This document shows, in pieces, positions 1 to 64,000 of a stretch of DNA of 64,000 bases. The stretch covers positions 1 through 64,000 of the forward strand of contig JANYBS010000222.1 of NCBI GenBank assembly GCA_025360715.1, given 5' to 3'. This DNA is from Candidatus Eiseniibacteriota bacterium. GTDB taxonomy: Bacteria; Eisenbacteria; RBG-16-71-46. The notes under the pieces were generated by a model, which saw nothing but the letters and a program-made list of their open reading frames with translations, searched no databases and had not been told where the DNA came from. The stretch's first letter is position 1. Each line of letters begins with the position of its first letter. A program made the translations under genes and the position numbers.

Positions 1-1
1 G

Positions 2-229
2 CCCGCCTTCCGCCGCGACATCCCTTGGTGGGGGTGGCTGTTCATCGTCTTCGTGCGCGCCTGGACCGTGATCATGACGCTCTTCATGCTGGCCGTGGCC
101 GTGGTGGGCGTGATGCTCATGATCTGGATGAGTAAGCACCCGGGCCAGCACGACCTCACACCGTTCTTCACGTCGCTCGCCGGCCATATGGCCGCGGCGT
201 CCGACACCCTTGGGAGTGGTAAGCCATGA
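2..229 (+). CDS. C-terminal part of a small membrane protein (5' end outside window)
   Basis: Frame 2 is open from the window start (PAFRRDIPWWGWLFIVFVRAWTVIMTLFMLAVAVVGVMLMIWM...GSGKP*). It has one strong hydrophobic segment, and its TGA overlaps the ATG of the next gene (ATGA). Confidence 0.7.
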   Translation, partial: PAFRRDIPWWGWLFIVFVRAWTVIMTLFMLAVAVVGVMLMIWMSKHPGQHDLTPFFTSLAGHMAAASDTLGSGKP

Positions 230-1005
230 AGCTGCGCATGTGGCAGGTGGATGCGTTCACGGATCATCGCTTCGGCGGCAATCCCGCGGCGGTCGTGCCG
301 CTCGATGCGTGGCTGAGCGATGCGGTCATGCAGAACATCGCGGCCGAGAACAACCTGAGCGAGACCGCGTTCTTCGTGCCCGAGAACGGCGGCTATCACC
401 TGCGCTGGTTCACACCCGCCATGGAAGTCTCGCTCTGCGGCCACGCCACGCTCGCGAGCGCTGCGGTGGTCTTCGCGCACCTGCTGCCCGAGGCCAGCAT
501 GATCACGTTCCATTCGAAGAGCGGCCCGCTCGTGGTCACGCGCGACGGCGTCAAATACGCGCTCGACTTTCCGGAATACGCGTGCGACCGCATCGATGTG
601 CCGCGGTTGCTTTCCGAGGCACTGGGAGATGCGCCGGCCGAAGCGTGGCTGGGCAGCAAGATGATGGCGGTCTTCGAGCGGGCGTCGCAGGTGAAGGCGC
701 TGCAGCCGGACTTTCGCAAGATCGCGGCGATCGGTGCGTTCGGCGTGATCGCCACCGCGCCCGGGGACGACTGTGATTTCGTCTCGCGCTTCTTCGTGCC
801 GCAGGGCGGCGTGGATGAGGACCCGGTCACCGGCTCGGCGCACTGCCAGCTCACGCCCTACTGGGCCAAGCGCTTGGGCAAGCCGCAGCTGTTCGCGCGC
901 CAGGTCTCGGCGCGCGGCGGCGAACTGTGGGTGGAGCACCTGCCGCCGCGAGTACGCATCGCCGGGCACGCGGTCGAATACCTGAGCGGCACGATCGAGA
1001 TCTAG
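226..1005 (+). CDS. PhzF family phenazine biosynthesis-like epimerase/isomerase
   Basis: MKLRMWQVDAFTDHRFGGNPAAVVPLD...NNLSETAFF...LCGHATLASA...DPVTGSAHC is the typical PhzF family pattern. Confidence 0.93.
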   Translation: MKLRMWQVDAFTDHRFGGNPAAVVPLDAWLSDAVMQNIAAENNLSETAFFVPENGGYHLRWFTPAMEVSLCGHATLASAAVVFAHLLPEASMITFHSKSGPLVVTRDGVKYALDFPEYACDRIDVPRLLSEALGDAPAEAWLGSKMMAVFERASQVKALQPDFRKIAAIGAFGVIATAPGDDCDFVSRFFVPQGGVDEDPVTGSAHCQLTPYWAKRLGKPQLFARQVSARGGELWVEHLPPRVRIAGHAVEYLSGTIEI

Positions 1006-1277
1006 ACCGGGCAAGACCCGCTTGGACGATTTCGTACGCTGGCTCCGCGGCCGGGTGGACCGTTCGGTTCACCTGGCCGCGCTGCATTCTGCACGCCAAC
1101 GCGCCAAGTCGTTGCTGCGCAAGACGCGGGCTTGCCGGCGCGGTGGCGGCACAGCGCCTGCACTGTATTTCGGACGTGAGGCGACGCAGCGGGTCGCCGA
1201 AAGGTGAGACGAAACGCGGCTCTCCCCCCGCGTGGCGATCCCCTCGGGGCGATGCCCCGAACCAAAAGGAGCAGGTC

Positions 1278-1607
1278 ATGAAGAAGGTCCTGAGTGTCTC
1301 GCTGGTGTCGATGGTGATGGTGGCCCTGACGATCTCGCTCGCTTCTGCTGGCACGGCGACGCCGCGTGTGGAAAAGCGCGAAGCGCGTCAGCAGGCTCGT
1401 ATCGCGCAGGGCATCCGCAGTGGCGAGCTCACGCCGCATGAGGCCGCGCGCCTCGAGAACGGCCAGGCTCGCGTCGACCGCGCGGAGGATCGCGCCAAGG
1501 CCGACGGCCGCGTGACGCCGCGCGAGCGCATGCGCCTGAACCGCATGCAGAACCACCAGAGCCGCAAGATCGCGCGCCTCAAGCACAACGAGCGCGAGGC
1601 CAAGTAA
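1278..1607 (+). CDS. Small secreted, charged helical protein of unknown function
   Basis: MKKVLSVSLVSMVMVALTISLASAG signal peptide followed by an R/E/K-rich helix. RBS aaaaggagc lies upstream. Confidence 0.8.
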   Translation: MKKVLSVSLVSMVMVALTISLASAGTATPRVEKREARQQARIAQGIRSGELTPHEAARLENGQARVDRAEDRAKADGRVTPRERMRLNRMQNHQSRKIARLKHNEREAK

Positions 1608-1695
1608 CGCGCCCCGGCCAGACGCCGGATCGCGCAAAAAGAAGGGCACGGCACCGTATAGGTGCCAGGGCAAAGGGGACGGGCCGTGCCACGAA

Positions 1696-1728
1696 CCCCC
1701 GGCGACGCGAGTCGCCGGGGGCTTTCTT
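1696..1728 (+). terminator. Rho-independent terminator
   Basis: cccccggcgac-gcga-gtcgccggggg (11-bp perfect stem, 4-nt loop) followed by ctttctt. Confidence 0.9.
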
Positions 1729-1782
1729 GTCTGCATGATCCTGCGATAGTCACAGGGCGTGGGGCGCGCTAAGGTGCGCCCC

Positions 1783-2148
1783 ATGCCGCCTTCTGCAGGA
1801 ACGCGTAAGCCCGCGCCCAAGCGCCGCGCGAAGTCCATCGCCAAGCCCGGCTCCACATTCGCGAAGATCGCCGCGCAAGTGCGCCGCATCCCGCGCGGCA
1901 AGGTCAGCACGTACGGCGCCGTCGCGCGCGCCGCGGGCTTTCCTGGCGCGGCGCGTCAGGTGGTGTGGGCGCTGCGCGCCACCACCGGACTGCCGTGGCA
2001 CCGCGTGCTGGGCGCGGGCGGCGCGATCCGCCTGCCCGGCTTCGATGGCCTGGAGCAGCGCGAGTTGCTCACGCTCGAAGGCGTCGCGTTCCGCGGCGCT
2101 CGTGTCGACATGGAGCGACACGAGCACCGCTTCACACGTCGGTCGTGA
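1783..2148 (+). CDS. Alkyltransferase-like protein (ATL; MGMT fold with Trp replacing the active-site Cys)
   Basis: Y-GAVARAAGFPGAARQVVWALR...GLPWHRVLGAGGAIRLPG: the MGMT PCHRV motif reads PWHRV. The start is uncertain; the ORF is open from 1759. Confidence 0.88.
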   Translation: MPPSAGTRKPAPKRRAKSIAKPGSTFAKIAAQVRRIPRGKVSTYGAVARAAGFPGAARQVVWALRATTGLPWHRVLGAGGAIRLPGFDGLEQRELLTLEGVAFRGARVDMERHEHRFTRRS

Positions 2149-2154
2149 TCCGCG

Positions 2155-3543
2155 CTAGGGCTTCGACTTGAGCAGGTTGAGCGGCCGCAGCAGCGCAACC
2201 GCCCACCGTGCGTCACGCCCGTCATGCGGCCCCACGGGGAACGCGTAGTCGAAGCGCAGGTACATGCGCGGGTCGGGAATGCCGGGCCGGTAGAGCACCG
2301 AGAAGCCCGCTTCGCTCAGCCACTCGTTCGCTTTCGCGAAGTCGCGCGTCGTCGGCATGGCGCGGCCGGTGATGGCATCGCGGCCCCACACGGCGCCCGT
2401 CGCGGCGAACGCGCCGATCTGCAGCGGGAACGCCGCGGGATGCGGCACACGCAGCCAGCCGAGCACGTCGTCGTTCACGATCAAGTCGACGCGCGCCAAT
2501 GCCGCACCGGTGCCCTGCAGCGCGTTGCGGTCGATCGTGCGCAGCGTGGACGCGCCGCCCAGGTACAACGCCTCCTGCGGCAGCGCCTGGCCCGTCAGGC
2601 GCCGATACTCGAACTGCGGCGCCAGCGCCACGTGGGTGCCCAGTCCCACGTCGCCACCGATCGCCAAGCGCGTGCGGTGATAACGGAACTCGCTGCCCAG
2701 CCGCGGATCGCTGGTCCAATGCTGCGCGTCGAGCCGCAACGGCACATGCGCGATCGCGCGCGTCGACGTGCCCACGCCCAGCTGCAGTTCGCGCGCGCGG
2801 CCCTGCGCGGCCGCATCGTTCTCCACCTTGTCGAGCTTGGAGTGCGAGAGGTTCCATGTGGCCGTGGTCTGCAGCGGTGATTCCAGCTCGTCGCGCCAGC
2901 CCACCTGCGCCCAGCCCAGCGCCGACTGTGCGCGCAACGAGGAATACCAGCCGTCGCGCCGCAGATAGTCATCGCGATCGGCGCCCCACAAGAGCGCGTC
3001 GAGCAGCGAATAGAACGCGTCGTAGTGGTCGCGGTTGAATGCGCCCCAGTCACGGCCGCCATTCACGCTCAACGCAACGCCGTTGTCATCGTCGTCGCCA
3101 CTGCGCAACCAGCGCTTGCGGTAGCCGCCGCCGCCATACCAGAGGTCGGGGCCGTTCGCGAACATCGCGTGCGCGCTCAAGCGCCCCAGGCCCGAGGCCT
3201 TGCCGATGCTGATCTCGTCGCCCAGTCCACCGCCGAGCGCACGATTGAATGTTGCATTGGGGCCAATGCTGAATGTCGTGCCGCGCCGGTGGCCGGTCAC
3301 CGCTTTCGGATGGGCCAGGCCGTAAGTGAGCACGCTGTCGAGGCCAGTCGTATCGGCGTGTTGCGCGGTGACGCCGAAGTACGCGTCGGTCGAGTCGCGC
3401 ATCGACTTGAGATAGCCGTCCAGCAACGTGTCGGGCGCGGCGTCAGCCACCGCCGCCGGCGGAAGTGCTGCTGCGATCGTGAGCGTGAGCAGCAGCGTGA
3501 GCGCGGCCAGCGGTCGCCGCGTGGTGCGGTCGTCGCGGATCAC
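2155..3543 (-). CDS. Outer-membrane beta-barrel protein (surface-antigen/BamA-like barrel)
   Basis: GTG start overlaps the upstream gene's stop (GTGA). Signal-like N-terminus RRPLAALTLLLTLTIAAALPPAAVADAA; the C-terminus (FDYAFPVG...WAVALLRPL) resembles surface-antigen barrels. Confidence 0.7.
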   Translation of the reverse strand: MIRDDRTTRRPLAALTLLLTLTIAAALPPAAVADAAPDTLLDGYLKSMRDSTDAYFGVTAQHADTTGLDSVLTYGLAHPKAVTGHRRGTTFSIGPNATFNRALGGGLGDEISIGKASGLGRLSAHAMFANGPDLWYGGGGYRKRWLRSGDDDDNGVALSVNGGRDWGAFNRDHYDAFYSLLDALLWGADRDDYLRRDGWYSSLRAQSALGWAQVGWRDELESPLQTTATWNLSHSKLDKVENDAAAQGRARELQLGVGTSTRAIAHVPLRLDAQHWTSDPRLGSEFRYHRTRLAIGGDVGLGTHVALAPQFEYRRLTGQALPQEALYLGGASTLRTIDRNALQGTGAALARVDLIVNDDVLGWLRVPHPAAFPLQIGAFAATGAVWGRDAITGRAMPTTRDFAKANEWLSEAGFSVLYRPGIPDPRMYLRFDYAFPVGPHDGRDARWAVALLRPLNLLKSKP

Positions 3544-4553
3544 TTGCCTACCTCCAGTCGCACTTCGCCGCGCTGGGCCTTGACCGGCTTCGTGCCCGCG
3601 AATACCGAATCGGGCAGGCCCTGGTTGATCGTCCAGTCGCTCTGCTGGATGCCGAAGTCGAAGAGGCGTCCGAATTTCGGCACCGGAATGGTGGTCTCGA
3701 TGCGCATAAGGACTTTCGATAGCACCCAGTAGCCGTCCACGCGCTGGCGCTCGATAGTCATGCGGCGGATGCCCTTGAGGAACAAGGGCACCGGCGACTG
3801 CTGGAACGTGATCTCCTGGCGCACGATCACGAAGTCCTTCGTATCCACCCATACGAGGCCACGCGGCATGAACACGTCGAGCGCAGACGCCGGTTCGAAC
3901 TGGATGCGATAGATGAGGTGGTCGCCAACGAGGTCGCGGCCGGCGATGTGGTAGCGGTATTCGCGCCGCGCCTTGGGCTGGAACGCGAAGTTCACGATGT
4001 CCTCGCTCATGCTCGCCGAGAACGTGGGCTGCGTGTCGTCGTCGCCTTCGCCGGACTTCTTCTTGTCGGGATGCGCTTCGTACATGCGCAACTGTAGGGC
4101 GCGAACGCGGTCGGGGCGGCGCTTGTACACGCGGGTGACCGACTCCATGAGCAGCTCCTGCCGGCCGTCCTTGCCGGTGCGCACGGCGCGCGAGGTGGCA
4201 AGGAAGGTGGCGTCGTGAATGAGCGAGTCGCGGCGGGCCTCGCCGCGGGCGACGCGGTCGAGGATCTCGTCGAGCGTCACGCGCGGGGCGGAGACGAGGA
4301 CGGGGGAGACCGACGTGCGCATGGTGTCTTCTTTTGCGATGACGGGGCCGCCGGCCCCGTGTGCCGGTGTTGGCGTTTGCGCTGCGACGAGCGAACCGCC
4401 GCCGCCGGCCCCGTGTGCCGCTGTTGGCGCTTGCGCTGCGACGAGCGAACCGCCGCCGCCGGCCGCAGGGGAGGCTCCGTGGGCGGCGGGTGCGCTCAGT
4501 ACCAGCGCGGCGTAGAGTGCGACGACTGCGAGGCGATTGTCGCGAAGGGGCAT
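3540..4553 (-). CDS. Secreted protein of unknown function, possibly an outer-membrane lipoprotein-sorting-like fold, coupled to the downstream barrel gene
   Basis: MPLRDNRLAVVALYAALVLSAPAAHGA signal peptide. GTGA overlap with the 2155-3543 gene. Confidence 0.65.
   Translation of the reverse strand: MPLRDNRLAVVALYAALVLSAPAAHGASPAAGGGGSLVAAQAPTAAHGAGGGGSLVAAQTPTPAHGAGGPVIAKEDTMRTSVSPVLVSAPRVTLDEILDRVARGEARRDSLIHDATFLATSRAVRTGKDGRQELLMESVTRVYKRRPDRVRALQLRMYEAHPDKKKSGEGDDDTQPTFSASMSEDIVNFAFQPKARREYRYHIAGRDLVGDHLIYRIQFEPASALDVFMPRGLVWVDTKDFVIVRQEITFQQSPVPLFLKGIRRMTIERQRVDGYWVLSKVLMRIETTIPVPKFGRLFDFGIQQSDWTINQGLPDSVFAGTKPVKAQRGEVRLEVGK
4351..4458. repeat. Two tandem copies of a 54-bp in-frame repeat (18 aa, GGGGSLVAAQ[AT]PT[AP]AHGA)
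   Basis: ccggccccgtgtgccg[gc]tgttggcg[tc]ttgcgctgcgacgagcgaaccgccgccg starts at 4351 and 4405; a partial third copy starts at 4459. Confidence 0.9.
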
Positions 4554-4791
4554 GGGCGGTCCAGGACGTTGGGGGTGGTGCGGCGCCGAAGGTGAGGCAG
4601 GCTCGCCACAGGTCGCGTCGAATTGGCAACGCGGTGACGGCTTTTCCAACCTCGGGCTACAGGATAGGCACATGCTTTACGTGCGGCCACTGCTACACGT
4701 TGCAGGCGCGGGAGTCTTTCGGCACGGCGCGTGCCAAGGGATAGGGGTACAGACGCCGGCGACACCCCTTGGCCGGCCAGGAGGAGACACC

Positions 4792-5580
4792 ATGAAGCTC
4801 AACCAGCCGATCCTCACCGCCGCGATCTCCGCGGCCTTGCTCACGACCACCGCCGCGCTCGCGTTCGCGGGCGAAGCGCCGCTGCGTGCATACGCTCCTT
4901 CGCCGCTCGAGTTGTCGGTGGTGCAGACGGGAGCGCTGCCGTCGCTCGAATTCGCAGGGGTGCACTACCGGCCACGCCGCTCCCACGATTGGGGCCGCAA
5001 TGCGGACGCCACCAGCGTGAGCCAGATCCACCTTGGGTTCTTCGATCCCAATGGTGATCCCTCGCGTCAGTTCCTGGTCGGAATCCGCGGCGGACCCATG
5101 CTCGATCAGCATCTGCAGTTGGGCGTGGGCGTGGACTGGGCGCACAAGACCGAGAACACCACCAGTGTGCAGCACAGCAGCACGGGCCCCAATGGCCTGC
5201 CGATCACGGTCAAGACCGATCTCGCGCGCGCGTCGACGAACTTCTTCCCGATCATGGCATTCGTGCAGTACAGCGCCGATGAGAACATGTCGGTGATCCC
5301 GTACTTCGGCGCGGCGGGCGGCTACCAGATCATGAATCTGTCCGCCGACAACTTCCAGACCAACGCGAGCTTCGACGCCACCTACGGCGGCTGGGGCTGG
5401 CAGATCTGGGGAGGCGCGGGTATCCCGCTCTCGGGGCGCACGCGGCTCAATGGCGAGGTCTACGTGAATGGCGGCGAGATGGGCCGCGACGTCACCGATG
5501 ATTTCACCGGGCAATCGTATCGCGAGACCGTGAGCGCCGATGGCGCCGGCCTTCGCGTTGGACTCGCTTGGGGGTTCTGA
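4792..5580 (+). CDS. Outer-membrane beta-barrel protein
   Basis: Signal peptide MKLNQPILTAAISAALLTTTAALAFA followed by alternating aromatic/glycine strands (LVGIRGGPMLDQHLQLGVGVDWA...GLRVGLAWGF). RBS aggagg upstream. Confidence 0.75.
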   Translation: MKLNQPILTAAISAALLTTTAALAFAGEAPLRAYAPSPLELSVVQTGALPSLEFAGVHYRPRRSHDWGRNADATSVSQIHLGFFDPNGDPSRQFLVGIRGGPMLDQHLQLGVGVDWAHKTENTTSVQHSSTGPNGLPITVKTDLARASTNFFPIMAFVQYSADENMSVIPYFGAAGGYQIMNLSADNFQTNASFDATYGGWGWQIWGGAGIPLSGRTRLNGEVYVNGGEMGRDVTDDFTGQSYRETVSADGAGLRVGLAWGF

Positions 5581-5610
5581 CGACCGGGTTGGTTCCCACA
5601 CGCGAATGAC

Positions 5611-5647
5611 ACACGCCCTGCCGAGTTGCGCCGGCGGGGCGTCGTGT
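5611..5647 (+). terminator. Probable Rho-independent terminator
   Basis: acacgccctgccg-agttgcgc-cggcggggcgtcgtgttt, an imperfect stem with one bulge. Confidence 0.5.
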
Positions 5648-5683
5648 TTGCCCGGTGGGCGACCCCGCTCTACCCTTCGCGCC

Positions 5684-6628
5684 ATGCCAAGGCGCTCTCC
5701 TCGTTCCCGCCGCAACGCCAAGAAGTCCGGCGACGCTCCACGCGTGCCGTCGTCGCCGCGCGTGCGTTCGGCGCCGGGGCAGTCGCGCACGCGCGCATCG
5801 CGTGCGGCACACGCCCTGGGCGGCGCGCGCCCGGCGAAGGCCGCGCCGAAGCCGGCGCGCAAGGCGGCGACCAGCCGCTCGCGGCCCATGGCCGGCAGCA
5901 AGAAGAAGGCGGTGCGCAAGAAGGCGGCGGCGCGGCCGGTGGTGCGCAAGCGCGCCCCATCATCGAGAAGCCGCCACACCCTCACGCCCGACCCCGTGCG
6001 CGTGAACGCCTTGCTGGCGCAACTGCGCGAGCTTTACCCCGACGCCAAGTGCGCGCTGGATTTTTCCACGCCGCTGCAGCTGCTGATCGCCACCATCCTG
6101 TCGGCGCAGTGCACCGATGAGCGCGTGAACAAGACCACGCCCGCGCTCTTCGCACGTTTTCCAGATGCGCAAGCCCTCGCGGGCGCGCCGCTGAGCGAGC
6201 TGGAGGCGCTGGTCCGCTCGACCGGCTTCTTCCGCAACAAGGCGAAGTCCATCAAAGAGGCGTGTGCCGACATCGTGGCCAAGCACGGCGGCCAGGTCCC
6301 GCGCACACTCGACGAACTGTTCGCGCTACGCGGCGTTGGCCGCAAGACCGCCAATGTCGTGCTCGGCAATGCGTTCGGCATCAACAGCGGCGTCGTGGTC
6401 GACACACACGTGACGCGCCTCTCGAACCGCTTGGGCCTGACCACGGAGCAGGACGCGGTCAAGATCGAGTTCGCGCTCATGCCTCTCGTGCCGCAGGAAT
6501 CATGGACGCTCTTCTCGCACTGGCTGATCCTGCACGGACGCGCCGTGTGCAACGCGCGCAAACCCCACTGCTCCGCGTGTCCCCTGAGTCCCCACTGCCC
6601 CAAAGTCGGGGTCACCGTTTCCCAGTAG
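5684..6628 (+). CDS. nth: Endonuclease III with a ~100-aa basic N-terminal extension
   Basis: LLIATILSAQCTDERVNK, HhH LRGVGRKTANVVLG, catalytic VDTHVTRLSNRLG, and 4Fe-4S C-x6-C-x2-C-x5-C (CNARKPHCSACPLSPHC). Confidence 0.95.
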   Translation: MPRRSPRSRRNAKKSGDAPRVPSSPRVRSAPGQSRTRASRAAHALGGARPAKAAPKPARKAATSRSRPMAGSKKKAVRKKAAARPVVRKRAPSSRSRHTLTPDPVRVNALLAQLRELYPDAKCALDFSTPLQLLIATILSAQCTDERVNKTTPALFARFPDAQALAGAPLSELEALVRSTGFFRNKAKSIKEACADIVAKHGGQVPRTLDELFALRGVGRKTANVVLGNAFGINSGVVVDTHVTRLSNRLGLTTEQDAVKIEFALMPLVPQESWTLFSHWLILHGRAVCNARKPHCSACPLSPHCPKVGVTVSQ

Positions 6629-6640
6629 GAATCGCTCCCT

Positions 6641-9076
6641 ATGCTTCGCCGCCTCTTCGCGCTGGTGTCCCTGTGCGCGCTCGCTGTTGCTGCGCCCGCA
6701 CAGGCCACGTCGCTCACCCCCAAGCTGCCGCTCGCGCTCTACGGCGACGAGAGCGTGGCCACCACCGATGACGCGCGCGCGATGCTGTTCAATCCCGCCG
6801 CGACGGGCCTGCGCTATCCGGGCGAACTGCTGATCTCGTACGCGCGCTTTGATGCGCATCATGCTTGGAACTCCACACTATGGACCCGCAATGGCGTGGG
6901 CCTGCAGATGCTGCGCCAGCGCGACACGTCGCAGACGTATGGCGCCGTGTTCGCTTGGGGCAGCGATCGTCTGCGCTTCGGCTGGAGCCCGTACTGGCTC
7001 ATCTCGGGTCAGCCCGTACGGCAGACGGTGGGCGATCACCGCATCGGCCTGCTTTCGCGGCCGGCGCCGTGGATGTCGGCGGGCTTCACGGTCGACCATC
7101 TGTTCCAGCCCATCTTCCGCGGCGAACGCCGCGCACGCTGGTACACGCTGGGCGTGGGGCTGCGGCCGCTCGCGCTATCGCGCACGCAGGCGTATGGCTG
7201 GGGCACGCGGCTCACGCTGAGCGGTGAGGTGACGATCGTCGACGACGGCGAGTGGCGACAGGCGCGCGTGCATGTGGGCGGACAGTTCGAGGCGCTCCCG
7301 GGGATCACGCTGCGCGCGCAGGCCGAGGATCACGGCCACCTCAAGCTGGGTATCACGTTCAGCGGCGTGCGCTCCACTGCCGGTGTCGCGCACGCGCAGG
7401 ATGCGGACCGCACGCTCTACCAGGCCTACACGCTCTCCATGCATCAGGGCGAAGAACGCACCGTGTTGCCTTCGCGCGGCCAGCAGCGCATCGCGCTGGT
7501 GCGCGTGGGCGGTGCGCTCGCCGACGAAGCCGTCTCGGGCGTCTCGCTCTTGAGCGGCGGCGTGAGTTCCACCACGTCGTCGAGGCCGCTTAGTCGAGCA
7601 CTGGTTCAAGCTTTGGAAGATCCGCTCACGCGCGGCGTGATGCTCGACCTTCAAGGCGCTGGCGGCATGGCGCAGCTCGAAGAACTCCGCCCGCGCATCG
7701 AGCGCCTGCGCGCCGCGGGCAAGCCCGTCGTGGCGAACCTGCAGTATGGCGCCACGCGCGGCGATCTCTATCTGGCCTCGGCATGTGATCGCATCGTGGC
7801 ATCGGAAGAAGCGTCGTTCGCTGGTCTGGGACTGCGCGCCGAGCGCCGCAGCTACAAGCAGGCGCTCGCCGAGTGGGGCCTCAAACTGGACCGCTCCAGC
7901 ATCGGAGCATTCAAGTCGGCGTTCCGAAACTTCAGTGTGGACTCCACGCCGCCCGCCGACACACTGGCGATCGAGCACGCGCTCACGCAACAGCAGGCGA
8001 TGTTCGTCCACGCGCTCGCCGCGGGCCGGCGCATGGACGAGTCGCGCGTCTTGCCATTCCTCGATGGCCGCGCCTACTCCGCAGCGGATCTCGCGGGCGG
8101 CGGGCTCATCGACTCGGTGGGCTATCGCGAGGATGCCGTGCGCCTTGCCGGCATGCTCGCGGGCCTGGGCGCGAAGCCGCGCATGATGGACTTGGGCAGC
8201 ACTTCGGTGGCGCGGCGCGCGTGGACCGTGCCGAGGCGCATCGCGGTCGTGTACCTGAGCGGCGGCATCGAAGAAGGCCGCAGCGGCAACGACCTGCTCA
8301 CCGGGCCTTTCATGGGTGACCAGACCGTGGCCGCGCAGATGGAGAAGGCATTCCACGCGGTGGGCGTGAAGGCCGTCGTGCTGCGCATCGAGAGTCCGGG
8401 TGGTTCGAGCCTGGCGTCGAATCTGATCGACCACACCGTGCAGCGCCTCAAGCGCGAGACGCATCTTCCCGTCATCGTCTCCATGGGCGGTGTCGCCGGC
8501 AGCGGCGGCTACTACATCGCGTGTCACGCCGACCGGATCTGGGCCGATCCCTCCACGCGTACCGGTTCGATCGGCGTGCTGTTCGTGAAGCCGTCATGGG
8601 AGGGCTTCTACGCGAAGCACCACGTGCGGCAGGAGGACTTCCAGCGCGGCGACGGCATGGCGGGCTGGTCGGTCGCCCGCGATTGGACACCGGCGCTGCA
8701 GGCCTCGGCGGATTCGGCGATCGCGCGTTCGTACGAACAGTTCGTAGCCAAGGTCGCCGACGGCCGGCACCTGCCGCTCGCCGACGTGCGCGAAGCGGCG
8801 CAGGGCCGCGTGTGGATGGGCGAGGACGCGCTGCAGCGCAAGCTCATCGATGGCCTGGGCGGTATGGAAGCGGCGCTCGCCGATGCGCGCGCGCGAGGCG
8901 GTATCCCCGCCGGCGAGAAGATCGCCCTGCTCGAGTTCGGCCGACCGCGGCCCGGGTTGATCGCGCGACTGCTGGGCGGCTACGTGCGCGAGTCGCTCGC
9001 CGACCAGATGCACGTACATGCGTTCGAAGGCGCGCAGGCGCGCATGGGCGATGAGTGGGGCGATCTGGCGCCGTAG
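6641..9076 (+). CDS. N-terminal beta-barrel-like region fused to an SppA-type S49 signal peptide peptidase
   Basis: Residues ~1-270 are strand-rich after a signal peptide (LFNPAATGLRYPGELLISYARFD...). The C-terminus has tandem S49 domains with the catalytic Lys motif GAFKSA and Ser motif GGVAGSGGYYIACHADRIWA, TGSIGV. Confidence 0.88.
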   Translation: MLRRLFALVSLCALAVAAPAQATSLTPKLPLALYGDESVATTDDARAMLFNPAATGLRYPGELLISYARFDAHHAWNSTLWTRNGVGLQMLRQRDTSQTYGAVFAWGSDRLRFGWSPYWLISGQPVRQTVGDHRIGLLSRPAPWMSAGFTVDHLFQPIFRGERRARWYTLGVGLRPLALSRTQAYGWGTRLTLSGEVTIVDDGEWRQARVHVGGQFEALPGITLRAQAEDHGHLKLGITFSGVRSTAGVAHAQDADRTLYQAYTLSMHQGEERTVLPSRGQQRIALVRVGGALADEAVSGVSLLSGGVSSTTSSRPLSRALVQALEDPLTRGVMLDLQGAGGMAQLEELRPRIERLRAAGKPVVANLQYGATRGDLYLASACDRIVASEEASFAGLGLRAERRSYKQALAEWGLKLDRSSIGAFKSAFRNFSVDSTPPADTLAIEHALTQQQAMFVHALAAGRRMDESRVLPFLDGRAYSAADLAGGGLIDSVGYREDAVRLAGMLAGLGAKPRMMDLGSTSVARRAWTVPRRIAVVYLSGGIEEGRSGNDLLTGPFMGDQTVAAQMEKAFHAVGVKAVVLRIESPGGSSLASNLIDHTVQRLKRETHLPVIVSMGGVAGSGGYYIACHADRIWADPSTRTGSIGVLFVKPSWEGFYAKHHVRQEDFQRGDGMAGWSVARDWTPALQASADSAIARSYEQFVAKVADGRHLPLADVREAAQGRVWMGEDALQRKLIDGLGGMEAALADARARGGIPAGEKIALLEFGRPRPGLIARLLGGYVRESLADQMHVHAFEGAQARMGDEWGDLAP

Positions 9077-9142
9077 ACCCGGGATGGCGCTGCGCTGCGA
9101 GCCCTTCCACCGCTGCGCGGCTGCACGCAGCCGGAGGCTGCG

Positions 9143-9880
9143 TTATCGAGCTACCACGTCGTGCTGCAGGCGCTGCGCCCACGGGCCCTGCGGCTCGCGC
9201 ATCAGATAGCGTTGGGCGTAAAAACGCGCTTCCACGTCGCGGCCCGCGTCGCGCAGCACGCACGCGCGGTCATAGAGTGCCGCGAGATAGCCCTCGTCGG
9301 TGGAGTCGACCATCGCGAACTCCGCGATCGCCTGCAGGCGCAGCGCGCGGCTTTGCCACGGCTCCGGCGTGAGGCTGGCCTCCACCGCCAGCGCGACGCC
9401 CGCGCCCAAGCGCGCCTCGGCATAGTGTGGCGCGGCCTCGCACGCGCGGCGGAAGTGCTGCGCGGCCTTGGCGTGTTCGTGGGTCACCAGTTCGAGCGCG
9501 CCCAGGGCGGCCAGTGCGCGCGGCTCGCTCATGTGCCGGTGATGCAGCGACGTGATCACGGGTCGCGCAGCGGCCGCAGCGGCGATCGCCTGCGCATCGG
9601 GCGCACGATCGGCGACCTCGCCGCCGAGCATGGCCGCGCGCAGGCGCAGGCCGCCGGTGGCCACGCTCGCTACAGGCGCCAGCGCCTGCATGGCGGCCAT
9701 GGCGCGCGGGTCACTGGGGATGCCATTCGGGTGGCGCGGGCGCATGCGCAGCGAGACGAATCCCGTGAGCGCCAGCGCGCCCAGGATGACGATGAAGACC
9801 ACCGACGGCAGCAGCCGCCATTTGAGATGGCGTTCGATCTCGGCGGTGGGGTCGGCGGGGTTCGGTTGCGGGGCGCTCAT
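9143..9880 (-). CDS. Membrane-anchored TPR-like protein
   Basis: One N-terminal TM helix (LLPSVVFIVILGALALTGFVSL), then Ala-rich helical repeats (HEHAKAAQHFRRACEAAPHYAEARLGAGVAL). Confidence 0.6.
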   Translation of the reverse strand: MSAPQPNPADPTAEIERHLKWRLLPSVVFIVILGALALTGFVSLRMRPRHPNGIPSDPRAMAAMQALAPVASVATGGLRLRAAMLGGEVADRAPDAQAIAAAAAARPVITSLHHRHMSEPRALAALGALELVTHEHAKAAQHFRRACEAAPHYAEARLGAGVALAVEASLTPEPWQSRALRLQAIAEFAMVDSTDEGYLAALYDRACVLRDAGRDVEARFYAQRYLMREPQGPWAQRLQHDVVAR

Positions 9881-10047
9881 GACGCGCGAGGATAGGGGCG
9901 CGGGCGCGTTGCGACAATGCGTGCGTGCGACAAAGGGTGAAACGCGCGAACCTTGACGCCTCTGCCAACGTCCCAAGAGCGTCGCGCGGCATGGTGCCCG
10001 CGACGAGGTCCCGTCGGGAGCGAGATGCCCCGGCGAGAGGAGGTTTC

Positions 10048-10509
10048 ATGCATAGCCATTCCTTGCGGCCGGGAGCCGAGCGCGGCTGCGGTTGCCGCTC
10101 GAGCGAACCGAACCCGCGCGCGAGCGAGCGCGATGCCCACCACCACTGGCCCGGCGATGACGGCGCGGGCGGTTTCGGGGTGAGGCGGCCCTTGCGGTTC
10201 CTGGCTTGGAAGCTCGAGCTGGACGAATCGCAGGTCGAGGCGTTCGCCGCGATCATCAACGAACTCAAGACCGAGCGGGCACAGTCCGCGGTGGATGACC
10301 GCCGCGCACTCACGCTCTTGGCCGACGCCGCCCAGGGCGAGCAGTTCGACGCCACGAAGGCGGCCGAGGCGGCGAAGCTCCGCGCACAGAGTGAAGAGCG
10401 GCTGCAGCACAAGGTCGCGGACTCGCTGGCAAAGATGCACGCGTTGCTCGGCAACGAGCAGCGCGGGCGCCTGGCCTATCTACTGCGCACGGGCACGCTC
10501 GTGATGTAG
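10048..10509 (+). CDS. Spy/CpxP-like (heavy-metal resistor fold) helical protein
   Basis: WKLELDESQVEAFAAIINELKTERAQ...KMHALLGNEQRGRLAYLL resembles the LTxxQ-type Spy/CpxP helix pattern. RBS gagaggagg. Confidence 0.5.
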   Translation: MHSHSLRPGAERGCGCRSSEPNPRASERDAHHHWPGDDGAGGFGVRRPLRFLAWKLELDESQVEAFAAIINELKTERAQSAVDDRRALTLLADAAQGEQFDATKAAEAAKLRAQSEERLQHKVADSLAKMHALLGNEQRGRLAYLLRTGTLVM

Positions 10510-10528
10510 TACGGCAGCACAGACGAAC

Positions 10529-10560
10529 GGCCGGGGCGAGCGTTCAGCGCCCCGGCCTTC
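10529..10560 (+). terminator. Rho-independent terminator
   Basis: ggccggggcg-agcgttcag-cgccccggcc-ttc; 10-bp perfect stem. Confidence 0.8.
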
Positions 10561-10762
10561 GCATGCGCCCTATCGCAGCCGCACGAGCTGCTCGCACCCG
10601 AGGTGAAACAGGAGCCGCGCGCCGCAGGCACGCCGCCGCCTTTCGTGGCATTGCCCAGCCCCTTGGTGGCTGGTAACTTGCGCGGTCAGGCGATACTCCA
10701 GAGACGATCGGCCCCGGCGCCCCGCCCGGTGGCCCCGTGATATTTCATAAGGACGTGAACGC

Positions 10763-12004
10763 ATGGCACTCGCGCGATTCCTGCAGATCTCCGACCTGCA
10801 TCTGGGCCGACCCTTCGCGTGGTTGTCGCAAGACCGTCGCGAGGAGCGCCGCCGTGACCAGCAGCGCGCGCTCGAGCAGTCGGTGCACCAGGCCATCGAG
10901 CGCGGCGTCCACGCGATCCTGGTCCCGGGTGACCTGTTCGATTCTCTCGTCGTCGATGCGGGCCTGCTCACGTTCGCTATCAAGGCCTTCGACGTGCCCG
11001 GCTGTCCGCCGGTGTTCATCGCGCCGGGCAACCACGACCCCGCATCGCCCTCCAATGCCGCGTGGGCGCCGCGCCTGTTGCAGGCGCGCGGGCTGGCTTG
11101 GGGGCCGCATGTGCACATCTTCGATCAGCCGAACTGGACCAGTCAGCCGGTCCCGCGCTTGCCCGGCGTGCGCGTGTGGGGACGCTGCTTCACTGCGAAT
11201 GTCGAAAGCACCGACCGCCCGCTCGCGCCGTCCGCGGTAGGCGCGGTCACAGGCACCGACCCCAGGGGCTTCGAGATCGCGGCCTTCCATGGCTCGCGCG
11301 AAGGCAGCTGCCCGCCGGGGCAGAAGATCACCGCACCGTTCTCCGATGCCGAGGTGGCGGCGTCGCCGTTCGTGTATCACGCGGTCGGTCACTACCACGG
11401 CATGAGTCGCATCGAGCAGCCGCTCACCGAGGGTGTGAAGTCCGCCGGCGCGCGGTTGGCCTATGCCGGCTCGGCGGTGAGCCTGGACCTGACGGAGACC
11501 GGCGTGCACGGCGCGCTCGAAGTGCGCATCGAATACGGCCACCGCCTGCCGTACGTGGAAGCCGAGCCGGTCGAGCTCGACCGCCGCCGCGTGTTCGACC
11601 TCAACGCCGACGTGAGCGGTGCCGCGAGCGCCGACCAGCTCGACCGCCGCATCGCGCGTGCGCTCGATCTGTCGGGTGTGGGCGAGCTCGACTTCGCCAC
11701 GGTGCGGCTCTCGGGCCGGCTGCCTGCGGGTGTGCGCTGGAGCGCGCCGGGCGCGGAACTGCGCCAGCGCGCGTTCCACCTGCGCGTGGATGCGAGCGCG
11801 CTCAAGCCCGAACACGACCTGGACGTGTACCGCAAGGGCGAGCCGCGCACGACGGAGGACCGGTTCGCGCGCGACCTCATCGCGCAGATGGACGCCGAGA
11901 CCGATCCCGGCAAGCGGCAGTTGCTCGAGCGCGCGCTCTATCACGGACTTGATGCGTTCAAGCTGCGCGAAGTCTCGCCGGCATGGGACGAGGTGAGTGC
12001 GTGA
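10763..12004 (+). CDS. DNA repair metallophosphoesterase, SbcD/YhaO family
   Basis: FLQISDLHLGRPF, HAILVPGDLFDS, FIAPGNHDP metallophosphoesterase motifs. GTGA-coupled to an SbcC-like gene. Confidence 0.92.
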   Translation: MALARFLQISDLHLGRPFAWLSQDRREERRRDQQRALEQSVHQAIERGVHAILVPGDLFDSLVVDAGLLTFAIKAFDVPGCPPVFIAPGNHDPASPSNAAWAPRLLQARGLAWGPHVHIFDQPNWTSQPVPRLPGVRVWGRCFTANVESTDRPLAPSAVGAVTGTDPRGFEIAAFHGSREGSCPPGQKITAPFSDAEVAASPFVYHAVGHYHGMSRIEQPLTEGVKSAGARLAYAGSAVSLDLTETGVHGALEVRIEYGHRLPYVEAEPVELDRRRVFDLNADVSGAASADQLDRRIARALDLSGVGELDFATVRLSGRLPAGVRWSAPGAELRQRAFHLRVDASALKPEHDLDVYRKGEPRTTEDRFARDLIAQMDAETDPGKRQLLERALYHGLDAFKLREVSPAWDEVSA

Positions 12005-14883
12005 AGCTCCTGCGGTTGCGCGTCGAGGGCTTTGGTCCGCTGCGGGGCGATTGGAACTTCGCGCCCGGCAAGGTGAACCTGGTCGTGGACTCCAACGAGC
12101 GCGGAAAGTCGTCGCTGCTGGCCGCGGTGGCGGCGGCCCTGTACGGCCTCGAAGACGACAAGCGTTCGCATCGCGTGATGACGCCGCGCGAGCGCTACCG
12201 GCCGTGGAACGGCGGAGCCTATCGCGTGGAGCTGGAGTTCGAAGCGCAGGGCAAGCGCTGGCGCGTGCTGCGCGACTTCGAGCGCGACACCGTGAGCGTG
12301 TTCGACGATTCGGGCCGCGAAGCCACCAACGACTTCCTCGAGGGCAAAGACGAGTACCCGGTGGGCCGCAAGCTGCTGGGGCTGGACTCGGCCGAGTTCG
12401 AGAAGTGCGCGCTCGTGCGCCAGGGCGACTTGGACCAGGTGGTGCCCGGTGACGAGAAGGCGCGCCGCGCCTCCACGCTGCGCGCGCGGCTCGAGAACGC
12501 CGCCGACACGCACATCGGCGACACGAATGCGTCCGAAGCCTTGCGCGTGCTCGAAGAGGCGCTGCGCCGCTACAACGCGCCCGAGATGGAGTTCACCGGC
12601 ACGGTGGATGTTGCGATCGAGCGGCTCGAGGCCAAGCGCGGTCTGATCGAAGCCGACCTCAAGTCGCTCGATCACCAGCTGCAGATGGCCGAAGTGCCAC
12701 TGGAACGTCTGGCGGCCCTGTCGGCTGAAGAAGAATCGCTCAAGGACGCGCTGCGCCGGCTCGAAGCCGAGCGTCACGCCGGGCTCGCCGCCGAAGTGCA
12801 GCGCCAACTCGACGAACACGACCGCCAGCGCGACGAGGTTGCGCGCCTGCAGGGCGAGGCCGACGAATTGGCCGCGGTGGCGCAGTTACCGGCGAACGCC
12901 GAATCGGAGCTGCGCGAGACGGTCGCACGCCACGAAGAGGCGCAGCGCAACCTCGACACGCTCGAGGCGCGCCGGCGCGAAGAGCTGGACCGCGATCGCG
13001 CGGCGATCGAGAACGAGCTCGTGGGCCTCGAGACGTACCGCGACTACGACATCACCGAGGCTGACCGCTGCGTGGCACTGGCCGCCGAGCTACGGCGCGC
13101 GGCGCTCGACGACACGCACCAGCGCCATCAGGTGTTCGTGCTGCGCGACGCGCTGGCGGCGCAGGGTTACGAGCCCGAGCGCATCCAGTTCCTCACCGCG
13201 CGCTTCGGCGGTCTCCCGGAAGAATCGCAGCGGCTGTTGCGGCAGCAGTCCGAACTCAACCTCGCGTTTCAGACCGAAGTCGCCGGCCTCGAGCAGGAAC
13301 GCACGCAGGCGACCGAGATGCTGCGCGGCGTCGATGCCGCGCGCAACAACGCGCGTGTGCCCGGCTGGGTCGTACTCGCGCTGGGACTTGCGGGTGCCGT
13401 GGGCGGCGGCGTTGTGTTCGCCATGAAGGGCGCGCTGCCGGTGTGGGCCGGGCTCGGTGGCGGCGGCGCAGTGCTGGCGATCGCCGGCGCGGCGCTGCTG
13501 GGCATCGGCTCGCGCGCGCAAGCAGCGGAACGCGAGGACGCGCTCAAGCGCCTCGCCGACGCGCAGCGCCGGCTCAACACGTTGCGAACGCAGCGCGCCG
13601 AGAACGAAGTCGGCCTGGCAGAACTGTCGCGGCTCATGGGCTATCGCGACAGCATCGACCTCATGCGCCACTGGAACGAATATGCGCGCATGATCGAGGA
13701 CAGCGCGCCGTTGCTGCGCGCACAGGAGCAGCTGGCCGAGGCCGAGGCGCTACGCCAGCAGCTCACCGAGCAGGCGCGGCCGCTGCTGCGCGCGATCCGC
13801 GAGACGAACGTGACGCCCGAGGTGCTGGAGAAGATCGCGTACGACGCGCGGCGCGCGTACCACGCGCGCGAGCGCCTGAGCGGTCTGGACCGCAGCGGCG
13901 AGCTGCTCGACCGCGAGCGCCGCGTGGATGAGGCCGCCGTGGCGGGCCTGCGCGAGCGCGCGATCCGCATCCTGCAGAGCGCCGGCATCGCGTATGACCC
14001 GGAACGATCGTGGTCCGAACATGTGGACGAGCTGCAGGCGCGCATGAACAAGCGCGACCGCCAGCGCATGATCCTGGAAGAACTGCTGCCGTTCGCCATG
14101 AAGCAGCTGCTGCCCGACGTCGAAGTGGAGCATCGCCGCCGCCAGCTCGAGATGCTGCAGAACGGCCCGCACCAGTTCGCCACGCTGCGCTCAGCGGTCG
14201 AGATCGACGTCGAAGCCAAGCAGACGCGCGAGCGCCTTGAACAGGTCCAGCGCGAACGCGAGGACAAGCGCATCGAGGTCGAGGAAGTCTGGCGCCGCCA
14301 CACGCAGCAGCGCCCGGAGCTCGAGTCGCAGGTCACGCGGCTCACGCTTGCCGCGCAGCGCGCGCGCGCGTTCAAGCAGTCGGTGGAACTGGCGCGCACG
14401 ACGATCCAGAAGGTGGCCGTCGATACGCACCGCCGCTGGGCGGACTTCCTGAACCAGCGTGTGGCCGACGTGCTGCGCACATTCGGCACGAGCGTCGAGC
14501 ACCTGCGTTTCGGCGAGGACCTGGACTTCTCCGTGCAGATGGACGGCGGCCCGCAGGTCTCGCGCGGCAAAGCGCACCTGCAGCTCTCGAGCGGCGCGCG
14601 CGACCAGCTGTATCTGGCCGTGCGGCTGGCGGTGAGCGAGTTCCTCTCGCGCGGCGGGGAGCCGATGCCGCTGCTGCTTGATGACGCGTTCGCCACCTCC
14701 GACGACGAGCGCCTGCGCAATGGCATGCGCGCGCTCATCGAAGGCTTTGGCGCCGGGCACCAATTGATCGTGGTCACCTGCCACCGCGGCCGTCACGCGG
14801 ACCTCAAGCGCATGGACCCCGAGCTGTACCGCGAGAGTGTGCACTGGCTCGATGTGGGCGCGGGCACGCCCGCGCAAGCGTGA
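12001..14883 (+). CDS. SbcC/YhaN-like coiled-coil ATPase with a central hydrophobic hairpin
   Basis: Walker A-like DSNERGKSSLLAAV; long coiled coils; ABC signature LQLSSGARDQLYLAVRLA; Walker B PLLLDDAFATSDDERL; central VPGWVVLALGLAGAVGGGVVFAMKGALPVWAGLGGGGAVLAIAGAALL. Confidence 0.9.
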   Translation: MKLLRLRVEGFGPLRGDWNFAPGKVNLVVDSNERGKSSLLAAVAAALYGLEDDKRSHRVMTPRERYRPWNGGAYRVELEFEAQGKRWRVLRDFERDTVSVFDDSGREATNDFLEGKDEYPVGRKLLGLDSAEFEKCALVRQGDLDQVVPGDEKARRASTLRARLENAADTHIGDTNASEALRVLEEALRRYNAPEMEFTGTVDVAIERLEAKRGLIEADLKSLDHQLQMAEVPLERLAALSAEEESLKDALRRLEAERHAGLAAEVQRQLDEHDRQRDEVARLQGEADELAAVAQLPANAESELRETVARHEEAQRNLDTLEARRREELDRDRAAIENELVGLETYRDYDITEADRCVALAAELRRAALDDTHQRHQVFVLRDALAAQGYEPERIQFLTARFGGLPEESQRLLRQQSELNLAFQTEVAGLEQERTQATEMLRGVDAARNNARVPGWVVLALGLAGAVGGGVVFAMKGALPVWAGLGGGGAVLAIAGAALLGIGSRAQAAEREDALKRLADAQRRLNTLRTQRAENEVGLAELSRLMGYRDSIDLMRHWNEYARMIEDSAPLLRAQEQLAEAEALRQQLTEQARPLLRAIRETNVTPEVLEKIAYDARRAYHARERLSGLDRSGELLDRERRVDEAAVAGLRERAIRILQSAGIAYDPERSWSEHVDELQARMNKRDRQRMILEELLPFAMKQLLPDVEVEHRRRQLEMLQNGPHQFATLRSAVEIDVEAKQTRERLEQVQREREDKRIEVEEVWRRHTQQRPELESQVTRLTLAAQRARAFKQSVELARTTIQKVAVDTHRRWADFLNQRVADVLRTFGTSVEHLRFGEDLDFSVQMDGGPQVSRGKAHLQLSSGARDQLYLAVRLAVSEFLSRGGEPMPLLLDDAFATSDDERLRNGMRALIEGFGAGHQLIVVTCHRGRHADLKRMDPELYRESVHWLDVGAGTPAQA

Positions 14884-16424
14884 TACTCGCCGCGGCGCGC
14901 GCGGCCGCGATCGCCGCGGGGATGCTTGTCGGTGTCGCGGCATCCGCGTTGGCGGCGGCGAACGCGCCCGCGGTGCCGAACGCCGATGTGACGCGCCTGC
15001 TCGATCGCGCCGGCGTGCTCATGGCGTGGCCGACGCACGGCGTGATCACGTTAGAATACAAGGGCCGCCTCACGCGTGAGGGCCATTTCGAGCATCCGCA
15101 TGCGACGCGCACGTACGAATCGCTGCGCCGCGTATACGTGGCCTCGCCCGAGCGCATCCGCCAGGATTTCTCCACGTGGGTCGCGGGTGACACGGTCCTG
15201 GGTGTCGAGACCACGCTGCTCATCAATGGCCATGTGCTGCACCGCGACGATGAGACCGCGCCGTGGGTGGCGCTGAACGGCCGCGAGGCGGCGATGGCTG
15301 CGCGCTTCGTGCGCGGCGCCACGCCGGCGCTTGCGTTGGGTGATGCGCGCGAGCACGCGGCGCGCGCCACGATCACGGGCGCGGGCGGCCGGTCGCCCGC
15401 CCTGTCATGGCCCGATAGCACGGGCCGCGTGTGGACGCTGCATTTCGACGGCACGAACGCCGCGCCGGTGGTGCTCGAGAGCGCCACGGCGAACGACTGG
15501 GAAGGCGACATCGCGGACTCCACGGTGTTCGGCCCCGATCGCGCGAGCGCGGGATTCTGGGCGGCGCAAAGCGTGCACACGCGCACGCACGAGGCCGACG
15601 ACGGCTGGTGGCTCGATGAGACCCTGCAGGGCGCCCAGTGGCACAATGCGCCGACGAACCCCTACGAGGCCGTGAACGGCCCGCGCGTGGAAGAGGTCAT
15701 GCCCGCGCCGGTCGTGGCCGTCGCGGATCCGGCGCCGGTGCTGGTGCCGCTCGCGCCGCATGTGTGGGCCATCGAACTGCCTGATGCCGATACGCGCAGC
15801 GTGGTGATGGAGTTCGCCGGCCACCTGATAGTGCTCGACGCCTCGGCCGGCAGCCGTCAGGGTGAGGCGATCCTTGCCACGATCCGCGCGCACTTGCCGC
15901 GCAAGCCCATTCGCTTCGTCGCATTCAGCCACTACCATCCCGACTATTCGGGCGGGCTGCGGCCATTCCTCGCCGACTCCATCACGATACTGTGCGCGCC
16001 GGGCAACGCCGACGATGTGCGCGAGATCGCCGCGCGCCGCTTCACGCGTCGGCCGGATCGTCTGGAGCGCCGCTCGCACGGCGCGTGGACGCCGCGGCTG
16101 GAATTGCTGGGCACGCCCGTGTGGACGGATGCCGACTCCGTGAACGAACTGCGCGTGATCGACATCGGCGCGCGCTCGAACCACACGGACTCGTATCTGG
16201 TGTTCGTGCTGCCGCGTGACGGCATCGTGTTCGAAGGCGATCTTGGTTTCTTCACGCGCGGCGGTAAGCGTGTGGCATCGCGCCGCGCGCGCGGGCTGGT
16301 TCTGGCGCTCGATGCAGCCGGTGTGAAATGTGAGCGCGTGGTTCAGGGCTGGCCCGTGAGGGGCAACGCGAGCGAGATCAAGATGCGCGAGTTGCGCGAA
16401 CTCGTCGGACCGCAGCAGCCGTGA
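14880..16424 (+). CDS. MBL-fold metallo-hydrolase-like secreted protein
   Basis: FVAFSHYHPDYSGGLRPFL (HxHxD motif), IVFEGDLGFF; N-terminal signal-like helix. GTGA overlap with the upstream gene. Confidence 0.8.
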   Translation: MILAAARAAAIAAGMLVGVAASALAAANAPAVPNADVTRLLDRAGVLMAWPTHGVITLEYKGRLTREGHFEHPHATRTYESLRRVYVASPERIRQDFSTWVAGDTVLGVETTLLINGHVLHRDDETAPWVALNGREAAMAARFVRGATPALALGDAREHAARATITGAGGRSPALSWPDSTGRVWTLHFDGTNAAPVVLESATANDWEGDIADSTVFGPDRASAGFWAAQSVHTRTHEADDGWWLDETLQGAQWHNAPTNPYEAVNGPRVEEVMPAPVVAVADPAPVLVPLAPHVWAIELPDADTRSVVMEFAGHLIVLDASAGSRQGEAILATIRAHLPRKPIRFVAFSHYHPDYSGGLRPFLADSITILCAPGNADDVREIAARRFTRRPDRLERRSHGAWTPRLELLGTPVWTDADSVNELRVIDIGARSNHTDSYLVFVLPRDGIVFEGDLGFFTRGGKRVASRRARGLVLALDAAGVKCERVVQGWPVRGNASEIKMRELRELVGPQQP

Positions 16425-17305
16425 CCGCTTCGCAGCGCACGGGCATCCTCTGGCTGCTGTTCAGCGAGGTCTGTTACGCGATCATGCGCGTCTCCACGCG
16501 CGCCGGCGCCGCCGACCTGCCGTGGGCGGAGATCGCCGCGGCGCGGTTCATCGGCGGCGCGGTCGTCGCGCTCATCGCGGCGCGCGCGCGCGGCGTGTCG
16601 CTGCGCGTGGCCGATCGCAAGAACGCATGGCTACGCTCGCTCTTCGGCACGGGCGGCGCACTGGCACTCTTCCACGCGCTGGGCACCAAGGCGATCGCCG
16701 TGGGTGACGCGACCACGCTCTACTCCACGACACCGCTGTGGGTGGCGCTGCTCTCGGGCCCATTGCTGGGCGAGCGCGTCGGCGCGGTGGTGTGGGCGGG
16801 CGTCGCGCTGGGATTCGCCGGCGTGGCGGTATTGCTGGGCGCACACTTCACCGCGGTGGGCAGCATGGGGCTGCTCGTGCTCGTGGGCGCGGTGAGCTAT
16901 GCGCTGGCGATCCTGCGCCTGCGCGCGCTCAGCCGCAGCGAATCGAGCGAGGCGATCGCGCTGCACATGTCGCTCACGGCCGGCGCCGCGATGCTGCTGT
17001 TCGCGCTGCCCTCGCTGCGGCCCGTGCGCGCCGGCGCGTACGTGCCGCTGGTGATCAGCGCCGTCTCGGGCGGCCTCGGTCAATTGGCCGTGGGCCGCGC
17101 GTACGCACGCGGGGTTGCCGCCGGCATGTCGGCACTCACGTACTCGGGTGTGCTCTTCACGTACCTGCTCGAGGTGGCGCTCTTCCACCGCGTGCCCGAG
17201 CCGCACCAGATGCTGGGCGCGGCGCTGGTGATCATCGCGGGCGCCGTCGTCTCGCAAGCGGCCGCGCGAAGCGGCGCCCCGGCGCCGGCCGCTGCTGCCG
17301 AATAG
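16421..17305 (+). CDS. DMT superfamily (EamA) transporter
   Basis: About ten hydrophobic helices in two repeats, including GDATTLYSTTPLWVALLSGPLLGERV. GTGA overlap. Confidence 0.9.
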   Translation: MTASQRTGILWLLFSEVCYAIMRVSTRAGAADLPWAEIAAARFIGGAVVALIAARARGVSLRVADRKNAWLRSLFGTGGALALFHALGTKAIAVGDATTLYSTTPLWVALLSGPLLGERVGAVVWAGVALGFAGVAVLLGAHFTAVGSMGLLVLVGAVSYALAILRLRALSRSESSEAIALHMSLTAGAAMLLFALPSLRPVRAGAYVPLVISAVSGGLGQLAVGRAYARGVAAGMSALTYSGVLFTYLLEVALFHRVPEPHQMLGAALVIIAGAVVSQAAARSGAPAPAAAAE

Positions 17306-17328
17306 CGCTCGCGCCCGTCACGCAAGCG

Positions 17329-17356
17329 TTGACCCGGCCGTACAGAGACGTATCCT
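17329..17356 (+). promoter_or_regulatory. Candidate sigma70-type promoter for the M28 peptidase gene
   Basis: TTGACC - 16 nt - TATCCT. Confidence 0.5.
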
Positions 17357-17444
17357 CGCGCCCTACGGTTCCCTCTTGCGCCTGGCCCCGCAGCACACCG
17401 CGCGATTGTCAGGGGCAAGCAACACCGAAAAGGAGTCCTTCCGC

Positions 17445-19697
17445 ATGAAGCGCCTGATCCCCCTGGTCGCGATCCTTGCCGCCACGACGCTGTTCCTTGC
17501 CTCCGGCGCACACGCCGATGAAACGGAAGCCAATCCCTCGCCGTGGATGGGCACCGTCGAACGCGCCCCAGCCGGTGTGACCGCGCCCGCGGGCCTGTCG
17601 GGCTTCTCGCCCGACAGCATCGAGAGCGAACTGCAACTCGAAGCGCGCGCGGCGGCCATGATCCGCCCCGATTCGCTGCGCCGCCACTCGCGCATCCTCA
17701 CCGAGGAGCCGCACGTGGCCGGCACGCCAGCCGACTACGCGACCGCGCAGTACGTGCAGCAGCGGCTGGCCTCGTACGGCTGGGATGCGCAGATCGTGGC
17801 CATTCCCGTGTGGCTCAACTGGCCCAAGTCGGCACTCGTTGAATTGCTCGAGCCCGAGCCCATGAAGCTCGCGGTGCGCGAGAAGGGCATCGCCGGCGAC
17901 AAGGACAGCCATGACGCCAACGCGTTCGATGCCTTCAATGGCTACGCGGCCTCGGGCGATGTGACCGGCGGCGTGGTGTATGCAAACTACGGCGATGTGG
18001 CCGACTTCCAGGCGCTGCGCAACCTGGGCATCGAGCTCAAGGGCCGCATCGCGCTCGTGCGCTATGGCCAGGTGTTCCGTGGTCTCAAGGTGCGCAATGC
18101 CGAGAAGGCCGGTCTGGCGGGCGTCATCATCTACAGCGATCCGGCGGATGACGGCTACGCGCAGAACGACATGTATCCGCGCGGCCCGGCGCGGCCCGAG
18201 GACGCGATCCAGCGCGGCAGCGTGCAGTTTCTCTCGGAGGGCCCCGGTGATCCCACCACGCCGGGCTGGGCGAGCGCGACGAACGCCAAGCGCCTGCCGG
18301 CCTCCGAGGCCAAGGGCGTACCGCACATCCCGTCGATCCCCATGTCGTATGGCGAGGCCACGAAGATCTTGATCGCGCTCGGCGGGCCGCTGGCGCCCAA
18401 GGGCTGGCAGGGCGCGCTCCCGTTCACGTATCACGTGGGCCCCGGCGCGGCGAAGGTGCACCTCAAGGTCGAGCAGGACTACGCGGTGCGGCCGATCTGG
18501 AATGTGATCGCCACGCTCAAAGGCCGCGAGCACCCCGAGCAGAAGGTGGTGCTGGGCAATCACCGCGACGCATGGACGTACGGCGCGATCGATCCGAACA
18601 GCGGCACGATCTGCATGCTCGAGATGGGCCGCACGCTGGGCGCGCTTGCGAAGACCGGCTGGCGGCCGCGCCGCACGATCCAGCTCTCGTCGTGGGATGG
18701 CGAGGAATACGGCCTGCTGGGCTCCACCGAATGGGCCGAAGGCAACGCCGCCGATATGAGCGCGCATGCGGTGGCGTATGTGAACGTGGATGCTGCGGTC
18801 TCGGGCCACGACCTGCGCGTGAGCGCCAGCCATGCGCTGCGCGACCTGATGGCGGAGTCGATCCGTGACGTGCGCGATCCCGGCAGCAACCGTAGCTTGT
18901 GGAACACCGTGATCGATCGCGCGTGGAGCGAAGGCAAGACCGCGTGGTCGCAGGCCAACCGCGCGCGGCGTGGCCGCAACGAACCGCCGCGGGCGTTCGA
19001 GTGGAACGTCTCGTCGCTCGGTAGCGGCTCCGACTACACGGCGTTCGTCGACCATCTCGGCGTGCCGAGCATGGACCTGGGCTTTGGCGGTCTGCACGGC
19101 ACGTACCATTCGATGTACGACGACTTCGACTATATCGACCGCGTGATCGATCCCGGCTTTGGCTACCACGCCGCGATGACCGACCTCATGGGCCGCGTGA
19201 TGATGCGGCTGGCCGATGCGCCGCTCGTGCCGTTGCGTTACAGCACCACCGGCCAGTTCGCGTTCGATGAGATGCAGTCGCTCGAGGATCGCGCCGACGA
19301 CGCGGGCGCCGGCAAGCCGGACTCGCTGCGGTTCACGGCGTCGCTCGGCGCGGCGCGCGCGGCGGCAGGCAAGCTGCGCAACGCGGCGCTCGTGCTTGAG
19401 CGCCACGCCGACGCGGCGCTGCTGGGCAGCGAACCGTGGCCGGCGGGCGGCATCGAAGCCGTGAACGGCGCGATCATCAGCGCGGAGCGCGCGCTGCTTG
19501 GCCCCGGCCTGCCGGGGCGCGAGTGGTTCCGGCACGAGCTGTACGCACCGGGCCTGAACACCGGCTACGCCGCAGTGCCGCTGCCACGTCTGGGCCAGGC
19601 GGTGCTCGACAACGACCCGCGCGCATGGGCGAACGGCATCGCGCCGATCATCCAGGCGCTCGAGCGGGCCGCAGGCGAACTGGAGAGGGTGAAGTAG
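17445..19697 (+). CDS. M28 family metallopeptidase, glutamate carboxypeptidase II-like (PA + M28 + dimerisation domains)
   Basis: VVLGNHRDAWTYGAIDPNSGT, SSWDGEEYGLLGSTEWAE, FGGLHGTYHSMYDDFDY; PA-like segment GRIALVRYGQVFRGLKVRNAEKAGLAGVIIYSDPADDG. Confidence 0.95.
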   Translation: MKRLIPLVAILAATTLFLASGAHADETEANPSPWMGTVERAPAGVTAPAGLSGFSPDSIESELQLEARAAAMIRPDSLRRHSRILTEEPHVAGTPADYATAQYVQQRLASYGWDAQIVAIPVWLNWPKSALVELLEPEPMKLAVREKGIAGDKDSHDANAFDAFNGYAASGDVTGGVVYANYGDVADFQALRNLGIELKGRIALVRYGQVFRGLKVRNAEKAGLAGVIIYSDPADDGYAQNDMYPRGPARPEDAIQRGSVQFLSEGPGDPTTPGWASATNAKRLPASEAKGVPHIPSIPMSYGEATKILIALGGPLAPKGWQGALPFTYHVGPGAAKVHLKVEQDYAVRPIWNVIATLKGREHPEQKVVLGNHRDAWTYGAIDPNSGTICMLEMGRTLGALAKTGWRPRRTIQLSSWDGEEYGLLGSTEWAEGNAADMSAHAVAYVNVDAAVSGHDLRVSASHALRDLMAESIRDVRDPGSNRSLWNTVIDRAWSEGKTAWSQANRARRGRNEPPRAFEWNVSSLGSGSDYTAFVDHLGVPSMDLGFGGLHGTYHSMYDDFDYIDRVIDPGFGYHAAMTDLMGRVMMRLADAPLVPLRYSTTGQFAFDEMQSLEDRADDAGAGKPDSLRFTASLGAARAAAGKLRNAALVLERHADAALLGSEPWPAGGIEAVNGAIISAERALLGPGLPGREWFRHELYAPGLNTGYAAVPLPRLGQAVLDNDPRAWANGIAPIIQALERAAGELERVK

Positions 19698-19712
19698 GCG
19701 CGCAGGAAGACA

Positions 19713-19750
19713 CGAACGCCCCGCTCCGGGATGCCCGGGCGGGGCGTTCG
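19713..19750. terminator. Bidirectional terminator between convergent genes
   Basis: cgaacgccccgc...gcggggcgttcg (12-bp perfect arms) with an inner ccggg/cccgg stem. Confidence 0.85.
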
Positions 19751-19766
19751 CGTTTCGGCGGAACCG

Positions 19767-20225
19767 TCAGTGCTGCGACGTGGGCGGCATCCGCGGCGCG
19801 TCGTCGTTCGGCTTGACCAGTGCGGCCGAGATGAGTAGCGCCAGTCCCACGGCGGCCGGGAGCAACCCCACCATCCACACGTTGGCCTCGTCCGCGACGC
19901 CATTCAGGAAGACGGCAAGTGCGATACCCACGAACAACGTGACGAGCCCGCCGATCATCAGGCCCTGACGCGTGCGGTGGGCCTCGTAGCGCTGATCCGT
20001 GGAGTGAAAGCCGCCGCCGAACGGATCGGGGATCGTGAGGTGGCCAAGCTTCTCGGGGTCGATGCCGCGCTCGATCGCCGCGATACGTTCGCGCTGAACG
20101 AGCTCCCACGCGCGCTGGCGCAGGATGCCGCGCACGATCGCCGACGTGATGCCGCCGATGATCGCGACGACGGGAATGGATAGTGCAGCGAGCGGGATCA
20201 GTGCGGCTTCGTCGAATCCGAACAT
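19767..20225 (-). CDS. DUF6249-like membrane protein
   Basis: Three hydrophobic segments; ERIAAIERGIDPEKL is typical of this small sigma-factor-associated membrane family. RBS aggaggcagacc. Confidence 0.65.
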   Translation of the reverse strand: MFGFDEAALIPLAALSIPVVAIIGGITSAIVRGILRQRAWELVQRERIAAIERGIDPEKLGHLTIPDPFGGGFHSTDQRYEAHRTRQGLMIGGLVTLFVGIALAVFLNGVADEANVWMVGLLPAAVGLALLISAALVKPNDDAPRMPPTSQH

Positions 20226-20285
20226 GGTCTGCCTCCTGGGAGCGGGCCGCAGCGGGCCCCGATCGTGGCGTTCACCTCTGCCCGC

Positions 20286-20378
20286 TTGGACGGCGCTTGT
20301 CGGATTCCGGTTTCACCCGGGCAGCGGCTGGGCGCATCCTGCCCGGGTGAAACCCGCCGCCCCCATGAAGCCGTCCAA
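20286..20378. promoter_or_regulatory. Nested palindrome, candidate pair of mirrored divergent ECF promoters
   Basis: Inner 16-bp perfect arms ggtttcacccgggcag (20309-20324) / ctgcccgggtgaaacc (20339-20354). Nearly concentric outer arms ttggacggc (20286-20294) / gccgtccaa (20370-20378). Confidence 0.75.
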
Positions 20379-20384
20379 AAGACG

Positions 20385-20966
20385 ATGACTCTTCCTCTCC
20401 GATCCTCCCGCTTGGCCGCGGCCCCGGAGGACGAGCGGAAGCTCGTCGCTCGATCCGCTGCGGGGGATACGGCCGCGTTCCGCGTACTGGTCGAGCGCCA
20501 TCAGGCTCGGGCGCATGCACTGGCGTTGCGTTTCGTGCGTTCGGCGCCCGACGCCGAGGACGTGACACAGGAGGCTTTCGTGAAGGCTTGGAACGCGCTG
20601 CCCCGCTTCAAGGGCGAGTCGCTCTTCGGCACATGGCTGCACCGCATCGTGGCGCGCTGCGCGCTCGATCGTGCCGAGGTGCTGCAGCGCCGGCGCAAGC
20701 GCGAAGCGCACGAGGACGCGGCCGGGCAGTTTGGCGTCGAAGCACCACAGACCGATGCGTTCGAGACCGAGCGCGTGCACGCCCTTTTGCAGAAGCTGTC
20801 CGAAGCGCAGCGGCTGGTCGTGACGCTCTTCTATTTCGAGGACCGCTCGGTCGAAGAAGTCGCGGCCCAACTCCACATGAACGAGAACACCGTGAAGACA
20901 CATCTGTCGCGCGCTCGCGCCGCCATGCGCGGCGCGTGGGTGCAGACGATGGGGGGGAGCGCGTGA
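20385..20966 (+). CDS. ECF-type RNA polymerase sigma factor
   Basis: HQARAHALALRFVRSAPDAEDVTQEAFVKAWNALPRFKGESLFGTWLHRIVARCALD (sigma region 2); SEAQRLVVTLFYFEDRSVEEVAAQLHMNENTVKTHLSRARAAMR (region 4). Confidence 0.95.
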   Translation: MTLPLRSSRLAAAPEDERKLVARSAAGDTAAFRVLVERHQARAHALALRFVRSAPDAEDVTQEAFVKAWNALPRFKGESLFGTWLHRIVARCALDRAEVLQRRRKREAHEDAAGQFGVEAPQTDAFETERVHALLQKLSEAQRLVVTLFYFEDRSVEEVAAQLHMNENTVKTHLSRARAAMRGAWVQTMGGSA

Positions 20967-21568
20967 ACTGCCTCGACTTCGACCGCACGCTCGATGGGAT
21001 CGACCCCGGCGACCTGCCCGCCGGAGCGCTCGCCCATGCGCGTACGTGCGAGCGCTGCGCGCGAGCGCTGCGCGCGGCGCAGGCGCTCGAGCTGGCGCTT
21101 GCGCGCACACTCGCGGCGCCGGCGCCGGAGTTGCTGCGCACCATGTCGTCCGCGTTGCCCGCGGACTTCGCCGACCGCGTGCTCGCGCGCGTGCAAGCAC
21201 GCGATGCGCGTACCGTATTGTTCACGGAGCCAGGCCCGTTGCCGTGGTGGCTCGAGGCCTGCGCGCATCCGGCAAGTGTGCTCGCCTGCAGCGTGCTCGC
21301 GCTGGTGCTGTGGAAGGGGCGCATGCTCGAGGCGTTCATGCGGTCCACCGTCGGCGACGCCAGTCCGGCGGCCATGGGCGCCACGGCTGCGATGGCGCAG
21401 GCTGCCATGTGGTGCGCGCCGCTCACGGGCACGTATCGCGGCCTGCTGGCTCAGGGCTGGACGGGCCAGCTCGCGGCGGGCGTGATGTTGCTGACCCTGA
21501 CCGCGGTGGCGGGCCGCCTGGCGTTCCGGGCCTCGGAGCGCCTGACCGCATCCTTCGCACGGGCCTGA
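20963..21568 (+). CDS. Putative anti-sigma factor with zinc-finger-like N-terminus and TM helices
   Basis: GTGA overlap with the sigma gene; HARTCERC (Hx3Cx2C-like) then hydrophobic helices. Confidence 0.75.
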   Translation: MNCLDFDRTLDGIDPGDLPAGALAHARTCERCARALRAAQALELALARTLAAPAPELLRTMSSALPADFADRVLARVQARDARTVLFTEPGPLPWWLEACAHPASVLACSVLALVLWKGRMLEAFMRSTVGDASPAAMGATAAMAQAAMWCAPLTGTYRGLLAQGWTGQLAAGVMLLTLTAVAGRLAFRASERLTASFARA

Positions 21569-21605
21569 CGCTGTACTGGGGTGATTGCCGTACTATCGCC
21601 CCTCC

Positions 21606-23717
21606 ATGAGCGCCAACGAGAACCGCCTCGCCCACGAGAAGAGCCCGTACCTGCTCCAGCACGCCGCGAACCCGGTGGACTGGTATCCGTGGGGTGAAGA
21701 GGCATTCGCGAAGGCCGTGCGCGAGAACAAGCCGATCTTCCTGAGCATCGGCTATTCCACATGCCACTGGTGCCATGTGATGGAGCGCGAGAGCTTCGAG
21801 GATGAGGCAGTCGCGGGTCTACTCGATTCCCACTTCGTGAGCGTGAAGGTGGACCGCGAAGAGCGCCCCGACGTGGACCGTGTCTACATGACCGCCATGC
21901 AGGCGATGGGCATGGGCGGCGGCTGGCCACTCACCGTATTCATGACTCCCGAGCTGCAGCCGTTCTTCGGTGGCACGTACTTTCCGCCGCACAGCGTGCC
22001 AGGCCGCATCGGTATGATGGAACTGCTGCCGCGGGTGGCCGACGCATGGCGCACGCAGCGCGAGCAATTGGTAGCCAACGGCGAGCGAGTCTTCCGCATG
22101 CTCGAGTCACTGTCGGCCGCCGACGAGCGCGACGCGCACGCGGTGCATCCGTTCGCCGCGCTGCTTGAGCAGTGCGAAGAGGCACTCGAACGTTCGCACG
22201 ACGCCGAGGCCGGCGGCTTCGGTACCGCGCCCAAGTTCCCGTCGACCGCGAATCTCGATCTCCTGCTGCGCCGTTACGCGCGTGAGCCGCAGGCGCATGG
22301 TCATGCGCGCGTGATGGCCGTTGCGCAGCTGCACGCCATGAGCGCGGGCGGCATCCACGACCATCTGGGCGGCGGCTTTCATCGCTATTCCACCGACCGC
22401 ACGTGGCTCACGCCCCACTTCGAGAAGATGCTCTACGACCAAGCGCTCATCGCCAGCGCCATGCTCGACGGTTTCCAGGTCACGGGCGATACGCGGCTGA
22501 GCGACACCGCGCGCGGCATCTTCGACTACGTGCGGCGCGATCTGCAATCGCCAGATGGCGCGTTCTATTCCGCGGAGGATGCCGACAGCGAGGGCGAGGA
22601 GGGCCGCTTCTACGTGTGGACGCCGGCCGAGCTCGAGCAACTGCTCGGCGCCGAGTCCGCAGCGATGTTCGCGCGACGATACGGCGTGTCGGCGCGCGGC
22701 AACTTCGAGCATGGCACCAGCATCCTGCACGAGGCGCAGACGCTCGAGGAGGTCGCGGCTGCCGCCGGCCTCACGAGCGAGGCCGCTGAGGCACAGCTGG
22801 CCGCTGCGCGCGCCGCGCTGCTCGCCGCCCGCGCACAGCGTGTGCGGCCGCACCGCGACGACAAGGTGATCACCGCATGGAATGCGCTCATGATCGGCGC
22901 ATTCGCGCACGGTGCGCGCGTGCTTGGCGATGCGTCGCTGGGGCGCAACGCCGAGCGCGCGTTCGAGTTCGTATGGACGCACCTGCGCGACGAGCGCACC
23001 GGCGCGCTGCTGCGCCGCTGGCGCGAGGGCGACGCCGCGGGCGAGGGCCAGCTGGACGATCATGCGTATCTGGCGCACGCCGCGCTCGAACTGTACGCGG
23101 CGACGCATGAAGCGAAATGGCTCGAGCGCGCGCTGCAGATCACCACCGTGATGCTGGCGCGGTTCTGGGACGAAAAGGATGGCGCGTGCTTTGAAAGCCC
23201 CGCCGGCGATCCGCATGTGCGCGTGCGCATGAAGGACGGGTTCGACGGCGCCGAGCTCGCCGGCAATTCCGTAGCCGCGATGAACCTGCTGCGATTGGCG
23301 GGCCTGTTCGAGCGCAGCGACTTGCGCGAGTGCGCCGACCGCACGCTGCAGTATTACGCGGCGCGGCTCGCAGGCAACGCGTACGCCATGCCGCGGCTGC
23401 TGTGCGCCATGGACGTGGTTTCTCATGCGGCGCGGCATGTCGTGATCACCGGAGAGCCCGGACCCGAGCGCGACGCGCTGCTGGCGGTCTTCCGCCACGG
23501 CTACCGGCCGTTCGATGAGCTGCTGGTGGTGGACGGTGCCGCGCGTGGGCCGCTGGCGCGGCTTGCTGCGTTCGCCGCGAGCCTGCAACCTGTCGGCGGC
23601 AAAGCCACCGCTTTCGTGTGTCTCGATCACACCTGCCAGCTTCCGGTCACGGAGCCCGCGATGTTCGCGGCCCAGCTGGGGCAGGCGGTTCCTCCTCTGC
23701 CTTTGGAGTCTCGATGA
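21606..23717 (+). CDS. YyaL/DUF255 thioredoxin-domain protein with (alpha/alpha)6 barrel
   Basis: [29 protein letters not shown]...[18 protein letters not shown] is the diagnostic family N-terminus. Confidence 0.96.
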
Positions 23718-25648
23718 AGCGCTTGCTGCTCGCCTGCCTGCTCCAGTTCACCCTCAGCGTGGTGCTCAGCGTGGCCCTCATCACGCCGGCCCGTGCTCAG
23801 GACGCGACTGCGCCGCCGCCCGATGCGACGACGCTGCTCAAAGTGAGCGCTGCGCCCGTGACGCTCCACGCTGCCAGCAGCGCGGGGGCGACGCTCAAGC
23901 TCGTGCTCGCGCCGGGCTGGCATGTGTACGCGAATCCGCCGTCGGGCGAATACAACATCCCTGTGAAGGCCTCGCTCACGTCCGCGATGGGTGTGAGCGC
24001 CGGCGCGCCGCGCTATCCGGTGGGCAAGGACGTGAAGCTGCCCAGCGACGACAAGGCCACGCGCGTGTACGACGGCGCGTTCGAGATCACGCTGCCGCTG
24101 CAGGCGCTCGCCAGCGCGACCAACGGCACGCACACACTCAAGGGCAAGGTGTCGTTCCAGTCGTGCAACGACCAGGTCTGCTTGCCGCCTGCCAGCGTCG
24201 CGTACACGGTGGACGTGACGGTAGAGGGCGGAGCCGCGCCGGGCGCGCTCGCCGCGAACGACACGGCCTCGCATGCCTCGGCGGACTCCGCGGCGTCGCC
24301 GCGCGCACCGGCCGACTCGGCGGCGTCCACGGGCCAGGGGTTCATGACCGCGCCGCCGGCCGTCGGTGCCGGCGCCGGTTCTCAGGCAAAAGATGACGCG
24401 ATCGGCCAGCTCGAGGGCGCGCTGCGCTCGGCCGGACTGGGCGCGATCGTGGGCGTCTTCCACGGCACGTTCGGCTTCGTACTGCTGCTGTTCCTGGGCG
24501 GCATCGCGCTCAACCTCACGCCCTGCGTGTTCCCGATGCTCGGGATCACCGTGAGCATCTTCGGCGCGCGCCGCAAGGAGGCGCTCCCCAAGGTGATCGC
24601 CAACGCGCTCGCCTATGTGCTGGGCATCAGCGTCATGTACACGCTGCTCGGTGTGGTCGCGGCGCTCACGGGCGGCCTGTTCGGCTCTGCGTTGCAGAAC
24701 CCACTCGTGAGCATCGGCCTGGGCGTGCTGTTCATCGTACTGTCGCTGTCGATGTTCGGCGTGTACGAGATGCAAGCGCCGGGCTGGATGCTCGACCGGT
24801 TGGGCGGAGCGAATACGGCTTCGATCGCGGGTGTCTTCCTGTCCGGGCTCGCAGTGGGCGTGGTCGCGGCGCCGTGCATCGGGCCCATCGTGCTCGCCGT
24901 GCTGGCGATCATCGCGCAGCGCGCCAATGTGGGCTTCGGCATGACCACCATGTTCACGATGTCGATCGGCCTGGGGTTCCCGTATCTCTTCCTGGCCGTG
25001 TTCTCGAACCTGCTCCAATCACTGCCGCGCTCGGGTGAGTGGATGGACTGGGTCAAGAAGGTCTTCGGCGTGATCCTGGCGTCGTGGGGCCTGAACTACA
25101 TCCTCGTCGGACTGCTGCCGCACTTCGCGCACTGGGTACTGCCGACCACGCTGGTGCTGGGCGGGTTGTATCTCGGCTTCATGGAGAAGAGCGCGAACCG
25201 CGTCGCGGCCTTCAGGCTATTCAAGCGTATCGGCGGTACGCTCGCGGTGGTTGCCGGCGTTCTGATGAGCCTGAGCCTGGTGCGCGCCTCGCACGTCGAA
25301 CTCGCGTTCCGCCCCTACAGCGACAGCGCGCTCAAGGCGAGCCTTGCGTCGGGGCACGGCGTGATGCTCGATTTCTCGGCCGAGTGGTGCGCCGCCTGCC
25401 ACGAACTCGAGCAGGCGACGTTCCCGGACCCCGCCGTGCGCGCGGCCGCCGCGAACATCGACGCCTATCGCGTGGACCTGACGCACTTCGATTCGCCGGA
25501 AGCCGACTCGTGGCGCCAGAAGTACGCCATCAAGGGCCTGCCCACGATCGTGTTCCTCAGACCCGACGGCACCGAAGCCCCCGGCACGCGCGTGACCGGC
25601 TTCATGCCGCCAGCCGAATTCGTGAAGGTGATCGAGAAGGCGAAGTAG
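23714..25648 (+). CDS. dsbD: Thiol:disulfide interchange protein DsbD-like (CcdA TM domain + thioredoxin)
   Basis: N-terminal periplasmic DsbD alpha-like domain, [18 protein letters not shown] domain, C-terminal [13 protein letters not shown] thioredoxin. ATGA overlap with yyaL. Confidence 0.93.
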
Positions 25649-25670
25649 GCCATCCACTGGCGAAAAGAAT

Positions 25671-25706
25671 CGGGCGGGGACTTGCGATCACGCAGGTCCC
25701 CGCCCG
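25671..25706. terminator. Bidirectional terminator between convergent genes
   Basis: cgggcggggac-ttgcgatcacgcag-gtccccgcccg (11-bp perfect arms). Confidence 0.8.
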
Positions 25707-25723
25707 TTGCGATTCGAACAGGA

Positions 25724-27805
25724 TCACTTCGCTGCCGCCGTCAGTTCGTCCGCCAGCGACTGCATGTCGTAGACCTTGCGCAGCACCATGAGGATCGCCC
25801 GCGAGTCCACGTTCACGCACCGCGCCTGCGCGTCGGAGTAACCGAACGTCCATAGGAAGGACTGGATGTTCCCGTCGAACACCAGGCCCACATAGCGGCC
25901 ATCGCGGTCGATCACCGGGCTGCCCGAGTTGCCGCCGATGATGTCGCACGTGTTCACGAAGTCGAGCGACGTCGATAGGTCGATCGACTTCTCGGCGGCG
26001 CGCATGCGCTTGGGCAAGTCGTAGGGCGACTGGAAGTCGAACCCGTTCGCACGGTTGAACAGGCCATAGAACGTCGTATGCCACGGCACCGTGCTGTTCA
26101 GCTGCGCGTAGCCCGCGTTGCGGCCGTACGACAGCCGCAGCGTTCCAGTGGCGTCCGGATACAGATCGTGACCCGAAAGCGCGAAACGCGCGCGCGCGAT
26201 GCGGGCACCTTCGAGTGTCTCGACGCTCTCGATCTCGTCTTCGAAGCGCTTGCGCTCCGCGCGGTAGGGCGCATCGATCGCGCGCGCCCAGACGATCATG
26301 GGGTCCTTCGACGCCGCGACGGCTGCGGCGCCGCCGTCGAGCAGCGCTTTACGCGCGCTCACGTCCATCAACGCGGTGCCTGCGAACAGGGCATGCGCGG
26401 CGGACTTGGCGTCGGCGCCGCTCAGCGACACCTTGGCGAAGTCGTCATCGGCATGAAGCGAATCCACCCATGTCTGGAAGCGCTGGGCGAGCAGCATCTC
26501 CTCAAGGTCGGCGTGGATCGGCGCGGGCGAGAGCAGCTGGAAGCGCTGTGTGTTGAGGTTGCTGTCCTGGTACTCGCGGAAACGCTGCTCGTTCGGCTTG
26601 GCCATCTCGGCCGTCATGCGCACGATGCCGGTGGCGATGTCGGCCAGGCGCGACACGCGGCCGAACTCGTGCAGCTGGCGCGAGCGGCCGAACGTGCGAT
26701 TAAGCGGCTGCACCGTGTCGAGGTGCGTCCACGCATCGCTGTAAGCCGCCAGCTTGGGATCGGCCGCGACCGTGGCGCGCAGCGTGCGTTCGCGGGCCGC
26801 GTACGCCGCCAGGTACGCGGGGTCGCGCAGCAGCTCCAGGAAACCGCGCTCGCGCTTGAGGTTGTTCTCCAGCCCGCGCAGCAGTCCGCTTGCCTGACGC
26901 GCCTGCTCCGCGCCCTGCTGGGCGAACGTGTGCAGAGCGTCCACGCGCTGCTCCTGCAGCCGGATCGCGAGCGGCCGCTGCACGTCGCGCTCGTACTCGA
27001 GCTGCGTCACCGTGCGCTGGCGGTTCGTGCGGCCCGGATGGCCGACCACGATCGCCAGGTCGTTCGCCTTGGGCCCGCTCAGGCTCCACGCGAGGAAGTC
27101 GGTCGAGTGCAGCGGCGCACCGTTCTCGTACACGCGGAAGAACGCGAAATCGAGGTCGTGGCGCGGGTACGAGAAGTTGTCGAGGTCGCCGCCGAAGAAC
27201 GCCTCGCGCTCTTCCGGTGCGCAGACCAGGCGCACGTCCTTGTAGGTGCGATAGCCGTACAGCCATTCTTCGCCACCCTGATAGAGCGTGACGGGCTCCA
27301 TCTTGAGACCGGTGCGCTTGCTCGCTGCCGCCTGCAGCTTGGCGATGGCCGCCTTGCGCTGGACGTTCTGCTGCACCGGTGGCGCCTTGGGATCGATCGC
27401 GGCCTGCACGTCGGCGGTGATGTCGGACAACGATTGGAGCACCTTGAGCTCAAGGTCGGGGCAGGGCATCTCCTCGGCATGCGTATGCGCGAAAAAGCCG
27501 TCGTGCTGATAGTCGTGCTCGGCGCTCGACATCTTTTGTAACTGATTGAGCGCCACGTGATGATTGGTGAGCACCAGGCCGTCAGCCGAGACGAACGCGC
27601 CTGAGCCGCCGCCGAAGTTCACGCAGCTGTGCATCACGTGCATGCGCCACTCGATCGACGGCGTGAACCCATACGCATTCTGCATGGCCTCGAGCGGCGG
27701 ATGATCGAACGTCCACATGCCTTCGTCGGCGCGCAGTGCGGCGGGGGTCAAGACAAAGAGCAGCGCGAACGCGATCGTGGCGAGCCGGGGGATCAGGCGG
27801 TGCAT
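25724..27805 (-). CDS. S46 family serine peptidase (DPP7/DPP11-like)
   Basis: DEGMWTFDHPPLEAM N-terminus; SGAFVSADGLVLTNHHVALNQLQ; NTCDIIGGNSGSPVIDRDGRYVGLVFDGNIQS. Confidence 0.96.
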   Translation of the reverse strand: MHRLIPRLATIAFALLFVLTPAALRADEGMWTFDHPPLEAMQNAYGFTPSIEWRMHVMHSCVNFGGGSGAFVSADGLVLTNHHVALNQLQKMSSAEHDYQHDGFFAHTHAEEMPCPDLELKVLQSLSDITADVQAAIDPKAPPVQQNVQRKAAIAKLQAAASKRTGLKMEPVTLYQGGEEWLYGYRTYKDVRLVCAPEEREAFFGGDLDNFSYPRHDLDFAFFRVYENGAPLHSTDFLAWSLSGPKANDLAIVVGHPGRTNRQRTVTQLEYERDVQRPLAIRLQEQRVDALHTFAQQGAEQARQASGLLRGLENNLKRERGFLELLRDPAYLAAYAARERTLRATVAADPKLAAYSDAWTHLDTVQPLNRTFGRSRQLHEFGRVSRLADIATGIVRMTAEMAKPNEQRFREYQDSNLNTQRFQLLSPAPIHADLEEMLLAQRFQTWVDSLHADDDFAKVSLSGADAKSAAHALFAGTALMDVSARKALLDGGAAAVAASKDPMIVWARAIDAPYRAERKRFEDEIESVETLEGARIARARFALSGHDLYPDATGTLRLSYGRNAGYAQLNSTVPWHTTFYGLFNRANGFDFQSPYDLPKRMRAAEKSIDLSTSLDFVNTCDIIGGNSGSPVIDRDGRYVGLVFDGNIQSFLWTFGYSDAQARCVNVDSRAILMVLRKVYDMQSLADELTAAAK

Positions 27806-27868
27806 GTGCGGCCTTCCTGCTGCCGATGCCGCGGCAGTGCGGGGTCCCGCGCGCGGGGCCGGTGAAGC

Positions 27869-27899
27869 GAAGCCGGAGCGATGTCATCGCCCCGGCTTC
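27869..27899 (-). terminator. Terminator hairpin downstream of the 27934-28428 gene
   Basis: gaagccgg-a-gcgatg-t-catcgc-c-ccggcttc. Confidence 0.7.
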
Positions 27900-27933
27900 G
27901 GAGTAGTCGTGAAGCTGGCAAAGCAAGTGAGCG

Positions 27934-28428
27934 TCAGTGCAGCCGGAAGCTCCAGCCGGCGAGCGCCTTGAAGTCGGGACCGTCGCCGAAACCCAGCTTG
28001 AGCTCGGTGAAGAAGCGGCTGCCGGTCTTGGTGGGTACGTCGGCGCCCACGATGAAGTGACCGCCCGCGCGCGTCACGCTGTTGTCGACGCCAGGGCCCA
28101 GGTGGTCGAACGAGAAGAAGTGGATGCCCACCCCAGCACCTGCGTACGGCTGCCAGCGCTGGCCCTGGAGGTGGAAGCGGTAGTGCAGGTCGCCATTCAC
28201 CGAGATGAGCGTGGTGTTGTCGCCCAGCCCCAAGTCGACGCTCGGGACGAAATCAACATCGGGAGCCACGTCGACGATCTCGAGGTGGCCGCCGATCACG
28301 ATCTGGCTGGGTCCGCTGCTGAAGCCGAAGTGCGGGCCGAAGTCGGTGAAGGCGCCGGCGTGGGCCGCGGCTGGGGCGCCGGCCAGCAGGGTCAGCGCAA
28401 AGAGTGCAACGACGAACTTACGCATCAT
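27934..28428 (-). CDS. Small outer-membrane beta-barrel protein
   Basis: Signal peptide MMRKFVVALFALTLLAGAPAAAHA; strand pattern (WQPYAGAGVGIHFFSF...FTELKLGFGDGPDFKALAGWSFRL). Confidence 0.75.
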   Translation of the reverse strand: MMRKFVVALFALTLLAGAPAAAHAGAFTDFGPHFGFSSGPSQIVIGGHLEIVDVAPDVDFVPSVDLGLGDNTTLISVNGDLHYRFHLQGQRWQPYAGAGVGIHFFSFDHLGPGVDNSVTRAGGHFIVGADVPTKTGSRFFTELKLGFGDGPDFKALAGWSFRLH

Positions 28429-28603
28429 GCGAAGTCCTTTCGGTGAGGGGCGGGGAACGCATCGAGAGCGATGATTAGCACGCCACATGAACGCGGCGCA
28501 ATGCTTGCCGGGCGCGGGGTCCGGGAACCGCAAATCATGGCCCAAGAGCCCTTGCGGGGGTATCCTTAAAAGGAGTCGCTTGTCCATCGCTCCCGGAGGT
28601 CGG

Positions 28604-30505
28604 ATGCCGTTGCCTTCCCCGCGCCGCGCGCTCGCCGCGGTCGTGGCCGTGTGTGCTGCTGTCTGCCTGATGCCCCATGCCGCGCATGCAGCGATCACGC
28701 CCGAGGCCGCCAAGATCGTGGCGCGCTATCTCGAGGTCACGGGTGGCGCCGCGGCGTTCGCGGCGGAGTCCACAAGCTACACGCACGCCAAGGTCCTGGG
28801 CTTCGGCTTCGTCGGCACTTACCAGTCCTGGGCGGCGCGTCCTTCGCGCCAATACAGCCGCACGGCGCTCGGGCCATTCGAGCTGGCCGAGGGCGATGAT
28901 GGCCGGACGCCGTGGCGCACCGATCCCACGACCGGGCGCATCGTGAAGCTCGCCGACCAGGACCTGCAGGATGCCCGCGAGTCCAACTGGTTCGGCCTGG
29001 AGCGCTGGGCTGATGCCGACCAAGGCGGCGGCGGGGTCGAGCTCTCGGGCGCCGAGCGCGACTCGGGCGGCCTCTGCACGGTCCTCGCGGTCAGAGCGCC
29101 GGGCACCGACAAGCCGCGGCGCCTGTGGTTCCTCGATGCGAGCGGTTTGCTCGTGCGCGAAGAGGCGCCCCGCGACAACGGTACCGTGCTCACCACGTTC
29201 TCGGCCTGGCGCAAGATCGCTGGCCGCTTGCGGCCGATGCACACGCGCACGGGTATCTCGTCGATGCCGGCGAACGTGCTCACGCAAGAAGTCGATTCGA
29301 TCGCCGTGAATATCCCGGTGACCGGCGTGGCGTTCTCCATGCCTGACACCGCGCACGCGAACGCGCTTGCGTGGCTCAAGACGGCAGGCACGGCGACGCT
29401 GCCGTTCGAGTACCGCGCCCGTCACGTGTGGCTCCGCGCGTCGATTGCCGGTTCACCGCCAGAAGACTTCCTCTTCGACACCGGCGCGAGCGTGACGGTT
29501 CTCGACAGCACGTTCGCCGCTGCGCACGGCATCCGCACCGAGGGCTACATGCAGGCCGCCGGCGCAGGCGCGTCGGGCAGCGCGTCGTTCACCACGCTGC
29601 CGGCATTGCGAATCGCGGGTGCCGATGGCGATGGCGTGGAGTTGCGCGACCTCAAGGTCGCGGTCATGAGCGTGAACCCGCAGTTCTCGCGGTACTTCTG
29701 GCGGAACATGGCGGGCGTGATCGGCTACGACGTCATCAGCCGCTTCACCACCGAGATCGACTACGACCAAAGCCGGCTGGTGCTGCACGACCCGGCTCAG
29801 TGGCGCTACCACGGAACGCCGCCGGCGGTGGCCATGGTCATGAACGGCACCGTGCCGGCGGTCCGCGGCGCGGTCGACGGGCTCGACGGGCTCTTCCGAT
29901 TGGACGTCGGTAGCAGCTCCACCGTTGACGTGCACACGCCGTTCGTGTCGGCGCATGGCCTGGAGAAGCAGCTGCGCCACCCGATCGAGGTTTCGGGCGC
30001 TGGTTTCGGCGGCGAGTTCTCGAGCCTGCTTGGGCGGCTCTCTCGCATGTCGCTGGGCGGCCGCACGTGGGACGCGCCGATGGTGATCCTCTCGCGCGCG
30101 CGTGAAGGCGCTTTCGCGAGCGATGAGTTCGCCGGCAATGTAGGCAACCGCACGCTCGAGCGGTTCAAGGTGACGCTCGACTACGAGCACCGCGAGGTCG
30201 CGCTCGACCCGGGCGCGCGCTTCCACCAGCGCGACACGTTCACGCGCAGCGGTGCGTTGCTCGGCTGGTTCGGTGATCACATCGAGGCGCTCTCGGTGCT
30301 GCCGCACTCGCCGGCGGAACGCGCGGGCCTGCGTGAGGGTGATCGCGTCGTGAGCGTGGGCGACAAGCCGGCGCTCGAGATGGGTCTCACGGCGGTGGAG
30401 CAACTGCTCGACGACGGCCGCGAAGGCAGCACGGTCACGGTCCAGGTGTTGCGCGATGGCGCGAAGAAGACGCTGCGCGTGAAGGTGCAGGAGATGCTGC
30501 CATGA
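28604..30505 (+). CDS. Secreted retropepsin-like aspartyl protease with C-terminal PDZ domain
   Basis: DFLFDTGASVTVLDSTFAAAHGI; second-lobe-like LFRLDVGSSSTVDVHTPFV; PDZ HSPAERAGLREGDRVVSVGDKP. RBS ggagg. Confidence 0.88.
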   Translation: MPLPSPRRALAAVVAVCAAVCLMPHAAHAAITPEAAKIVARYLEVTGGAAAFAAESTSYTHAKVLGFGFVGTYQSWAARPSRQYSRTALGPFELAEGDDGRTPWRTDPTTGRIVKLADQDLQDARESNWFGLERWADADQGGGGVELSGAERDSGGLCTVLAVRAPGTDKPRRLWFLDASGLLVREEAPRDNGTVLTTFSAWRKIAGRLRPMHTRTGISSMPANVLTQEVDSIAVNIPVTGVAFSMPDTAHANALAWLKTAGTATLPFEYRARHVWLRASIAGSPPEDFLFDTGASVTVLDSTFAAAHGIRTEGYMQAAGAGASGSASFTTLPALRIAGADGDGVELRDLKVAVMSVNPQFSRYFWRNMAGVIGYDVISRFTTEIDYDQSRLVLHDPAQWRYHGTPPAVAMVMNGTVPAVRGAVDGLDGLFRLDVGSSSTVDVHTPFVSAHGLEKQLRHPIEVSGAGFGGEFSSLLGRLSRMSLGGRTWDAPMVILSRAREGAFASDEFAGNVGNRTLERFKVTLDYEHREVALDPGARFHQRDTFTRSGALLGWFGDHIEALSVLPHSPAERAGLREGDRVVSVGDKPALEMGLTAVEQLLDDGREGSTVTVQVLRDGAKKTLRVKVQEMLP

Positions 30506-32745
30506 CGCATTCGCGCATCGCGCGCCACGCCGCGCTGTTCATGCTCCCCCTGCTCGTGTTCGCGAGCGCGCTGCTCCCGGGCTGCGCCAAGACCGGCTAC
30601 AAAGGCCTGCTGCCCGAGAACCAGCGCCCGACCGTGCGCGTGACGCAGGCGCCGGCCAGTACCACCGTGCCGTATTTCTATGCTTACGAGGTGCGGTGGA
30701 GCGGCTTCGACGCCGACGGCCAGGTGGACCACTACCTGTACTGCGTGGACCCGCCGACGCTAGCGCAGGCCGAGACGGCGTGGGTGAAGACCAACGATAA
30801 CCGCCACACGTTCCTGTTCCAGTCCGAGACCCTGGATTCCGCGAAGGCGGTGACCAGTCACGGCTATCACACGTTCGTGGTGAAGGCCGTCGACGATAAG
30901 GGCCTCGCCTCGGCGCCGGTGTCGCGCTCGTTCACGTCGTTCACCGTGGCGCCGACCGTGCAGATCACGGCGCCGGTGCTGAATCATCTCTTCACGCCCA
31001 CGTTCGGGCCGTCGTTCCGGCTCACGTGGTCGGGCACGGATCCCGACGGCCGCACGCGCACCAAGCCGATCAAGTACAAGTACAAGGTGTTCGCAAGCGA
31101 TGGGCAGGACTTCGACTTCCTGACCATGCTGGTCAATCCCGATTCGTTGCGCCGCCGCTATGCCCCGAACTTCGCCGGCTGGGATTCGCTGGGCGGCGAT
31201 ACGACGTCGGTGAGCCTGCGCGACTTGCTGCCGAAGAAGAACTACATCGCCGTCGTCGTCGCATTCGATGAGGTCGGCGCGTACTCGCCGGTCTTCAACT
31301 ACGACACCAATATGCTCTATTTCAGCGTCGACTACGCTGGCAAGCTCGGCCCGACGATGAGCGTGTACAACGAGTCCTTCTTCTATCAGGCCGCTGGCGG
31401 CAGTTTCTCGCTCGATGCCAATTCGTGGGTGCGCACCGAGGCGCCCGCCGATCAGCCCATCACATTCAATTGGTCGGCCAAGCCACAGGCGGGCGGATTC
31501 ATCACCGGCTTCCGCTGGCGCGTCGACGGCGATGTGGCGGATGAGACGGCGCGTACGAGCGAGGACAACGACATCTACCACTGGAGCCAGTGGCAGATCG
31601 GTCAGACGAGCACCAAATTGCCGCCATTCTCACCGCCACCGGGCCGGTCGTCGGAGTCCCACTTCTTCTACATCGAAGGCCGCGACGACAACATGCAGAT
31701 CAGCATCGTCGTCGTGCAGTTCACAGCGGTGCGCGCGGCGTTCGACCGCGAACTCCTGGTGATCAAGGACTCGCGCTTCGCGCCGGACAAGATCGTGGGC
31801 GGCAAGATCGACCGGCCCCGAGGTGTGTGGCCGACCGCCGCAGAACTCGACACGTTCTTCTTCGCCGTGGGCGGCAAGCCGTGGAAGTCGTATCCCACCG
31901 GCACGCTGAGTCCCCCCGGAGTATTCCAAGGCTATGATTTCGACACGCTCGGCGGCCGCTTCCAGTCGAACGGGCTCTTCACGCTCCAACAGCTTGGGCA
32001 CTACCGCCATATCGTCTGGTATGCCGATCAGTCGGCAGCGCAACAGTTGAATCCGCCGGACTATCCGCGCGACCCGACCACATCATTGCACGGCATGTCG
32101 TATCAGGGCGTCTCGAATCCACTCGCGACGTGGGTGAAACAGGGCGGCAAGCTCTGGCTGTTCGGCGGCGGTGTGGCGTACAGCCTGCAGCGCGAATGGG
32201 AGAAGCCGGGCACGAACGGATCCGTGTTCTCGAACGCCGATGGCGAGTTGGTGCCGGGCCGCTTCATGTACGACCTGGCGCACTGGCGCAGCGAGATCAC
32301 CGTGGGCGTCACCGCGCAGGCTCATAAGAACCCGGCGCTCGCAGCCACTTGGCCGGGCGCGCCGGACTACACGCAACTGCCCGATGTGTTATTCGAGCAT
32401 GATCCGGCAGTGGATCCGTACCAGACCTACGCGCCGAATCGCACGAACCCGTCGGACTACTACCAGACCACTTTCACGACCGACGCGATCACCAAGGCGA
32501 ACGACCTGCTCGAACCGCTGCCGAACGGCGGTACGACGGTGCCGCTCGATACACTCTATCTGTCGACCGGTGGCCTGATCGGCTCGGACAAGCCCATCAT
32601 GACGATCTATCACGGCGGCGAGTGCCCGCCGCTGGTCTACTCCGGCTTCCCGCTCTGGTACTTCCGCCGTGACCAGCAGATCACGATCGTCGACGTCGTG
32701 CTGCAGGGCCTGTGGGGTCTGCCAAGGCGGCCGGTGGCGCGGTGA
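30502..32745 (+). CDS. Large lipoprotein of unknown function with Ig-like modules
   Basis: Lipobox LLPGC; ATGA overlap with the aspartyl protease gene; Ig-like N-terminal modules (RWSGFDADGQVDHYLYCVD, LTWSGTDPDGRTRTKPIKYKYK). Confidence 0.75.
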   Translation: MTHSRIARHAALFMLPLLVFASALLPGCAKTGYKGLLPENQRPTVRVTQAPASTTVPYFYAYEVRWSGFDADGQVDHYLYCVDPPTLAQAETAWVKTNDNRHTFLFQSETLDSAKAVTSHGYHTFVVKAVDDKGLASAPVSRSFTSFTVAPTVQITAPVLNHLFTPTFGPSFRLTWSGTDPDGRTRTKPIKYKYKVFASDGQDFDFLTMLVNPDSLRRRYAPNFAGWDSLGGDTTSVSLRDLLPKKNYIAVVVAFDEVGAYSPVFNYDTNMLYFSVDYAGKLGPTMSVYNESFFYQAAGGSFSLDANSWVRTEAPADQPITFNWSAKPQAGGFITGFRWRVDGDVADETARTSEDNDIYHWSQWQIGQTSTKLPPFSPPPGRSSESHFFYIEGRDDNMQISIVVVQFTAVRAAFDRELLVIKDSRFAPDKIVGGKIDRPRGVWPTAAELDTFFFAVGGKPWKSYPTGTLSPPGVFQGYDFDTLGGRFQSNGLFTLQQLGHYRHIVWYADQSAAQQLNPPDYPRDPTTSLHGMSYQGVSNPLATWVKQGGKLWLFGGGVAYSLQREWEKPGTNGSVFSNADGELVPGRFMYDLAHWRSEITVGVTAQAHKNPALAATWPGAPDYTQLPDVLFEHDPAVDPYQTYAPNRTNPSDYYQTTFTTDAITKANDLLEPLPNGGTTVPLDTLYLSTGGLIGSDKPIMTIYHGGECPPLVYSGFPLWYFRRDQQITIVDVVLQGLWGLPRRPVAR

Positions 32746-32760
32746 ACGATTCGTCCGGCA

Positions 32761-32804
32761 AACGAAGGCCCCGCGACGAGCGCTCGTCGCGGGGCCTCTT
32801 CGTT
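32761..32804. terminator. Bidirectional terminator with a perfect 30-bp palindrome
   Basis: ggccccgcgacgagc|gctcgtcgcggggcc (32767-32796), flanked by aacgaa / ttcgtt. Confidence 0.85.
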
Positions 32805-32815
32805 GCCGGCTGCGC

Positions 32816-33574
32816 TTACTTGCCGCCGAGGTAGTCCGCCCAGGCGCGGTACACGCGAAGGCGGCGCTCGGCGAGCGTCTGGTCCTTCTGCGCGAGCTTC
32901 TCCTGCGCCGAGGCGCGGTCCTTCTGCGCCTGGATCACCTTCTGCTCGAGCGGCAGCATCTCGGGGTCGGCCTGCGGGTTCTTGCCCGCCATGCGCAACG
33001 CGTACTGCAGTTCCTGTTCGAGCGCCGAGACGGAAGCCTTGGCGTGGTCGAGCCGCGCGCTCACGTCTTCGATGGTCGCGTCGTCCAGATCGACGACGCG
33101 GTCGAAGAACGTGGCCATGAGCTCCTGGCGCTTGCGCTCGGCTTCGAGCGTCTTGCGGTCCGCGTCGAGCTTGGCCTTCTTGGCGGCCTTGACGCGATCG
33201 TTCAGTGCGTCGATCTCGTGCTGTTTCACGTCGAGCGTGGCCTTGTCACTGATGAGCGACTTCTTCGCCTCGAGCAGGTCCGAGTCCGATTGCGTGAGGC
33301 GCTGGTGCTGCTGGTCGAGCTCGGCGCGGATGCCCACTTCGGGCCGCGCGGGCACGAGCCACGGGCGCTTGGGCGCGGGCGACGCCGTGACCGGCGCAGC
33401 CGCTTCGATGGGCGCGGGCGGGATGTACGCGGGCGGCGTGGCTTTCTGAACCGGCATCGTCTGCGCCGTGGAATCGGCTGGCGAGGCGGGGGCCGGCACG
33501 GGCGTGGCCGGCGTCTGCGCGAAGGCGACACTGGCGGTGACGAGGAGTAGCGACATCAGGACGGCGGGCTTCAT
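32816..33574 (-). CDS. Secreted coiled-coil protein of unknown function
   Basis: Signal peptide MKPAVLMSLLLVTASVAFAQ, Pro-rich linker, then heptad-rich K/E/A coiled coil. Confidence 0.75.
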   Translation of the reverse strand: MKPAVLMSLLLVTASVAFAQTPATPVPAPASPADSTAQTMPVQKATPPAYIPPAPIEAAAPVTASPAPKRPWLVPARPEVGIRAELDQQHQRLTQSDSDLLEAKKSLISDKATLDVKQHEIDALNDRVKAAKKAKLDADRKTLEAERKRQELMATFFDRVVDLDDATIEDVSARLDHAKASVSALEQELQYALRMAGKNPQADPEMLPLEQKVIQAQKDRASAQEKLAQKDQTLAERRLRVYRAWADYLGGK

Positions 33575-33594
33575 GGCAACTCCGAGGAAGGGTC

Positions 33595-33852
33595 TCATTC
33601 GGTGGCGACGCGGTTGTCGCGACGCGCGACCTGTTCGAGAAAAGCGGTGTTGGGCACGGCGATGGTCTGGCCGTCGGCATCCAGGACTGTCTGCATCGCC
33701 GTGATCGCGCGCAGTGTACCGCGTTGGCCGGCGATCTCGACCGACTGCCCGGCGCCGAAGCGCCGGCGCGCATAGAAACCGGCAACGAGATTGCGGGTGG
33801 TGTCGCGCGCCTTGCGCCCCCCCGCCGCGTGCATCCTCGGCTCACGGTTCAT
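33595..33852 (-). CDS. Isolated MscS beta-domain-like small protein
   Basis: RDTTRNLVAGFYARRRFGAGQSVEIAGQRGTLRAITAMQTVLDADGQTIAVPNTAFLEQ resembles the MscS middle beta-domain, with no TM segment present. Confidence 0.6.
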   Translation of the reverse strand: MNREPRMHAAGGRKARDTTRNLVAGFYARRRFGAGQSVEIAGQRGTLRAITAMQTVLDADGQTIAVPNTAFLEQVARRDNRVATE

Positions 33853-34222
33853 GAAAAGTCCGAGTCAGGGTCAGGGGGACCATAGCGTGCCCGACGCGGC
33901 GTGGGAAACGCCTTTGAAGCGCCATGTGACATTTCGCATCCGCGGGTGGTCTGAAAGAGGCGCAAGAGATGAACGCCGCGAGCGATCGCGACGCGCAGCC
34001 GGACATCACGCCTTGCGCCCACCCGCCGCCCATGAGCAATCGATCCTTTCGCGGTGATCGCCCACATGATGACAGGCATTTCGCGCGATGGGGCCCGTGG
34101 AACGCCCTCGTGGCCAGGTGGAGCCCTATGGAATCCGACACCTCGACCGAGACTTGGGACGAGAGGCAGTCGCTCCCCCCCGCGGACGGCGGCTCGTATC
34201 CCCCTGAGCTCGTGAGGACTCG

Positions 34223-36373
34223 ATGGCGGTTGCACCCGTTCGCTCTTCCTCCGCGAAGCCCGCGCGGCGTATCGAGGACCTGAAGGCCTTGTGGCCTGTC
34301 GTCGCCGCGGTGGCCTCGGCAGTCGTGCTGACCGCGCTGTTGTTCGTGGACCTGCAGCGCAGCAAGGCTGATGCGATCCGTCAGGCGAAGGAGGGCCTGC
34401 TCTCGACCCAATTCGCGCCCAAGCAGCGCGAACTCGAGCACTTCTTCGCGTTGAGCTACCAGACGATCCGCACGATCGGCCTGCTCCCGAGCGTGCGCGC
34501 GATCCCCGGCGGCAATCGCAAGAACGAGCATGAGGACGTGATCCGCGAGAAGCGCTTCACCATCGAGGGTGACCGCACGGTGCAGCAGCTGTACAACAAC
34601 CTTGCGGCGAATGTGAGCGTCTCGGAAGTCTATTGCGTCGTGGATGGCTTCGACCGCTCGCGTGGCGAGGTGCCGTTCTTCATGTATGACCATCTCGAAC
34701 TCGGCGCGGGTACTCAGGCCGCAGCGACGGAAGAGACGAAGACCGCCGACACGCCGGACGAATATGAAGAGGACGAGTACGCGTACTATCTCAGGCAACT
34801 GGAACAGCTGCGCACGATTCGTCCGCGCCTCGATATTCAGAAGCTCGACGACATCCCGGCAGTTCTCAGCCCGGTGATGCGCACGTGTGACAACGCGCAG
34901 TACACATCAAAGTCGCACGGCAACGTCGCCGACGCAGCAGGACTGCTTTACTCCGTGCCGTTCTACGACCAGAACCGCCACTTCCGCGGGATCATCTCGG
35001 CCATCTTTCGGACCAACGTGCTGGAGGCTGCGCTGGTCGGCGTGCCGTTCCTGCCGATCACCGAAGACGACCAGAAGGCCGCGAAGACCGCGGGCTTCTT
35101 CATTCCAAAGGTCACGTCGGATTTCGTGCTCGTGAATCTGGACCGCGGTATCGTGATCGGCGACCGGCGCGACCCCGACCTGCAACAGCGCGCGCAGGCG
35201 TTTGTCACGGCGCAGGGCAAGGGCGACGACAACTTGTACATGGGCAAGCTCCAGTTGGTGGATTCGTCGCCGTGGTACCTGGTCTACCGGTACGATCCCG
35301 CGGCGCTGCACACGACGATCGTGCGCGAGAACCAGCGCTTCGCTGTGGAACTGGGGGCGCTGCTGATCTTGATGCTGTCGATCATCCTCGGGCCCGTGGG
35401 CATTTACCTCAAGAAGACGCGTGTACTGCAGGTGGAGTCGCGCATCCGCGAGATCGCCAACGGCGGCGGCGACCTGACGCGCCGGCTCGATATCCAGCGC
35501 ACGGACGAAGTGGGCAAGCTCGGTCGCAGCTTCGATGGCTTGCTCGATCGCGTACACGACCTGATCGTGCGCATCAAGTATTCGGCCGAAGACGTGAGCG
35601 TCGGCACGAACGAGATCCTGCAGGGCAACGACGGACTCTCGCAGGTGCTGCAAGGCCAGGCCGCGAACACGGAACAACTGGCATCGTCGATCGCTACCCT
35701 GAGCGGCTCCGTGCAACAGAGCGCGGCACGAGCGCGTGAACTCAGCGCGCTTGCGCTGGGCACCTCGGACGTGGCCGACAAGGGTGGTGTGCTCGTGGAC
35801 CGTTCACGCCACGCCATGAGTGGCGTGGTCGAGTCGTCGAAGAAGATCGCGCATATCGTGGAGTTGGTGCAGGAGATCGCGTTCCAGACGAACCTGCTCG
35901 CGCTCAATGCCGGCGTGGAAGCGGCGCGGGCCGGTGAGCATGGCCGCGGATTCGCGGTGGTCGCCAGTGAGGTGCGTTCGCTGGCCGAGCGCACGACCAC
36001 TGCGGCGCGCGAGATCCGCGGACTCATCGAGGACGCCTCGCAGCGTACGTCCGACATGCAGAGTTGCATCGAGGAGTCGGGCGCCAAGTTGCATGAGGTC
36101 GCCACGGCGATCCGTACGGTGGCCACGCGTATCACCGCGATCGCCGAGACGAGCGAGGAGCAGTCACGCGAGATCGCGGCGCTCAACGAAGCGGTCGGCG
36201 ACATCGACCGCACCGTGCAGCAGAACAGCGCGGTCGCCGAGGAGACCACGGCGGTGGCAGGTGCGCTGGCCGAGCAGGCGGCGGGGCTGCAGGAGCTCGT
36301 GTCTCGCTTCAAGGTGCACGACCACGAGATCGGCGACGCGGCCACCGAGGATGCTCAGCGCCGCGCCGCCTGA
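34223..36373 (+). CDS. Methyl-accepting chemotaxis protein with large periplasmic (Cache-like) sensor, HAMP and MCP signalling domain
   Basis: Two TM helices flank the sensor; hairpin motif [47 protein letters not shown]. Confidence 0.95.
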
Positions 36374-36391
36374 CGAACGCCGGAACGCGCG

Positions 36392-37795
36392 CTACACGAT
36401 CTTCGCGTGCGCGCGATGATGCGCGGTGCGGCCTTGGTAGAGATCGCCCAGGTCGAGCAACGTGGCCTCGGCGAACGGTGCGCCCATGATCTGGAAGCTC
36501 GACGGCAATCCGTGCGCCGCGGGGCCCGCCGGCAGCGCGATCGCCGGCAGTCCGCACGCCACGCCGATCGCGCCTGCTGGATCGGCGTAGGGCAGCGTCT
36601 CGTTCAGGTCGCCCGTCACGGACGGCGCCACCGACTTGAAGTTCGGCGTCACCACCACGTCGTACTTGGAGTAGAAGTCCGCGACGATGTCCTGCAGCTC
36701 CAGGCGCATGCGCCAGAGCTTCATGGTGTCGGCGCCCGTGATGACCTCGGCGATCGCCGGCTGACGCCACGCAAGCTCATCCACGAGCTGCTTCGCGCGG
36801 CCGTCCTGCAGGAACGGTTCGAACGCCGTCATCGCCTCGACGGTGATGAGTAGCCCCGACACCTCGCTCGCCGGGTAGTCCGGGAACTTCGCTTCCTCCA
36901 TCTGCAGGCCGGCGGCCTTGAGCGCAGCCACGCCGGCTTCGAACGCTGTCTTCACCTCGGGCTCGGTGCCCTTGCCCCAATCGGTGGGGATGTACGCGGC
37001 CTTGATCTGGGACAGCGGCTTGCCGCGGCCCGCGCCGAGTTCGAGCTTCTCGGGCGATGAGCTGGCATCGTGTGGATCGAGTCCCGCGATGGCCTGCAAC
37101 ACCAGGCGGCAATCCGCGCTACTGCGCGCGAGCGGGCCGATCTTGTCGAACGTGTACGCGCCGACCATGCCGCCGTAGCGCGAGACCGCGCCATAGGTGG
37201 GGCGCAGGCCGGTGAGGCCGCAGAACGCGGACGGGCACAAGATCGACCCCCATGTCTCGGTGCCGATCGCGAACGCGCAGAAGCCGGCGGCGACGGCGGC
37301 GGCAGAGCCGCTCGAGGAGCCGCCCGTCCAGCGCGTGGGATCCCACGGGTTGCGGCCCGGCCCGGCGACGGAGGCGTTGGGGAAGCGATAGCCCAGACAG
37401 CCGGCGAACTCGACCATGTGTGTCTTGCCGAGCATGACTGCGCCCGCGTCGTGCAGGCGCTGCACCACCGTTGCGTCGTGATCGAAGAGCTGGTCCTTGA
37501 GGAACTTGGTGCCCCAGCCGGTGGGGATGCCCTTGGTCGCGAGCAGGTCCTTGGCACCCCACGGAATTCCGTGCAGAGGTCCGCGCCAACGGTCGGCCGC
37601 GATCTCTTTTTCCGCGGCGCGCGCTTGCGCGAGCGCCAGGTCGGCGGTGACTGTGACGAACGCGTTGTAGCGCGAGTTGAACTTCTCGATGCGCGCAAGA
37701 TACGCCTGCGTGAGTTCGACTGGCGAGAGCTGCTTGTCGCGGAGCTTGTTGGAGAGCTCGCTGACGCTCAGGTACAGGGTGTCGTCGGTGATCAT
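36392..37795 (-). CDS. Amidase signature family protein
   Basis: GIPWGAKDLLATKG (Lys), GGSSSGSAAAVAAGFCAFAIGTETWGSI (Ser-Ser motif). Confidence 0.95.
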   Translation of the reverse strand: MITDDTLYLSVSELSNKLRDKQLSPVELTQAYLARIEKFNSRYNAFVTVTADLALAQARAAEKEIAADRWRGPLHGIPWGAKDLLATKGIPTGWGTKFLKDQLFDHDATVVQRLHDAGAVMLGKTHMVEFAGCLGYRFPNASVAGPGRNPWDPTRWTGGSSSGSAAAVAAGFCAFAIGTETWGSILCPSAFCGLTGLRPTYGAVSRYGGMVGAYTFDKIGPLARSSADCRLVLQAIAGLDPHDASSSPEKLELGAGRGKPLSQIKAAYIPTDWGKGTEPEVKTAFEAGVAALKAAGLQMEEAKFPDYPASEVSGLLITVEAMTAFEPFLQDGRAKQLVDELAWRQPAIAEVITGADTMKLWRMRLELQDIVADFYSKYDVVVTPNFKSVAPSVTGDLNETLPYADPAGAIGVACGLPAIALPAGPAAHGLPSSFQIMGAPFAEATLLDLGDLYQGRTAHHRAHAKIV

Positions 37796-38133
37796 CCGCG
37801 CTCCTTGTGGCTGGGCTTCATCACGCGGAAGACGAACGCGGGCTCGGTGCCGGCCGGCAGCTTGTGCGCGCGGATCACCTTGAGCGTGTCGAGCGTGGAG
37901 GCGCGCTGGCGCTGGAATTCTTTCTCGTTCTTCGATGCAGCAGGCGTTGCGGCGCCAGGCTTGGCGTGAGCCGCCGCCGCTGCATGACCGGCGCCCTTGC
38001 GCTTGGTCGCGGCGAGGCTGGCGAGCGGCTGCGCCAGCAGCGCGGCGGAGCCAGCGGCGATCATGGTGACGAACTTGCGGCGGCTGAGCGGTGTGTCGGC
38101 CGTCTTGCGAACGGCCTTCTGCGGATCATTCAC
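37792..38133 (-). CDS. Small twin-arginine signal-containing protein, coupled to the amidase
   Basis: GTG start; SRRKFVTMIAAGSAALLAQPLASLAA Tat-type signal; overlaps both neighbours by 4 bp. Confidence 0.7.
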   Translation of the reverse strand: MNDPQKAVRKTADTPLSRRKFVTMIAAGSAALLAQPLASLAATKRKGAGHAAAAAHAKPGAATPAASKNEKEFQRQRASTLDTLKVIRAHKLPAGTEPAFVFRVMKPSHKERG

Positions 38134-38573
38134 GAAGTACTCTCCCGGGTGAGAGACCGGCCCTCGAAGACTTCCAGGTTCCGGCGCATGTCGTCCGGGA
38201 CCTGCATGCTGCGTTTGCTGGAGTAGTCGTAGAACACCTGCACCGACCTGGCGGCCACGACCAGACGCTGACTGGACTGCTCGCGGATCTCGTACTCGAA
38301 GCCGAACGACTTGCCGCCGATGAACGAGCAACGGATCTGCAACTCGAGGATCTCGTGCATGAGCGCCTCGGAGCGGAAGTCCACCTCGACGCGTGCCAAT
38401 ATGAATGGCACGACTCGATAATTGGGATCGCCGCCCTTGAACGCGCGCCAGTAGTCCTGCCGCGCGACCTCCAGATACGTGACGTACACGGCGTTGTTGA
38501 TGTGACCCATGGCGTCGGTGTCGCGGAACCGCGGACGCAGCGGGCTGACGACGGTCCACTTCTGCTCGCTCAA
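38130..38573 (-). CDS. Acyl-CoA thioesterase (4HBT hot-dog, YbgC/FadM-like)
   Basis: LRPRFRDTDAMGHINNAVYVTYLEVARQDYW. Confidence 0.92.
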   Translation of the reverse strand: MSEQKWTVVSPLRPRFRDTDAMGHINNAVYVTYLEVARQDYWRAFKGGDPNYRVVPFILARVEVDFRSEALMHEILELQIRCSFIGGKSFGFEYEIREQSSQRLVVAARSVQVFYDYSSKRSMQVPDDMRRNLEVFEGRSLTRESTS

Positions 38574-38608
38574 GCGCTACCTCGACAAGGCTCGGGAAGG
38601 AGACGCTG

Positions 38609-39886
38609 CTAGAACGCGTTCATGGTATGCAGGAACGCCGGGCGCGCGCGGAACCATGGCTCGAGCACCTCGACGCCGCCGCGCAGGTCGTCGATCAATC
38701 CGCCCTCGGCTGCGCGCTCCGGTGTGAGCGAGCCCGCGACGATCGCCGCGAGCGCCTCGACCGGCGCGACGATCTTGGGGCCGCGCGAACCGCCCGCGCG
38801 CACGGGCTCGGGGCGTACGTGCAACTGGCCTTCGCGCGCATGCACGCGCCACGCGCGGGCATTGAGCGGCAGCACGGGGTCCGTGATCTCGATCGTGACC
38901 TCGCCGCGCGCCTGCGGCGCCACCGGGACGCGCTCGAGCGCGCCCTTCACGTCGACCAGGCGCAGCATCGCGCCGTGGCCGCTGTGGCCGCCGGTGCGCA
39001 GCACGCCCAGCTTGAGGTCGCCGCGCAGGTTGGCGGCGTCGCCCATGACCGTGGGCCAGAGCGCATCGCCGGGTGCAGCGATCACGATCTCGCTGGCCTG
39101 ATCGCGCATGCCGTGCAGGTATGCCCATAGCCCGCGGTACGCGGCGGGCGTGGACGCCATGAACTCATTCACCGTCACGATCAGCTTCCACGGGCCATCG
39201 CCCGCGTCGATCTGGTACTGCAGGTAGCCTTCGATCTGTCCGCGGCGCTTGCCCTCGTGCACGACCCAGTCACCTTCGTAGCCCCAGAGCCGCTTCTCCC
39301 ACCATTCGGCGCGGCGCGCGAGCGCCCAGTGCCCGCGCGTCTGCACCTCGCGGTTGTAAAGCTCCTGCACGGCGGGCCGGTCTGGGAGCCTTAGTCGGCG
39401 CACGCGCCGCACTTCGTCGGACGGCGGCAGCAGCGCGGGCGGCAGGCTGAGCAACTGCGGGCGCTCGATGAGCCCCCAACCGAACTTGCGGTAGAAGTCG
39501 GTGCGGAACGGATACAGCAAGCACAGCACATCGCCGCGCTGGCGCATCTCGCGCAGCGTGGCGCGCAGGAACGCTTCGGCGATGCCGCGGCGGCGATGCT
39601 CCGGCGAGACGGCGACCGAGCCGATGCCCGTGACCTGGAGCGCCTGCGTGCGCACGAACGCGTGCAGCGGATAGAGCACGAGCGAGCTCACGATCTCGCC
39701 ATCGAGTTCCCCCACGCGCACGTCGCGCAGCGTGAAGCGAGGGTGCTCGGTGAAGAACTCGCGATACGCCTCGGCGCTGCGCATGCGGTACGCGCGGTAC
39801 GAGAGCTCGGCGAGCGTATCCACGTCGGTGCGGCGCGCGGCGCGATAGCGCAATGCGGGTGCGCGCGGCGGGCGGGTGCGGGTCAT
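38609..39886 (-). CDS. Eis-like GNAT N-acetyltransferase with C-terminal SCP2-like domain
   Basis: GIGSVAVSPEHRRRGIAEAFLRATLREMRQRGDVLCLLYPFRTDFYRKFGWG. Confidence 0.92.
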   Translation of the reverse strand: MTRTRPPRAPALRYRAARRTDVDTLAELSYRAYRMRSAEAYREFFTEHPRFTLRDVRVGELDGEIVSSLVLYPLHAFVRTQALQVTGIGSVAVSPEHRRRGIAEAFLRATLREMRQRGDVLCLLYPFRTDFYRKFGWGLIERPQLLSLPPALLPPSDEVRRVRRLRLPDRPAVQELYNREVQTRGHWALARRAEWWEKRLWGYEGDWVVHEGKRRGQIEGYLQYQIDAGDGPWKLIVTVNEFMASTPAAYRGLWAYLHGMRDQASEIVIAAPGDALWPTVMGDAANLRGDLKLGVLRTGGHSGHGAMLRLVDVKGALERVPVAPQARGEVTIEITDPVLPLNARAWRVHAREGQLHVRPEPVRAGGSRGPKIVAPVEALAAIVAGSLTPERAAEGGLIDDLRGGVEVLEPWFRARPAFLHTMNAF

Positions 39887-40419
39887 CGTTTCATCTCCTC
39901 GACCAGATAGAGCGCGGCACCATCGACCTTGGAGCGCGTGATGCCGGGGCCGCGCAAGCGCTTGCCGCCACCGGTCTCGGACAACACGTTCGCAGGCTGC
40001 CACTCGGAAGTGAAGTGCGACAGGATCTCGACGCGATACCGCGCGACCGGCAGCGGGCCCATATCACCCATGAAAGGCGGCGAGCCGAACGTGCCGTGGT
40101 CCACGGTGACTTGGGTGGAGGCGACCATCGCGTTGCTCTTCATGTCGTGTACCGATACCTGGACGCGAGTGCCCTCGGGAAGGCGGGTCTTGCCGGTCAC
40201 CCGCAGCGCGCCGGTGTTCATGCGGATCAGGTCGAAGGACGCGACGAGCGGCTTGCCGTTCGTGAGGCCCGAGGTGTCGATGCCGCCGGGGAGTGTCTCG
40301 AAAGTCAGGTCCTTCTGGCCGTCGTCCGAGCCGGATCCTTGGCCGCAGCCGGCGGCGAGGCCGCCTGCCAAAAGCGCGGCGGCGAATCCGAGGAGGCCCC
40401 AGCGGGCGAGAAGGCGCAT
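39883..40419 (-). CDS. Lipoprotein of unknown function
   Basis: Lipobox LAAGC after the N-terminal hydrophobic helix. Confidence 0.75.
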   Translation of the reverse strand: MRLLARWGLLGFAAALLAGGLAAGCGQGSGSDDGQKDLTFETLPGGIDTSGLTNGKPLVASFDLIRMNTGALRVTGKTRLPEGTRVQVSVHDMKSNAMVASTQVTVDHGTFGSPPFMGDMGPLPVARYRVEILSHFTSEWQPANVLSETGGGKRLRGPGITRSKVDGAALYLVEEMKR

Positions 40420-40582
40420 GTCCGCAACTTAGCCGAGGGGGCCCGGGAGCGAAAGCGGATAAGCGTGGAAAGTGTTTCGGGACAGCACATAAGCCGAACG
40501 TCCGGGCTGACCCGGGGTGGTGCGCCGAAGATTGCATCTGCCCATGGACCCCCGGCGGGGGAAGAAATCTTCGCACCCCCCC

Positions 40583-40610
40583 TTGACGTTCTGGAGCCCC
40601 GGACACAAGT
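40583..40610 (+). promoter_or_regulatory. Candidate sigma70-type promoter upstream of the SAM-clan riboswitch
   Basis: TTGACG - ~16 nt - acaagt; predicted start lies at the 5' edge of the aptamer. Confidence 0.4.
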
Positions 40611-40619
40611 TGCATTCGT

Positions 40620-40701
40620 GCATCAAGAGCGGCCCGTTGTGAACCGGGTCCGGCAACCTGGGCGGACACCCAAGGTGCTTCCCGCGGAGACGCGGGGATG
40701 C
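40620..40701 (+). promoter_or_regulatory. SAM-clan riboswitch aptamer (SAM-I / SAM-I-IV-like)
   Basis: P1 GCATC/GATGC; ATCaAGAGcGG; P2 CGGCCCG...CGGGtCCG; core CCGGCAACC; P3 cctggg...cccaagg; GGTGCTTCC; P4 CCCGC-ggagac-GCGGG. Confidence 0.75.
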
Positions 40702-40752
40702 GGTCGAACAAGCGGCGCGAGCCGCACGACAACGAAGTGTCCACGACTCCAG

Positions 40753-40786
40753 CCCGCAGCCGATGCATTCGGCGTGCGGGTTTCTT
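40753..40786 (+). terminator. Intrinsic terminator of the riboswitch expression platform
   Basis: cccgca-gccga-tgcat-tcggc-g-tgcggg followed by tttctt. Confidence 0.75.
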
Positions 40787-40887
40787 CGTCGGTGGCGCTT
40801 CGCCCTCACAAGCGTGAGCGCGTCCTCGTGTCCAGTGCTTGTCGCGGCGGCGTCTGGGTTCCGTCCTCCACACTCGGAGGATCCCTC

Positions 40888-41268
40888 ATGTCGATCGCGC
40901 ACTCGCACCTCTCGCACTCGCAGCCCTTGCACGCGTCCGCCGCGACCGCGCTGCTGCACGCCTTCGCGCCCTGCCTGGTCACTTCGCTCGGCGCCGCCGC
41001 GCACGTGCTGTTGCTGCCGCAGTCGCTGAGCGAGCAGGCCTGTATCGCCGCGGCGCGCGCGCTGTCGAGCGCCGGCGGTCAGGCCGTGACGCTTGTGCTC
41101 GGTGCGGGCCGCGCGTGCGCGATCGACCCGCAGACGCAGGCGGTGACACCGGTGCCCGTGCCACGCCCCGCGCTGATGCGCCATGGCCTGATCGCGCCGG
41201 CGGTGGAGTTCACGCACACGCTCGAGGATGAGCTGCGGTTCTTGCGCCTGCGCGAGAGCTGCGACTGA
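40888..41268 (+). CDS. Uncharacterised 127-aa protein downstream of the SAM-clan riboswitch
   Basis: RBS cggagg, then MSIAHSHLSHSQPLHASAATALLHAF...LRLRESCD. It is the only ORF between the riboswitch and the convergent DinB gene. Confidence 0.7.
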   Translation: MSIAHSHLSHSQPLHASAATALLHAFAPCLVTSLGAAAHVLLLPQSLSEQACIAAARALSSAGGQAVTLVLGAGRACAIDPQTQAVTPVPVPRPALMRHGLIAPAVEFTHTLEDELRFLRLRESCD

Positions 41269-41289
41269 CGCGAGGCCAGGCGCGATGCA

Positions 41290-41838
41290 TCAGGCGCCGA
41301 TGCTGCGGCGCGTGCGCTCGATCTGGCCCAGGTGGCGCTCGGTGTGCGTGATGCCGAGCGCGAGCGCTTCGCCCAGGTTCATGCGGATCATTCCCAAAAT
41401 GGGCGAGCTGAGCATGGTGCGCAGGTCGGCGCCGTCGGCCTGGCGTAGGTGCTCGCCCTGGCGCGCGAGCGTAGCGAGGAACGCCTCGAACACGCCTTCG
41501 CGCACGCTCAGGGGCTGGTAGGCGCGCGGCGCCGGCTTGGGGCTCACATTGCTCTCGGCGATCGCTCCAAGCAGGAGTCGGCCGAAGAACGTGGACTTGT
41601 GGGGCCGCGGCGCGCGCTGCCGGCCGCGGGCGATCGCGGCCGGAACCGGGCTCTCGTAGCTGACGTTGGCCACCACCAGGTGCTCGAGCACCTGCGCGAT
41701 GCTCCAACCGCCATGCGGTGGCACCTGCGCCATGGCGGCGGGCGAGAGTCCGGCGATGGCGGCGCGTGCGCGCGGCTCGAGCGCCTCATAGCGGGGCGCC
41801 AGGGCGGCGAGATAGGGGTCGCGCGGGTTCATGAGCAT
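41290..41838 (-). CDS. DinB superfamily protein
   Basis: GGWSIAQVLEHLVVANVSYE ... GITHTERHLGQIERTRR. Confidence 0.9.
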   Translation of the reverse strand: MLMNPRDPYLAALAPRYEALEPRARAAIAGLSPAAMAQVPPHGGWSIAQVLEHLVVANVSYESPVPAAIARGRQRAPRPHKSTFFGRLLLGAIAESNVSPKPAPRAYQPLSVREGVFEAFLATLARQGEHLRQADGADLRTMLSSPILGMIRMNLGEALALGITHTERHLGQIERTRRSIGA

Positions 41839-42074
41839 GGCGGGAATATAGCGGCGGCGCGGGCGCCAGGCCACGCCGCCGCCGGCTGCCGCCGGGCAGA
41901 TGCAATCATCGGCGCACAAGGGGGCGATTGCGCGGTCATGCTGGCGTTTGTTAGCTTCCCCTGCCTGTCCGCGCGCCTCCCGAGCCCTGCTCCTGTGCGT
42001 CCGCGCGATGGGCCCCGTCTTACGGGGGCGCCCGACCGGGCCCGCGCTTCGAACGAGTCGAAAGGAGCACTCTG

Positions 42075-42845
42075 GTGGTGAAGCGATATATGAATCTGCG
42101 GCACGGCATCCTCGTGATCGCGGCCTGTCTGGCCGGCGTCCTGGCGGTGAATACGCCGGCGCATGCGGCAGACGCCGCCAAGGCGGCGAAGGCCGAGAAG
42201 AAGGCGAAGACCGAGGCGAAGGCGGCGCCGGCCAAGGCCGCGGATGCGCCCAAGCCCAAGGTCGCCAAGGCGCCCAAGGTAAAGGAGGCGCCCAAGCCCA
42301 AGGCCCCGGAGAAGTCATACGAAGAGCAGAAGGCCGAGGATGGCGTGTGGGCCAAGCGCACGAACTGGGTCTCGTTCCGTGCCGGCTACGCGAAGAACTC
42401 CAACGTCAACGCCGGTGACGGCATGTTCGGCTATGGCGTTGCGTACCAGCGCATGATCTCCCAGAAGTGGTCGTTCGGCGGCTCGGTGCAGCACGACATC
42501 CTGGGTCAGCTGGGCGTGGCGAGCGAGATCACTGTGCCTTTCACGCTCGAGATGCAGCGCCACTACAAGTGGCACACCACGATGCGGCCCTATCTTGGCT
42601 TCGGCGGCGGCTACTATTTTCACAAGTACTACCGCACGGGCGACTCCTACGGCGGTGCGCCCGGCTCGGGTTTCTTCATCGACGGCGGCACCAACGTGCC
42701 GCTCGATGGCAACCACCTGATCGGCCTCGATACGCGCGTGAGCTTCGTCAACGGCCGCACGGGCATCGTCAATCCGGTCTTCGGCGCCGAGAAGGCCACG
42801 CAGGTCTTCTACAGCATCAAGCTCAACTGGGCGCTGGCTTACTGA
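42075..42845 (+). CDS. Outer-membrane beta-barrel protein with Lys/Ala/Pro-rich N-terminal linker
   Basis: Signal peptide; AAKAAKAEKKAKTEAKAAPAKAADAPKPKVAKAPKVKEAPKPKAPEK; barrel strands (MRPYLGFGGGYYFHKYY...AEKATQVFYSIKLNWALAY). Confidence 0.8.
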   Translation: MVKRYMNLRHGILVIAACLAGVLAVNTPAHAADAAKAAKAEKKAKTEAKAAPAKAADAPKPKVAKAPKVKEAPKPKAPEKSYEEQKAEDGVWAKRTNWVSFRAGYAKNSNVNAGDGMFGYGVAYQRMISQKWSFGGSVQHDILGQLGVASEITVPFTLEMQRHYKWHTTMRPYLGFGGGYYFHKYYRTGDSYGGAPGSGFFIDGGTNVPLDGNHLIGLDTRVSFVNGRTGIVNPVFGAEKATQVFYSIKLNWALAY

Positions 42846-42868
42846 TACCGGCCCCGGCTACAAGCTCG

Positions 42869-42906
42869 AGCCCGCGCTTCCTGCAAGGAGGCGCGGGCTG
42901 TTTTTA
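42869..42906 (+). terminator. Rho-independent terminator
   Basis: agcccgcgcttcct-gca-aggaggcgcgggct followed by gttttta. Confidence 0.93.
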
Positions 42907-43078
42907 TGGCGTGGCGCGCCGCTCTTCGAGCGCGCACTGAACACATCGTGGACGCCGTCGTGAACGCCGTGGACGCCGGCACGACCCCAGAGCATTGCGG
43001 CGCAACGGCGTCGCCTCGGCACGACTCGTGCCCTGCGATGAGGTACCCCCGCAACGATGCCCCCGCTGAGGTCGTGAC

Positions 43079-43825
43079 ATGCGTGGAATGGGTTGGAAGG
43101 TGTGGCTGTGGGCGGCGGTGCTGACCGCCGGCGTGTCTGTGGGCGTACGCAGCGAAGCAGCGTGCTTCTCATGCGGACCGGACCTCTCCTGTATCGACGT
43201 GCCGGCCGGCGGCCGGTTCTGTGTGCAGGCGCCAAGCCTGTGTTCGGTGGTGATGGCATGCAACGAGGGCCACGGTGGGCCGCTCCATGACCCCATCGAT
43301 CCCGGGACGGAGTCCACGTCGCTCACGATCCTGGACGACGCACCGCTGGCCACGCTTGGCGCGCCCATGCGGGTGCTTCGGCATGCGGGGCGAGGCGTAT
43401 TCGGCAAGAGCGTGTGGCGCTCGCTGCGTAGCGGCGGCGCCATGTTCGCACCGGAGCCGGCGGTGATCTCATCGCTGCTCTCGTATGGCGATGGCGGCGA
43501 AGTCGCCTTTCGCGCGCGCTCCGGCGACGGTTTCACGCTCGAGCGGCGCCGAGCCGCCCGCAGCGTGCGCTTGATCGTGCGCGAGTTGGCAGGAGCGGGC
43601 GCGACAGGTGGCCGCGTGCTCGCCGACTCCGAGATCGGCGATGAAGATCTTCTGGTCGTGCGCGTTCGCATCGACGGTGCGCCGCGGCTACTGGTGTTGC
43701 AGGCGCAGGCGCTCGCGGGCTTCGACGCGCAGCGTCAGACGCTGGAGTGGAATCAAGCGATGCGAGCGAGCGACGCGATGCGCATGGCGGGGCCGCCGTT
43801 GCTCATGCCCGAAGCGGTGCGCTAG
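43079..43825 (+). CDS. Secreted protein with Cys-rich N-terminus, unknown function
   Basis: Signal peptide, then CFSCGPDLSCIDVPAGGRFCVQAPSLCSVVMACNEGHGG. Confidence 0.65.
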   Translation: MRGMGWKVWLWAAVLTAGVSVGVRSEAACFSCGPDLSCIDVPAGGRFCVQAPSLCSVVMACNEGHGGPLHDPIDPGTESTSLTILDDAPLATLGAPMRVLRHAGRGVFGKSVWRSLRSGGAMFAPEPAVISSLLSYGDGGEVAFRARSGDGFTLERRRAARSVRLIVRELAGAGATGGRVLADSEIGDEDLLVVRVRIDGAPRLLVLQAQALAGFDAQRQTLEWNQAMRASDAMRMAGPPLLMPEAVR

Positions 43826-44862
43826 CGGGCGTCCTTGCGTCGCGCTTTCAGCCACTCGAGCGTCACGAACAGCACGGCGGCGAGTACGGTGATGAGCAGC
43901 GCGGCATCGGTGCGAGGCAGCGCCGTCAGCAGCACGGCGGCGCTGCCGAAGCACGCACACAGCGCCCACAGCGCGAACAGCGCCGCGCGCGGCGACAGGC
44001 CGGTCTGAAGCACGCGATGGTGGATGTGGCTCGCATCGCCGCGGAACACATGCTGGCGGTTGAGCAAGCGCCGGGCGAAGGCCAGTGTGGTGTCGGCGAG
44101 TGGCAGGCCCAGCGCGACGAGTGGCAATAAAAGGGTAAGCGCAGCGGTGCCCTTGCGATTCTCGAGCAGCGACAGCGTGGCCAGCGTGAAGCCCAGGAAC
44201 TGGCTGCCGGTGTCGCCCATGAAAACCTTCGCCGGCGGAAAGTTCCACCGCAGGAATCCCGCGCACGCGCCGATCAACAGCGCCGCGAAGAACATCACGT
44301 AAAAGTCCTGGTGCATGCGCGCCACGGTCCACAGCGCGCCGCAGGCGATGATCACCACGCCCGAAGCCAGGCCGTCCAGACCGTCGATGTTGTTCACGGC
44401 ATTCGTCACCGTGAGCACCCACAAGATGGTGACCGGAAGATTGAGCCATCCCAGCGGGATGGCAGGCCCGAAAGGATTCGTGAGCACCGGCACGCCGTAG
44501 CCGAACAGCGACAGCGCGATCGCGGCGCACGTCTGGATGGCGAGCTTGACCCACGGACTCACGTTCCAGCGGTCGTCCGCCATGCCGAGCGCGATGATCG
44601 GCAGCACCGCGAACGTGTAGCCCAGCAGCGGCCGCGCCTCGAGCGCCATAACCGGCGCCAGCACGAGCCGCGCGCCCCACGCCACCACCAGCACCGCCGC
44701 CGCGATCGCGAGGCCGCCCAGGCGCGGCATCGGTTGCGCGTGGATGCGGCGCGGGCCCGGGTGGTCGATGGCGCCCCAACGCAACGCCAGCGCGCGCGCG
44801 AGCGGCGTGAGCAGCAGCGCGAGCAGGCCGGTCGCGAGCGCAAGAGTGAGCGAGATAGGCAT
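43822..44862 (-). CDS. Undecaprenyl-phosphate sugar-1-phosphate transferase (MraY/WecA/TagO family)
   Basis: GLAIAAAVL, TVTNAVNNIDGLDGLASGV, NFPPAKVFMGDTGSQFLGF, HIHHRVLQTGLS. Confidence 0.95.
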   Translation of the reverse strand: MPISLTLALATGLLALLLTPLARALALRWGAIDHPGPRRIHAQPMPRLGGLAIAAAVLVVAWGARLVLAPVMALEARPLLGYTFAVLPIIALGMADDRWNVSPWVKLAIQTCAAIALSLFGYGVPVLTNPFGPAIPLGWLNLPVTILWVLTVTNAVNNIDGLDGLASGVVIIACGALWTVARMHQDFYVMFFAALLIGACAGFLRWNFPPAKVFMGDTGSQFLGFTLATLSLLENRKGTAALTLLLPLVALGLPLADTTLAFARRLLNRQHVFRGDASHIHHRVLQTGLSPRAALFALWALCACFGSAAVLLTALPRTDAALLITVLAAVLFVTLEWLKARRKDAR

Positions 44863-45719
44863 CAGGCCGGCCGCCGGGAATTGAGGTACAGCATGAGCTG
44901 CATGCGCGCGTGCACCGCGATCGATACCAGTGCCACGAGAAGGAAGTTCCGCGAATGATACTTGCGGAAGTAGCGGATCATGCCCAGGTGCCGCTCTCGC
45001 ACCACGCGTTCGCTCGTGCGGCCGTGGCTGGCGCCGATGCGGTGCATGACCGCCGCATCGGCCACGTAGTCCACGCTCCAGCCGGCATCCTTCATGGCGT
45101 GGCACCAGTCCACGTCCTCATTGAACATGAAGTAGCCCTCGTCCATCTCGCCCGCCTGCGCGATGGCGGCGCGGCGCACGCACATGCACGAGCCGCTCAG
45201 CCAGTCCACGCTGCGCGAGGAGTTGCGGTCCCAGTCGGCCAGCAGGTAGCGCTTCGACCAGGGATTGTCGGGAAGGAGCTTGGTCAGCAGCGAGTAGCGG
45301 TTGAACAGGATGGTCTGCGGCCCCGGAAACGTGCGGCCGCTGTGCTCGGGAGTCCCATCCGCTCCCACCAGGCGCGGGCCGGCGATGCCGGTGCGCGGGT
45401 GGCTGCGCATCCACGCGACGAGCGTCTCGAGCGCGCCTTCGCGGATCTCGGAGTCGGGGTTGAGCACCAGCACGAACTCGCCCGTCGTGGCGCGGATGCC
45501 GATGTTGGCGGCCTTCGAGTAGCCCAGGTTGCCGCCGCTGTCGATCACACGGGTGCCGGGGAGCTCGCGGCGGACATATTCGGAAGTGCCATCGGGCGAG
45601 GCGTTGTCGACCACGACGACCTCCACGGCCAGCGCGCCACGGGCTCGCTCGAGCGAGCGCAGGCAGGCGGCGATATGGGCGCGAGAGTCGTAGGTGATGA
45701 CGACGGCGGAGAGGTCCAT
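44862..45719 (-). CDS. Family 2 glycosyltransferase (rhamnosyltransferase-like)
   Basis: SAVVITYDSRAHIAACLRSL...VVVVDNASPDGTSEYV...LVLNPDSEI...FNEDVDWCHAMKDAGW. Confidence 0.95.
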   Translation of the reverse strand: MDLSAVVITYDSRAHIAACLRSLERARGALAVEVVVVDNASPDGTSEYVRRELPGTRVIDSGGNLGYSKAANIGIRATTGEFVLVLNPDSEIREGALETLVAWMRSHPRTGIAGPRLVGADGTPEHSGRTFPGPQTILFNRYSLLTKLLPDNPWSKRYLLADWDRNSSRSVDWLSGSCMCVRRAAIAQAGEMDEGYFMFNEDVDWCHAMKDAGWSVDYVADAAVMHRIGASHGRTSERVVRERHLGMIRYFRKYHSRNFLLVALVSIAVHARMQLMLYLNSRRPA

Positions 45720-45814
45720 GCGTTCCGGGAGCTACGGGAAGGATCGCGGCGCGAAGGAGCGGCGAAGCATAGCATCGGCAGCGAGCGCCCGAGGGTAGAC
45801 CGATGGACGCAAGA

Positions 45815-45852
45815 ACGCCGGGCCGGCGGCAAGGACCGCGTCAGCCCGGCGT
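45815..45852. terminator. Hairpin (possible terminator)
   Basis: acgccgggc ... gcccggcgt, 9-bp arms, followed by cttct. Confidence 0.4.
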
Positions 45853-46029
45853 CTTCTGTATCCATCACCCTAAGCGAATGTAGTGGGCGCGCGCCCAGCC
45901 TTCACGAACCTCTCCCCACGTCTCTCCGGGCTCGATCCGGCGTCAGCAGCACGCCCGTACAAGATTCTGCGGCAATGCCGTTTCCCACGCAAGTGATCAG
46001 CACTGATGAACTGCTTTTTTCGCAGGGAG

Positions 46030-46557
46030 TTAGGGCGACTGTTCGTCGCCCGCAACGGGTGGTGGTGGCGTAGTGCCTTCGGGCGCTTCAAGTTGGCGGC
46101 CCAATCGTTCCTCGGTCCATTGCCGCAGTCGCGTGACGTGGCTGCCGACCCAGAACCACCGCCCGCAGCCCGGGCAGAAAGTGAGCGGCCCGCCCGCGCG
46201 GGCGACCCGGCCGGGCACCTCGCCGCGAGCTTCGAACGCGGAACGGCTCTGCAGTGGGGTATTACAGGCGGTGCAGCGCCGCAAGGGAGCGCTCGCCGGC
46301 GTGAACTGCTGCGTCACGAGCTGCACGTCGTCGGCGAGCACGCCGGACAGCGTGACGATGCGCAGCTCCGGGTCATTGGCGGATCGCGGCGCGCGCCTCG
46401 AACTGCGCGTCAGCAGCGCTCGGCCGTCGGCACGGGCGATGTCGATCAGCTCTTCGAACCGGGCGCCGCGGTGTACGTCAATGTCATAGCCGAGCAGGCG
46501 CAGGCGTCGCGCGACGTGCGCAAGCGAGGCGTCGGTCACCAAGCGATCGAGCGGCAT
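46030..46557 (-). CDS. Mut7-C RNAse (PIN-like) domain protein with zinc ribbon
   Basis: RLVTDASLAHVARRLRLLGYDIDVHRG...LLTRS...CTACNTPL...FCPGCGRWFWVGSHVTRLRQW. Confidence 0.92.
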   Translation of the reverse strand: MPLDRLVTDASLAHVARRLRLLGYDIDVHRGARFEELIDIARADGRALLTRSSRRAPRSANDPELRIVTLSGVLADDVQLVTQQFTPASAPLRRCTACNTPLQSRSAFEARGEVPGRVARAGGPLTFCPGCGRWFWVGSHVTRLRQWTEERLGRQLEAPEGTTPPPPVAGDEQSP

Positions 46558-46704
46558 GAGGCCACGGTAGTCGCGGCAGAGTCTGCGGGCAAGCGCGCAG
46601 CGCTTCGTGCGGGGAGAATCTGTGGAAAGTGCAACTTGCATACTGACAAGCCTTTGCCTGCACACCGTTGACGCGCGGAGGGTCCGCTGACACCTTCTCC
46701 ACCT

Positions 46705-47919
46705 ATGGACGGTTCCGCTTCTGGCGGACCCGGCGCGGGCGACTCCGCGCCGAGGTTCGCGACACTCACGCTCGACCGCCGCCGGTTCCTTGTGCTCATG
46801 GGGTCGGCAGCGGCCTACTCGATACTTCGCCCGCACGCCGCGCTCGCGCAGCGCATCGCAGGCGATGTGCCGCTGCAGTCGTGGAGCCTGCCCGAGACGT
46901 TGCCAGCCAACGGCATCGATGCCGCCCGTGCGCTGGTCGGCGCGGCGATCCTGGCGCCGAGCTATTGGAACGCGCAGCCGTGGCGCTTCGAGGTCGAAGG
47001 CGCCGAGCTGCGCCTGACGCTCGATGCCGCGCGCACGTTGCCCGGTTGCGATCCCGACCTGCGCTTCGCGCATCTCTCATTGGGTGCGGCGCTCGAGAAT
47101 CTCTTGATCGCGGCGCGCGCTTGGGGCCAGCAGCCCAGCGTGCAGTACCTGCCCTGGGGGCCGGCCGCGCGCGCGAACTCGCCGTGGATCGCCGCAACGG
47201 TGCGATGGAAGAGCGGTGAACAGCATCGCGACCGCTTGCTGTTCTCCGCGCTTGGCGAACGCCGCACGAATCCGCGCGTGTACGACGGCCGCGCGATCAC
47301 CATGCAGAGCCGCGCGCAACTCTCCGCGCAAGTGCCCGAGGAACTGCGGGTGCACTGGCTCGAGGATAAGCGCGACATCACGCGCATCGCCGCCCTCACC
47401 GCCGAAGCCACGCTGGCGCGGGCGAACGATCGCCGCGCGCAGACCGAGCGCTACGCGTACGTGCGCATGAATGCGAGCGAAGCGCGGCATCGCGGCGACG
47501 GCGTGACGCCCGACAACCTGGGTCTTGGCGGCCCGCTCAACGGCTTCGCGGCGCGCGCGCTCGATCCGCGCAGCCGCTTCCATCACTGGGGCGTCGAGAG
47601 CCTCGCGCGCGACGTGCACGATGCCGTGCGCTCCTCGGGCGCGCTGGCGTTGCTTACCGCGCCCAAGCGCCAGGACTCCAGCGCGATCGTGGCCGGTCAG
47701 GCCTACGAGCGTGTGGCGCTCACGGCCGCCACGCTTGGCATCGCGCAGCAACCGCTGTCGGCGCCGGTGGAATCGCCCAAGCACCGCGACACGCTCGCGC
47801 GCGCATTCGGCGCGGCCGGCGAGGAGCCGCTGCTGCTGGTGCGCCTGGGCCACGCGCACGCGCCGGAGCAGACGCCGCGGCGCGGCGTGGCGCTCGTGAG
47901 CACCTGGCGCGCGAGCTGA
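46705..47919 (+). CDS. Acg-like nitroreductase family protein with twin-arginine signal
   Basis: DRRRFLVLMGSAAAYSIL; AAILAPSYWNAQPWRFEVEGAELRLTLD. Confidence 0.87.
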   Translation: MDGSASGGPGAGDSAPRFATLTLDRRRFLVLMGSAAAYSILRPHAALAQRIAGDVPLQSWSLPETLPANGIDAARALVGAAILAPSYWNAQPWRFEVEGAELRLTLDAARTLPGCDPDLRFAHLSLGAALENLLIAARAWGQQPSVQYLPWGPAARANSPWIAATVRWKSGEQHRDRLLFSALGERRTNPRVYDGRAITMQSRAQLSAQVPEELRVHWLEDKRDITRIAALTAEATLARANDRRAQTERYAYVRMNASEARHRGDGVTPDNLGLGGPLNGFAARALDPRSRFHHWGVESLARDVHDAVRSSGALALLTAPKRQDSSAIVAGQAYERVALTAATLGIAQQPLSAPVESPKHRDTLARAFGAAGEEPLLLVRLGHAHAPEQTPRRGVALVSTWRAS

Positions 47920-47955
47920 GCGCGGCACACGTGCCGGGGCGCGCGCCCGCGCGAC

Positions 47956-48567
47956 TCAGCGCTTGAGCATGCGGAACGCCATGTCGCGGCCGTGGCCGTG
48001 CGCGATCGCCATCGATATCCACAGCAGCGCGAGGGATTCCAACAGCTGTGCCTGCGACAGCGGCCCCGCATCGAGCGGCTCGAAGCCCAGGTCGGCAGCG
48101 AGCTTCGCGGCCGTCTGCTTGGCTTCGGCGTCATCGCCGCAATAGAACATCGTCGCGGACTCGGTCCCGAACCGGGGATCGAGCATGATGTTGAAGCCCG
48201 TCGTGTTGAAGATCTTCACGACGCGCGCGCCCGGCGCCCATTCGGCCACCTGCTGTCCCGCGGAGCTACCCGCCGGTGCCGCCGATGTGAAGCCGGGGCC
48301 CACCGGGTTCGTGGCGTCGAGCACGACCTTGCCGCTCAGGTCGCCGAGTGCCGGTACCACGCTCGCGAGCGCCCCATACGGCACCGTGAGCACCACCACC
48401 TCGGCGTCGCGCGCGGCCATCTCGGGCGGCGCAAGCCGCGACGCAGCGCCGTTCACCTTGGCGGTGCCAGCATCGCGCACGCCGTAGACCACCTGATGGC
48501 CTTTCTGCTGCCAGCCGCCGCCAAGCGCCGAACCCACATTGCCGGCACCGATGATCGCGATATTCAT
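47956..48567 (-). CDS. NAD(P)-binding reductase, F420-dependent NADP reductase-like
   Basis: MNIAIIGAGNVGSALGGGWQQKGHQVVYGVRD; VVKIFNTTGFNIM; coupling to F420 not shown. Confidence 0.85.
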   Translation of the reverse strand: MNIAIIGAGNVGSALGGGWQQKGHQVVYGVRDAGTAKVNGAASRLAPPEMAARDAEVVVLTVPYGALASVVPALGDLSGKVVLDATNPVGPGFTSAAPAGSSAGQQVAEWAPGARVVKIFNTTGFNIMLDPRFGTESATMFYCGDDAEAKQTAAKLAADLGFEPLDAGPLSQAQLLESLALLWISMAIAHGHGRDMAFRMLKR

Positions 48568-48594
48568 GAAGGGACTCCCTTGTTCGTGCACCGG

Positions 48595-49977
48595 TCAGCT
48601 TCCGCTGACGGTCATCGCCTCGATCAACAGCGTTGGGCAAGCGACCGACGTGCGGAAATCCAGGTCGCTGCCCACAGCGACGATGTGCTGCAGCATCTCG
48701 AGCGAGTTCCCGGCAACGGTGACGCCGTCGACCGGAAACTGCATCTCGCCGTTCTCGACCCAGAAGCCTTGCGCCTGGAATGAGTAGTCGCCGGTCACCG
48801 GGTTGTAGCCGAACGAGCCCTGGTCATCGTAGTAGAAGCCCTTGGTGACGCCTCGCAGGATCTCGTTGGCGCTCGTGTGGCCCGCCGCCACATACAGATT
48901 GTGATAACCCGTGCCCGGAGTACTCGCGAATCCGCGTACGCCATTCGCGGTCGGGCTCACGCCCGCGCGGCGCGCGCTGTAGTGGTCGTATGCGAATTGC
49001 TGCAGCACGCCGTCCTGGAGATGCACATTGCGCCGCGTGCGCAGGCCCTCGCTGTCGTAGGGACTCGTGCCCAGGCCGCCGGCGAGCGCGCCGTCATCGA
49101 TGAGTGTCACCAGTGCCGACGCCACCTTCTGGCCCAGCTTGCCGGTGAGCCATGATGAACGCCTGAGCACGCTCTCGCCCGTGAAGGCGTCATACATCTG
49201 CGCGATCCATGTGGCGGCGATGTCGGGGTGCATGATCACCGGTACGCGCTGCGTGGGCACCGTGCGTGCGCCGATGCGCGCGAGCGCGCGGCGCGACGCT
49301 TCGCGCCCCAGGCCCTCCATCGCCGGCAGGTCGGCCAGATGGCGCTTGGTCATGCCGTATACGCCCGTCTGCTGCTTGCCACCTTGGTCATCGGCCAGCG
49401 CCACGACCCACGCGCTCACGCTGGTGCCCTCCCAGCTGCGCGAGACGCCGTGCGAGTTGGCGATGGCGAACGCGCCGCTGCTGCTGGAGACGCTCGCGCC
49501 ATCGGTGCGCTTGATGCGCGGGTCGGCCGCGAGCGCCGCGCGCTCGAGCTCGAGCGCCATGTCGATCTTGGCCTCGGGCGAGAGCTCCATCGCCGCGGGG
49601 TCGAACAGTTTCATGGATTCCGCGAGTCCCGGCTCTTCGGGACCGGCCTCCTCGAGTGTCGGCGCGCCATTGGCCGGATCGGGCGTGGCGAAGCGCGCGA
49701 GCGCGACCGCGCGCCGGGCCAGGTCGTCGATGCCTGGAGCCGACAAGTCGGTCCCCGAGCAGAACCCCACCGCGCCGCCGACGATCGCGCGCACGCCCAG
49801 TCCGAGCGTGCCACTTTGCTTGAGTGTCTCGATGTCGCCGCCGAGCACGCTCACGGTGAAGGCGCGCGAGCTCTCGAGGCACGCGTCCGCCACATCGGCG
49901 CCGGCCGCGCGGGCGCGTTCGACGGCGTGCTTCGCGTGGGCGATCAGCTGCTCGGGTGTAGCGCTGCGTGTGGTCAT
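48595..49977 (-). CDS. pmbA: TldD/PmbA family metalloprotease subunit (PmbA/TldE-like)
   Basis: SVLGGDIETLKQSGTLGLGVRAIVGGAVGFCSGTDLS; lacks HExxxH; ATGA-coupled to tldD. Confidence 0.9.
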   Translation of the reverse strand: MTTRSATPEQLIAHAKHAVERARAAGADVADACLESSRAFTVSVLGGDIETLKQSGTLGLGVRAIVGGAVGFCSGTDLSAPGIDDLARRAVALARFATPDPANGAPTLEEAGPEEPGLAESMKLFDPAAMELSPEAKIDMALELERAALAADPRIKRTDGASVSSSSGAFAIANSHGVSRSWEGTSVSAWVVALADDQGGKQQTGVYGMTKRHLADLPAMEGLGREASRRALARIGARTVPTQRVPVIMHPDIAATWIAQMYDAFTGESVLRRSSWLTGKLGQKVASALVTLIDDGALAGGLGTSPYDSEGLRTRRNVHLQDGVLQQFAYDHYSARRAGVSPTANGVRGFASTPGTGYHNLYVAAGHTSANEILRGVTKGFYYDDQGSFGYNPVTGDYSFQAQGFWVENGEMQFPVDGVTVAGNSLEMLQHIVAVGSDLDFRTSVACPTLLIEAMTVSGS

Positions 49978-51410
49978 AGCGCTGTGCCGCCGACCGTGAT
50001 GCCCGTGAAGCGCACGGTCGGCTGGCCCACGCCAACGGGCTTCCACTGGCCGTCCTTGCCGCACGAGCCGGTGGTGCCGTCGATCGCGAGGTCGTTGCCC
50101 ACGCCGTCGATCTTGAGCATCGCGTCGTTGCCATTGCCGGCAAGCGTCGCGTTGCGCACGGGGTGCGTGAGCTTGCCCTTCTCGATCTGCCACGCTTCGG
50201 TGACTTGGAACGAGAAGTTGCCGTCGGCCGGGCTCACCGAGCCGCCGCCGAGTTTCTTGCAGTACAGCCCGCGCTCGACCGATGCGATGAGCGCCTGCGG
50301 ATCGTGCGGGCCCGGCTCGATGTACGTGTTGGTCATGCGGCAGAGCGGATAGTCACGGTACGACGCGCGCCGGCCGTTGCCTGTGGGCGTGTTGCCCGTG
50401 AGCGCGGCATTGAGTTTGTCCCACATGTAGCCCACGAGCACGCCGTCCTCCACCAAGACCGTCCGCTGCGCGGGCGTGCCTTCGTCGTCAATTCGAAAAG
50501 ACCCGCGGCTGTTCGCGATCAGGCCCGAGTCCACGATCGTGACGCCCTTGGCCGCCACCTGCTGACCCTTCTGTACGGCGCGGATCGAGCTGCCCTTGCG
50601 GATCGTGTCGCCTTCCATGCTGTGGCCGAAGCACTCGTGCACCATCACGCCGCCCCAGCCGTTGCAGACCACCACCGGATACGAGCCGCCCTCGGGCTCG
50701 CGCGCGCTCAGCAGCAGCACGGCGCTCGCGGCGGCTTCCGTTGCGAGCGCTTCGGGCGTGCGGTCCCGCAGGTAGTATTCGAGCTCGACCTGGCCGCCGG
50801 CAGCCGCGAAGCCCTCTTGGCGCTCGTCGCCATCGAGCGCGAGCGCGCTCACCACCAGACGCGAGAGGTAGGTGCGGTCCTCCGCCCACTGCCCGTCGCT
50901 GTCGGCGATCACAAAGCTCTTGGCCGACGTCGCGAGCGACACGCTCACTTCCTTGATGCGCGCGTCGTGCGAGCGCGCGCTCGCGTCGGCGCGGCGCACC
51001 ATGTCGGCGCAGCGCGTCTCATCGAGCTCGATCGGCGCCGGGTGTGCGAGCGTGAAGGGGGCCGGCGCCTCGCTCACGCGGAACGCTTGCGGCGCCGCGC
51101 GTGCAACGCCGTCACGCGCAACGCGCGCCGCCACACGCGCGGCCTCGCGCAGGTCGTTCGCCGCGAAACCGTCGGCATAGGCGTAGCCCGTCTTCTCGCC
51201 GGCGAGCGCGCGGATGCCCACACCATTCAGGACCGAGTACGACGCCGCTTTGATGCGGCCCTCGTCGAACGAGAACGCCGTGAACACGGTGTGCTCGGCG
51301 TAGACGTCGGCGAACGACGCGCCCGAGGAGCGGGCGATGCCGAGCAGCTCGGCGACCAATTCGCGGGGAACGAGGCGCGTCAGATCGGGAGGAGCGGGAT
51401 TCGCAGGCAT
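49974..51410 (-). CDS. tldD: Metalloprotease TldD
   Basis: GGVMVHECFGHSMEGDTI (HExxxH); SIRAVQKGQQVAAKGVTIVDSG. Confidence 0.95.
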   Translation of the reverse strand: MPANPAPPDLTRLVPRELVAELLGIARSSGASFADVYAEHTVFTAFSFDEGRIKAASYSVLNGVGIRALAGEKTGYAYADGFAANDLREAARVAARVARDGVARAAPQAFRVSEAPAPFTLAHPAPIELDETRCADMVRRADASARSHDARIKEVSVSLATSAKSFVIADSDGQWAEDRTYLSRLVVSALALDGDERQEGFAAAGGQVELEYYLRDRTPEALATEAAASAVLLLSAREPEGGSYPVVVCNGWGGVMVHECFGHSMEGDTIRKGSSIRAVQKGQQVAAKGVTIVDSGLIANSRGSFRIDDEGTPAQRTVLVEDGVLVGYMWDKLNAALTGNTPTGNGRRASYRDYPLCRMTNTYIEPGPHDPQALIASVERGLYCKKLGGGSVSPADGNFSFQVTEAWQIEKGKLTHPVRNATLAGNGNDAMLKIDGVGNDLAIDGTTGSCGKDGQWKPVGVGQPTVRFTGITVGGTAL

Positions 51411-51601
51411 AGCCTCATCCGTGAAGGAGGGAACAGCGCAGCCGCGACTGTAGCGGTGGGGAAGAGGGGCCTCAAATTGACCAATCGTTATCGCCCGGGG
51501 CCGCGCACTCCTTTAGATTCACCCAACGCACCCCTCGGCGTGTGCGGCTCGACGCGGCAGAGCGGGCCGATCCTGCGCAGTTCCCACGTGGAGCCAACCC
51601 C

Positions 51602-52888
51602 ATGCGCCTGATGCGATCGCTGTGCTTGTTGTTGCTGCTGTGGCCCGGCGCCTCGAGTGTACGCGCCGCGCAGGCCACGCCTCCGGCCACGCCACGCCGC
51701 GTGCGTCTGTACCTGGATTGCGGTGAGGCCGCATGCGATGAGGAGTTCCTGCGCCGCGAGATCCCGTGGGTCGATTGGGTGCGCGACCGTGCGGACGCCG
51801 ATGTGCACGTGCTCATCAGCACGCAGCGCACCGGATCCGGCGGCAACGAGCACACGCTCTTCGTGACGCGCCTGCGCGGCGAGGCGCCGGCTTCGGACAC
51901 GCTCAAGTTCGTCACACCGCCTGCGACCAGCGACGACGACCTGCGCCACCGCTTCGCGCAAGACTTGGAAGTGCTGCTCGCACGCGATGCCGTCGTGCGC
52001 GATGGCGGCGACCGCCTGGAGGTGCGCTTACGGTCCGCGCCAGCCGCTGCGCCCGCGGCTGCAGCGCCCGCGCGCGATCCGTGGAACCGCTGGGTCTACC
52101 GGCTCTCCGGCAACGGCTACTTCAACGGCGAGAAGACCTATCGGCAGGCGAATCTCTACGGCACGCTCTCGGCCAATCGTGTCACCGAACTCTTCAAGCT
52201 CGGCGCGAGCGTGAACGAGAACTACTCCGAGAGCCGCTACACGTTCGATGATGGCTCCCGTTTCACGAGTATCAGCCGGGGCTGGAGCGTGAACGCGAAA
52301 GGCGTGAAGAGCATCAAGGCGCGTTGGGCGACCGGCGTGAACGTGAACCTCTTCAACAGCAGTTACGTGAATGTGGAGCGCAGCGTCGGCATCTCACCCG
52401 CGCTCGAATACGATGTCTTCCCGTATTCGGAATCGTCCCGCCGGGAGCTCACGCTCGGATACCTGATCGGCGCGCGCGACGTGCGCTACGCCCAGGAGAC
52501 GCTCTACGGCAAGACGCGCGAGACACTGTGGTCGCACTCCTTCGACGCGACGTTATCGCTGCGGCAACCGTGGGGATCGATCACGCTCGACGGCACCGCT
52601 GCGCAATACCTGCACGACGCGTCGAAGTACCGGCTCTCGGGTTACACGCAGGCCAGTCTCAAGCTGGTCCGCGGCCTGAGCCTGGACTTCTACGCCAGCG
52701 GTTCGAAGATCCAAGACCAGCTCGGCTTGCCGCGCGGCGCCGCGTCCGACGCCCAGGTGATCGCCCGCCAGCGCCAGCTCGCGACGGCGTACCAGTACTA
52801 CGGCACGGTGGGCCTCAGCTACACGTTCGGGTCGATCTTCCAAAGCGTGGTCAACCCGCGGCTGGATAACTCGTTGGGTGGGTTCTAG
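51602..52888 (+). CDS. Outer-membrane beta-barrel protein of unknown function
   Basis: Signal peptide MRLMRSLCLLLLLWPGASSVRAA; long C-terminal barrel (RVTELFKLGASVNENYSESRYTF...TLGYLIGARDVRYAQETLYG). Confidence 0.7.
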   Translation: MRLMRSLCLLLLLWPGASSVRAAQATPPATPRRVRLYLDCGEAACDEEFLRREIPWVDWVRDRADADVHVLISTQRTGSGGNEHTLFVTRLRGEAPASDTLKFVTPPATSDDDLRHRFAQDLEVLLARDAVVRDGGDRLEVRLRSAPAAAPAAAAPARDPWNRWVYRLSGNGYFNGEKTYRQANLYGTLSANRVTELFKLGASVNENYSESRYTFDDGSRFTSISRGWSVNAKGVKSIKARWATGVNVNLFNSSYVNVERSVGISPALEYDVFPYSESSRRELTLGYLIGARDVRYAQETLYGKTRETLWSHSFDATLSLRQPWGSITLDGTAAQYLHDASKYRLSGYTQASLKLVRGLSLDFYASGSKIQDQLGLPRGAASDAQVIARQRQLATAYQYYGTVGLSYTFGSIFQSVVNPRLDNSLGGF

Positions 52889-52949
52889 CCCGGGCCAAGG
52901 ATCGAGTGCGCGTTTCTGAATCTCCGGTCAGTTCCCGGCATCAGAGCTG

Positions 52950-52994
52950 TTGACCGGGCGGTCAGTTGTCGAATATTATTATCTGACCGGTCAG
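52950..52994 (+). promoter_or_regulatory. Promoter with two TetR-type operators
   Basis: TTGACC - 18 nt - TATTAT. tgaccgggcggtca (52951-52964) overlaps -35; perfect palindrome ctgaccggtcag (52983-52994) follows -10. Confidence 0.8.
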
Positions 52995-53025
52995 TCATCA
53001 CCACAACGCTCACCCAGGGAACGAC

Positions 53026-53706
53026 ATGCACCCCGAGTCCACTTCGCCCGTCCCGGCCCCCGCCGGGCCGCGTTGGCATCGTCGCAAGCAGGCACGGCCG
53101 TCCGAGATCCTCGACGCCGCGCTGATCGAATTCGTCGAGCACGGCTTCGCCGGCTCGCGGCTGGAAGACATCGCGCGTCGCGCGGGCTGCACCAAGGGCA
53201 CGATCTTCCTGTACTTCGACAGCAAGCAGGAGCTCTTCAAGGCCATGGTGCGCCGCACCATGCTGCCGGTGCTTGAGACGGGCGAGTCGCTCGTCGAGCG
53301 CCACGAAGGCACCGCGCAGGAACTCCTCGTGAGCCTGCTCCGCCAGCGCTTCGAATACATGACCAACACGGCGGCCTGCGCGTTGCCGAAGCTCATGCTC
53401 GCTGAAGCGGCCAACTTTCCCGAACTCGCGCGCTTCTATCACGACGAGATCATCACGCGCAGCCACGCCATCATCGAGCGCGCGCTCAAGACGGGCGTCG
53501 AACGCGGCGAGTTCCGCCCCATGGACACCTCGAATGTCGCGCGCGCAGCGGTCGCGCCCTTGTTACTGGTCGCCGCCTGGAAGTTCTCATTCATGAAGCA
53601 CGCCAAGGTCGATCTCGACCCGGTGGCGTATTTCGAGACCGCCCTCGACGTGTTGCTGCGTGGCATCCGCCGCGATGGCGCACAGGAGCCGCATCCGCAT
53701 GCGTGA
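53026..53706 (+). CDS. TetR/AcrR family transcriptional regulator
   Basis: EILDAALIEFVEHGFAGSRLEDIARRAGCTKGTIFLYFDSKQELFKAMV. Confidence 0.95.
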   Translation: MHPESTSPVPAPAGPRWHRRKQARPSEILDAALIEFVEHGFAGSRLEDIARRAGCTKGTIFLYFDSKQELFKAMVRRTMLPVLETGESLVERHEGTAQELLVSLLRQRFEYMTNTAACALPKLMLAEAANFPELARFYHDEIITRSHAIIERALKTGVERGEFRPMDTSNVARAAVAPLLLVAAWKFSFMKHAKVDLDPVAYFETALDVLLRGIRRDGAQEPHPHA

Positions 53707-55045
53707 TACCGGCCGCTTCTTCCTGTTCGCGATGGCGATGTGGGCCGGCACGCTGGCGACTCATGCGCCCGCCTCCGCCGCCGACTCGCGTACGCTCACG
53801 TTCCACGATGCCATCACGGCGGCTGCCAGCGGCAATCCGGCGGTGACGCTCGCACAGCTGCGCGAGCACGAGGCCGGCGCCCGCGTCACGCAAGCGCGCA
53901 GCGTGTTCCTGCCGAGCGTGATGGGCACCGCCAGCATGGCGGACCGCACGTTCAACGTGGTCGCACAGGGCATCTCATTCAAGCTCCCGAACGGTCAGGC
54001 CTTTGGGCCGCTCATCGGCCCGATCGGCCTGGTCGACGCCCGCGCCAAAGTCTCGCAGCCGATCGTGGACCTTTCGGGTTGGCAGCGCCTGCGCGCGTCA
54101 CGCTACGGTGTGCAGAGCGCCCGCGCCGAAGCATCGCTCACCGCCGAAGGTGCTTCACAGAGCGCGGCGCTCGCGTATCTGCGCGCCGCCCGCGCCGAGG
54201 CGCTGGTGCATGCGCGCGAATCCGATCTGGGCCTGGCCGACGACCTTCGCACCCTCGCCGAAGCGCAACTCTCGGCAGGTACGTCGCCGGCGATCGACGC
54301 GACTCGCGCGCGCACGCAAGTGAGCGTGCAGCGCGGTGCGCTCGTGATGGCCAAGAACATGCGCGACCGCGCCCACATCGACCTGGCGCGTGCGCTGGGA
54401 ATCGATCCCGCGACGACGATCGCGCTTGCGGATTCGCTCGACGCCGCGCTCGGCGACGCGGGCGTCCCGGGCGATACCGACGCAGCGGTGCGCTTCGCGG
54501 CGGAGCACCGGCTCGAGCTCATGCAGGAAGAAGCCAAGCTCGCCAAGGCGAAAGCCGAGAAGGCTGCCACGCAGGCCGAGCGGCTGCCTCGCTTGGACGC
54601 TGCGGCCGACTGGGGCCAGAGCGGCCAGCACTGGGGCGATGCGATCTACACGCGCCAGTATGCCCTCGCTCTCTCGGTGCCCGTGTTCGATGGCGGCCGG
54701 CGCGAAGGCCGGCTGAACGAACAAGAGGACGTGGTGCGCGAGTCCCAGGTGCGCGCCAAGGACCTGCGCGACCAGGTCGCGAGCGATGTGCGCGTGGCGC
54801 TGCTCGACCTGGCTTCGGGCGTGGAGCAGGTGAGCGTGGCGCGTGAGCGCCTGCAGCTCGCGCAAGCCGAAGTCACCCAAGCGACCGACCGCTTCACGTC
54901 GGGCGTTGCGGGCAACATCGAAGTGATCGAAGCCCAGTCCTCGCTGCTGCGCGCGCGCGATGCCGACATCGACGCCCGTTTCGCAGTGGCCAATGCGCGT
55001 ATCGCGCTCGCTCGCGCCGCTGGTGTGGCGCGGCAGATGCGCTGA
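53699..55045 (+). CDS. TolC family outer-membrane efflux protein
   Basis: Signal peptide and long paired TolC helices; overlaps the tetR 3' end. Confidence 0.92.
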   Translation: MRDTGRFFLFAMAMWAGTLATHAPASAADSRTLTFHDAITAAASGNPAVTLAQLREHEAGARVTQARSVFLPSVMGTASMADRTFNVVAQGISFKLPNGQAFGPLIGPIGLVDARAKVSQPIVDLSGWQRLRASRYGVQSARAEASLTAEGASQSAALAYLRAARAEALVHARESDLGLADDLRTLAEAQLSAGTSPAIDATRARTQVSVQRGALVMAKNMRDRAHIDLARALGIDPATTIALADSLDAALGDAGVPGDTDAAVRFAAEHRLELMQEEAKLAKAKAEKAATQAERLPRLDAAADWGQSGQHWGDAIYTRQYALALSVPVFDGGRREGRLNEQEDVVRESQVRAKDLRDQVASDVRVALLDLASGVEQVSVARERLQLAQAEVTQATDRFTSGVAGNIEVIEAQSSLLRARDADIDARFAVANARIALARAAGVARQMR

Positions 55046-55087
55046 CCTCTTTCTTCCATCCGCGTTCCATCCTCAAGGAGCTCCCCG

Positions 55088-56146
55088 ATGTCCACCGCAC
55101 CTGCCAACTCTGAAAGCGCCGCCGCCCCTGTAGTGGCTGCGCCCACAAAACCCAAGGCCAATCCCGCACCGATCATCCTGGGGCTCATCGCGCTCGTCGC
55201 GGTGGCCTACGGCGCGGAGCGCTTCGTGTGGGGTCGCACGCACGTGCGCACGGATAACGCGCAGGTCGAGGGCAATGTCGTGCCGGTGCTCGCGCGGGTG
55301 TCGGGTTATATCGCGGCGATCCCTGTGAAAGAGAACCAGCCCGTGCAGGCCGGCGACGTGCTCGTGCAGATCGACGACCGCGAACTCAAGGCCAAGCTCG
55401 CGCAGGCCGAGGCGGATCTCCAGGGCGCGCTCGCGAACGTGAGCCAGAAGGGGCGTGTGGGCCAGATCGAAGCGCAGGAGGCCGCGGCGCAGGCGACGGT
55501 GGCACAGGCCGAAGCGAATGCGCGCAAAGCGCATGACGATCTGCAGCGGTACATCACGCTGTCGTCGCGCAATGTGGTGAGCAAGCAGCAGCTCGACGGC
55601 GCACGCGCAGCGTTCGAAGCCGCCGATGCCGGGCTGCTCGCAGCGCGCAAGCAGGTGCAGGCGATCCAAGCTTCCTTGAATGGCGCCAACGCGCGCGTCG
55701 CCGCGCTGCAGGCCGCCAAGGAGCAGGCCACATTGCAAGTCTCGTTCACGCGCATCCTGGCACCCGTGAGTGGTGTGGTGAGCCGCAAGAGCATCGACCT
55801 GGGACAGTTCCTGCAGCCGGGGCAGACCACCATGGCCGTGGTCCCGCTCGACGACGTGTGGGTCGTGGCCAACCTGAAGGAGACCGAGGTCGAGCACGTG
55901 CGCGTGGGCGATGCGGTCGAGGTCGAGGTCGACGCGTATCCGCACCACAAGTTCCAAGGCCACGTCGAGAGCGTGAGCCCCGCCACGGGCGCGAAGTTCT
56001 CGCTGCTGCCGCCGGACAACGCCACGGGCAACTTCACCAAGGTCGTGCAGCGCATCCCGGTGCGCGTGCGTGTCGACGGCGCCAATGATCCCAAGTTCCC
56101 GCTGCGCCCCGGCATGAGCGCCGACATCACCGTCACGACCAAGTAA
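55088..56146 (+). CDS. HlyD/EmrA family periplasmic adaptor
   Basis: RTHVRTDNAQVEGNVVPVLARVSGYIAAIPVKENQPVQAGDVLVQIDDRELKAKLAQAEADL. Confidence 0.95.
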   Translation: MSTAPANSESAAAPVVAAPTKPKANPAPIILGLIALVAVAYGAERFVWGRTHVRTDNAQVEGNVVPVLARVSGYIAAIPVKENQPVQAGDVLVQIDDRELKAKLAQAEADLQGALANVSQKGRVGQIEAQEAAAQATVAQAEANARKAHDDLQRYITLSSRNVVSKQQLDGARAAFEAADAGLLAARKQVQAIQASLNGANARVAALQAAKEQATLQVSFTRILAPVSGVVSRKSIDLGQFLQPGQTTMAVVPLDDVWVVANLKETEVEHVRVGDAVEVEVDAYPHHKFQGHVESVSPATGAKFSLLPPDNATGNFTKVVQRIPVRVRVDGANDPKFPLRPGMSADITVTTK

Positions 56147-56154
56147 GCCCGCGC

Positions 56155-57741
56155 ATGTCCACCCTCGCAGCGCCGGGCGCACGCGCCCTGCAGATGGATG
56201 ACTCCTACCGGTTCCGGTGGATCATCGCGATCACGGTGACGCTGGCGTCGATCCTCGAGATCCTCGACACCAGCATCGTGAACGTGGCGATCCCGCACAT
56301 GATGGGCACGCTCGGCGCGACGCTCGACCAGATCACGTGGGTGTCGACGGGCTACATCGTCGCCAACGTGATCGTGCTGCCGGTGACCGGTTGGCTGAGC
56401 GCGTACTTCGGCCGCCGCCGTTACTTTGCCGGCTCGATCGCGCTTTTCACGATCGCGTCAGTCCTTTGCGGCAGCGCGCATACGCTGAGTGAGCTCGTGG
56501 TGTGGCGCATCGTCCAGGGCCTGGGCGGCGGCGCGCTGCTGTCGACCTCGCAGGCCATTCTGTATGAGGTATTCCCGCCCGAAGAGTACGGCCAGGCGAT
56601 GGCCATCTTCGGCGTGGGCGTGATGGTCGGCCCCACCTTGGGGCCCACGCTCGGTGGATATATAACGGACGCGTTCTCGTGGCCCTGGATCTTCTATATC
56701 AACGTGCCGTTCGGTATCTTCGCGTTCTTCATGAGCCTGTCGTTCATCAAGAACTCGCGCTTTCAGAAGCGCTCGGAAGAGATCGACTGGCTGGGGCTGT
56801 TCCTGCTCGCGCTCGGTATCGGTACGCTGCAGACCATGCTGGAACGCGGTGAACGATTGGACTGGTTCCAATCCAAAGAGATCATCGCCTACACGGTCAC
56901 GAGCGTGGTGTCGATCGCGTGGTTCGTGTGGCATGAACTCACCACCGAGCATCCGGTGATCGACCTGCGCATCCTGAGCAACCGCCAATTCGCGATCGGC
57001 TGCGCGCTGGGCGGTGTGTTGGGTGTGTGCCTGTACGCGACCGTATTCGTGCTACCGGTGTACCTGCAGCAATTGCTCTCTTACACCGCCAACCAGACCG
57101 GCATGGTCATCCTGCCCGGCGCGATCGCGAGCGCGGTCACGATGGCCATGATGTCGCGGACCCTCGGGAGAGTCGACGGCCGGCGCTTCGCCATGGTGGG
57201 CGCGGTGCTCTTCGCGGTGGCGATGTGGCAGTGGTCGCGCTTCACGCTCGACAGCGGCGGCCATGACTTCTTCTGGCCACTCATCCTGCGCGGCATCGCG
57301 CTCGGCATGGTGTTCATCCCGCTCAACAACCTGGCCATGGCCGAACTGCCCATGACCAGGATCGCGGCCGGCACGGGTTTCTATAATCTCTGCCGCCAGC
57401 TGGGCGGCAGCATCGGCATCGCCGTCACCGCGCAGATCGTCTCGCACATGAACGCGTCGAACCGCGCGGCGCTCTCGGAGCACGTGTCCGCATACAGCCC
57501 GGTGACTATGCAGCGCATCGAGCGTATGACGCAGTGGTGGATGCTGCATGGCATGAACATGGCACAGGCGCGCATGCGCTCCATCGGCGCCATCTATGGC
57601 GAGGTCGCGCGGCAGGCGTCGATGATCACGTTCGAGCACATCTTCCTGCTGTTCGGCTCGCTGTTCGTGATCTCGTTGCCGCTGATCGCGATGCTGCACT
57701 ACAAGCCGGGGCAGGTTCGGGGTGGTGGCGCGGGGCATTAG
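56155..57741 (+). CDS. DHA2-family MFS multidrug transporter (EmrB/QacA)
   Basis: LASILEILDTSIVNVAIPHMMGTLGATLDQITWVSTGYIVANVIVLPVTGWL. Confidence 0.96.
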   Translation: MSTLAAPGARALQMDDSYRFRWIIAITVTLASILEILDTSIVNVAIPHMMGTLGATLDQITWVSTGYIVANVIVLPVTGWLSAYFGRRRYFAGSIALFTIASVLCGSAHTLSELVVWRIVQGLGGGALLSTSQAILYEVFPPEEYGQAMAIFGVGVMVGPTLGPTLGGYITDAFSWPWIFYINVPFGIFAFFMSLSFIKNSRFQKRSEEIDWLGLFLLALGIGTLQTMLERGERLDWFQSKEIIAYTVTSVVSIAWFVWHELTTEHPVIDLRILSNRQFAIGCALGGVLGVCLYATVFVLPVYLQQLLSYTANQTGMVILPGAIASAVTMAMMSRTLGRVDGRRFAMVGAVLFAVAMWQWSRFTLDSGGHDFFWPLILRGIALGMVFIPLNNLAMAELPMTRIAAGTGFYNLCRQLGGSIGIAVTAQIVSHMNASNRAALSEHVSAYSPVTMQRIERMTQWWMLHGMNMAQARMRSIGAIYGEVARQASMITFEHIFLLFGSLFVISLPLIAMLHYKPGQVRGGGAGH

Positions 57742-57742
57742 A

Positions 57743-57779
57743 GGGTGGAAACGTGGGATGGCTCAGGGTGGAAACGTGG
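57743..57779. repeat. Two direct copies of gggtggaaacgtgg, 23-bp period
   Basis: Identical 14-mers at 57743-57756 and 57766-57779, followed by hairpin acgtggcc-tcc-ggccacgt. Confidence 0.85.
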
Positions 57780-57998
57780 CCTCCGGCCACGTGTGCCTGA
57801 GGCCCGGCATGGCCTTTGCGGTTCTCCTTGTGTGGACTACCGGGGAGGTGCATCCGTGCGGGCGGGTGTGGCGCGCGAAGGCGTCGAATTCCCGCTTGTG
57901 ACGCGAGCCCCGCGCATCGCACCATAGAAGCACGAACACCCCACTCCATCCGGGGCCGGCCGTGCAATCTGCATGGCCCCTTGCAGAAGGACGTCTCC

Positions 57999-60779
57999 AT
58001 GCGCCGCTACGCCATCCTGCTCGTTGCTCTCGCTGTGACCGCCGCTCTGGTGGCCTTCCCGCGCCATCTGGTCTCGCGCGTGAATGCGGCCGCCGATTTC
58101 GCCCACTACGAGAGCTCGCAGGTGCACCCGTTGGCGCTCACACCCGACGGCACCAAGCTGCTCGTGTGCAATACGCCGGACGCGCGCTTGTCGGTCTTCG
58201 ACATCACCGGCGCCGCGCCGGTGCGCATCGGCGAGATCCCCGTGGGCCTCGAGCCGGTGTCGGTATGCGCCCGTACGAATGGCGAAGCGTGGGTGGTCAA
58301 CAACCTCTCGGATGACGTGAGCATCGTCGACCTGGCCACCATGAACGTGAAGGCGACCCTTAAGGTGGGCGACGAGCCCAACGACGTGGTCTTCGCCGGT
58401 ACGCCGGAGCGCGCGTGGGTGAGTGTCACGCAGGAAGACGCCATCAAACTCTACGACCCCGCGAACCTGGCCGCCGCGCCACAAGTGATCGCGGTGCCCG
58501 CGCGCTCGCCGCGCTCGTTGTCGACGGGCCCCAACAAGCGCTGGGTCTACGCCGCGATCTTCAACAGCAACCATGGCGCATCGATCTTGCCCGCTGCGGT
58601 CGCCGGGGATTCGCTGGCACCGTTCTCGCCGCCGGTCGCGGCCGGACTGCCTGCGCCGCCCAAGGTGGGCATGCTCATCAATCGCGCCTCGGGCATCTGG
58701 CGCGACGTGAACTTCAAGCCTTGGAACACTGCGATTCCGTATAACGTGCCGCTCGTGGAACTCTTCCAGTACGACGCCGACACCCACGTGCAGACGCGAG
58801 TGAACGGCGACATCGCCACGATCATGATGGGCACCGACGTGAACCCCGTCACCAACTTCCCGGCGATCACGGGAACGTATCAACTGCTCGAGCTGCGCTA
58901 TGAGCCCACGGTGCGCGGTCACATCACCGAGACGCGCGTGGCGATCTTCGACTCTCTCGGGCATCGCAACCTGGTGAGCCTGAACCCGCAGATCAATTAT
59001 ACGGTCGTGCCCGGCACGCAGGCGGAGCGCGACTCCGCGATCGGCATGCCGACCGGCGTCGCATGGTCGGCCGATGGCCACCGGCTGTTCGTCACGTCAC
59101 TCTCGACCGACAAGCTCGCCGTGGTGAACGATGTCGGCGTGCTGCTCGCGCGCGTGCCGACGCTTGCCGGGCCCTCCGGTGTGATCGCCGATCGCACCCG
59201 TAACCGCGTGTACGTGCTGGGGCGTTACCACAACCAGCTGCAGACGCTTTCGACCGCGAACTTCACTTCGCTCGCCATCACCCGCGTGGGCTTCGATCCC
59301 ACGCCCGACGACGTGGTGAATGGGCGCAAGTTCTTCTATGGCGGCTTCACGTCGGGTCACGGCGATCAGTCGTGTGCGAGCTGCCACCTGTTCGGCGACA
59401 TGGACGGCCTCGCGTGGGACCTGGGCAACCCCCAGGGCACCATGGCGCCGCCGCCGCCGGGTATGCTGGATCCGCTGCTCACGGGCTACCACCCGATGAA
59501 GGGGCCCATGGTCACGCAGTCGCTTCGCGGACTGCCGAACACCGGCGTGCTGCACTGGCGCGGTGACCGCACCGACCTGACGGCTTTCAACGGTGCGTTC
59601 GTCTCGCTCATGGGCCGCGCGGTGCAGCTGCCCGATTCGGAGATGGCGGCGTTCAGCGCATTCGTGATGCCGCTGCAGTATCCGCCGAACCCGAACCAAT
59701 TCCTGGATCGCAGCTTCCGCGATGCGCCCAGCGGCCAGGCGAGCGCCGTGCGCGGGCGGAACTTCTACCTGAACACCGTGGTCGATGGCCCACTCAAGTG
59801 CGTGAACTGCCACGCGCTGCCTACCGGCACGAACGGCCAAGTGATCAACAAGGCCGCGCTGCTGGAAGTGAACGACATGAAGGTTCCGCAGCTGCGCAAT
59901 CTCTACAAGAAATCCGGCTTCAGCCAGTTGGCGAGTGCCGTGAACAAGCGCGGCTTCGGCTACACGCACGACGGTGCCTCGGACAACCTGTTCGACTTCC
60001 TTAAATTCCCGGGCTTCAACTTCGGCTCCAACGTGACGGCGGCCAATGCGACGCGTCGCGACATCGAGGCGTTCCTGTTGTCGTTCGACACGGGTACCGC
60101 TCCGGCGGTCGGCGCGCAGGCCACGTTTGACGGCAGTGCGAACGACGCAGCGAACGTCGCGCGCATGGACACTCTCACGACGCGCGCCGATGCGGGCGAT
60201 TGCGATGTGATCGCTAAGGGCCGCATCGGCACCACGCCGCGCGGCTGGAAGTACAACGGCGTGGGCCAGTGGATCAGCGACCTCGCGAACGATGCGCCCA
60301 TCTCGAGCGCGCAGTTGCGCGCACTGGCCTCGACCGGCCACGAGATCACGATCACCGGCGTGCCTCCGGGTACGGGCACGCGCGCCGGCATCGACCGCGA
60401 CCGTGACGGCTACCGCGATGCCGATGAACTCGCCGCCGGCTCCGACCCCGCCGACCCGGCGTCGACGCCGACCACAGCCGTGGGCGGCGCTCCCACGGTG
60501 CGTGTGGGCCTGCGCGCCGTGAGCCCGAATCCCATGCATTCGAGCGCGGCGATCGACTTCGCGCTGTCGCGCGATGGCGCAGTGGACCTGGCGGTCTACG
60601 ATCTGTTGGGCCGTCAGGTGCGCACACTCGCGAATCACCAGAAGATGGCCGCCGGCGCCCAGCGCCTGCCGTGGGACGGCCGCCGCGACGACGGCGGCGC
60701 CGCCAACGCGGGCGTGTACTTCGTGCGCCTCAAGACCGCCGACGGCACGTGGTCGCGGATGATCGTGCGGGTGCCTTAG
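57999..60779 (+). CDS. Secreted beta-propeller/di-haem cytochrome c peroxidase-like protein with C-terminal FlgD-like domain
   Basis: YVTN-like repeats (VGLEPVSVCARTNGEAWVVNNLSDDVSIVDL); haem motifs CASCH and CVNCH; DRDRDGYRDADELAAGSDPADPAS; C-terminal LRAVSPNPMHSSAAIDFALSRDGAVDLAVYDLLGRQVRTLAN...GVYFVRLKTADG. Confidence 0.9.
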   Translation: MRRYAILLVALAVTAALVAFPRHLVSRVNAAADFAHYESSQVHPLALTPDGTKLLVCNTPDARLSVFDITGAAPVRIGEIPVGLEPVSVCARTNGEAWVVNNLSDDVSIVDLATMNVKATLKVGDEPNDVVFAGTPERAWVSVTQEDAIKLYDPANLAAAPQVIAVPARSPRSLSTGPNKRWVYAAIFNSNHGASILPAAVAGDSLAPFSPPVAAGLPAPPKVGMLINRASGIWRDVNFKPWNTAIPYNVPLVELFQYDADTHVQTRVNGDIATIMMGTDVNPVTNFPAITGTYQLLELRYEPTVRGHITETRVAIFDSLGHRNLVSLNPQINYTVVPGTQAERDSAIGMPTGVAWSADGHRLFVTSLSTDKLAVVNDVGVLLARVPTLAGPSGVIADRTRNRVYVLGRYHNQLQTLSTANFTSLAITRVGFDPTPDDVVNGRKFFYGGFTSGHGDQSCASCHLFGDMDGLAWDLGNPQGTMAPPPPGMLDPLLTGYHPMKGPMVTQSLRGLPNTGVLHWRGDRTDLTAFNGAFVSLMGRAVQLPDSEMAAFSAFVMPLQYPPNPNQFLDRSFRDAPSGQASAVRGRNFYLNTVVDGPLKCVNCHALPTGTNGQVINKAALLEVNDMKVPQLRNLYKKSGFSQLASAVNKRGFGYTHDGASDNLFDFLKFPGFNFGSNVTAANATRRDIEAFLLSFDTGTAPAVGAQATFDGSANDAANVARMDTLTTRADAGDCDVIAKGRIGTTPRGWKYNGVGQWISDLANDAPISSAQLRALASTGHEITITGVPPGTGTRAGIDRDRDGYRDADELAAGSDPADPASTPTTAVGGAPTVRVGLRAVSPNPMHSSAAIDFALSRDGAVDLAVYDLLGRQVRTLANHQKMAAGAQRLPWDGRRDDGGAANAGVYFVRLKTADGTWSRMIVRVP

Positions 60780-60874
60780 GATCCGCGGGCGGTCCGCGAG
60801 CGTGAAGCGCGCTTCACTTTCTTGAGCCTGTACGTCATGCGTGGCGCGAAGACGGGGTGTATCTTCGCGTCACT

Positions 60875-63244
60875 ATGACTGACACCGAACGCTCTTCTGT
60901 GGCCGCTTCGGCGGCCCGCGCCGCTGCGGAATCGCTGCCCATCGTCGAAGGCGAAGGCTGCCTCGAGATCCTTGCCGATCGCATGCACAAGCAGCCCGGT
61001 GTGCTGGCGATCGAGGCGAACTTCCGCGCAAGCACGCTCATGGTGCGGTACGAGCCGGAGCGGATCACGCCGGACCAACTGAACGAACTCGCCGATGAAG
61101 TCGGCAGCCTGTTCGCGCGCCGTGTCACCGCTTGCGAGCAGCGCGAAGGCTCCGCCGCGTGCGCGGAGTGCGCGCTGCGCATGGGCGCGCGGCCGCCGCA
61201 GGTGGCGCCTGAGTTCGAGACGCTCTCGGATGAAGGGCGCATCGGCCTGGCGCGCCGCGACGGGACGCTGCACGGCGTCGAGGTCGTCCGTCCGCTCGCG
61301 AGCAAGCCCTGGGGCGCAAAATTCTCGCCGCAAGAAGAAGAGCATCACTCGCAAGGCCGCGCCATGGTCACGCTCACGTTCGTTTGCCTGGCGGCGCTGG
61401 TGGCCGGCATGGCGGTTGAGCGCACGGCGCTGCCGTCGCTGGTCCCGCACCTGCTCTATGCGCTGGCCGCGGTCACCGGTGGCTGGTTCGCCACGCTGAG
61501 CACGTTCGAGTCGCTGCGCGCGTTCAAGTTCGACGTGAACCTGCTCATGATCCTGGCCGCCGCAGGCGCAGCGGCGATCGGCTACATCTTCGAAGCCGCC
61601 GTGCTCATGTTCCTGTTCTCGCTCAGCAACACGCTCGAGATCTACACCATGGGCCGCACACGGCATGCGCTGCATGCCTTGCTCAAGCTGCGCCCCTCGC
61701 GCGCGCTCGTGCGCCGGGACGGGCGCGAGATCGAGGTCGAGGCCGAGGCCGTGCGTGTGGGCGAGACGTGCATCGTCAAGCCAGGCGAGGCGATCCCGGT
61801 CGACGGCAACGTGACGCTCGGAGCTTCTTTGGTGGACCAGAGCAGCCTCACGGGCGAGTCCGTCCCGGTCGAGAAGAATCCCGGTGACAAAGTCTTCGCG
61901 GGCACGCTCAACCAGCAGGGCGTGCTGGAGCTCACGGCCACGCGCGCGGCGCAGAACAGCGCGCTGGCCCGTATCGTTCAACTGGTGCAGGAGGCGCAGG
62001 AGCAGAAGTCGCATACGGAAGAAGTCGCCGAATGGGTGGGACGCTACTACACGATCGTAGTCATGATCGGCGCTGCGCTCATGCTGATCGTGCCGATCTT
62101 CGTGCTGCATCATGAGTGGCACGCGGCCTTCTACCGCGCGATGACGCTGCTGGTGGTCGCCTCGCCGTGCGCGCTCGTGATCGCGACGCCGGCGACGATC
62201 CTGTCCGCGATCGCCAATGCGGCGCGCAATGGCATCCTGTTCAAGGGCGGCCGCTTCATCGAAGCGCTCGCCAGTGTGAAGGTGATCGCGTTCGACAAGA
62301 CCGGCACGCTCACGAAGGGCCGCTTCGAGGTCACCGACGTCGAGGTGTTCGATGGCGCCGATGAGACCGCGCTGCTCGCCGCGGCCGCCGCGGCGGAGAA
62401 GCGCTCGCCGCACCCGCTGGCACAGGCGGTGGTTCGCGCCGCAGAGGAACGGGGCATCGCTGTGGAAGCGGCCGAGGCCATGACGAACCAGATCGGCAAG
62501 GGCCTCACGGCGCAGGTGCGCGGGATGACCGTGGCTATCGGCACGCCGGACCTTTTCACGAGCTTGCAGCTCGCCGCGCCCGAAGCGGTGGTCGCGCGCA
62601 CGCGTGCGCTCGCCGACGAGGCCAAGACCGCGATGATCGTGAGCTTCGGCCCGCACTGGGGCGTGATCGCCGCCGCCGACCAGGTGCGGCCCACCGCCAA
62701 GGCGACGGTCGAGCGCCTGCACCAGCTGGGCGTCTCGCGCTTGGCGGTGCTCTCGGGCGACAACCTGCGCACAGTCGAGGCCATCGCGCGCCAGACCGGC
62801 GTGGACGAGCATCACGGCGAGCTGATGCCCGAAGACAAGGTGCGCGTGATCGCCGACCTCGAGAAGCGCTACGGCGGCGTGGCCATGATCGGCGATGGCG
62901 TCAACGATGCGCCGGCGCTGGCGCGTGCGACGGTCGGTATCGCCATGGGCGGTATCGGCAGCGATGCCGCCATGGAGAGCGCCGATGTGGTGCTCATGGC
63001 CGACGACCTGTCGTCGCTGCCCTACGCCGTGCAGCTCACGAAGCGCGCGAAGCAGGTCGTGATCCAGAACATGGTGATCGCCTCGGGCGTCATGCTCATG
63101 CTGGTCACATGGGTGTTCGCGGGGGAGCACCTGCCCATGGGCGCGCTCAAGTTGCCGATCGCCGTCTCGGGCCACGAAGGCAGCACGGTGGTGGTGATCC
63201 TGAATGGCCTGCGGCTGCTGGGTGGCCGTCGCGGCCCACGCTGA
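60875..63244 (+). CDS. Heavy-metal P1B-type ATPase, P1B-4-like (SPC ... HEGST)
   Basis: DKTGTLTKG, GDGVNDAPALA, TM6 ASPCALVIATPA, C-terminal TM GHEGSTVVVILNGLRLL; degenerate HMA-like N-terminus. Confidence 0.94.
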   Translation: MTDTERSSVAASAARAAAESLPIVEGEGCLEILADRMHKQPGVLAIEANFRASTLMVRYEPERITPDQLNELADEVGSLFARRVTACEQREGSAACAECALRMGARPPQVAPEFETLSDEGRIGLARRDGTLHGVEVVRPLASKPWGAKFSPQEEEHHSQGRAMVTLTFVCLAALVAGMAVERTALPSLVPHLLYALAAVTGGWFATLSTFESLRAFKFDVNLLMILAAAGAAAIGYIFEAAVLMFLFSLSNTLEIYTMGRTRHALHALLKLRPSRALVRRDGREIEVEAEAVRVGETCIVKPGEAIPVDGNVTLGASLVDQSSLTGESVPVEKNPGDKVFAGTLNQQGVLELTATRAAQNSALARIVQLVQEAQEQKSHTEEVAEWVGRYYTIVVMIGAALMLIVPIFVLHHEWHAAFYRAMTLLVVASPCALVIATPATILSAIANAARNGILFKGGRFIEALASVKVIAFDKTGTLTKGRFEVTDVEVFDGADETALLAAAAAAEKRSPHPLAQAVVRAAEERGIAVEAAEAMTNQIGKGLTAQVRGMTVAIGTPDLFTSLQLAAPEAVVARTRALADEAKTAMIVSFGPHWGVIAAADQVRPTAKATVERLHQLGVSRLAVLSGDNLRTVEAIARQTGVDEHHGELMPEDKVRVIADLEKRYGGVAMIGDGVNDAPALARATVGIAMGGIGSDAAMESADVVLMADDLSSLPYAVQLTKRAKQVVIQNMVIASGVMLMLVTWVFAGEHLPMGALKLPIAVSGHEGSTVVVILNGLRLLGGRRGPR

Positions 63245-63251
63245 GCCGCGG

Positions 63252-63932
63252 CTATTCCGGGTGCTCGGGCGCTTTCGTGGGGCCGTTTTCCACGGTGCCC
63301 AGCGCGGTCACGATCACGTTGTCGTAGTAGACCGTGCACTGCGCCACGCCGCCCGTGTACGCGGGTAGCGCGATGCGGCCCTGCGGCCGGCGTTGGTCCG
63401 TGCGCACGATCTTGAGTTCGCCGTTCACCGCCACGGTGTAGCGGCTGCCGCGCACCTCGACGCGAATGTGATTCCACGTCCCGTTCGCGTTCACGACCGC
63501 GGACTTGCCCAGCGGCCATTCGCGCAGGTACATGACCACGTCCTGGTACGTGCCGCCGCGCAGGTCCACGCCCACGCCGGCCGTTCCCTGTGCGCGCACG
63601 ATGACGCCCTTGTCGACGCCGCGCATCATGCACACGTCGAGGTCGACCGCGTAATCCGTCCACGACTCATCGCCCGCGTAGATCAGGCTGCGTTGTTGCT
63701 TGAGGTCGGGCAGGTCCGCGCGCAGCATGCCGTGTGTGACCGACCACACCTTGGGCTGTTCGGTCTGCCAGAGCGAGAGGCCGCTCGAGAAATCGTCGGC
63801 GAAGAGCACGCCGCTCTCGGGCGGCGCGAAGCGTGGCGGCTGCGGCGGATTCGCGAAGCGCGTCGGGTCGGCCGCGCCGTTCAACAGCAGAAGCGGCGCT
63901 GCGAGCAGCAAGAAGTGCCAGCGGATACGCAT
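63252..63932 (-). CDS. Secreted DUF1080 / concanavalin-like family protein
   Basis: Signal peptide; LFADDFSSGLSLWQTEQPKVWSVTHGMLRADL...GTWNHIRVEVRGSRYTVAVNGELK. Confidence 0.75.
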   Translation of the reverse strand: MRIRWHFLLLAAPLLLLNGAADPTRFANPPQPPRFAPPESGVLFADDFSSGLSLWQTEQPKVWSVTHGMLRADLPDLKQQRSLIYAGDESWTDYAVDLDVCMMRGVDKGVIVRAQGTAGVGVDLRGGTYQDVVMYLREWPLGKSAVVNANGTWNHIRVEVRGSRYTVAVNGELKIVRTDQRRPQGRIALPAYTGGVAQCTVYYDNVIVTALGTVENGPTKAPEHPE

Positions 63933-64000
63933 GAGCCCCCAACGTGAGCGCGTGAGCGACGCCACCAAAATGCGGCGCGGGTGCGGATTCGTCAATGAGA

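Follow-up and report, generated by a model that had tools for sequence, protein, structure and literature searches.

SAM-I/IV riboswitches and the aptamer in the window

The genes controlled by SAM riboswitches usually belong to methionine or SAM metabolism, and the presence of such a switch is, for this reason, used as a guide to gene function. In the SAM-I/IV class (RF01725), P2 lacks the internal loop that is found in SAM-I and SAM-IV riboswitches (Weinberg et al. 2010, PMC2864571). Here, we analyzed a stretch of 64,000 nucleotides from a Candidatus Eisenbacteria genome (hereafter, the window), in which a SAM-clan riboswitch preceding a single uncharacterized gene had been predicted from the DNA letters. 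A covariance-model check of the region returned a significant SAM-clan match, as the original prediction had proposed: RF01725 matched positions 40615–40746 of the + strand with 53.4 bits (gathering score, 41.1 bits; E = 6e-6 over the window) and across the full model (positions 1–99). This aptamer was the sole Rfam match in the window and the sole RF01725 match in its own genome. SAM-I (RF00162) was ruled out as its class, because RF01725 was the best match within the clan and a search of five genomes of the genus with RF00162 at E ≤ 0.001 was empty. A sub-threshold antisense match to RF02837 (18.1 bits) was taken as chance.

The helices are in agreement with this assignment. P1 can be read directly from the sequence as GCATC (40620–40624) and GATGC (40697–40701), and folding predicted a P4-type hairpin at 40681–40696, with CCCGC (40681–40685) facing GCGGG (40692–40696). 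In both the Rfam alignment and the predicted fold, P2 is a simple hairpin that is interrupted by a single bulge and lacks the internal loop, as is characteristic of SAM-I/IV. The P3 loop GGACAC (40664–40669) is complementary to GTGTCC in the 3' tail (40737–40742), forming the 6-bp pseudoknot of the class, which is retained by different sequences in other SAM-I/IV leaders, including those of the congeners. The window aptamer is, thus, a further member of the known SAM-I/IV class with an atypical target, and it presumably binds SAM.

Leader architecture and predicted switching

A sigma-70-like promoter can be read upstream of the aptamer at 40583–40611 (+), where the predicted TTGACG site (40583–40588) would be the −35 element, although the −10 element that follows a 17-nt spacer is weak (CAAGTT, 40606–40611). 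TTGACG-N17-CATATT occurs at the equivalent place before the aptamers of G002, one of four congeners (G001–G004) from the same Candidatus Eisenbacteria genus, and the DNA similarity between the window and G002 starts at approximately 40573 and covers the promoter and the aptamer. Downstream, folding supported the predicted intrinsic terminator at 40752–40786 (+), which has the form GCCCGCAGCCG...CGGC.GUGCGGGU followed by UUUCUU; its stem (approximately 40752–40781) formed with a probability near 1 in the fold of the full leader. With a weak −10 element and a short T-tract (UUUCUU), the strengths of the promoter and terminator are uncertain.

Within the terminator, GATGCAT (40762–40768) mimics the 3' strand of P1, so that the P1 5' strand, GTGCATC (40618–40624), has two alternative partners: GATGC (40697–40701) within P1 or the mimic within the terminator. 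Transcript folding gave two corresponding and mutually exclusive states, one with P1 and the terminator and the other with GUGCAUC::GAUGCAU. A P1 3'-strand mimic within the terminator is the usual SAM-OFF design, and the best explanation for the locus, to which we assign a probability of about 0.8, is a SAM-I/IV SAM-OFF transcription-termination switch governing a lone, lineage-specific accessory gene. When SAM is bound, P1 (GCAUC/GAUGC) would close, the terminator would form, and the downstream gene, which encodes 126 amino acids, would be silent. When SAM is low, the P1 5' strand would pair with the mimic in the 5' arm and loop of the terminator, and the terminator would be broken, allowing the gene to be transcribed. 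The direction of control is, therefore, probably SAM-OFF, and the 126-aa protein would act in the low-SAM state. The full leader was more stable with the terminator than without it (−88.1 vs −73.1), which means that switching must be co-transcriptional.

The pairing of the P1 5' strand with the terminator was present in every terminator-bearing leader of the genus (the window and three others), with the sequence altered on both sides. The window has GTGCATC::GATGCAT, whereas the first G001 leader has GTCATCAAG::CTTGATGAC (9 bp) and the two G002 leaders have GTCATCAAG::CTTGGTGAC (9 bp; G002a) and TCATCAAG::CTTGGTGA (8 bp; G002b). Two further G001 aptamers are without a terminator and had no pairing of this type. 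In the window alone, the match is not rare (six Watson–Crick pairs; shuffle P = 0.12), whereas the shuffle probabilities were 0.002–0.01 in the congener leaders, so that the case for the pairing rests on its recurrence, in which the near-identical copies G002a and G002b are both counted. The switching helix originally envisaged, between the 3' strand of P4 and the 5' arm of the terminator, was rejected: it comprises only 5 bp and was absent from the folding results, which gave the recurrent P1 5' pairing instead.

The controlled gene encodes an orphan protein

The controlled open reading frame lies at 40888–41268 (+), with a ribosome-binding site (GGAGG, 40876–40880) preceding the ATG at 40888. 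Its 381 nt include the stop codon, and the product, thus, has 126 residues rather than the 127 reported earlier. The GC contents at the three codon positions were 0.72, 0.54, and 0.92, and the codon-usage score was 0.41 bits per codon, compared with 0.34–0.59 for nine neighboring genes, whereas the score was negative in all other frames. These statistics indicate that the ORF is a real coding gene. A 471-aa frame on the + strand extends through the riboswitch (39853–41268), but its upstream part does not have the codon-position pattern of a gene (0.79/0.57/0.66), which places the gene start at 40888.

In accordance with the description of the target as uncharacterized, no Pfam or NCBIfam family scored above its cut-off, no family of known defence proteins was matched with PADLOC, and no match was found among solved structures. 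Homologues were likewise absent from 59 relatives, 47 genomes of the phylum, IMG/VR viral contigs, plasmids, and phages. The single-sequence AlphaFold2 model was poor (pLDDT 57.5), and the Foldseek search with it gave no usable match (best E = 0.28). We consider it highly improbable that the ORF derives from a GGDEF domain as a degenerate fragment, and the faint resemblance to this domain serves only as a lead. Although there was a weak match to GGDEF_2 (E = 0.047), GGDEF proteins were the best BLAST matches in the phylum, with E = 1e-4 per genome and 35% over 69 aa, and the predicted helix–strand–helix–strand order could fit such a fold, the GGDEF_2 score was 14.4 bits against a Pfam cut-off of 24.5 bits. 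Moreover, PF00990 was not matched, residues of the GGDEF motif were lacking, and GGDEF proteins did not feature in the list of the 50 best Foldseek matches for the low-confidence model.

A lineage-specific segment

The next gene, a DinB-like gene at 41290–41832 (−), is convergent to the 126-aa ORF, as predicted. When the region was compared with the genus by BLAST, the flanking genes were recovered in all four congeners, except for the DinB-like gene in G004, which was consequently left out of the comparison of the syntenic site. From the start of the lipoprotein gene to the end of the DinB-like gene, the distance was approximately 33–152 bp in G001, G002, and G003 but 870 bp in the window, and the DNA aligned between the window and the congeners ended at approximately 40458 and restarted at approximately 41284. 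The synteny check suggested with the original prediction, thus, showed the riboswitch–ORF pair to be absent at the syntenic site in these three congeners, and the segment of approximately 0.83 kb (40458–41284) that carries the promoter, the riboswitch, and the gene is lineage-specific. Inspection of its junctions by eye revealed no flanking repeat or transposon end, and the difference may reflect either insertion here or loss in the congeners.

The orphan status of the ORF and the absence of the segment from the congeners would also suit a relic, in which the switch has lost its original target and now precedes an inconsequential recent gene, or in which the terminated leader acts as a trans-acting small RNA. 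For the latter, there is a precedent in Listeria, where terminated SAM riboswitches act in trans. Nevertheless, we regard a relic as very unlikely, because the aptamer, terminator, and antiterminator mimic are all intact, and the ORF has good codon usage and a ribosome-binding site.

SAM-I/IV loci in the congeners

SAM-I/IV matches were found in two of the four congeners, and none were found in G003, G004, or 15 other family members searched. In G001, a tandem pair of aptamers precedes genes of 423 aa (TPR-like) and 245 aa, and the gene behind a third aptamer encodes 194 aa and has no family. In the tandem pair (L011, 10903–11233), only the first aptamer is followed by a terminator, which contains a P1 mimic. 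The G001 aptamers are flanked by genes for a DNA cytosine methylase and a Type II restriction enzyme on one side and by NYN and PDC-S02 nuclease genes on the other. The two G002 aptamers stand before a pair of near-identical genes, each of which is truncated by a contig end; their product resembles the G001 TPR protein by eye, and no Pfam family was found over its 148 aa. At the G002 loci (L013, 2069–3805, and L012), one leader is divergent from a DarT–DarG pair and the second from an NYN gene, which is followed at a greater distance by genes for PLD, Mrr, and a Schlafen-type helicase. The islands around these riboswitches are apparently phage-defence islands, and the loci together hint at a genus-level pattern in which the switch serves accessory genes.

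These neighborhoods, and the fact that the controlled genes of the congeners are TPR-like or family-less, would be expected if the riboswitch-driven genes of the genus were defence or stress effectors induced by a drop in SAM, with the window gene as a stand-alone member. The trigger might be, for example, a phage that degrades or drains SAM, or a failure of methylation capacity beside a restriction–modification system. However, no defence gene was recognized among the window genes tested, PADLOC was blank for the 126-aa ORF, islands gather unrelated cargo, and none of the papers searched connected SAM riboswitches with defence. This scenario is, therefore, quite unlikely, and we hold it similarly doubtful that the genus has recruited the SAM-I/IV promoter–riboswitch unit to sense SAM depletion, caused by a phage SAM lyase or by failing methylation, and thereby induce effectors encoded by accessory or defence-island genes, the window gene included.

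Targets of SAM-I/IV riboswitches in other genomes

A search of GTDB genomes with a DNA pattern describing the aptamer type identified 56 loci, and the pattern had no match in viral contigs. According to the translated downstream frames, which were read by eye, most of the loci to which a target could be assigned lie ahead of metX, frequently together with metY, or ahead of metK or metH; the Candidatus Eisenbacteria congeners are among the exceptions. In two further genomes, G050 (L014, 10647–15457; outside the phylum of the window) and G060 (L122, 5812–10494; Actinomycetota), SAM-I/IV precedes an operon encoding a MoxR-type AAA ATPase, a protein of approximately 130 aa, a DUF2201/VWA protein, and a divergent MetK (SAM synthetase) paralogue, and an ordinary metK is also present elsewhere in both genomes. 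The start of a riboswitch–MoxR arrangement is also seen at a contig end in L038. Pattern matches in Acidobacteria (L059, 787–2900), Planctomycetota (L057), and Chloroflexia (L062) precede genes that are unrecognizable as methionine genes; the acidobacterial locus has two consecutive cysteine-rich paralogues.

The predominance of metX, metY, metK, and metH among the identified targets is the argument that the window gene encodes an unrecognized protein of methionine/SAM homeostasis, such as a small regulator or a transport accessory. The original prediction had considered such a new member, but the searches gave this no positive support: the ORF has neither a family nor a homologue, and the switch-linked genes of the congeners occur in defence-like islands, not in methionine operons. 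A methionine or SAM target, which is usual but not defining for SAM-I/IV, was not found here, in that the tested neighbors are not met genes and nothing links the window gene to such genes, and the absence of SAM-I/IV from G003 and G004 also weighs against a role in homeostasis. We, therefore, consider such a role unlikely, although the 126-aa protein may be a small regulator, and direct methionine enzymology is unsupported for it.

Comparison with known systems

The genus breaks the rule by which SAM riboswitches point to methionine or SAM genes, with the switch preceding orphan and TPR-like genes and, in two of the three species, forming part of islands in which defence genes abound. If the controlled genes respond to SAM depletion, accessory functions would be triggered simply by the sensing of a metabolite, and the switch would offer a handle on proteins without a family.

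Compared with the described SAM-I/IV class, the window aptamer exceeds the curated cut-off, shares the conserved core (AAGAG, CCGGCAACC, and GGTGC), and has the simple P2 and the P3-loop pseudoknot, but its 3' hairpin insertion is long, at 14 nt in the Rfam alignment, and its target lies outside the known methionine/SAM genes. The metX(-metY) leaders of Acidimicrobiia and the other metK and metH leaders have the aptamer type and the pseudoknot in common with it, although they control methionine biosynthesis and the window aptamer an orphan gene. The G001 and G002 leaders (L011, L004, and L005) have targets of their own, TPR-like or family-less and situated in defence-like islands, and G001 also has a tandem aptamer pair; what they share with the window is the position of the promoter, the aptamer, and the terminator with its P1 mimic.
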